37,887 bases of DNA, taken from NCBI GenBank assembly GCA_003022385.1, contig PYGV01000018.1, positions 1 through 37,887 of the forward strand, in the 5' to 3' direction. Positions 1 through 37,887 of this stretch are shown piece after piece. A model generated the notes under the pieces. It did no database searches. It was not told the DNA's origin and saw nothing but the letters and a program-made list of their open reading frames with translations. How positions within the stretch are numbered: the first letter of the stretch is position 1; every line of letters begins with the position of its first letter. This DNA comes from a filamentous cyanobacterium CCP3. GTDB taxonomy: Bacteria > Cyanobacteriota > Cyanobacteriia > Phormidesmidales > Phormidesmidaceae. Position numbers and translations under genes: made by a program.

Positions 1-1013
1 GCGGCCAGCAAAAAGCCAAACTGCGAGGCCTTAATCGTCGGAATCATTTCTGCCAGCCGCACCGCCAGCACCGCCAGTGCCGCAAACACCGACGACAGCA
101 GCACCAGCTGAATGATCGCTACCCGCACCTGCACCTGCTGGCCCAGGTAGCGCAATCCGTCTTTAATATCGGCCCAGAACTGAGACAAATCTTCATGGGC
201 GGCAGAGAGGGTTTCTTTGCCGGGGGCCATCGTCATCAGGCAGAAACCCGCTACCAGGTAGCTAAGGCCCACTAAGATAGCCGGGCCGTTGTTGGCAATG
301 CCCAGGGCCAGCATGAGCCGGTCGGCCAGGGCCAGCAGCGGTTCGCCCACCGCAAAGCCAACAATCACCGAGGCCATCATGGTGGTGGTGTAAAGGGAGT
401 TGGCCGAGAGCAGGTCGCCCTCAGCCACAATCAACGGAATAATCGACTGCTCCGCCGGAGCAAAAAACTGAGTCAGGGTAGAAATTAGAAACGTGACGAG
501 CAGCAGCAGCCAAAACGCCACCGGCAGCCCCAGCACGGTACCCCAGCCCAGCGTCAGCCAGATGCCCAGGGGCAACGCCATCACCAGGCCACCCCGCAGC
601 AGATTGGACCAGATCAGCACCGGACGCTTGGGCCAGCGATCGACAAACACCCCCGCCAGCGCCCCAAACAGCACCGCTGGTACAGTAAACGCAATCATCA
701 CCGCCGCCACCCAGCCACTGATGGTCTGGCCAGGGGTTTCGAACCGGGCCGCGATGATCGCGATCATCAGCACCAGGTAAACTTTGTCGGCCAGCTGCGA
801 AAAGAGCTGCCCCGTCCAGAGGATTAAAAAATTTCGGTTTTGGAATATGGCCCTGAACCCGTTTTTGGGGCTGGGGGGCAGGGCTTCAGCGCCGGGTGGC
901 ACTCCCTGCTGGCCTTTGGCAGAGTCTATGTCCGGGGTAGTCTGGTCAGACTCAGTCTGAGGCAAATCGTTTGCCTCGGCAGTATCGGTATCAGTATCAA
1001 ACTCGCGGAGCAT
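1..1013 (-). CDS. MFS transporter, N-terminal part (cut by window edge)
   Basis: An open frame runs leftward from the ATG at 1013 to the window edge with no stop (337 complete codons visible), so the C-terminus lies outside. After an acidic, polar N-terminal tail of about 50 residues come hydrophobic helices typical of a major facilitator: first NRNFLILWTGQLFSQLADK, then a helix ending in the loop FVDRWPKRPVL, which resembles the conserved MFS loop between helices 2 and 3. At least seven membrane segments can be counted. The gene starts 47 bp after the recO stop on the same strand, so the two probably share a transcript. The substrate cannot be read from the sequence. MFS family is fairly certain; an efflux role is only a guess. 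Confidence 0.85.
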   Translation of the reverse strand, partial: MLREFDTDTDTAEANDLPQTESDQTTPDIDSAKGQQGVPPGAEALPPSPKNGFRAIFQNRNFLILWTGQLFSQLADKVYLVLMIAIIAARFETPGQTISGWVAAVMIAFTVPAVLFGALAGVFVDRWPKRPVLIWSNLLRGGLVMALPLGIWLTLGWGTVLGLPVAFWLLLLVTFLISTLTQFFAPAEQSIIPLIVAEGDLLSANSLYTTTMMASVIVGFAVGEPLLALADRLMLALGIANNGPAILVGLSYLVAGFCLMTMAPGKETLSAAHEDLSQFWADIKDGLRYLGQQVQVRVAIIQLVLLSSVFAALAVLAVRLAEMIPTIKASQFGFLLA

Positions 1014-1060
1014 AGGTTAACCAACGAACCAGGGCACTGGGCAGCTCACTACCCAGCAGT

Positions 1061-1894
1061 TTAAACGGTAGCAAAACAGACATCAACCAGAGCGGCCGAC
1101 CGGATAGGGCGTTCAAAGTAGTCTTGAGTATATTCTCTCAGAAGCCGCTCGACTCGTGACCACAGCTGCTGGCTTTTTGCGGACCCAGCCGATGCCAGGC
1201 CGGTGGGCAAGGTAGAGACAATGTCAGGCTTGCTCAACTGCTGCAGTAGGGCAACATCGGTGGCCGTTAGCAGCGTTGGGCGCTTTTGGCCAGCGCCGTA
1301 GCGCCCTGACGCCTCTGCCAGCTGAGGGGCCGAAGCCAGCTGGACTAACCCTCCGGCTTCGGCGCTAAACTCAACTCGCCAGCTGGGGTCGAGCAGGTTG
1401 GGCACAATGTCGGCCCGGCTGCGGGTGCAGCGGTGCACCTCCGGGGCTACGCCATCGAGGGCCAGCAGGTGGTAAAGCCCGTGGCAAAGGGCCGCCAGCA
1501 ATGAACCCGGAGCAGCGGTTTCAAGCCGCTCCAGGTGTTCTACTAATACAGTATACAAATCGCTCTGGGTGCAGTCGCTGAGGGCCATCAATAGGGCCAC
1601 CTCCGCCAGGTACTGGCTGGCGGTCAGCCGCCCCAGGTGCTGGCTCAACCCCGGAAAGGTGCGCTGGGTCTCGGCCTGAATGAGTTTGTCGAGGCGCTTG
1701 CCTTTGACCACCAGGCATTCGTTGATGACAAATAGACCGCTGCGCCCCCCCAGCCGTGACTGGTGCTTGCGCGCCCCCGGTGCCACCGCCCGCACCAGGC
1801 CCAGATCGGGGGTAAGAATGGTGAGCAGGCGATCGCTCTCGCCCAGAGGCATAGCCTTGAGAATGATGCCGGTCGTTTTGTAGGTTTGACTCAT
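1061..1894 (-). CDS. recO: DNA repair protein RecO
   Basis: The 277-residue product begins with the RecO OB-fold signature (KTTGIILKAMPLGESDRLL), followed by the basic PGARK segment. Its length is normal for cyanobacterial RecO. In the family, RecO works with RecR to load RecA on SSB-coated single-stranded DNA in the RecFOR pathway and also anneals strands. The helical middle contains the LDGVAPEVHRC stretch that precedes the zinc-binding region in many RecO proteins; not all four zinc cysteines are present, as is common in this phylum. The start at 1894 has no strong Shine-Dalgarno sequence. The MFS gene follows on the same strand. Confidence 0.92.
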   Translation of the reverse strand: MSQTYKTTGIILKAMPLGESDRLLTILTPDLGLVRAVAPGARKHQSRLGGRSGLFVINECLVVKGKRLDKLIQAETQRTFPGLSQHLGRLTASQYLAEVALLMALSDCTQSDLYTVLVEHLERLETAAPGSLLAALCHGLYHLLALDGVAPEVHRCTRSRADIVPNLLDPSWRVEFSAEAGGLVQLASAPQLAEASGRYGAGQKRPTLLTATDVALLQQLSKPDIVSTLPTGLASAGSAKSQQLWSRVERLLREYTQDYFERPIRSAALVDVCFATV

Positions 1895-2121
1895 GGGGGC
1901 AGCGACAGGGCTAGGGCCTTAGCATAGCGCTCTTCTTAGGGCGGCTTGAGCAAGGGTGGCTATGCCGCAGATGGAGTCTTTACATTGTATAGAAAATTGA
2001 GCCGACCGGGCTTCCTAAAACGCTGGGGCGATCGCCAGTCTTTAGCCCAATAAATTTCTTCAAAATAGAGCTTACATTATGTGATAAAGACGCTGTTTAC
2101 AAATTCATCCCAAACCATAAC

Positions 2122-2150
2122 TTGAGTTTGGAAAAGCGATAAAATAATTT
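2122..2150 (+). promoter_or_regulatory. candidate sigma-70-type promoter for the CMD-family gene
   Basis: TTGAGT (2122-2127) and TAATTT (2145-2150) are separated by 17 nt inside an AT-rich tract, 25 bp before the ATG at 2176. Spacing and position fit a housekeeping promoter. The rest of the recO/CMD divergent spacer (1895-2121) shows nothing else I can name. Confidence 0.35.
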
Positions 2151-2175
2151 TTACTTCCCTAACTACAAGCACTTC

Positions 2176-2565
2176 ATGGACTCGACTCGATACCAGCGCG
2201 GGCAGGAGGCCCTAGCTCGAATTCACGGCCATATTGGCGAAGGCGTCATGACTGCCCTGGGGAATATTGCCCCCGACTTCGCCCGCCTGATCATCGAATT
2301 TCCCTACGGAGATATTTACTCGCGAGCAGGACTGTCGCCTAAAGAGCGACAAATTGCCACGATCGCATCCCTAGTTACCCTCGGCAATGCTCCTACCGAG
2401 CTAAAGGCGCATATTCAGGGCAGCCTCAACGTGGGCTGTAGCAAAGAAGAAATCGTTGAAGTGATCATGCAAATGGCCGTCTATGCTGGTTTTCCTGCGG
2501 CGGTCAACGCATTAATGGTTGCCAAAGATGTTTTTGCAGAACTCGACAACATCTCTGAAGCCTAA
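2176..2565 (+). CDS. carboxymuconolactone decarboxylase-like protein
   Basis: A 129-residue, all-helical protein of the CMD/AhpD-like fold. Recognisable features are the segment LSPKERQIATIASLVTLGN and the ELKAHIQGSLNVGCSKEEI motif (roughly residues 75-97), followed by the terminal helix region of PcaC-type proteins. The CxxC pair of AhpD peroxidases is absent (a single Cys, in VGC), so a thiol peroxidase role is unlikely. Small stand-alone CMD proteins are often annotated as gamma-carboxymuconolactone decarboxylase, but no protocatechuate-pathway genes are nearby and the true substrate is unknown. An SDR oxidoreductase follows 184 bp downstream on the same strand and may act in the same pathway. 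The spacer 2566-2749 is AT-rich with no recognisable signal. Confidence 0.82.
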   Translation: MDSTRYQRGQEALARIHGHIGEGVMTALGNIAPDFARLIIEFPYGDIYSRAGLSPKERQIATIASLVTLGNAPTELKAHIQGSLNVGCSKEEIVEVIMQMAVYAGFPAAVNALMVAKDVFAELDNISEA

Positions 2566-2749
2566 TACAAAAAATACAATTCTCTTTCAAGAAGATGCCA
2601 CTGGTTGAGCACTACACATGAATTAAAAGGCTCTCGGCTTCGATTCGCTTAAATGCAACCTGTCTCGTCTTCTTAAGGGTGATAAAAACCATTTTCAAGC
2701 GTATTACACCGCCGAAATTCTTTAACTTTCCAAAAACTCAGCGAAAACA

Positions 2750-3496
2750 ATGAAACAGGTCTTAATTGTGACTGGCGGTAGCCGAGGCATTGGAGCCGCG
2801 ACGGCTCAACTGGCGGCAGAGCGAGGCTACGCGGTATGCGTCAACTATCGGCACAATCAGGCGGCGGCCAGCGCTGTCGTCGAGGCCATTGCCCAGGCGG
2901 GCGGGCAGGCCATCGCGGTGGCCGCCGATGTCGCCGTCGAGGGCGACGTGGTGCGCCTGTTTGAAACCGTGGATGCCCAGCTGGGTCGGGTGACGGCGCT
3001 GGTCAACAACGCCGGTATTCTGGAGCAGCAGCGGCGGGTCGAAGACATGGACGCCGCCCGGCTCAGCCGCGTGCTAGCGGCCAACGTAATCGGCAGCTTT
3101 TTGTGCGCGCGGGAGGCCATTCGGCGCATGTCGACCCGGCGGGGCGGCGCTGGGGGCGCGATCGTCAATGTTTCGTCGGTGGCGGCGCGGCTGGGTTCGC
3201 CAGGGGAATATGTTGACTATGCCGCCGCCAAGGGCGCGATCGACACCCTGACCATAGGGCTGGCCAAAGAAGTAGCCGCCGAGGGCATTCGCGTCAATGC
3301 CGTGCGGCCAGGGTTTATCTATACCGACATCCACGCCAGCGGTGGCGAACCCAACCGGGTAGAGCGAGTCAAGGCTTCGGTGCCACTGGGACGAGGCGGT
3401 CAGGCGATCGAGGTGGCCCAGGCGATTTTGTGGCTGCTGTCCGCCGAGTCGGCCTACACAACGGGGTCATTTATTGAGGTGGCGGGGGGAAAGTAG
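2750..3496 (+). CDS. SDR family oxidoreductase (classical short-chain dehydrogenase)
   Basis: A 248-residue classical SDR. The Rossmann dinucleotide-binding motif TGGSRGIG lies at residues 8-15, NNAG at about 86-89, the catalytic Ser in NVSS near 141-142, and Tyr157/Lys161 form the YxxxK motif. An Arg follows the second beta strand (NYRHN), which in this family often favours NADP(H). Length and C-terminal SFIEVAGGK match the FabG/glucose-1-dehydrogenase-like branch. The substrate is unknown; no fatty-acid synthesis genes adjoin it, so it is unlikely to be the main FabG. There is no obvious Shine-Dalgarno before the ATG. Codon use is strongly GC-rich, like the surrounding core genes. Confidence 0.88.
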   Translation: MKQVLIVTGGSRGIGAATAQLAAERGYAVCVNYRHNQAAASAVVEAIAQAGGQAIAVAADVAVEGDVVRLFETVDAQLGRVTALVNNAGILEQQRRVEDMDAARLSRVLAANVIGSFLCAREAIRRMSTRRGGAGGAIVNVSSVAARLGSPGEYVDYAAAKGAIDTLTIGLAKEVAAEGIRVNAVRPGFIYTDIHASGGEPNRVERVKASVPLGRGGQAIEVAQAILWLLSAESAYTTGSFIEVAGGK

Positions 3497-3588
3497 GCCC
3501 AAGTTAAGCCTGGGGTGCGATCGCCCCAACCCAGCCCCAAAGACTCTCCCATCTCCCTGCGCAAACAAGAGATGAATGAGGTAAGTTT

Positions 3589-4893
3589 ATGCCTGTGGTT
3601 TGGCCAGCAGGTGTCATGGGTTATCGACGGTTTTTAACGGGGCTGGGCCTGGGCTTGGTGCTCAGCGTCTGCATCGCCTGCTCCCAGCGGGTGCTAACGT
3701 CTGCACCAGCGGTACCACCTCCGCCCGATGCCGCTGGGGAAATTTCCCCTGAGCAAGCCCGCGAGGGTGCGCCTGTAGCCGCAGAGTCATCTCCTGCCGC
3801 CCCAGAACTCTCTGCCATCGCCCAGGCGTGGATCGCCAATGCCCCAGGCGGTATGGCCACCCCACCCCGCAAAGACGTGCGGCTGGTGGCGATCAGCGAT
3901 CTCAACAGCGCCTACGGCTCGACCGATTATGACCCCGAGGTCGATAAGGCGATCGCGCTGCTGCCTTACTGGCAGCCCGATCTGGTGGTGTGCAGCGGCG
4001 ATATGGTGGCGGGGCAAAACCCGGCCCTCACGCCCGAGCAAATTACCGCCATGTGGCGGGCCTTTGACGACCACGTCGCCGCCCCCCTGCGCCAGCAAAA
4101 CCTGCCCTTTGGCTTCACCATTGGCAACCACGACGCCTCCAGCGCTCGGGGCGTACACGATCAGTTCTTGTTTCAGCAGGAGCGCGACCTGGCCTCGACC
4201 TACTGGCAAAACCCGGCCCACAGCCCTGGGGTAACGTTTATCGATCGCACCGATTTTCCTTATTTCTACACCTTTGAGCAGCAGGGCATCTTCTTTATGG
4301 CCTGGGATGGCTCATCGAGCCAGATCCCGGCAGACAAGCTGGCCTGGGTCGAGCAGTCGCTGGCCAGCGACGTGGCTCAGCAGGCTAAAGCCCGTATTTT
4401 GCTTAGCCACCTGCCCCTCTACGGGGTGGCAGTAGGGCGCGACGAACCGGGCGAGGTGATGGCGAATGCCGATCAGCTGCGCACCATGCTAGAGCGCTAC
4501 AACGTCCACACCTACATCAGTGGCCACCACCACGCCTACTACCCCGGCCACCGCGGTCAGCTACAGCTGCTGCACACGGGCATTTTGGGTTCTGGCCCCC
4601 GCCCGCTCATCGACAGCCGCCTGCCCCCCTGGAAAGTGATCACGGTGATCGACGTTGACTTCAACGATCCCGACCTGACTACCTACACGACCTACGACAT
4701 GCAGACCCTGCGCACGATTGAGTACGAGGAATTACCTCGGTTCTTAGCGGGTCACAACGGCATTGTGCTGCGCCGAGACATCAGCTACGACGAATTGGCT
4801 CCCGACGAACAATCTTTTTGCGAACAGCGCCTGGGGAAAGCCCTCTGCGCCGGAAATTTACCCTTCCCTAGGCCCAGAACCTATACCGCTTAG
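3589..4893 (+). CDS. calcineurin-like metallophosphoesterase, probable lipoprotein
   Basis: The 434-residue product starts at an ATG preceded by GAGG at a good distance; an internal ATG at 3616 is the alternative and would put the signal sequence right at the N-terminus. A hydrophobic stretch ends in SVCIAC followed by a Pro/Ala/Glu-rich linker, which looks like a lipoprotein signal with an imperfect lipobox. The catalytic domain (about 95-400) carries the metallophosphoesterase blocks: SDLN (first metal motif, Asn in place of the usual DxH His), SGDMV, GNHD, SHLPLYG and GHHHAYY. A cell-surface or periplasmic phosphodiesterase or phosphatase is the likely role; the substrate is unknown. It stands alone on the plus strand. 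Confidence 0.82.
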   Translation: MPVVWPAGVMGYRRFLTGLGLGLVLSVCIACSQRVLTSAPAVPPPPDAAGEISPEQAREGAPVAAESSPAAPELSAIAQAWIANAPGGMATPPRKDVRLVAISDLNSAYGSTDYDPEVDKAIALLPYWQPDLVVCSGDMVAGQNPALTPEQITAMWRAFDDHVAAPLRQQNLPFGFTIGNHDASSARGVHDQFLFQQERDLASTYWQNPAHSPGVTFIDRTDFPYFYTFEQQGIFFMAWDGSSSQIPADKLAWVEQSLASDVAQQAKARILLSHLPLYGVAVGRDEPGEVMANADQLRTMLERYNVHTYISGHHHAYYPGHRGQLQLLHTGILGSGPRPLIDSRLPPWKVITVIDVDFNDPDLTTYTTYDMQTLRTIEYEELPRFLAGHNGIVLRRDISYDELAPDEQSFCEQRLGKALCAGNLPFPRPRTYTA

Positions 4894-5209
4894 CGGCTGA
4901 AGTCTACAGGGACTACAGTTTACAACCAATCCGTGGCGTGGTCAGTCGGGCAGCGGTCAGCGAGCCAAGTTTTGTGCTAAGGTAATTTCTATAAATGGGC
5001 AGTTATGCCCAAGCTTTGCTGTCTGTATATCCGTATGCCGACAGTTTTTTAATGACTGTGCTGCTATGCAGCCTTAACGACTTTGCCTGGAACAATGGGA
5101 GGTGGCTCAAGCGTTCCAGGGCAACCCAGCCCAATTTTCGCGGGTCCAGCGGCCTGCCAGTAGAATTGGTTCACTAGTTCATACCCAAGGAGTAAAGAAG
5201 CAATTTCGT
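4894..5209 (+). promoter_or_regulatory. long 5' leader of rpsU
   Basis: These 316 bp between the metallophosphoesterase and rpsU hold no convincing gene. A short inverted repeat, GGGCA/TGCCC, lies near 4996-5009. AAGGAG (5187-5192) is a perfect anti-Shine-Dalgarno match but sits 17 nt from the ATG, so the weaker AAGAAG at 5195-5200 may be used instead. A long leader before a ribosomal protein gene would allow translational control, but no specific element was recognised. Confidence 0.35.
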
Positions 5210-5386
5210 ATGACTCAAGTCGTTGTAGGTGAAAACGAGGGCATTGAATCGGCCCTGCGCCGCTTTAAGCGGCAGGTTTCCAAGGCAGGAATTTTTTCAG
5301 AAGTAAAGCGTCGTCGCCACTTCGAGACGCCCCAGGAAAAGCGCAAGCGCAAAGCCGTCGCCCGACGCAAGAAGCGCTACCGTTAA
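5210..5386 (+). CDS. rpsU: 30S ribosomal protein S21
   Basis: The 58-residue product [20 protein letters not shown]... ends in the basic tail typical of S21 ([13 protein letters not shown]) and matches the family over its whole length. S21 is a small-subunit protein near the anti-Shine-Dalgarno region that helps base pairing with mRNA during initiation. The open frame extends upstream to 5102, but the ATG at 5210 is chosen because homologues begin there and AAGGAG lies just upstream. A strong intrinsic terminator follows, so this is probably a single-gene transcript. Confidence 0.96.
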
Positions 5387-5439
5387 GCGGTCTTTAAGCA
5401 GCGTCTAGGCGCTGCCGCCGTGGCAATTGTTTTGTAACT

Positions 5440-5475
5440 AAGGGATGCCGTTCATCGGTATCCCTTTTGTTTTAG
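5440..5475 (+). terminator. Rho-independent terminator of rpsU
   Basis: An 11-bp stem (AAGGGATGCCG paired with CGGTATCCCTT, one G-U) closes a TTCAT loop and is followed at once by TTTTGTTTT. It sits 53 nt after the rpsU stop. The rest of the spacer to 5603 contains a short repeat-like stretch (GACTGCGCTCAGTC, near 5523-5536) and nothing else recognised. Confidence 0.9.
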
Positions 5476-5603
5476 GGCGTTTGGAGCTCGCAGGAAAATA
5501 AGGCACCCGCTAATCGGACTTCGACTGCGCTCAGTCTTCGATCCCCGGAGGATTGGCGCGGTCGAAACCTGTTCGCCTGGTACACCATCAGCTCGCCGCT
5601 CCC

Positions 5604-7706
5604 TTATTCCTCCAGGTTGGCGTTCACCAGGGTGAGCAGCGGGCCAATTTGCTCCTGACCGCTAACGGCCAGATCGCTGTGGCACAGCACCACCCGTTCG
5701 GTGACCCGACCCAATAAATCACGCAAAATTCGCTCTGGGCGATCGCGATGCAGCACTTCCAAATCTTCGGTACGCCAGGGCCGCCCCCTGTAGGTGCTCA
5801 AAAATATGGGGTAGCCAAACAGCAAATCCTCGGTACCGCCCAGCCAGCGAGGGGATCCGGCGTCAATCCAAAAGTGCCAGCGGTGGCGCAGGCGCTGCAG
5901 CCGGTACTGGTAAACGGTGGCGATCGTGATTACCCGCTGGCTGGGGTCAGCCGACTCGACTGGGTAGGGGTCAGCGGTGACGGTGCCCTGGCGCAGCAGC
6001 AGAATGAACCGTTCCAGGGCCGGTTTGAGCAGGTGGGCCGGGGTTGTTCCCAGCGTCGGCGGAATCTGGCGCAGCCGATCTTCGATCGCCCAGTACTGCT
6101 GGGCCGTTTCCATTAGCTCCCGCAGGGCAGACAGCTGGTCGGGGGGCAGGTGGCTACCGCCCCAGTAAAAGGTCTGAATGGCCCGATCGAGCACGCTGAC
6201 CACCCCCAGGGTGAGACGGCGCTGGCGCTGCTGGCGCTGCTGCTCAATCCACTGGCGCAGGCGATTGTAGGCCTCGGTGGCTTTGTAGCCGAGCCGATCC
6301 CAGCGATCGAAGCGCTCGACGGGCAGCAGCTCGGGCTGCTCTAGACTGGGCTCAAAGCAGTGGTCGACCAGCAGCTCGGCCCGCACCGGGTCAATTTGAA
6401 CCGACTCAAACCAGGGGCCAACCTCTGGAGCCTGGGGAATTTGGCTCAGCACCAGCAGCATTTCGGCCACGGTTTCGGCGTCGGCCAGCCGCCCCAGCCC
6501 TGGGTAAACAAAGCTCAGCAGCGTGAGTAAGGCCCGCACCAGCGGCGAGTGAATCACGGGGCGCTGGTCGTTGAGCGAAGCCACGGGCACCCCGCGATTG
6601 GTCAAAATTTCGGCCAGGGTGTAGCGGGCGATCGCATCCAGCCCTGGCCCAATGATCGCCACCTCGTGGGGGGCCGCCTGCCCGGTCCTGACCACCTCAA
6701 CCACCCGCTCCGCCGTCTGCCGCAGCAGTTCGCCCCGCGACACCGTTTGCAGAGTTTGAAAACAGGCCAAAGGTTCTGGCAGGGTCATTGGGTCCATCAC
6801 CCACTGCACCACCTGGTCGCCCCAGCGATAGCCCAGGGAGTCGGCGGCGGGGTCGGGCCGCTCGATCACCTGACACTGCGGTTTGAGCAGCTGCTCTAGG
6901 CTGTCGGGGTTGGCTCCCATGCCCAGTCGGCCTTTGCCGTAGCGGTTCCAGGTCAGCGCCACGGGTCGAGCCCGATCGATAAACACCTGAATCCATTGAG
7001 CTGCGATCGCCGGGTACTCATCCAGGTCATCGACAAAAACGCCGCCGTAGCGGGCTAGCAGCTTCTCCTGGTAAAGCGGGTGGGGCAACAGGTGTCGCCA
7101 GTACAGCTCGGTCATCACACCGTAGGTGAGCAGGCTGCGCGCCAGGCACCAGTCGCGCCAGTCTACCACCGCTTCACCGATGGCCCGCCACACGGTCTCT
7201 GGGGCATAGCCCGAGGGAATACCCTCAGGCAGCAGTACCGGCAAATCTTCAGCCGGGATGCCTGCCGCCGCCGCCATCTGCAAAAAATCGAGCGATCGCC
7301 GCACCGTTTGAGCCTCGCGCCAGCCCTCAACGGTCATGGTGCCGTCGAGCAGTTTCTCCTGCCACAGCCCGGTGGTCAGCTCCTGCTCATTTTCAGGTCG
7401 CAGCCGCAGCGGAAACTGCGGCAGTAGCCCCAGACTGTTGACCAGCAGCGGCCAAAACAGCGTCACCTCATCTTGAATAAATCCGTTGGGGGTGGTGGTG
7501 ACTACGGCCACCTCAGGGGCGACATCGGCCAGCCGCGCCGCCAGCCGCAGGCGGTTGTCGCCATTGGCCGCAAACATTAAAAAGCTCTGCCCCAGCTCTA
7601 GAGTCGGCCCCAGGTCGCCGCTAGCGGCGGCGGCAACTTGATCGAGCAGCCAGGCGGTCTTGCCGCTGCCCGTTGCCCCCTCAAGCCACTGGGGCCAATC
7701 TGCCAT
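5604..7706 (-). CDS. P-loop ATPase, AddB/UvrD-like, of a cyanobacterial family
   Basis: A 700-residue protein with a Walker A motif, GATGSGKT, almost at its N-terminus (about residues 10-17) and a Walker B-like VFVDDLDEYPAI around residue 225. The overall plan, an N-terminal P-loop then a long helical middle and a C-terminal segment with SDLAVSGQEQIGPLL, recalls superfamily-1 helicase subunits such as AddB and inactive UvrD relatives. Homologues that I recall in cyanobacteria carry the vague label recombinase family protein. No PD-(D/E)XK nuclease or FeS cysteine cluster is visible, so it is probably not an active AddB nuclease. DNA recombination or repair is an inference from fold only. It is divergent from the histidine kinase at 7984, with 277 bp between. 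Confidence 0.6.
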   Translation of the reverse strand: MADWPQWLEGATGSGKTAWLLDQVAAAASGDLGPTLELGQSFLMFAANGDNRLRLAARLADVAPEVAVVTTTPNGFIQDEVTLFWPLLVNSLGLLPQFPLRLRPENEQELTTGLWQEKLLDGTMTVEGWREAQTVRRSLDFLQMAAAAGIPAEDLPVLLPEGIPSGYAPETVWRAIGEAVVDWRDWCLARSLLTYGVMTELYWRHLLPHPLYQEKLLARYGGVFVDDLDEYPAIAAQWIQVFIDRARPVALTWNRYGKGRLGMGANPDSLEQLLKPQCQVIERPDPAADSLGYRWGDQVVQWVMDPMTLPEPLACFQTLQTVSRGELLRQTAERVVEVVRTGQAAPHEVAIIGPGLDAIARYTLAEILTNRGVPVASLNDQRPVIHSPLVRALLTLLSFVYPGLGRLADAETVAEMLLVLSQIPQAPEVGPWFESVQIDPVRAELLVDHCFEPSLEQPELLPVERFDRWDRLGYKATEAYNRLRQWIEQQRQQRQRRLTLGVVSVLDRAIQTFYWGGSHLPPDQLSALRELMETAQQYWAIEDRLRQIPPTLGTTPAHLLKPALERFILLLRQGTVTADPYPVESADPSQRVITIATVYQYRLQRLRHRWHFWIDAGSPRWLGGTEDLLFGYPIFLSTYRGRPWRTEDLEVLHRDRPERILRDLLGRVTERVVLCHSDLAVSGQEQIGPLLTLVNANLEE

Positions 7707-7983
7707 ACCATCCCCTAAAAAGCCTACTCTGCTTACTTTACCCTGGGTCGACCAGGGTCAGCCTCAGCCGCACGGCAACGTGACGTCAATCAGCCTAAAC
7801 CGACTTGGGTTACCCATTGCAACAATCGTTGCGATCCAGAGACTAGGGGCTACCCCAGGCATACAGCTACGCCTGATATCCGGCTATTTCACTCTATGTC
7901 TTTTACCAGATGCACATGTAGATTGCTCTAGGGTAGCGTGGTGGCGATCGCCTGCTTCTGGCGTCTATTCGGCATCTATAACG
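7707..7983. promoter_or_regulatory. divergent promoter region with an inverted repeat
   Basis: This spacer must hold the start signals of both the minus-strand ATPase and the plus-strand kinase. GCAAC-AATC-GTTGC (7819-7832) is a small perfect dyad that could be an operator. The plus-strand frame is open across most of the spacer, but its residues do not resemble protein sequence. Confidence 0.25.
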
Positions 7984-9180
7984 ATGGATTTCAGCACAAT
8001 TTTAAATCAAAAGCGCGACACCATTATTGAGTTGTGGATCAGTGCCGTTTTTGACGACCAGCAAATTGAGGCGACCAATGAGTTAACATTCAACGCGGTG
8101 CGCGACAGTCTGCCCAGGGTGCTAGAATCGCTGGCCGACATGCTGGCCCACAGCGATCGCGAAAATTACGACATTATCGATGAAGCCAGTCTAGAACATG
8201 GTTTAATTCGGGCCGAGCAGGGGTTTGAACCAGCCGAAATTGCGCGCGAATATCGACTGCTGCGGTCGGTTATTTTTTCGGAATTAGAAGCCGATTTAGT
8301 GCAGGCATCCCCAGTAGATGTGCTGTGGGCCATTCGGTTAATCGATACGGTAGTAGATGAGGCGATCGCCCGCTGCTTTGATAGCTACACCCAGAGCCGC
8401 ATGGAGGAGTTAAACAAACTCAGAACCCAAATGCAGCTCACCAATCAAGAACTAACTCGCCTGGTGCGGGCCAGCCACGACAACATGTCAAAACTGACCC
8501 ACGAACTCAAAACGCCATTGACATCCATTATTGGCTATGCCGATTTATTTTTGCGTCAGCAGCAGCAGGCCGACCTCAGCGATTCTTATGCCCATTTAGA
8601 AAGTATTGAGCGCGTTTTGCGCAGTGGACGGCTGTTGCTGCGGCTGATTAACGACACCCTACAGCTACAGCAGGGCGATGGGCAAATTAAGCTAAAGGTA
8701 GTTAATATCAGCCCCCAAGATTTGATTCAGTCGGTGGTCGAAATTGTCGAACCCCTGGTGCGCGATAAAGGCTTAGAGCTGAAGGTAGACTGCGATCGCA
8801 TCCCCGAAACCGTGCAAACCGACCCCCTACGCCTGCAGCAAATTATCACTAACCTGCTGAGCAATGCCATTCGCTACACTGAGAACGGATTTGTTGCGAT
8901 CGCGGCCAAAACCCTTGATCACAACCGCTGGTCCATTGCGGTGAGCGACAGCGGCATTGGCATCGCCCAGGCTGAGCAAAAATACATTTTTGAACCCTAC
9001 TACCGTATCCACCACGGCCCCACAGCCGCAACCGACCAGGGCACGGGGCTGGGTTTGGCGATCGTTTCGCAACTGGTGCAGCTGATGCAGGGCGAAATTT
9101 TTGTCTCATCCCTGGTCGAGCAGGGTTCCACGTTTACGGTGGTTCTGCCCGTCGAGCAGCAGGCGCTAGGGCAGAGCTAG
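7984..9180 (+). CDS. RsbRD-type sensor histidine kinase
   Basis: The frame is open from 7660, but the ATG at 7984 starts the recognisable protein (398 residues). Residues 1-140 form an RsbRD N-terminal-like helical domain (LWISAVFDD..., with GFEPAEIAREYRLLRS). A HisKA domain follows with the phospho-acceptor His in SKLTHELKTPL near residue 172. The HATPase domain has the N box (TNLLSNAIRYTENG), the G1 box DSGIGIA and the G2 box GTGLGLAIV. There are no membrane segments, so it is a cytosolic kinase. RsbRD domains occur in stressosome and related partner-switch proteins, so sensing through protein interaction is plausible. No response regulator adjoins; the partner is unknown. Confidence 0.85.
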   Translation: MDFSTILNQKRDTIIELWISAVFDDQQIEATNELTFNAVRDSLPRVLESLADMLAHSDRENYDIIDEASLEHGLIRAEQGFEPAEIAREYRLLRSVIFSELEADLVQASPVDVLWAIRLIDTVVDEAIARCFDSYTQSRMEELNKLRTQMQLTNQELTRLVRASHDNMSKLTHELKTPLTSIIGYADLFLRQQQQADLSDSYAHLESIERVLRSGRLLLRLINDTLQLQQGDGQIKLKVVNISPQDLIQSVVEIVEPLVRDKGLELKVDCDRIPETVQTDPLRLQQIITNLLSNAIRYTENGFVAIAAKTLDHNRWSIAVSDSGIGIAQAEQKYIFEPYYRIHHGPTAATDQGTGLGLAIVSQLVQLMQGEIFVSSLVEQGSTFTVVLPVEQQALGQS

Positions 9181-9186
9181 CCATCA

Positions 9187-9363
9187 CTACATTTCCTGAA
9201 CAGCCTTTTCGTTGGGCTGCGCTTCGCGGGTTCCGACCGGCTTCACCTCAGACACGACTTTGGGCTCATTGACCGGTAGCTCATTGTTGCGGCGGGCGGC
9301 GCGATCGCTCAGGTAGGTCAGCCAGGAGAGTTCCCAGTCCGAGTGGCTGTCCTGGCCAAAGGC
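9187..9363 (-). pseudogene. C-terminal gene remnant, family not recognised
   Basis: Reading leftward from 9363 to the TAG at 9187 gives 58 residues with strongly protein-like composition (FGQDSHSDWELSWLTYLSDR, then an Arg/Asn-rich stretch and a Glu/Pro/Val tail). A TGA lies in frame directly upstream (9364-9366) and no start codon with a ribosome site is present, so the 5' part of the gene appears to have been lost. It sits between the histidine kinase stop and the end of the rhomboid gene. I have the impression of a conserved cyanobacterial C-terminus but cannot name it. Confidence 0.45.
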
Positions 9364-9390
9364 TCAAAAAGATTCCGCTTGAGGTGGCCC

Positions 9391-10005
9391 TCACCAGCCC
9401 GAGTTATTCCTCACCCATTCCAGCATGATATCGAGCTTGCGGGCGACGATCACGCCAGCGGCAAAGCCCATGCCGTGGCCCACCCATGACTTACCCCGCT
9501 GCAGCGGCAGCAGACCCCACAGGGCACTGCCGTAGAGCAGGCCAACCACCACGGCGGCGGCGATCGCCGCCGGGCTGCGTTCAAAATAACCCCGCAGCAA
9601 AATGTAGCCCAGGTAGCCAAATACCACCCCGCTAGCGCCCAAATGGCGGGTGCCGGGGCGACCCAAAAGCCAGATGCCCGCGCCGCTAAACAGCCAGCAA
9701 AACACCGTCACCAGACCCAGCACCTCCAGGCCCTGGAGCAAAATTACGGTGCCCAGAATCACCAAAGGCCCAGAGTTGGCGGCCAGATGGCCAAAGCCGC
9801 CGTGGAGCAAAGGGGCGATCGCAATGCCCGGCAGCCCCTCAATGCTGCGGGGCCGAATGCTGAGCCGGTTGAGAAACTGCCGTCCGGTAATGAAATCCAC
9901 AACCGCCAGTGCCCACATTAACACCAGCAGGTAGGCCAGCAGCAGCACGCCCTCGCGAAAGCCCTCAGGCATCGTTGTGGAATCAAAGGAAAACAAGGCG
10001 AGCAC
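9391..10005 (-). CDS. rhomboid family intramembrane serine protease
   Basis: A 204-residue polytopic membrane protein with the rhomboid catalytic pattern: HxxxN (H73, N77 in HLAANSGP), the nucleophile S125 in GASG, and the general base H177 in GHGMGF. About six transmembrane helices can be drawn, the minimal bacterial rhomboid core. Rhomboids cleave membrane proteins within or next to the bilayer. No substrate is evident. An internal Met12 is a possible shorter start. The gene ends 17 bp upstream of where the nnr gene's coding sequence ends in coordinate terms and lies downstream of it on the same strand, so the two probably share a transcript. Confidence 0.88.
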   Translation of the reverse strand: MLALFSFDSTTMPEGFREGVLLLAYLLVLMWALAVVDFITGRQFLNRLSIRPRSIEGLPGIAIAPLLHGGFGHLAANSGPLVILGTVILLQGLEVLGLVTVFCWLFSGAGIWLLGRPGTRHLGASGVVFGYLGYILLRGYFERSPAAIAAAVVVGLLYGSALWGLLPLQRGKSWVGHGMGFAAGVIVARKLDIMLEWVRNNSGW

Positions 10006-10022
10006 CCAAATTATTACGCTCC

Positions 10023-11633
10023 TCAGGCTAGCACCTGGGCCAGCACCGGGTTGAGGTATTGGGCCAGCTGGGTGCCGTCAACACCCAGGACCGTGCGATC
10101 GCCCGCAGCAGCCCGCGCCGCCTGACCGTGCCACCAGGCCCCTGCCAGAGCCGCATCGCGGGCCAGTTCGAGCCGATCGCCCGCCGTGTCGGACTCAGTT
10201 TGGGCCAGCAGACCGCCTACTAAACCCGTCAGCACATCGCCGCTGCCGCCTCGGGCCAGGGCCGGGGTGCTCTCGGGCACGTACCACAGCTCGCCGCTGG
10301 GGTGGGCGATCGCCGTGCAGGCCCCCTTGAGCAACACCACAGCACCGCTCTGACACGCCGCCGCCACAGCCGCCGCCCCGGCATCGTCGCTGGCGGCAAG
10401 CTGGTCGGGAAACAGCCGCTTAAACTCGCCCCGGTGCGGCGTCAGAACGGTAGGGGCCACCCGGCTAGCTAGGGTATCTGTGCAGCCCCGCTCCGAGAGC
10501 AGGTTGAGGCCATCGGCGTCGAGCAGCAGCGGGGCATCGCTGTCGAGGACGGCCTCGACGGCAGCCATCGCCTGACGACTGAGGCCCGGTCCACAGGCGA
10601 TCGCGTCGTAGCGGCTCAGATCCAGGTCGTCGGGCAGACGGGCGATCGCGCCGCCGTCGGTCTCGGGGCACCCCACCACCAGCGCCTCGGGAATCTGGGT
10701 CACCACCATCAGCCGCAGCGACTCGGGCACCGCCAGGGTCAGCATGCCGACGCCGCTGGCCCTGGCCCCCAAAGCCGTCAGCAGAGCAGCCCCCGCGTAG
10801 GATCGCGACCCGGCCACCAGCAAAAGATGCCCGACCCGATACTTGTGGGTGGCGGGCGGGCGGGGCAGGGGCAGTTTGCCGCGCACAGTGGTCAGCGTGG
10901 CCCGTCGCACTGGGGGCAGGGCCTCTAGCTCGGCTGCCACAGTCGCACTGGGAATATCAAAATCAATCAGGTGGGACTGCCCCAAATACGCCAGCGCCCC
11001 ATCCTGGCAAAACGCCCGCTTCCACAGGCCCAGACAGAGGGTGTGGGTTGCCTTTACCGCCGTGCCCAGCACCGCCCCGGTATCGGTGTGCAGACCCGAG
11101 GGCAGATCGATGCTCACGACGGGGCAGTCCAGCCCGTTGATAGCGGCTACAACCTCGGCGATCGCCCCCTCGATTGGGCGCTCCAGGCCAAAGCCAAACA
11201 GCCCGTCGAGGAGCAGGTCGCAGGGTTCAAGCGCTGTCACAGTTTCTGCGATCGCAATGCCCAGGTAGTCTATATAGCGCAGATGGTCGGCGGTCAGCGG
11301 TTTGAGACGGCTGATCGGGCTGTACACCTGCACCCCGTAGCCCTGAGCCGCCAGTTCGCGGGCCACCACCAGGGCATCGCCGCCGTTGTGCCCCGGCCCC
11401 GCGATCGCGGCCACACGAGGGTAGCGCTGGCGCGGAAAGTGCTGAATAACCCAGGCGGCAATGCGGCCCGCCACCTTTTCCATCAGCGCCGCCACGGGCA
11501 TGCCCGCCTCAAACAGCTGCCCCTCAATGGCCCGCATTTGCTCGGCGCTCACTACCCGGTCAAGCGACCGACCAGAAAGCCCACCCCACGCTCCATCAAT
11601 GGTTGCGGCGGCGGGCCGTTGGTCAAATTTCAT
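10023..11633 (-). CDS. nnr: bifunctional NAD(P)H-hydrate epimerase / ADP-dependent dehydratase
   Basis: A 536-residue fusion of the two NAD(P)HX repair enzymes. The N-terminal YjeF_N epimerase domain (about 25-240) has AGPGHNGGDALVVARELAAQG and the DLLLDGLFGFGL segment. The C-terminal ribokinase-like dehydratase domain (about 255-530) has the TPHRGEFKRLFP motif, LLLDADGLNLL and the phosphate-binding ARGGSGDVLTG motif. The pair converts hydrated, inactive NADH or NADPH back to usable cofactor, the epimerase equilibrating R and S forms and the dehydratase using ADP. The length is normal for the bacterial fused form. The rhomboid gene follows on the same strand. Confidence 0.95.
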   Translation of the reverse strand: MKFDQRPAAATIDGAWGGLSGRSLDRVVSAEQMRAIEGQLFEAGMPVAALMEKVAGRIAAWVIQHFPRQRYPRVAAIAGPGHNGGDALVVARELAAQGYGVQVYSPISRLKPLTADHLRYIDYLGIAIAETVTALEPCDLLLDGLFGFGLERPIEGAIAEVVAAINGLDCPVVSIDLPSGLHTDTGAVLGTAVKATHTLCLGLWKRAFCQDGALAYLGQSHLIDFDIPSATVAAELEALPPVRRATLTTVRGKLPLPRPPATHKYRVGHLLLVAGSRSYAGAALLTALGARASGVGMLTLAVPESLRLMVVTQIPEALVVGCPETDGGAIARLPDDLDLSRYDAIACGPGLSRQAMAAVEAVLDSDAPLLLDADGLNLLSERGCTDTLASRVAPTVLTPHRGEFKRLFPDQLAASDDAGAAAVAAACQSGAVVLLKGACTAIAHPSGELWYVPESTPALARGGSGDVLTGLVGGLLAQTESDTAGDRLELARDAALAGAWWHGQAARAAAGDRTVLGVDGTQLAQYLNPVLAQVLA

Positions 11634-11700
11634 AGATCAGGCCTTCAAAACCGAAGGCAGAGTCTCTACCATTGCCAGCATTCTATCGCTGCTAGGAACG

Positions 11701-12684
11701 TTATCGCTGGAAAAAGACTCGGCTGTTGCCGATGCCTGCCTCGCGATAAAAGTCGTTCCAGCGGTTGGCTAAACCGCGATCGGTAAAGGGGCCAACCGCC
11801 ACGTGGGGGCCACGGGGGGCCGTGCGCTGCTGCACGCGATCGGGGGGCGTGCCGAGCTGAATCACCTGGCTGCTCAGGGTGCCCAAATTGCTAGAGTCAG
11901 TTGGAATCACCACGTAGTAAGGGGCGCTAAACGAGTCGGCTACGGGAGGTGCCCCGGCTGGTGGCGGAATTGCAACCCCACCGCTGGGAGCAGGCGGCGC
12001 GCCGTAGTTAAGCTCCTGGCCAAACTCCACATTGCCGGGAGCTGGCGGCACCTGAGCGACGCTGGGCGGCAGCGCTGGCACAGGCACACCTGCCGTAACC
12101 GGGGCCTGGGGAAAAGCCGCATCGGGCAGGGGTGGCAGATCGCCATTGGAGGCATAGACGTTGGCCGGTAGCGCCGCCGTTGAAGCGTAGGAAGGTACCG
12201 CAGCAGCCACCTGGGCCATTTCCGCACCCACCCCCAGAGCACCCAAATCAGTGATTCGCTGCTGGGCATTGGCGGTCATATTAAACCGCCCAGCCTGAAT
12301 TACCGATCGCCCCTGAAAGGTAGTGCGAAAAGCCGTCGGTTCAACCTGGCGCACCTGGTTCAACACCGCCTCGCTAGTGTCGTTGACATAGATTAAATAC
12401 TGCTGACCGCTGGCGGGCAGTGCGGTCCCAGACAAGGGGGCGGCAGCGGGCACTGGCATTACCCCCGCAGGCAGCGGCGGCACCGCCTCATACCCCTGGG
12501 TTAGCCCAGGGGAAGCCATTCCTAAAACCGCTATAACAGCGGCGACTCCCGCCGGAACGGCTGTGCGAAATAACGCTGCCGGGGTTGTTCTCGCGGCCCG
12601 CCGTTGTCCAGTGGCCCAGCGCTGATCTGCCCCCTGGCTAAATCCTAATCGTGCTAACCCTTTTGAACTGTTTTGCCTTGCCAT
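11701..12684 (-). CDS. exported Pro/Ala-rich protein with two SPOR-like units
   Basis: The ATG at 12684 is preferred over a GTG three bases upstream because GGAG is 5 nt away (327 residues). A long basic N-terminus is followed by a hydrophobic segment (about 40-62) that looks like a signal peptide or anchor. Two similar globular parts, one starting YLIYVNDTSEAVLNQVRQVE and one starting YYVVIPTDSSNLGTLSSQV, each show the SPOR plan: a beta strand, a helix, and a later Gly-Pro/Gly-Arg-Phe strand (QAGRFN, VAVGPFTD). A Pro-rich linker of about 100 residues joins them. SPOR domains bind denuded peptidoglycan, so a cell-wall or septal location is likely. Enzymatic function is not apparent. It is upstream of nnr on the same strand. 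Confidence 0.7.
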   Translation of the reverse strand: MARQNSSKGLARLGFSQGADQRWATGQRRAARTTPAALFRTAVPAGVAAVIAVLGMASPGLTQGYEAVPPLPAGVMPVPAAAPLSGTALPASGQQYLIYVNDTSEAVLNQVRQVEPTAFRTTFQGRSVIQAGRFNMTANAQQRITDLGALGVGAEMAQVAAAVPSYASTAALPANVYASNGDLPPLPDAAFPQAPVTAGVPVPALPPSVAQVPPAPGNVEFGQELNYGAPPAPSGGVAIPPPAGAPPVADSFSAPYYVVIPTDSSNLGTLSSQVIQLGTPPDRVQQRTAPRGPHVAVGPFTDRGLANRWNDFYREAGIGNSRVFFQR

Positions 12685-13246
12685 CACGACTCCTGCCCAT
12701 TACTGCTAGGGTGAACCGGCAGACGGTCAAGCATTAACGCCTTATTTGCCCGTCCTCTTATATGTCTTGAGGATGTTAGCGCAGATTTCAAAAAGCGCAT
12801 CATTCTGACTCCAACTTTGTGCTAGACCAGGTTCCAGCCCCGCCTCTGTGATTTGCATCACCGGTTACGGAGCGAAACATCACCGGGAGACCGCCTGCGA
12901 GTCACCCGTAGCGAATGTGTCATTTCTTACCATAGGGGCAGCTTCGAACAGTAAGTGCTATGGCTACCCCCTGCAGCAAACCCCTCAAAGGCAATCCATT
13001 TACCACTCAGCGCGATCCACACACCGGGGAGTGGCAGGTGGTAAAGACCCGCCCCAGGAGTCGGCGGTAATTCCTGGGGATGTCATACTGAGGGATCGAC
13101 GGACCGGCTACCGGGGTGCAACACCACTGTCACTACCGTCCCTAGAAAGAGATGAAAGACATCTGCCGTAGGCATGCTAGAGCCAGGATCGCTGGGCTAT
13201 AGTGTGGCTCATTCTCCCTGTAGCCTGGACGCATTAGACAATTGCC
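12685..13246. other. 562-bp intergenic region between divergent genes, hairpin-rich
   Basis: No convincing gene is present between the SPOR protein (minus) and pip (plus). The right half carries dense inverted repeats, listed separately as a candidate structured RNA. Just before pip, GAGCCA (13180-13185) and TGGCTC (13205-13210) form a dyad around a TATAGT box (13198-13203) that could be the pip promoter -10. A stretch at 12819-12896 faintly resembles a cobalamin riboswitch core but is too short. Confidence 0.5.
12994..13165. ncRNA. candidate structured RNA (strand unresolved)
   Basis: Four stems follow each other: TTTACCAC (12999-13006) with GTGGTAAA (13038-13045), enclosing CCAC/GTGG; CCCCAGGA (13052-13059) with TCCTGGGG (13072-13079), perfect; GACGG (13098-13102) with CCGTC (13136-13140), enclosing smaller CCGG and GGTG/CACC hairpins; and AGATG/CATCT (13150-13164). 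Coding potential is poor in all frames. The pattern fits a folded transcript, but it matches no RNA family I know (not 6S, SRP, RNase P or tmRNA). Confidence 0.35.
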
Positions 13247-14200
13247 ATGCGCCAACTGTATCCACCCATTGAGCCCTACCGAGTTGACTATTTCGCTGTC
13301 TCTAGTCAGCATCAGCTCTATGTAGAGCAGGTGGGCAACCCCGAAGGTAAGCCCGTAGTTTTTTTGCATGGGGGCCCAGGGGGCGGCACGAACCCAACCT
13401 ATCGCCAATTTTTTGACCCCCAGCGCTGGCGTATTGTGCTGTTTGACCAGCGAGGCTGCGGCAAGAGTTTTCCCTACGCCAGCTTAGATGACAACACCAC
13501 CTGGGCCCTGGTGGGCGATATCGAAAAAATTCGCGCTCACCTGGGCATCGATCGCTGGACCGTATTTGGTGGCAGCTGGGGCAGCACCCTGGCGCTAGCC
13601 TACGCCCAGACCCACCCCGATCGCTGCGAGGGCCTGATTTTGCGCGGCATCTTTACCCTGCGGCAGCGCGAAATTCGCTGGTTTTACCAGGAGGGGGCCA
13701 GCTACCTCTACCCCGACGCCTGGGAGCAGTACCTGGCCCCCATTCCCGCTGACGAGAGGGATGATTTGGTGACCGCCTACTACCGGCGCCTCACCAGCGA
13801 CAACCCCGAAGAACGCCTGACCGCCGCTCGCGCCTGGGCCGTCTGGGAAGCCAGCACCAGCAAACTCGTGCCCGACCCCGGCCTGCTGCACCACTTTAGC
13901 GAAGACGAGTTTGCGGTAGCCTTTGCCCGCATCGAGTGCCATTACTTCATCAATCGCGGCTTTTTCGACACCGACGACCACATTTTGCGCCAGGTGCACC
14001 GCATTCGCCACATTCCCGGCGTGATCGTGCAGGGCCGCTACGACATCGTCTGCCCCGCCACCACCGCCTGGGACCTGCACCGCGCCTGGCCCGAAGCCCA
14101 GTTTGTCATGGTGCAAGAAGCCGGGCACTCCGCGATGGAACCGGGGATTACCCATGCGCTGGTTGAGGCGACTGATGAGTTTGCGCGTCGATCAGAGTAA
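13247..14200 (+). CDS. pip: proline iminopeptidase
   Basis: The 317-residue protein is an alpha/beta hydrolase of peptidase family S33. The oxyanion segment HGGPGGG lies near residue 41, the nucleophile Ser in GGSWGS near residue 110, the acidic residue in GRYDIVCP near 266, and the catalytic His in AGHSAMEP near 294. The N-terminal LYPPIEPY and the DQRGCGKSFP motif are typical of the Pip family, which removes N-terminal proline from peptides in the cytoplasm. Length and motif order are normal and nothing is missing. It appears to be transcribed alone. Confidence 0.95.
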   Translation: MRQLYPPIEPYRVDYFAVSSQHQLYVEQVGNPEGKPVVFLHGGPGGGTNPTYRQFFDPQRWRIVLFDQRGCGKSFPYASLDDNTTWALVGDIEKIRAHLGIDRWTVFGGSWGSTLALAYAQTHPDRCEGLILRGIFTLRQREIRWFYQEGASYLYPDAWEQYLAPIPADERDDLVTAYYRRLTSDNPEERLTAARAWAVWEASTSKLVPDPGLLHHFSEDEFAVAFARIECHYFINRGFFDTDDHILRQVHRIRHIPGVIVQGRYDIVCPATTAWDLHRAWPEAQFVMVQEAGHSAMEPGITHALVEATDEFARRSE

Positions 14201-14372
14201 GTGCGTGGGTGTGTGGGTGCGTAGGTGCGTGGGTGTGTAGATGAAGATACGGAGTGGATAAATGCAAAATTCAAAATTGAGAATTCAAAATTTTGCACTT
14301 TGAATTTTGAATTTTTACACCCCTACTCACCTACCCGCTTACCCATCCACCCATCCACACACACCCGCAGGG
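14201..14372. repeat. imperfect inverted repeat with GTGGGTG and AT-rich cores
   Basis: The left arm is a run of GTGCGTGGGTGTGTGGGTG-type units, the right arm a run of the complementary CACC/CATCC units ending CACACACACCC. Between them, AAAATTCAAAATT and its inverse AATTTTGAATTTT form a second AT-rich dyad. Similar intergenic repeats are frequent in filamentous cyanobacteria. It may act as a terminator for pip, but there is no clean stem with a T-tract. Confidence 0.6.
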
Positions 14373-14404
14373 TAAAATCCTCACAAGTCAACTGAGGTAA
14401 ACCC

Positions 14405-14623
14405 ATGGCTGCTCCCCAGACCTGCCCCGTGTGCGGCGTCAAAATTTTGGTGGGTATTGTGGGAGGCGATCGCGTCCTATTTTCCGCTGGCCCACCGGGC
14501 ACTCGCGCTCGGCTGTATGCGCGTGTCTGTCGCTACGTCGATAAACCGGGCTGTATTAACAAAGACGGCGGCAGCCAGGCGGCAAGCCCCAACGATTATT
14601 ACAAGCCCGACGCGCCTCGGTAG
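14405..14623 (+). CDS. small zinc-ribbon-like protein of unknown function
   Basis: A 72-residue protein with four cysteines placed as a zinc ribbon: CPVC at residues 7-10 and Cys42 and Cys50 in ARVCRYVDKPGC. GAGGTAAACCC precedes the ATG. The sequence between the cysteine pairs (DRVLFSAGPPGTRARLYARV) is highly protein-like and I recall similar short cyanobacterial proteins without a function. Zinc binding is an inference from the cysteine spacing. No membrane segment or other domain is visible. Confidence 0.75.
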   Translation: MAAPQTCPVCGVKILVGIVGGDRVLFSAGPPGTRARLYARVCRYVDKPGCINKDGGSQAASPNDYYKPDAPR

Positions 14624-14706
14624 GGTTAAATAGGCTGAACAAAAAAGTCTGCCAGGATTTTGCACGCCCTCTGATCGCGTACCTTTCTGAAATGAAACGA
14701 CTCAGC

Positions 14707-14738
14707 TCAACTGCGCGATCGGGCGGTGCCTTCGGCCC
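14707..14738. repeat. 32-bp repeat, copy 1
   Basis: This stretch, starting TCAACTGCGCGA and ending GGCGGTGCCTTCGGCCC, matches 24001-24032 at 30 of 32 positions. The second copy supplies the last codons and stop of the phosphoketolase gene. Confidence 0.75.
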
Positions 14739-14767
14739 TGGGGCAGGGCATGAGCCGTGACCCCTTG

Positions 14768-14800
14768 ATCAAATCAAAAGCCCGCAGGAGACTTGCGGGC
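14768..14800 (-). terminator. Rho-independent terminator for the 119-residue protein gene
   Basis: On the minus strand GCCCGCA (14800-14794) pairs perfectly with TGCGGGC (14786-14780) around a 7-nt loop and is followed by TTTTGATTT. It lies 40 bp after the stop of the gene at 14840-15199. Confidence 0.85.
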
Positions 14801-14839
14801 GAGACGTCAAGGGAAGGTTGAGTGCAAGACGCTGCCCGG

Positions 14840-15199
14840 CTAGGCGCTGCGGCGGCGGGGGCACTTGTACTCAGACTTTTTCTTGTAGCCGATCGCCTGG
14901 GCGGCGTTGCTGTCGGGGCCAAACTGCGCCCGCACGGCTTCTTTCATGCCCAAAATGGAGTTGTGAAACTCCCACTCGGCCTGGCGGGCGGCGTCGGATG
15001 CGGCTTTGAGCATGGCCTGTAGCTCGGTTTCTTTTTGCTGCATAACCTGCATTGTTTCGAGACTGGCTCGCAGCTTTTCGGGGGAAGCGTCGGTACGAAC
15101 AGGAAGATAGCCCTCGACGGTGCCAAGACCGTTGAGAGAATCAACGTCTGCCCCGAGGGTTTTAACGGGCAGACGTCGGGCCATTGTGATCACGGGCAT
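14840..15199 (-). CDS. conserved hypothetical protein, 119 residues
   Basis: The ATG at 15199 is preceded by AGAGG at 10 nt. The product has an N-terminal segment MPVITMARRLPVKTLGADVD, a long central helix rich in Gln/Glu/Ala with coiled-coil character (about 40-80), and a basic C-terminus containing KKKSEYK. I recall similar short proteins in cyanobacteria and other bacteria but no function. The charged, helical nature and basic tail could suit nucleic-acid binding, but that is speculation. It has its own terminator and is probably monocistronic. Confidence 0.75.
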   Translation of the reverse strand: MPVITMARRLPVKTLGADVDSLNGLGTVEGYLPVRTDASPEKLRASLETMQVMQQKETELQAMLKAASDAARQAEWEFHNSILGMKEAVRAQFGPDSNAAQAIGYKKKSEYKCPRRRSA

Positions 15200-15369
15200 G
15201 GTAGGTACACCTCTGTTGGTGAATGGTTAATGAGTTGTTGAAATACGCGAACCAGTAGCCTGCCTGAATGAATTTCAGGAGCGATCGCAGAGGGTTGGGG
15301 GAGTGACGAATGGGTTCAGGTCAGGCAGCAGAGACGACGGTTTGGGGGTGAAGCGTCTGGTTGTCTCGT

Positions 15370-15555
15370 CTATTGCCAAGATTGCCCGGTGCAAAAAGGC
15401 GATCGCGGCCTGAGTTGAAAAGATTGCGACCTGAAATCAATAGTTTGAATGAAGCCTGGATGAATGTTGCGCTGGCCTGGGCTTGCTGCTGAGGCGGCAG
15501 GCTTGATGGGAGGGCTGCATAATTGATAAACAGCAATGACAGCGATGTTGTGCAT
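15370..15555 (-). CDS. possible small ORF with strong ribosome site
   Basis: The 61-residue frame begins at an ATG with a perfect AGGAGG nine nt upstream (minus strand, 15565-15570). The predicted product resembles nothing I know. A second minus-strand frame (15321-15536) overlaps it and looks about equally protein-like, but has only a TTG start. Either the upper frame is a real small gene, or this is an old gene broken by a frameshift. The remaining spacer 15200-15369 shows nothing recognisable. Confidence 0.25.
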   Translation of the reverse strand: MHNIAVIAVYQLCSPPIKPAASAASPGQRNIHPGFIQTIDFRSQSFQLRPRSPFCTGQSWQ

Positions 15556-15603
15556 TGAGCAGATCCTCCTGTGGGGGCTGCATATTCGAGATCACTCTAT
15601 GAC

Positions 15604-15834
15604 AGCAAAGGATTCTATAGATGCAGGAAAGAATTGAGCTGTTGCAGCGACGTTGTTGGGGCGCGATCGAAAGGATGCAGCCCTCGCACTAAAGGATGCA
15701 GCTCTGACACTAAAGGATTGCGCTGCTGCACTAAAGGATGCAGCCCTCGCACTAAAGGATGCAGCCCTGACACTAAAGGATTGCGCTACTGCACCAAAGG
15801 ATGCGGCCCTGACACTAAGGTAGTGGGGTGCTGC
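15604..15834. repeat. 21-bp tandem repeat array, about 11 units
   Basis: Units of exactly 21 bp run from 15604, of the type ACTAAAGGATGCAGCCCTCGC. The central units (15667-15813) are well conserved, the outer ones degenerate. Units alternate in a 63-bp higher-order pattern: 15667-15729 and 15730-15792 are near copies of each other. Because 21 is a multiple of three, several frames stay open across the array; one plus-strand frame, ending at TAG 15821, reads as heptads ALKDAAL/TLKDCAA. No start codon with a ribosome site was found for any of them. Confidence 0.85.
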
Positions 15835-15915
15835 AATAGGCGATCGCTCCAGAGCAGAGGAAGGTGGTTAGCCTGCTACGGCGCTACATTGTCCTGACGC
15901 TCCAGCGTCGAGACG

Positions 15916-16001
15916 CATCCCAGACGATCCAGCGTCATCAATGCCGGGGCGTAGGAGCGCCAAGGGCGGCGTTCCCACGCCCCGGCATGGGAACGATGCT
16001 G
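15916..16001 (+). repeat. REP-like palindromic element, left copy
   Basis: It contains a perfect 12-bp stem, ATGCCGGGGCGT with ACGCCCCGGCAT (15940-15987), around the shared core GCGCCAAGGGCGGCGTTCCC, and ends GGGAACGATGCTG. A related copy lies in the same orientation at 21331-21415, on the other side of the three-gene operon. A smaller dyad, GACGCT/AGCGTC, precedes it at 15895-15908. Confidence 0.7.
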
Positions 16002-16140
16002 CAAAAACTGAAAATTTGATTGCCCGGTGCCCATTGGCCATTAACCGAGGAAGGATTTGATAACATAGTCAGCCATAGGCTAGAACAAGATTCCATTTCT
16101 GCGTTCTTGTAGCTTTTGTAAGGAGAGTTTTAGGAGACGG

Positions 16141-16187
16141 GAACCCTCATAAGCTAGAGATATGAGAACCCTAACCAGGGAACTCTG
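16141..16187 (+). promoter_or_regulatory. operator or translation-control hairpin before the winged-helix gene
   Basis: GAG-aa-CCCT (16164-16172) pairs with AGGG-aa-CTC (16177-16185) around AACC. The 3' arm contains AGGG, the only Shine-Dalgarno-like sequence for the TTG start at 16188, so folding would hide it. An upstream half-dyad, CCCTCAT...ATGAG (16146-16166), overlaps. The spacer from 16002 contains AAGGAG and AGGAG runs (16120-16136) too far from the start to serve it. Confidence 0.4.
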
Positions 16188-17117
16188 TTGACAGAGCAAA
16201 TTTCAACGCTACGTCTGAGCCGATTATTGTTGCGTTTTATTAAAACTACTCCTATGGAGCTGTCCCCGCTAGAACTAAAGTTTTTGTTGCGATTGTTGGA
16301 GCATTCTCCTGACTATCGCACCCAAATTGGCAAAATTAAACTGGAATCTAAAACTCCGACATCAGAGCGCAATCGTATCTGTAAGAGTCTCTGTAGCAGA
16401 GGGTTGGTCGAGTATACCGATGAAGTTCAGCGGTATCAGACAACGGCTGCTGGAAAAACATTGTTAAAGTCGGATGCCGATACGTTGCCTGTATCCGTTT
16501 CCCCAAATGAGTTAGCGCTACTAAAAGTGGCGACAACCAAAGCTGTCACGCCAGGTACAGCTAACAAAGTTCCAGCAGGCGATCGCCAACAATTGCTTAA
16601 TCAGCTTAAAGAGCGAGGGCTGATTACCGTTAGTAAGAGTCAAATTAAGGATGTGTGGTTGACGTCACAGGGTATCCATTATCTGTTGAATGATTGTACT
16701 CCCACCAGCTCTAGTGCCAAGCTGTCATTCTCAATGTTGGGTAACTATCTCACCTTTCTACGCCACTCCTTGGGGCAAGAGAGTGTAGCAGTCGGTACTT
16801 CCCAAGAATTATCTAATACGCAATCAGCATCTACAAAGGATTCTAACCTGACACCAGATGCAGTTCTAGATGTTATCCGCCAGCTCGATCAGCAGCTAGA
16901 TACCGACAACTTCTTACCCATTTTTCATCTCCGGCAGAAGCTACAGCCCCCCCTCAGCAGGGAAGCTTTAGATCGGGTGCTGTACGATCTACAGAGCCGA
17001 GACTTGATTGAACTTAGCACCTTGCAAGATGTATCTAACTACAGCGAGGCAGAGGTTGCTGCTGGGATTCCTCAAAATACGGGTGGAGCTTGGTTTTACA
17101 TCAGCTTTAACGAGTGA
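16188..17117 (+). CDS. multi-winged-helix protein, first gene of the nuclease/FtsK operon
   Basis: The start is set at a TTG because a TAG lies in frame at 16155 and there is no ATG before residue 23; AGGG is 7 nt upstream. The 309-residue product has three stretches with the winged-helix rhythm of helix, recognition helix, GLV/GLI turn and two strands: about 24-92 (CSRGLVEYTDE... TTAAGKTLL), 103-170 (LKERGLITVS... LTSQGIHYLL) and 226-305 (LQSRDLIELS... AWFYISF). No catalytic motif is visible. Such a protein could be the operon's repressor or a DNA- or partner-binding subunit of the complex. It ends 24 bp before the ATPase gene. Base use is visibly richer in A+T than in the flanking core genes. 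I know no named family for it. Confidence 0.7.
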   Translation: MTEQISTLRLSRLLLRFIKTTPMELSPLELKFLLRLLEHSPDYRTQIGKIKLESKTPTSERNRICKSLCSRGLVEYTDEVQRYQTTAAGKTLLKSDADTLPVSVSPNELALLKVATTKAVTPGTANKVPAGDRQQLLNQLKERGLITVSKSQIKDVWLTSQGIHYLLNDCTPTSSSAKLSFSMLGNYLTFLRHSLGQESVAVGTSQELSNTQSASTKDSNLTPDAVLDVIRQLDQQLDTDNFLPIFHLRQKLQPPLSREALDRVLYDLQSRDLIELSTLQDVSNYSEAEVAAGIPQNTGGAWFYISFNE

Positions 17118-17141
17118 AATTTACAGAGACGGTAAAGACTA

Positions 17142-19169
17142 GTGACTTCGCTCCAACATCTCATCCAACACAATCTTAATCCTTTTGATCAGAATACATT
17201 CAGGCCAGGGAACTTCTGGCAAGAGAATCCTGATATCGCTTTAGAAGTCGAGAGTATACATGCGCCAATCCTGAAAATAATTGACCAAGTAGTCACCCAG
17301 ATCGGGAAGGATCATGCAACCCGTACCTTCTTGCTCACCGGGGATAGAGGTGCGGGTAAAAGCTATTTACTGGGGCGACTAAAGCGGCAGCTCAACAATA
17401 AGGCTTTTTTTGCCTATATTGGCCCGTGGCCTGATAGTAGTTATCTCTGGCGACACACGCTACGCAATACCATCGATAGCCTGATTTACGTACCTGAGGG
17501 AGAATCGGAATCGCAGCTTTTGCTTTGGCTCAAGGGGCTAGCTAGCCTTCAAAAGCAGAGCTTTGCTAAATGGGTACTTGGGGAGCGGGGAAACTTTATC
17601 CAAAACTTACAGGCCAGTCATCCAGTAGGTATTTATAACGGAAAAGAGTTCTTTGGCGTACTTTACGACTTAGCAACCAACCCCGATTTGCGAACCTTAG
17701 CCTATGCCTGGCTGAAGGGCGATAATTTAGATAAAGATGACCTTAAAGCCCTACGGGTCAAACAGCCGATCGATTCTGAGGATGCTGCCCAAAAGCTATT
17801 GAATAACATTGGCCGCATTGCTAACTCCACACAGCCGATTGTGCTTTGTTTTGACAATCTGGATAGCATTCCTCAATCATCGAATGGCAAACCAGACCTA
17901 CAAAGTCTTTTTAACCTGAACTCTACTATTCACAACGAGAAGTTACGCAATTTTTTGGTTCTTATCAGCCTTGTTAATGGTACCTGGCGAGAAAGTCATA
18001 AGGTCATTCAACCGGCGGATTTAGATCGCATTAATCAAACTCTTCAACTTAAACCTATCAACTTGGAGCAAGCGGCAGCCCTCTGGGCAATGCACATGGC
18101 TCCGCTACATAAGCAGGCCAAACCTAAGCCAAACACCACTATTGAGCCTCTTTCTCATGCTTTGTTGGAGCAAAATTTTCCTGGGAAAAGAACCTTTCCC
18201 CGTAATACGTTAGATTTAGGTCGAAAGCTCATTGCTTATTACAAACATCATGGCAAGATGCCAGACATCGAAGCATCTGGTGAAGTTAGTACAACCAAAA
18301 CAAGTTTTGATGAAACACTTGCAACTTCCGGCAAGTCCATCAACAGGTTACCTGCCAACTTCAAGCTGATTTGGGATAAAGAGTTTCAATCAGCCCAACA
18401 GCGGGTGATGCGGATTGGTCAGTTCACCTCGCCTGAGCTGATCTGGCGGCTGCGACAGGTGCTAGAGGCGCTGGAGGTACCTCAGGTCACGACTCAACTG
18501 TTAAAGGGTACCTACGCCTCCTACTCGCTGTCTCATCAGCAGCAACAGATGTATACGGGCGTCGTGTGGAATGAAGATCCCAACATGACAACCTTTTACC
18601 ATGTCATGAATGCTTGTAAGAAGGTAGTGGATAAGAATGCCTGCGATCGCTTATACCTGATCCGAGCCGGAAGCGTAGGGCAGGGAAAGACCAAGGGCAA
18701 TCAAATCTATCGGCAGGTTTTTAACGGCAAAGCCCCCTACGCCCATTTCAAGCCTGATTTGCTTTCGGTACAGTACTTAGAGGCCTATCATCAGTTAGCC
18801 AGTGCGGCTCGTGGTGGGGAACTGGTGGTAGGCAACCAAACGCCCCATCTCAAAGACTTGCAGGCACTGGTACGAGAGGCAAAAGTGCTAGAACAGTGCC
18901 CCTTGTTGAAAGACTTACAGATTGTGTCTGGAGGCACAAAACCACCGCAGCCGGATCAAGCTGTGGCAGACTACATAATTAACCTGATGGCTACCCAGTC
19001 CTTTATTGGGTTGATGGTACTGATTGAGAATACTCAACAGCAATTCTCCAGTTTTGGCGAGCAGGAGATCGATCGGGTGATTCAAACCCTCTGTGAGGAA
19101 AAGCGGCTGCAAGTGTTAGATCCCCACGCCAGTCGTCAAGGGCAGTTAATTTGCTATGTGCCTCAATGA
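17142..19169 (+). CDS. AAA-type P-loop ATPase of the nuclease/FtsK operon
   Basis: The frame opens at a GTG, 24 bp after the preceding gene (675 residues). An N-terminal NPFDQNTFRPGNFW segment leads into Walker A GDRGAGKS (residues 67-74, Lys73); Walker B is VLCFDNLD with Asp238. The layout resembles ORC/STAND-like AAA ATPases such as the large P-loop proteins of some phage-defence systems, but I cannot place it in a named one. The second half (about 400-600) has a distinct conserved-looking domain (LYLIRAGSVGQGKTKGNQIY... ARGGELVVGNQTPH) that I do not recognise, and the last 70 residues look like a winged helix. It probably uses ATP to load or switch the next protein. Its TGA overlaps the ATG of that gene, implying translational coupling and fixed stoichiometry. 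Confidence 0.75.
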   Translation: MTSLQHLIQHNLNPFDQNTFRPGNFWQENPDIALEVESIHAPILKIIDQVVTQIGKDHATRTFLLTGDRGAGKSYLLGRLKRQLNNKAFFAYIGPWPDSSYLWRHTLRNTIDSLIYVPEGESESQLLLWLKGLASLQKQSFAKWVLGERGNFIQNLQASHPVGIYNGKEFFGVLYDLATNPDLRTLAYAWLKGDNLDKDDLKALRVKQPIDSEDAAQKLLNNIGRIANSTQPIVLCFDNLDSIPQSSNGKPDLQSLFNLNSTIHNEKLRNFLVLISLVNGTWRESHKVIQPADLDRINQTLQLKPINLEQAAALWAMHMAPLHKQAKPKPNTTIEPLSHALLEQNFPGKRTFPRNTLDLGRKLIAYYKHHGKMPDIEASGEVSTTKTSFDETLATSGKSINRLPANFKLIWDKEFQSAQQRVMRIGQFTSPELIWRLRQVLEALEVPQVTTQLLKGTYASYSLSHQQQQMYTGVVWNEDPNMTTFYHVMNACKKVVDKNACDRLYLIRAGSVGQGKTKGNQIYRQVFNGKAPYAHFKPDLLSVQYLEAYHQLASAARGGELVVGNQTPHLKDLQALVREAKVLEQCPLLKDLQIVSGGTKPPQPDQAVADYIINLMATQSFIGLMVLIENTQQQFSSFGEQEIDRVIQTLCEEKRLQVLDPHASRQGQLICYVPQ

Positions 19170-21217
19170 CTTCTTCCCTCAGCGTTAGTAAAGTTCGAAT
19201 TGCCTTTGAATGCCCTCGTTTACTCTATCTGGGGCATCACTTTGGCGGCATGACCATGTTTCTGCCCGCTGAGAAAGCATTGGGTATTGGTACTGCCTTT
19301 CACCAGCTCTCAGACCAATTTGTGCGCCAGCTGCGCACAGAGCCAGAGTTCCAACTTATGTTGATGCCTGAGTCTGAATCGTTGGAAGCTGATGCGATCG
19401 CGCAAGCGTTTCAACAGCGGCTCTACCAGTCCATCTTTTTCCCCTATCTACAGCAGGCCATCGCCGAAAAGCCAGAGAAAGCCCAGGCTTTACATCAACT
19501 TTGGCAAGGTCTCAAAGGGCTAATTCAGCGTTGGGCAGAACTGCTGGTGAGTAATCGGCGATTTTGCAAGGCTGATGAGGTGATGCAAAAAACCTTTTTA
19601 GCCCAGGAACTCAGTGTCAAACACGAATTTACCCTGCCCGATGGCAGTCACCAGTTAGTGCAGGGGCGATTTGATAGCTTGGTGTACGACTTTACTCACC
19701 ACCGTCTTTGTGTGGTGGAGTACAAGACCTATCAGTCTCCAGACCCTTCGGCTCAGCTAGCCCAGGTGGCCCTCTACAGCTATATGCTGCGGGAGAAAAT
19801 TGGTGTCCCAATCGATTCTGCCGTCTATAGCGTGCTGCCCGACTGGCAAGAGCAGGTTTATTCCTGGGCGCAGCTAGAAGACACAGTACATCAGCTCATT
19901 CCCCAAAAGCTACTACAAATTCGCGACTGGTTAGCATGGCAGCCAGACCAGGGGGAGCCACCGCCTGCGGCACTACAACTGGCTCTGTGTGACATGTGCC
20001 CCCAACGCAAGAAGTGCCAGACCTATTTTGACTCAAAGTCTACTTCGACATCGGTGACCTTAACAGATCAGAAACCAGCGCGGCCTGATGAGCAGGAAAC
20101 CAGTGAGAGTCCCAAACAATTCACAGCACCTACCCAAACAACGAACCATACAAGCCAGCCTTTAACACCCCCCAACACGCCTTCCTCGGAAGTAGAGACA
20201 ATTGCGAACCATCTTGTGCGTACCCTGGAATCTTTTGGGGTCGGGGTTGATTTACAAGGAATTGCTCTAGCACCTGCCTTTCTGCGGGTGAAATTAAAGC
20301 CTCAGCTAGGGGTAAAAGTGAACTCTATACTGCGGCTTACCGACGATTTGCGGGTGCAGTTGGGGCTAACGGCCCCGCCGATGATTGCTCCCCAGGCTGG
20401 TTACGTTAGCGTCGATTTGCCTCGTCCAGATAGGCAATCGGCTCTGTTTAACCAGTATATTCAGCCCCAGACTTTGCCACCGACGACTCCGGTAAAGATT
20501 GCCATTGGCGTTAACCTGGAAGGTGATCTGGTCGAAGCAGATCTGTCTGATCCTAATACCTGCCATTTTTTGGTGGGTGGCACAACGGGTAGTGGTAAAA
20601 GCGAATTTTTGCGATCGCTCCTGCTTAGCTTACTAAAGCGTCATTCTCCAGAACACCTACAAATCACCCTGGTAGATCCCAAGCGAGTTACCTTTCCCGA
20701 ATTTGAAGATATTCCCTGGCTGCTACAGCCAGTTGTCAAAGATACTGAAGGGGCGATCGCCCTGATGAATTCCTTAATGGATGAAATGGATCAGCGCTAT
20801 TGCCGTTTTGAAAAAAGCCGCTGTGCTGACCTCACTCGCTACAACCAGCAAGCGAATAGTCCCTTGCCTCGAATTGTATGCATATTTGACGAATACGCTG
20901 ACTTCATGGCGGAAAAAGAAAGTCGCTCAGCCATTGAGCAAAGTATTAAACGACTAGGCGCAATGGCTCGTGCCGCCGGTATTCATCTCATCATCGCTAC
21001 CCAACGCCCGGATGCTCAAGTTGTCACGCCATTGATTCGCTCCAACTTGCCGGGTCGAGTAGCGCTAAAAACAGCCAGTGAGGCAGATTCTTCAATTATC
21101 TTGGGGGGTAAGCAGGGAGAAGCTGTCAACCTGCTAGGTAAGGGCGATTTGCTTTATTTAGGCGGCGGTCAATTGTTGCGATTACAGAGCCTTTTTGCTC
21201 CAGAAATAAACCTATAG
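19166..21217 (+). CDS. Cas4-like FeS nuclease fused to FtsK/SpoIIIE DNA translocase
   Basis: The ATG at 19166 overlaps the previous stop (ATGA). Residues 1-290 form a PD-(D/E)XK nuclease of the Cas4/AddB type: Cys16 in FECPRLLYLG, GTAFH, Asp170 in GRFDSLVYD, E185-x-K187 in VVEYKTY, Gln200 in QVALY, then C275-x2-C278-x5-C284. The four Cys positions match the family's iron-sulfur cluster. After a Thr/Pro/Ser-rich linker (about 290-345) comes an FtsK beta-like region (GVKVNSILRLTDDLRVQLG), then the RecA-like motor: GTTGSGKS with Lys478, LVDPKR, Walker B IFDEYAD (Asp575, Glu576), ATQRPDAQVVTPLIRSNLPG and LLGKGDLLYL. The FtsK gamma domain and membrane helices are absent, so this is a soluble motor-nuclease of 683 residues. 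It is expected to move along or remodel duplex DNA and cut it. Confidence 0.9.
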   Translation: MTSSLSVSKVRIAFECPRLLYLGHHFGGMTMFLPAEKALGIGTAFHQLSDQFVRQLRTEPEFQLMLMPESESLEADAIAQAFQQRLYQSIFFPYLQQAIAEKPEKAQALHQLWQGLKGLIQRWAELLVSNRRFCKADEVMQKTFLAQELSVKHEFTLPDGSHQLVQGRFDSLVYDFTHHRLCVVEYKTYQSPDPSAQLAQVALYSYMLREKIGVPIDSAVYSVLPDWQEQVYSWAQLEDTVHQLIPQKLLQIRDWLAWQPDQGEPPPAALQLALCDMCPQRKKCQTYFDSKSTSTSVTLTDQKPARPDEQETSESPKQFTAPTQTTNHTSQPLTPPNTPSSEVETIANHLVRTLESFGVGVDLQGIALAPAFLRVKLKPQLGVKVNSILRLTDDLRVQLGLTAPPMIAPQAGYVSVDLPRPDRQSALFNQYIQPQTLPPTTPVKIAIGVNLEGDLVEADLSDPNTCHFLVGGTTGSGKSEFLRSLLLSLLKRHSPEHLQITLVDPKRVTFPEFEDIPWLLQPVVKDTEGAIALMNSLMDEMDQRYCRFEKSRCADLTRYNQQANSPLPRIVCIFDEYADFMAEKESRSAIEQSIKRLGAMARAAGIHLIIATQRPDAQVVTPLIRSNLPGRVALKTASEADSSIILGGKQGEAVNLLGKGDLLYLGGGQLLRLQSLFAPEINL

Positions 21218-21330
21218 ACAGGCATTTTTTTGTCGTTAGCATAGTTTGGGTAAGGGATCTCTGTAGATAGCAATAGGGTAGAGCATTAAGTAATAGGGTT
21301 AAATTTCACCAAACTGCTCCTTCATCGTCA

Positions 21331-21415
21331 CATACCCCAGACGCTTCAACGTCATCTTTGCGGGAGCGCAAGCGCCAGGGGTGGCGTTCCTACGCAGAGC
21401 ACGGGAACGATGCTG
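21331..21415 (+). repeat. REP-like element, right copy
   Basis: Shares with 15916-16001, in order and orientation, CAT-CCCAGACG, CGTCATC, a GCGCCA-GGG-GGCGTTCC-ACGC core and GGGAACGATGCTG. The long terminal stem of the left copy is degraded here. The spacer 21218-21330 is AT-rich with nothing recognised. Confidence 0.6.
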
Positions 21416-21493
21416 TGCAGCCGCAGCATTAAACCTGATTTATCGATGGGCAGCGATTTTGAAAATTTCTAAGCCTGTTGATTTAATCCTGTT

Positions 21494-21907
21494 CTACATG
21501 CCTCTAAATGGATTGATAATAGTGAGCATATTGTCTACTTTTTGACCGTCTTGCAGGTCTTCGCTGTAGAGGCGATCACACCCCACCTCAAGCGCACTGG
21601 CAATCATCAAACTATCAAAATAGCTATATTGATAACGTTGGGCAATATCTAAAGCTTTGCGAATAGTGCCTAACGAAACAACGGCTAATTGTGACTGCTG
21701 GTTCAATTCGCCAACAACGGCACCAATTTGGGAATAGTCTAACGAGAACTTGCGCCTTAGGGTGTTGACGGTTTCATTCAAAACCTGTGTGCTAATCCAT
21801 GATTGGTCAGCTTGAGCGCATTCACGGGCCGCTTGCTGTTTCTCTGGCTCATCTTGAGAATAACAATAGATGACAACATTAGTATCGAGAAATACCTTAG
21901 CGCTCAT
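21494..21907 (-). CDS. vapC: PIN-domain toxin, VapC-like
   Basis: A 137-residue PIN-domain protein if started at the ATG at 21907; an ATG nine bases upstream is possible. The acidic active site is complete: Asp in FLDTNVVIYCYS, Glu in VLNETVNTL, Asp in YFDSLMIASA and Asp in YSEDLQDG. VapC toxins are metal-dependent ribonucleases, usually cutting tRNA or rRNA to arrest growth. The gene overlaps the end of the upstream small gene by 11 bp, the classical antitoxin-toxin arrangement. It lies about 280 bp from the nuclease/FtsK operon on the opposite strand, in the same A+T-richer region. Confidence 0.88.
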   Translation of the reverse strand: MSAKVFLDTNVVIYCYSQDEPEKQQAARECAQADQSWISTQVLNETVNTLRRKFSLDYSQIGAVVGELNQQSQLAVVSLGTIRKALDIAQRYQYSYFDSLMIASALEVGCDRLYSEDLQDGQKVDNMLTIINPFRGM

Positions 21908-22103
21908 TCGCCTCATCTCGGTTAAATTTAAAGCCTTTAGTTTCTAGAGATATGGCCTGAAACCTGTCAATGTTAGGATTCGCCCGCACAGATAAACTGG
22001 CTGAAGCACGCTGACGAATGAATTCAGCAAACACTAAAACTAAGTTGGCCTCTTCTTCAGGTAGCGTTTTTACGAGTTCATAAATGCTCTCTGCTGTGCT
22101 CAT
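21897..22103 (-). CDS. antitoxin of the VapBC-type pair
   Basis: The ATG at 22103 is preferred (AGGTGAGG just upstream) over a GTG at 22112. The 68-residue product starts MSTAESIYELVKTLPEEEAN, a helical pattern seen in DUF2281-like and other small cyanobacterial antitoxins, and ends in a charged tail (NRDEANER) that could wrap the toxin. No AbrB or ribbon-helix-helix signature is obvious. Its stop overlaps the toxin start, so the assignment rests mainly on position and size. Confidence 0.75.
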   Translation of the reverse strand: MSTAESIYELVKTLPEEEANLVLVFAEFIRQRASASLSVRANPNIDRFQAISLETKGFKFNRDEANER

Positions 22104-22171
22104 TAACCTCACCTATTTAAATGAGTTTTTGATTCATCTTCATCTGCATAAGAATCGCTATGGCTATTTTC

Positions 22172-22417
22172 TTAGTCATCAGGCAATGTCAAAATCTCAT
22201 CCTGAATCAGATCTGGTAAATCTTCAGTGTGAACGTGGAGATGAGAAATGGAACCCGTGAGTTCAGCCAGAATGTCTCCTTTTTGCTCGTCTGTCAGGTT
22301 GGCTAGCTTCAACTGGCTTAGCAAAAAGACAACTTTTTCACACTCTTCTCCCAACTCTGACAACAGGGTTGATAGGGTTGAATTACCTTGTAAAGGTTGC
22401 TGAATATTTGAAATCAT
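22172..22417 (-). CDS. small acidic protein of unknown function
   Basis: An 81-residue frame with a near-ideal ribosome site (AAGGAGG, 4 nt before the ATG). The product is acidic and largely helical, with a Leu/Glu-rich middle (STLLSELGEECEKVVFLLSQ) and the ending DEILTLPDD. It is 68 bp upstream of the antitoxin on the same strand and might be co-transcribed with it. I do not recognise a family. The strong ribosome site and residue composition make it likely to be real. Confidence 0.6.
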   Translation of the reverse strand: MISNIQQPLQGNSTLSTLLSELGEECEKVVFLLSQLKLANLTDEQKGDILAELTGSISHLHVHTEDLPDLIQDEILTLPDD

Positions 22418-22467
22418 TTTCCTCCTTATTTCCGTTTTATACCGAGCGGCTAACCAGCCTTAATCAA

Positions 22468-22628
22468 CCGTAGGGTGCATTCGCGGCCAAAACATGAATT
22501 TTTGTAGAAGCTAGCTCTCCCTTTTGACCGCAATGCACCGCTTACTCATTGAGAGTTTTCCAACACACAAGTTGTGGTGCATTGCTTCGCGTTGGCGGAG
22601 CCTCGCCTTGGCGTTATGCACCCTACGG
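22468..22628. mobile_element. MITE-like element with 13-bp perfect terminal inverted repeats
   Basis: CCGTAGGGTGCAT (22468-22480) and ATGCACCCTACGG (22616-22628) are perfect inverses about 160 bp apart. Internal GCAATGCACC and GGTGCATTGC form a second dyad. No protein is encoded. Elements with GTAGGGTGC ends are, from memory, common in cyanobacterial genomes. Confidence 0.65.
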
Positions 22629-22633
22629 GTTTG

Positions 22634-23242
22634 CTAGCGTGGCATAACATTATCTAGCCGTAGCGCTAGCTGGGGCAACAATGGCGAATTAATTGCTTCA
22701 CCCAGTCGATACTGCTGCTGTTGATAGTCTTCGCCCACCAGCCGACACACCGTAAATGTAGGCTGCTTGGGGCTGCCAATAAACACCCGCCCACCTAAAC
22801 CCCGGTAGTCCACAATCCAATATTCTGGAATGCCAAACAGAGCATACTCTTCTACCTTGCGGGCATAGTCCGTTTCCCAGTTAGTGCTCACTACTTCCAC
22901 CACCAGCTTTACCGAACTGCCCAGGGTAATCACAGGTTCTCGTTCCCACAGCGGCTCATGCACCAGGGCTGGTTCGTCAAGCACCACCACATCCGGGCGG
23001 CGAGCCGTCGCAATATCGGCAAACGGGCGCAGCAAACAGGTGCGCGGAATAATCCACGGATGGCCCTGGCGATCGATTTCAATGCTGAGCTGGCTGGCGA
23101 TTTTTCCGGCAGTTGCTTCGTGCAGGCCGGAAGGTTCCAGGTCTATTAACTCTCCAACGGCCAGTTCGTAGTGGGGGTTATCGCCATAGCGGGTCAAAAA
23201 TTCGTCAACGCCAAGTACCAGCGACGATGAGGTCTGAGTCAT
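22634..23242 (-). CDS. Uma2 family endonuclease (DUF820)
   Basis: The ATG at 23242, with GGGAG upstream, starts a 202-residue protein; the frame is open a little further. The PD-(D/E)XK core of Uma2 is intact: RRPDVVVLD, then LVVEVVS followed by the K-x-EEYALFGIPEYWIVDY block. The family is hugely expanded in cyanobacteria; many members are thought to be nucleases spread by mobile elements, but physiological roles are unknown. The MITE-like repeat lies directly after its stop, so the 3' end may have been shaped by that insertion, though the C-terminus looks complete. Confidence 0.9.
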   Translation of the reverse strand: MTQTSSSLVLGVDEFLTRYGDNPHYELAVGELIDLEPSGLHEATAGKIASQLSIEIDRQGHPWIIPRTCLLRPFADIATARRPDVVVLDEPALVHEPLWEREPVITLGSSVKLVVEVVSTNWETDYARKVEEYALFGIPEYWIVDYRGLGGRVFIGSPKQPTFTVCRLVGEDYQQQQYRLGEAINSPLLPQLALRLDNVMPR

Positions 23243-23415
23243 AGAAAAGACTCCCAGAGCTAAGCAGTCATAGAACAATAGTAAAGAATTCGGGAAAGCT
23301 CGACAGTCATTTTGGCAGGTAGCGATTTTGACTTGATTTGGCGGTCTGAATGCGGTACGTTACTGAGCTATGGCTGTGTGCGAGCAGCCTGAGCTTCCCA
23401 AAAATTTGGTCAAAC

Positions 23416-23450
23416 GCCGCTGGAAGGTGCTTGCAACACCAACCAGCGGC
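23416..23450 (+). promoter_or_regulatory. long hairpin in the leader of the 95-residue protein gene
   Basis: GCCGCTGG (23416-23423) pairs with CCAGCGGC (23443-23450), and GGTG with CACC inside, separated by a symmetric AA/AA internal loop; the apical loop is 7 nt. There is no T-tract after it. It is the first of two strong hairpins in the 341-bp spacer 23243-23583. Confidence 0.5.
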
Positions 23451-23501
23451 TAACCCCGTCGACTGTCTTACCCAGTCTCGGAGGCTAAGGTTGATCATAC
23501 C

Positions 23502-23547
23502 TGGCCGCCCTGAACTGCACATGTCTGGGGCGGCCAAGTTTTTGGGT
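23502..23547 (+). terminator. terminator or attenuator upstream of the 95-residue protein gene
   Basis: TGGCCGCCC (23502-23510) pairs perfectly with GGGCGGCCA (23528-23536), followed by AGTTTTTGGGTTTCTT. The gene begins at 23584, 40-80 nt later, so this could terminate a small leader RNA or act as an attenuator. Confidence 0.5.
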
Positions 23548-23583
23548 TTCTTCCCCGTCGTTTCACCGGAAAGGAACCCGAAT

Positions 23584-23871
23584 ATGTTGTGTTTTACCCG
23601 CCAAGACCTCCGAGTTCTGCAAGAACTCGGAGGTCTGAGTCCCCTGCGCCTTGCTACGCCCAACGCTCAACCAGGGCGCGAGCGATTGCGCCATTTGGTG
23701 ATCGGCTCACCCGAGGGCGTGCGAGGGGCCATTCACCACCTGCATGTGTTGACCTATGCCGAGCAGCGAGAGTGGAGCCGCCTGGTGACTATCCCCGACT
23801 CAGGGATATTGATTACCCCAGAGCAGGGCGAAGTGTTTAGCTACCTGCTGCGCTACCGCCAGCTCAGTTAG
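23584..23871 (+). CDS. conserved small cyanobacterial protein, unknown function
   Basis: The frame is open from 23350, but the residues upstream of 23584 are unlike protein; AAAGGAA precedes the ATG at 23584. The 95-residue product (MLCFTRQDLRVLQELGGLSP...) has a central GRERLRHLVIGSPEGV motif and the ending ITPEQGEVFSYLLRYRQ. I recall similar short cyanobacterial proteins without a function. Codons 7-18 are occupied by a perfect 33-nt palindrome, which may affect translation. It is convergent with phosphoketolase, with a shared inverted repeat between them. Confidence 0.7.
   Translation: MLCFTRQDLRVLQELGGLSPLRLATPNAQPGRERLRHLVIGSPEGVRGAIHHLHVLTYAEQREWSRLVTIPDSGILITPEQGEVFSYLLRYRQLS
23604..23636. 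repeat. perfect 15-bp palindrome inside a coding region
   Basis: AGACCTCCGAGTTCT (23604-23618), GCA, then AGAACTCGGAGGTCT (23622-23636): two perfect 15-bp arms with a 3-nt loop, entirely within the first 20 codons of the gene at 23584. Palindromes beginning AGACCTCCGAG are, from memory, dispersed repeats in many bacterial genomes. Confidence 0.9.
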
Positions 23872-23894
23872 CCATCAGTTAAATCCCTGGCTTC

Positions 23895-23972
23895 TGTAGG
23901 TTGAGTGAAACAATGTGGAACCCAACAGCAGTCAGCTTTGTTGGGTTCTGCTGACGCGCCACCCAACCTACA
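23895..23972. repeat. MITE-like inverted repeat, possible bidirectional terminator
   Basis: Ends TGTAGGTTG and CAACCTACA are perfect inverses, enclosing GAACCCAAC and GTTGGGTTC. It lies between two convergent genes (ends 23871 and 24001) and would fold on either strand. The GTAGGTTGGGT family is common in cyanobacteria. Confidence 0.65.
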
Positions 23973-24000
23973 AACTTGGGATCAACAGACCACTGAGAGA

Positions 24001-24032
24001 TCAACTGCGCGACTGGGCGGTGCCTTCGGCCC
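24001..24032. repeat. 32-bp repeat, copy 2, forming the 3' end of phosphoketolase
   Basis: Matches 14707-14738 at 30 of 32 positions. Read on the minus strand it encodes the last ten codons, including the TGA, of the phosphoketolase gene. Confidence 0.7.
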
Positions 24033-26502
24033 CCTTTTGGGCCGGGCTGCTGCGATCGCTGGTTCCAGTCTTTTCCCCAGAGCGCTGGTCCAAGACCCGC
24101 CCTTTGGGGCGAACGCCGCTGTAGTACTGCCAAACCCAGTCGTCGACCTCCGGCATGTCTTTGCCGTGGGTAGTGACGAAGTGTTTGTGCTCGATCAGCT
24201 TGTCGCGAATCGCTTGCTTGACGTAGGCACCCACCTTTCTCAGCTTGGGCACGCGATCGATCACATCCTGGGCCAGGTGAAACCGATCTAAATCGTTCAG
24301 CACCACCATGTCGAAGGGGGTGGTGGTGGTGCCTTCTTCTTTGTAGCCGCGCACGTGGAAGTTGGCGTGGTTGGTGCGCCGATAGGTGAGCCGATGAATC
24401 AGCCAGGGGTAGCCGTGAAAGGCAAAAATAACGGGCTTGTCGGCGGTGAAAATGGCGTCGAAGTCCCAGTCGGAGAGGCCGTGGGGGTGCTCGCTCTGGG
24501 GTTGCAGGGTCATCAGGTCGACCACGTTTACGACTCGAATTTTGAGGTCGTCAAACTGCGATCGCAAAAAGTCTACCGCCGCCAGGGTTTCCAGAGTGGG
24601 CACATCACCCGCGCAGGCCATCACCACATCGGGTTCGCCGCCCTTGTCGTTGCTGGCCCACTCCCAAATGCCGACCCCAGCGGTGCAGTGCTTGATGGCG
24701 CTGTCCATATCCAGCCACTGTAGCTCGGGCTGCTTTCCGGCAATGATCACGTTGACGTACTGGCGGCTGCGCAGGCAGTGGTCGGCCACCGAAAGCAGGG
24801 TGTTGGCGTCGGGGGGTAGGTAAACCCGCACCACCTTCGCCTTTTTGTTGGTCACTACGTCAATAAAGCCGGGGTCCTGGTGGCTAAAGCCGTTGTGGTC
24901 CTGCCGCCACACGTGGGAGGTGAGCAGGTAGTTGAGCGAGGCGATCGGCCTGCGCCAGGGAATGTCGATGCAGGTTTCCAGCCACTTGGCGTGCTGGTTA
25001 AACATCGAGTCAACGATGTGAATAAACGCCTCGTAGCAGGAGAAAAAGCCGTGGCGTCCGGTGAGCAGGTAGCCTTCCAGCCAGCCCTGACACATGTGCT
25101 CGCTCAGCACCTCCATCACCCGGCCCGTGGGCGACACGTGGTCGTCGGTGGGCAAAATTTCGGCGGTAGAGACGCGATCGGTGACCTCCAGCAGCGCGTT
25201 TAGCCGGTTGGAGTTGTTTTCGTCGGGGCTCATCACCCGAAAGTTTTGGCTCTCTAAGTTGCGCTGCATCACGTCGCGCAAAAAGCCGCCTAAAACGCGG
25301 GTCGACTCGGCCATCTCGGTACCGGGATCACCGACTTCCACGGCATAGTCGCGAAAGTCGGGCAGGTGCAGGTCGCGCAGCAGCCGTCCGCCGTTGGCGT
25401 GGGGGTTAGCGCCCATGCGCCTGTCGCCCACCGGGGCCAGCTCGGCTAGCTCAGGCCGCAGCCGCCCCGCTTCGTCAAAGCGTTCTTCGGGCTGGTAGCT
25501 CTTCATCCAGCGCTCCAGCAGCCCAATGTGGTCGGGGTTGCTGGCCATGTCAGAAAAGGGCACCTGGTGCGATCGCCAGTAGTCTTCGGTTTTTTTGCCG
25601 TCTACCGACTCTGGCCCGGTCCAGCCCTTGGGCGATCGCAGCACAATCATCGGGTACAGGGGCCGCTGCTGAAACCCGTGTACCTGGGCCTCGCGCTGGA
25701 TTTGTTTGATGTCGGCGATCGCCGCATCTAGCGTGCTCGCCATCAGCTGGTGCATGGCCTCCGGCTCAGAGCCTTCGACAAAGTAGGGCCGATAGCCGTA
25801 GCCGACAAACAGGCTTTCCAGCTGCTCGTGGGGCAGCCGCGCCAGCACCGTGGGGTTGGCAATCTTGTAGCCATTCAGGTGCAAAATCGGCAGCACCATA
25901 CCGTCGCGGGCCGGGTTGAGAAACTTGTTCGAGTGCCAGCTGGTGGCCAGGGGTCCGGTTTCGGCCTCGCCATCGCCCACCACGCAAGCCACAATCAGGT
26001 CGGGGTTGTCGAAGGCGGCCCCGTAGGCGTGCACCAGGGCGTAGCCCAGTTCGCCCCCCTCGTGAATTGAGCCAGGCGTTTCGGGGGCGGCGTGGCTGGG
26101 AATGCCGCCGGGGAACGAAAACTGCTTGAACAGCCGCCGCATGCCCTCGGCATCTTGAGAAATGTTGGGGTAAAGCTCGCTGTAGGTGCCTTCCAGGTAG
26201 GTGTTGGCCACCATGCCCGGCCCGCCGTGCCCCGGCCCGGCCACGTAAATCATGTTCAAATCCTGAGCTTTGATCACCCGGTTCAGGTGAGCGTAGATGA
26301 AGTTGAGCCCCGGCGTGGTGCCCCAGTGGCCCAGCAGCCGAGGCTTGATGTGCTCTAGCTTGAGCGGTTCGCGCAGCAGCGGATTGTCGAGCAGGTAGAT
26401 CTGGCCCACCGAGAGGTAGTTCGCGGCGCACCAGTAGGCGTGCAGGGCTTCAAGCTGCTCGGCACTGAGGGGCTGTTGCTTACTGGGCGTGGCTGCGATC
26501 AT
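24001..26502 (-). CDS. xfp: phosphoketolase (xylulose-5-P/fructose-6-P)
   Basis: The 833-residue product carries the family signatures: [26 protein letters not shown], the EGGELGYAL motif and the thiamine-diphosphate region [19 protein letters not shown] (about 187-205). The enzyme splits xylulose 5-phosphate or fructose 6-phosphate with phosphate to acetyl phosphate plus glyceraldehyde 3-phosphate or erythrose 4-phosphate, a cytosolic route by which cyanobacteria make acetyl-CoA without CO2 loss. GAGG lies 9 nt before the ATG. After the usual end near residue 805 there is a Gly/Ser/Gln-rich tail of about 28 residues; its last ten codons come from a repeat also found at 14707. No acetate kinase or phosphotransacetylase gene is adjacent. 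Confidence 0.96.
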
Positions 26503-26784
26503 GGTCGGTATCCTCGGTTAGCTACTGGGGGACGGCCACGTTTAGCTGATGGGCAAATGGTCCACCGCTGCGATCGGCCAGTGCGGTTGCTCACAGGGTA
26601 CAAAGCTAAATGTCTGCCTTCCTCTGACCAATGACAGTGTTGTGGCCCAAAGGTCTCTGTTACCAGATAGAGTTGTGCCAGGGTTTGTCCAACTCCACGG
26701 CGGTAAACCTTGAAGTTTCACGCGCTTTCTCAGCCAGCGAGCCGGGGGCGCGGCATGTCTGGTCCTGAGGCTTTGTGTACGACT

Positions 26785-27345
26785 ATGAAAATGTTGGCAC
26801 CAGGGTATGAAATTCGCTCCGCTCGGCTCGAAGAGTTGCCCCAGCTGGCGGCGATCGAGCAGTCAGCCGCCAGTTTGTTTACGAATACTCCCTACGCCTT
26901 TCTAGTGGAGGCCGCGCCCCTGCCCTATGAGGTGGTGCTAGAGCAGTTTCGGGCTGGGCAGGTGTGGGTGGCGATCGCCAAGCAGTCTGCCGTTATTGGC
27001 TATGTCGTCACTAAACCCGTTGAGCACACCCTCTACCTGCAGCAAATTGATGTGGAGCCTGCCCACGGACGCAGAGGCATTGGCTCGGCGCTGATCGGCG
27101 CGGTGAGCGTGTGGGCCCACCAGCGAGGCTACTCCACGCTATCGCTATCAACCTTTCGCACCATTCCCTGGAATGCCCCTTTTTACGCCAGTTTGGGGTT
27201 TGAACCCCTCAATGAAGCCGAGCTGTCGGCAGAGTTTCAGCACATTCGCCGTCAGGAAGCCGAGGCTGGATTGCCGATCGCCGATCGCGTCATCATGCTG
27301 TGCCATAAGCTGCCCATTGAGATTGAGAATCGCGCCAAGAGGTAA
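26785..27345 (+). CDS. GNAT family N-acetyltransferase
   Basis: The acetyltransferase fold begins at YEIRSARLEEL, so the ATG at 26785 is taken (186 residues); an ATG at 26755 or a TTG at 26710 would add 10 or 25 unlikely residues. Motif A, with the acetyl-CoA pyrophosphate loop, reads LQQIDVEPAHGRRGIGSALI, and motif B the later AHQRGYSTLSLSTFRTIPWNAPFYASLGF. Such enzymes transfer acetyl from acetyl-CoA to an amine; the substrate is not predictable. It is divergent from phosphoketolase, which makes acetyl phosphate, but a functional link is not implied. Confidence 0.88.
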   Translation: MKMLAPGYEIRSARLEELPQLAAIEQSAASLFTNTPYAFLVEAAPLPYEVVLEQFRAGQVWVAIAKQSAVIGYVVTKPVEHTLYLQQIDVEPAHGRRGIGSALIGAVSVWAHQRGYSTLSLSTFRTIPWNAPFYASLGFEPLNEAELSAEFQHIRRQEAEAGLPIADRVIMLCHKLPIEIENRAKR

Positions 27346-27381
27346 ACGCCTGGGAACGTGGATTTTTTAAGGTGCAATTCT

Positions 27382-27432
27382 TGTGGGTCAGGCATCTTGC
27401 CGGACCGTGGACAGCCAGGACGGCTATTCCAC
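27382..27432. repeat. REP-like imperfect palindrome
   Basis: GTGGG-TCAGGCATCTTGCCGGA followed by GGACGGCTATTCCAC resembles the dispersed repeats with CAGGCATCTTGCC cores found in many bacteria. The rest of the 307-bp spacer (27346-27652) is AT-rich and probably holds the promoter of the signalling operon, but no box pair stood out. Confidence 0.4.
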
Positions 27433-27652
27433 ATTATTTGATTCGCGATCCTTAGGCCTGATAATTTGCCAGCCCAACAACAAGAACCCGGTGATAAGAT
27501 CAGGGCAGAAAGCTACTCTAAAAAATTCACGCTAGAAACACTGAGCGCTTGATTCTAAAGGTTCTTTTAAGATTTCTATTTCGTAGTGTTTCTTCTCAAA
27601 ATTTTCCGCGGGTGAGGGCAACGTCTTTCCATAGATAGGTGTTTCAAGCGTT

Positions 27653-33738
<6,086 letters not shown>

Positions 33739-33742
<4 letters not shown>

Positions 33743-35433
33743 GCGAGGATACTGCCAGCACAGCGACGATTCTAGTCGTCGACGACACCCCCACCAACCT
33801 GGAGGTGCTGTTCGACTTTTTGAGCAACGCCGGATTCAAGGTGCTGTTTGCCGAAGATGGGGAAAGCGCGATCGAGAAGGCCCACTACGCCGCTCCCGAT
33901 CTGATTTTGCTCGACATTTTGATGCCGGGGATGGACGGGTTTGAAACCTGTCGTCGCCTCAAGGCCAGCCCGTCAACCGCCGCAATTCCGGTGATTTTTT
34001 TGACCGCGCTGACCGACACGCCCGACAAGGTCAAGGGGTTTGCCCTGGGGGCGGTCGATTTTATTACTAAGCCGCTGCAGTACGAAGAAGTGCTGGCCAG
34101 GGTCAAGACCCATCTGCGTCTGCAGGCGCTAACCCAGCAGCTGCAAGCGCAAAATGCTCGCCTGGAGCATGAAGTGCAGGAGCGCACCCAGGCCGAAGCC
34201 GCCCTACGGCAGCAAAATCAGCGATCGCAGCTGCTGGCGGGCGTCTCCCTCAAAATTCGCCAGTCTTTGCAGATCAGCGACATTTTGCAGACCGCAGTGG
34301 TGGAGGTCAAAGCCATTCTCCAGGCCGATCGAGTGCTCGTCTACCGCCTCTGGCCCGATGGCACCGGCAGCAGCGTGGCCGAAGCGGTAGAACCCGATTG
34401 GCCACAGGTGATGGGTATTACCTTTCCCGAGGAAATATTCCCCGACGAGATTCGATGGGAGTATCTCCAGGGCCGCGTTCGCACGCTGAGCGATGTCAAG
34501 TTAGATCCAAACGTAGCGCCCTGCCTGGTGGATTTTTTGCGGCAGTTCTGGGTGCAGGCGAAGCTGGTGGTGCCCATCATCGCTCAGGACGACCTGTGGG
34601 GGCTATTGATTGCCCACCAGTGCTCGACGCCCCGTCAGTGGACGACCTTTGAAACTGAACTGCTCCAGCAGCTTGCCAACCAGATGGCTATAGCGCTCAC
34701 CCAGGCCCAGCTCTTAGAGCAAGAGGTGCTCCAGCGCCAGGAGCTAGCCCGCTCCAACGACGAGCTGCAAAAATTTGCCTACGTCGCCTCCCACGACCTC
34801 CAGGAGCCGCTGCGCATGGTCACCAGCTACCTGCAGCTCTTAGAGCGCCGCTACAAGGGCCAGCTCGATGCCGACGCCGACGATTTTATTCAGTTTGCCG
34901 TCGACGGTGCCCTGCGCATGCGCACCCTGATCAACGACCTGCTCACCTACTCCCGCGTGGGCACCCAGGGACGGGCCTTTGAGCCAACCAGCAGCACCCA
35001 GGCCGTCGAACGGGCGATCGCCAATCTCAAGGTTGCGATCGATGAAAGTGGGGCTACCATTACCTATCGTGGGCTACCCCAGGTGCAGGCCGACCCCACC
35101 CAGCTCACGCAGCTCTTTCAGAACTTAATTGGCAACGGCATTAAGTTTCGCAGCGAAGCATCGCCCCACGTCGATATTGAAGCCAGTCAAAAGGAGGATG
35201 TATGGCTGTTTTCTGTCCAAGATAATGGCATTGGCATTGATCCTCAGTATGCTGATCAAATTTTTGTGATTTTTCAACGGTTAAACAACCGAATCACCTA
35301 CCCAGGCACAGGGATAGGGCTGGCGATTTGCAAGAAAATTGTTGAGCGGCACGGTGGTAAAATTTGGGTGCAGTCTAAACCAAATCAGGGATCAACGTTC
35401 TACTTCACGATTCCAGCGGGGGGCAAGAGCTGA
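33739..35433 (+). CDS. REC-GAF-histidine kinase with phytochrome-type GAF
   Basis: The ATG overlaps the stop of the preceding gene (ATGA). The 564-residue product has an N-terminal receiver (ILVVDDTPTN; phospho-acceptor Asp in LLDILMPGMDG near 57), a coiled-coil linker (130-165), a GAF domain (about 170-330) of the phytochrome/cyanobacteriochrome-like type (DRVLVYRLWPDGTG, LWGLLIAHQCS-PRQW) and a bacteriophytochrome-type HisKA with His352 in SHDLQEPL, then HATPase (DNGIGIDP, GTGIGLAIC). Cys262 sits where bilin-binding GAF domains have their Cys-His, but the next residue is Leu. Light sensing is therefore possible but not supported by the His. The receiver could take phosphate from the upstream hybrid kinase. 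Confidence 0.92.
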
Positions 35434-35891
35434 TGGTGATGGTTAAACCCATTCTTGAGTCCCTGAATCCGATTGAAATTTTGCTGGTCGAAGATAATCC
35501 TGGCGACATACGGCTCACCCAGGAAGTGCTCAATGAGGGCCAAATTCACAATCACCTAAATGTAGTAGATGACGGCGAAAAGGCGATCGCCTTTTTGACT
35601 CGCGCCGCTCCCTACAGTCAAGCGCCCAATCCACAGCTGGTCTTGCTAGACCTCAACCTGCCGCGCCGCAGCGGATTGGAGGTGCTCAAGACGATCAAAA
35701 CCAATGAAACGCTCAAGCATATTCCGGTCATCGTGTTTACCAGCTCCCACGCCGAGGCAGATATCATGAGCGCCTACAGCCTCCACGCCAATTGCTATAT
35801 CACCAAGCCCATTGACCTAGAGCGGTTTACCAAAAGCATCAAATCTATAGAAGATTTCTGGTTATCTATGGTCGAGCTGCCCTCGGAGTAA
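35433..35891 (+). CDS. Rcp1-like single-domain response regulator
   Basis: The start overlaps the previous stop (TGATG); a second ATG two codons later is also possible. The 152-residue receiver has ILLVEDNPGDIRL, phospho-acceptor Asp73 in LVLLDLNLP, the Thr/Ser switch in VFTSSHAE and Lys in ITKPIDL. The NPGD motif and lack of an output domain match Rcp1, the regulator paired with cyanobacterial phytochrome Cph1. Its place right after a kinase with a phytochrome-type HisKA (SHDLQEPL) fits that pairing. It probably shuttles phosphate or acts by protein contact. Confidence 0.92.
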   Translation: MVMVKPILESLNPIEILLVEDNPGDIRLTQEVLNEGQIHNHLNVVDDGEKAIAFLTRAAPYSQAPNPQLVLLDLNLPRRSGLEVLKTIKTNETLKHIPVIVFTSSHAEADIMSAYSLHANCYITKPIDLERFTKSIKSIEDFWLSMVELPSE

Positions 35892-35894
35892 GCC

Positions 35895-37820
35895 ATGGAT
35901 TCCCAAGCCCCCATCCGCGTGCTGCTGATTGAAGATAACCCTGGTGACAGGCGTCTGCTACAGGAGCTGCTGCGCGAGGCTATCTCCGTTCACATTCAGC
36001 TCGACTATGCCGACAGTCTGAGCCAGGGTATACAACAGCTCAAAGAAACCCCCGTTGACATTGTGTTGTTAGACCTGTTTTTGCCCGACAGTCGCGGATT
36101 TGCCACGTTTGAGCAGCTGCATCAGCAGGAGCGCAACGTGCCCATTGTGGTCACCACCGGCTTAAATGACGAAACGCTAGCGCTCAACGCGGTTCAAGCC
36201 GGAGCCCAAGACTACCTGGTCAAAGGTCAGATTACCGGCGAACTGCTGGTTCGCTCGATTCGCTATGCGATCGAGCGGAAGCGGGCCGAACAAAAAATTC
36301 GTGAGCAAGCGGCACTGCTCGATATTGCCACAGACGCTATTCTCGTTCGCGATGTGCAAAACCAAATTTTGTTTTGGAACAAGGGCGCAGAACGGCTGTA
36401 CGGCTGGACAAGTACCGAGGCCTTGGGCAAAAAAACAACCGACCTTTTGTTTACACCAGACGATTTAGAGCGTTTTCAACCGGCTCAGCAGCAGCTCATA
36501 TTTGAAAACGAGTGGCAGGGCGAACTCAACCAGGTGACCAAAACCGGCCAAAAAATCATCGTTGAAAGCCGCTGGTCTCTAGTGCGCGACGATGACGACC
36601 AGCCCCAGTTTATCTTAATTGTCAGTACCGACATCACAGCGAAAAAACAGCTCGAAGCTCAATTTTTTCGCGCTCAGCGAATGGAAAGTATCGGCACGTT
36701 GGCCAGCGGGATTGCCCACGATCTCAACAATATTTTGACCCCGGTGCTCACCACCGCTCAGCTATTGCAGATGAAGGCTGACAATTTCGATGAGCGCAGT
36801 CTGCACATGCTGCAGGTGCTGGAGACAAACGCTAGACGGGGCGCTGAAATTATCAAACAGGTGCTGTCCTTTGCCCGTGGTGTTGAGGGCAACGACACCG
36901 TCCTGCAGGTCGGCCATTTGATTCGAGAGATTCAGCAAATTGTGCGAGAAACCTTTCCCAAAGCTATCGAGTTAGAGGTCAATATCCCTCGCGACCTGTG
37001 GACGATTTCGGGCAACCCAACCCAGATTCACCAGGTGCTGATGAACTTGTGCGTCAACGCCCGTGACGCCATGCCACAGGGGGGGAAGCTCGAAATTTCA
37101 GCCGAAAATTTGACTCTAGACGAAAACTATGTGCGCACCAATCTGGACGCCAGAGTCGGCAAATATATTGCCATTACCGTAACCGATACCGGCTGCGGCA
37201 TTGCCCCCGAGCTGATCGATCGCATTTTTGAGCCTTTCTTCACCAGCAAAGACATTGGCAGCGGCACCGGGCTGGGTCTGTCTACCGCCCTAGGCATTAT
37301 TAAAAGCCATCGCGGCTTTATCACCGTGTTAAGCTCGCCAGAAACCAGCTCACCAGAAAAAGGAACCCAGTTCAAAATTTTTCTGCCTGCCGTAATTGCC
37401 ACCAGCCAGTCCGAAATTGGCCCTTCAAAAGCCCTGGTTGGCCATCAAGAGCTAATTCTGGTCGTCGATGATGAAGCCCCCGTCTGTGAGGTCACCAAAG
37501 CCTCTCTAGAAGCCTACAACTACCGCGTTTTAACCGCCTGCGATGGCCTCGATGCGATCGCCCTCTACGCCCAACACCAGGACGACATCAAGCTGGTAAT
37601 CATCGATATGATGATGCCGTCCTTAGACGGGGCGACCACATTTCGAGTGCTGCAAAAGATCAACCCTCACGTACAGGCGATCGCCGTCAGCGGGCTGCCC
37701 TACAACAGCTCCAAGCTGACCTCCGTGGCCTCCCTTAAAATTCAGGGCTTTTTAGCCAAGCCCTACACCATTGAAGAACTGGTTAATGTGGTACACACCG
37801 CCCTGCAACCAGAGCCCTAA
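35895..37820 (+). CDS. REC-PAS-histidine kinase-REC hybrid
   Basis: Only 3 bp separate it from the preceding stop. The 641-residue protein starts with an Rcp1-like receiver (VLLIEDNPGDRRL, Asp60), followed by a PAS domain (about 145-255; AILVRDVQNQILFWNKGAE). The kinase core is of the NtrB-like type: His275 in GIAHDLNNILTP, N box LMNLCVNARDAMPQGG, DTGCGIAPE and GTGLGLSTALGI. A C-terminal receiver has Asp571 in IIDMMMPSLDG. Two receivers flanking a kinase suggest phosphate enters at the N-terminus and leaves through the C-terminus. It closes the four-gene signalling operon; no output regulator follows in the window. Confidence 0.93.
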   Translation: MDSQAPIRVLLIEDNPGDRRLLQELLREAISVHIQLDYADSLSQGIQQLKETPVDIVLLDLFLPDSRGFATFEQLHQQERNVPIVVTTGLNDETLALNAVQAGAQDYLVKGQITGELLVRSIRYAIERKRAEQKIREQAALLDIATDAILVRDVQNQILFWNKGAERLYGWTSTEALGKKTTDLLFTPDDLERFQPAQQQLIFENEWQGELNQVTKTGQKIIVESRWSLVRDDDDQPQFILIVSTDITAKKQLEAQFFRAQRMESIGTLASGIAHDLNNILTPVLTTAQLLQMKADNFDERSLHMLQVLETNARRGAEIIKQVLSFARGVEGNDTVLQVGHLIREIQQIVRETFPKAIELEVNIPRDLWTISGNPTQIHQVLMNLCVNARDAMPQGGKLEISAENLTLDENYVRTNLDARVGKYIAITVTDTGCGIAPELIDRIFEPFFTSKDIGSGTGLGLSTALGIIKSHRGFITVLSSPETSSPEKGTQFKIFLPAVIATSQSEIGPSKALVGHQELILVVDDEAPVCEVTKASLEAYNYRVLTACDGLDAIALYAQHQDDIKLVIIDMMMPSLDGATTFRVLQKINPHVQAIAVSGLPYNSSKLTSVASLKIQGFLAKPYTIEELVNVVHTALQPEP

Positions 37821-37843
37821 ACGACCCACCGACCTGGTCCCGT

Positions 37844-37883
37844 TCTCCCTACGGGAAGACGCTAGCGCGTTGGCGAAGCCTGT
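37844..37883. repeat. dispersed cyanobacterial repeat
   Basis: TCTCCCTACGGGAAGACGCT and the following GCGCGTTGGCGAAGCCTG resemble the short interspersed repeat with CTACGGGAGACGC and GCGAAGCC parts that is scattered in many cyanobacterial genomes. A related fragment (GCTTCGCGTTGGCGGAGCC) lies inside the MITE-like element near 22583-22601. Confidence 0.5.
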
Positions 37884-37887
37884 CCAC

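Follow-up and report, generated by a model that had tools for sequence, protein, structure and literature searches.

The window, that is, the whole stretch of 37,887 nucleotides analysed here, contains a compact operon spanning 5 kb. Three consecutive open reading frames, which we call A, B and C, lie on the + strand (16188/16254-17117, 17142-19169 and 19166-21217). A and B are spaced 24 bp apart, and B and C are joined via an ATGA overlap. The GC content of the operon is 45-51%, compared to ~60% on both flanks. The first-pass annotation had described just such an arrangement: a one-strand trio with this gap and overlap, richer in A+T than its surroundings. It had also reported a toxin-antitoxin pair and a Uma2 gene close by, and a VapC-like PIN gene and a Uma2 gene do lie downstream. 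The features are:

14840..15199, - strand: 119-aa gene upstream of the operon, inside the block collinear with L031 and L032
16254..17117, + strand: gene A, 287-aa winged-helix protein if read from the probable ATG (TTG alternative at 16188)
17142..19169, + strand: gene B, Orc/Cdc6-clade AAA+ ATPase by Pfam, AlphaFold, Foldseek and VIA, 675 aa, GTG start
17340..17363, + strand: Walker A motif of B, GDRGAGKS, from the alignment motif listing
18429..18911, + strand: middle alpha/beta domain of B, candidate inactive REase, between the AAA core and the C-terminal winged helix
18927..19163, + strand: C-terminal winged helix of B (residues 596-674), with cullin winged-helix matches in VIA (Z 11)
19166..21217, + strand: gene C, PD-(D/E)XK nuclease and FtsK translocase, 683 aa, from Pfam and orthologues
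19166..20035, + strand: RecB/Cas4-like nuclease of C with a four-cysteine (Fe-S type) cluster, from PF12705 and conservation
20177..20422, + strand: FtsK-alpha domain of C (PF17854)
20486..21145, + strand: FtsK motor domain of C (PF01580, invariant residues)
21494-21916: VapC-like PIN gene near the operon
22634-23278: Uma2 gene near the operon

The start of gene A had been placed at the TTG at 16188. We consider the ATG at 16254 more likely, because the aligned proteins of relatives begin at the corresponding methionine and in one of them (L032) no start codon lies in frame where the window has the TTG. Protein A gives weak winged-helix matches in Pfam. Its AlphaFold model (31 sequences, mean pLDDT 80) contains three winged-helix units, which match MarR-like winged helices with Z 10-12 across 70-90 residues. 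Units one and two derive from a duplication within the protein (hhalign 97%). A Foldseek search with protein A returned no significant full-length match.

Protein B has AAA_16/KAP-type matches in Pfam, and its AlphaFold model (32 sequences) reaches a pLDDT of 87. The best Foldseek matches of this model are ORC/Cdc6 proteins (E 1e-5, probability 1.00). VIA comparisons give Z 12-13.7 to ORC/Cdc6 and Z 12-13 to TnsC and RdrA. As judged from the model, protein B is an Orc/Cdc6/TnsC-type AAA+ ATPase. Its middle domain is conserved, has a helix-strands-helix-strand order in the model and shows no ExK motif in the alignment. The modelled domain is a likely candidate for an inactive nuclease (REase); hhalign found no sequence link between it and the nuclease of C.

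Protein C matches PF12705 (2e-14), PF17854 (2e-9) and PF01580 (1e-41), and it also gives Cas4-type matches. The nuclease residues are C16, H46, D170, E185, K187, Q200, Y204, C275, C278 and C284. Across 31 sequences the cysteines are conserved in 31/31 and the catalytic residues in 30-31/31. Protein C is thus predicted, on conservation, to carry an active nuclease of Cas4/AddB-like type. In the motor, Walker A (K478/S479), Walker B (D575/E576) and the sensor Q613 are invariant. In most relatives protein C is ~200 residues longer and carries a DEDD 3'-5' exonuclease (PF01612, about 1e-26), the motifs of which are retained in most exonuclease-bearing relatives. The exonuclease is missing from the window copy and from L031, L032, L034 and L070. 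For all three proteins the domains named in the first-pass annotation, namely a winged-helix protein, an AAA ATPase and a nuclease-FtsK fusion, are borne out.

The block collinear with L031 and L032 extends from 14839 to 21224, so the shared part starts upstream of A. It includes the 119-aa gene, which has no Pfam match. Short direct repeats resembling CACTAAAGGATGCAGCCCT lie upstream of the operon at 15660-15820 of the window, and L031 and L032 share part of them. HIP1 sites number 5 within the operon and 52 in the window (~1 per kb compared to 1.4). They had been taken as a sign that the operon circulates among cyanobacteria. The similar density inside and outside the operon points instead to residence in cyanobacteria and says little about transfer.

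To describe the distribution of the operon we consider 386 cyanobacterial genomes. Orthologues or remnants of C are present in 42 of them, B in 47 and both in 40, corresponding to a co-occurrence odds ratio of 963 (uncorrected for relatedness). C occurs without B in only two genomes, and both of these hold shortened C fragments. The order A-B-C is kept at ~35 loci, usually with adjacent genes. Hence the three genes do stay together, a point on which the first-pass annotation had proposed to check its reading. The operon is patchily distributed: it is present in ~11% of the genomes and missing from most cyanobacteria, including members of the same genus. A scan of genome contigs with B yielded close relatives only. 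Universal core genes, the alternative against which that reading had been set, are ruled out by this frequency.

Some loci depart from the usual arrangement. In three genomes (G051, G233 and G101) A-B lies at one locus and C at a distant one. That both parts are retained while unlinked is a good indication that they are functionally connected. At L057 (4663-12611) the exonuclease of C and a dead nuclease are set apart by an inserted Ser/Thr kinase, which has HRD and DFG motifs. H46, D170, K187 and Y204 are gone from this fused nuclease; a stand-alone nuclease gene beside A retains them. Judged by these residues, the dead fused nuclease has been replaced in trans by the intact separate gene. 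A-B-B' is found without C at the locus in L092, L093 and L098, A-B alone in L095 and L096, and tandem operon sets in L068.

More distant or disrupted forms also occur. In G068 a distant operon (L097:7765-12025) encodes a 231-aa winged-helix-like protein, a 655-aa AAA ATPase and a DUF1802 protein; weak B-like matches similar to that of L097 appear in about ten genomes. At L060:7400-14606 a 7,206-bp element interrupts gene C within the codons of its P-loop. This element carries two tyrosine recombinases and a DUF6262 gene (a Tn554-like trio), and it has inverted ends TATCTCTACCA flanked by GGTGGT copies.

One way to read the variants is that A-B forms an exchangeable DNA-sensing platform, which is combined with varied effectors in cyanobacteria. 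The effectors would be the exonuclease-nuclease-FtsK protein, the kinase-bearing C together with a nuclease in trans, a second AAA+ protein (A-B-B') and, in distant relatives, the DUF1802 protein. Long residence beside ParA would then mean a watch over segregation. We regard this platform as a speculative and rather unlikely extension.

The residence beside ParA is a striking property of the relatives. At ~20 loci, about half of the relatives and spanning several families, the gene immediately downstream of the operon encodes ParA, and IleRS often adjoins. Across 17-19 of these loci the divergence of A and C correlates with that of ParA (rho 0.80 and 0.84, respectively), compared to 0.42 for B. 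The shared site and the tracking of ParA by A and C indicate long vertical inheritance with losses. The site and the correlation would also suit a vertically inherited chromosome-maintenance module, acting in segregation, in processing ends or repairing the polyploid chromosomes of cyanobacteria, or in the handling of competence DNA. The combination of FtsK-alpha and FtsK also resembles cellular FtsK. Purifying selection fits maintenance as well: between the window and L031/L032 dN/dS is 0.08-0.18 for all three genes. However, ParA is found in 97 of the 386 genomes, many of which lack the operon, and in many operon-bearing genomes the two are not adjacent. ParA is therefore a neighbour rather than a component, and a role as fourth subunit is ruled out. 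The absence of the operon from most cyanobacteria, even within genera, its decay and truncation at the ParA site and its relocation in the window lineage likewise argue against maintenance. Altogether we consider a maintenance module a doubtful explanation, with a real but small chance of being right.

The decay is seen in genomes where a two-gene HSDR_N-ParA/ParB cassette shares the ParA site with either a shortened C or B on its own. The cassette (L085, L086, L087, L088, L101 and L104) consists of an HSDR_N-ParA fusion of ~457 aa and a ParB_N protein of ~245 aa beside ParA. It holds the site of the operon where C is missing or reduced to its exonuclease domain.

In the window the operon adjoins a peptidase gene. 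In its two closest relatives, L031 and L032 (C 93% identical, A and B ~80%), the operon lies elsewhere and the peptidase region is without it. No clean vacant site corresponding to the window copy could be demonstrated: the left flank is collinear with relatives to 14345, the right flank is not. Between close relatives A and B evolve at 2-3 times the rate of C; neither shows positive selection, their dN/dS to L031/L032 being 0.11-0.18.

Another copy lies on the conjugative plasmid pPSE7367.01. Like the relocated window copy and the tandem sets of L068, it speaks against descent by vertical inheritance alone. The idea of a circulating operon is only partly right, given that about half of the relatives share one conserved ParA site. 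The plasmid copy might also suggest that the operon serves the transfer or replication of mobile elements rather than defence against them, especially as FtsK and Orc-like ATPases occur in such elements according to a comparative study (PMC10853773). Yet no integrase, relaxase or replicase travels with the operon, and its conserved partners are nucleases. Among 50,697 phage records there is no match, and a single viral contig matches only 38 residues of B. Machinery of a mobile element is very unlikely for these reasons. With one plasmid, no phage record and one weak viral-contig match, phage or plasmid cargo is also ruled out as the usual home of the operon.

Defence genes near the loci are few: Septu PtuA/PtuB-like genes in L032 and single matches elsewhere. 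In L032 (Nodosilinea WJT8-NPBG4, 3887-5838) the Septu-like pair, an AAA ATPase and a PtuB-like protein, lies directly upstream of A. In L031 a PIN-like toxin-antitoxin pair occupies the same position.

We propose that the operon restricts DNA independently of modification, as a module of the Orc/CDC6-coupled HerA/FtsK-capture type, with a probability of roughly 60%. That the target is foreign DNA, that the proteins form a complex, the order of the steps and the trigger are all things we infer. The winged helices of A, together with B assembling on DNA as an Orc/Cdc6-like ATPase, would recognise a feature of incoming or replicating foreign DNA. Upon ATP binding or hydrolysis B would load or activate C. 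The FtsK motor of C would pump the duplex through the complex, and the Cas4/AddB-like nuclease would cut it. In most relatives the DEDD exonuclease on C could then degrade the ends, a step that the window copy would do without.

Several observations support restriction of foreign DNA. The kept gene order, the co-occurrence of B and C, their joint retention at distant loci in G051, G233 and G101, the conserved catalytic residues and the nuclease in trans at L057 all agree with it. The patchy distribution, the conjugative-plasmid copy, the relocation in the window and the Septu-like neighbours in L032 do so too. The fold of B resembles those of ORC/Cdc6, TnsC and the defence ATPase RdrA, and the nearest match to the motor of C is SspH, part of the SspFGH system that restricts phage. 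A counter-invader role is independently predicted in the comparative study (PMC10853773). The shared ParA site and the tracking of ParA by A and C count against defence, being atypical of a fast-moving defence system. The few defence neighbours, the purifying selection and the A-B or A-B-B' sets without C in some genomes count against it as well. The first-pass annotation had called the operon a DNA-surveillance module. Its domains, linkage and patchiness are as that description implies, and defence itself is the part that goes beyond them.

How does the operon compare to known systems? SspFGH restricts phage (PMC8092258) by means of three proteins, one with a Walker A motif, one further subunit and one with an FtsK tail. 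It shares with the operon the three-gene plan and a C-terminal FtsK motor on a large protein. The best PADLOC match of C is SspH (2e-68), and the two FtsK domains align with an hhalign probability of 100 and are 33% identical in 324 aligned columns. A divergent SspFGH or DndFGH module, dependent on phosphorothioate marks, would account for this plan and for the related motors. The other two subunits are, however, unrelated in sequence: by hhalign B and SspF share the P-loop only, and A and SspG share nothing. Protein C has 683 aa compared to about 1,800. As the first-pass annotation had stated, there are no dnd or ssp modification genes; none lie beside the operon in the window, and the DndC family is absent from its genome. 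The phosphorothioate-dependent reading is already disfavoured, and we give it hardly any weight. Membership in SspFGH is ruled out, since only the FtsK domains are related by profile comparison; the working principle may be similar by analogy. SspFGH-type genes do exist in four cyanobacterial genomes (L074, L075, L076 and L077), with SspH of 1,770-1,815 aa; genes for a PAPS-reductase-like protein (DndC/SspD) and a cysteine desulfurase lie close to them. These four sets served for the profile comparison.

DndFGH (DptFGH), as described in PMC10853773, likewise combines a triple-winged-helix protein, a P-loop protein and a REase-HerA/FtsK protein. Its P-loop kinase differs from the Orc/Cdc6-like B, and no dnd or dpt model appears among the NCBIfam matches of A, B and C at E up to 1. 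We agree with the earlier assignment that this is neither Wadjet nor BREX: none of the three proteins has a match to SMC, Toprim, PglZ or a methylase in Pfam, PADLOC or NCBIfam. With RADAR RdrA, TnsC and ORC/Cdc6 protein B shares the AAA+ fold only (Z 12-14), and the partners differ. With Cas4, AddB and RecB protein C shares the nuclease motifs and the four-cysteine cluster, but its nuclease is fused to an FtsK motor and has no CRISPR or RecBCD context.

The first-pass annotation could match the operon to no named system. At the level of families this agrees with our searches, in which A and B have no dedicated PADLOC, NCBIfam or Pfam family. The combination itself had already been predicted in silico. 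A comparative-genomics study from 2024 predicts a 'HerA/FtsK capture system' coupled to Orc/CDC6 ATPases, with a counter-invader role (PMC10853773). As described there, this class comprises an Orc/CDC6 AAA+ protein with a C-terminal winged helix, active and inactive nuclease domains and a HerA/FtsK motor. An inactive REase is inserted between the AAA+ core and the C-terminal winged helix. One set carries FtsK-alpha, a subset has a fast-evolving protein with 2-4 winged-helix domains, and in some members a 3'-5' exonuclease is fused to the FtsK protein. In the literature searched we found no experimental test of the class.

The operon resembles this class in its Orc/CDC6 AAA+ protein, its active-type REase, its FtsK-alpha and FtsK domains and its multi-winged-helix protein A. 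The Orc/CDC6 AAA+ protein is B (Foldseek, VIA and Walker motifs). The putative active REase resides in C, with PF12705 at 2e-14 and catalytic residues in 30-31/31, as does the motor with FtsK-alpha (PF01580 and PF17854). Protein A, with three winged-helix units and a rate 2-3 times that of C, corresponds to the fast-evolving protein. The exonuclease on the FtsK protein is absent in the window and present in most relatives. Since the study treats it as optional, its absence is not disqualifying. The kinase-inserted C with a nuclease in trans and the unlinked A-B and C differ from the published account, the available text of which makes no mention of them.

If the proposed function is true, an Orc/Cdc6-type loader and a DNA pump could discriminate foreign from own DNA without a protective DNA mark. 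The natural variants amount to ready-made domain deletions (exonuclease lost, nuclease in trans, genes unlinked, second ATPase replacing the nuclease) and thereby make the class testable. As a compact, well-conserved and tractable example, the operon represents a class of FtsK-based immune machines that is so far a prediction. Because every defining domain that was tested fits the published description, it is best placed as a new member of the already predicted Orc/CDC6-coupled HerA/FtsK capture class.
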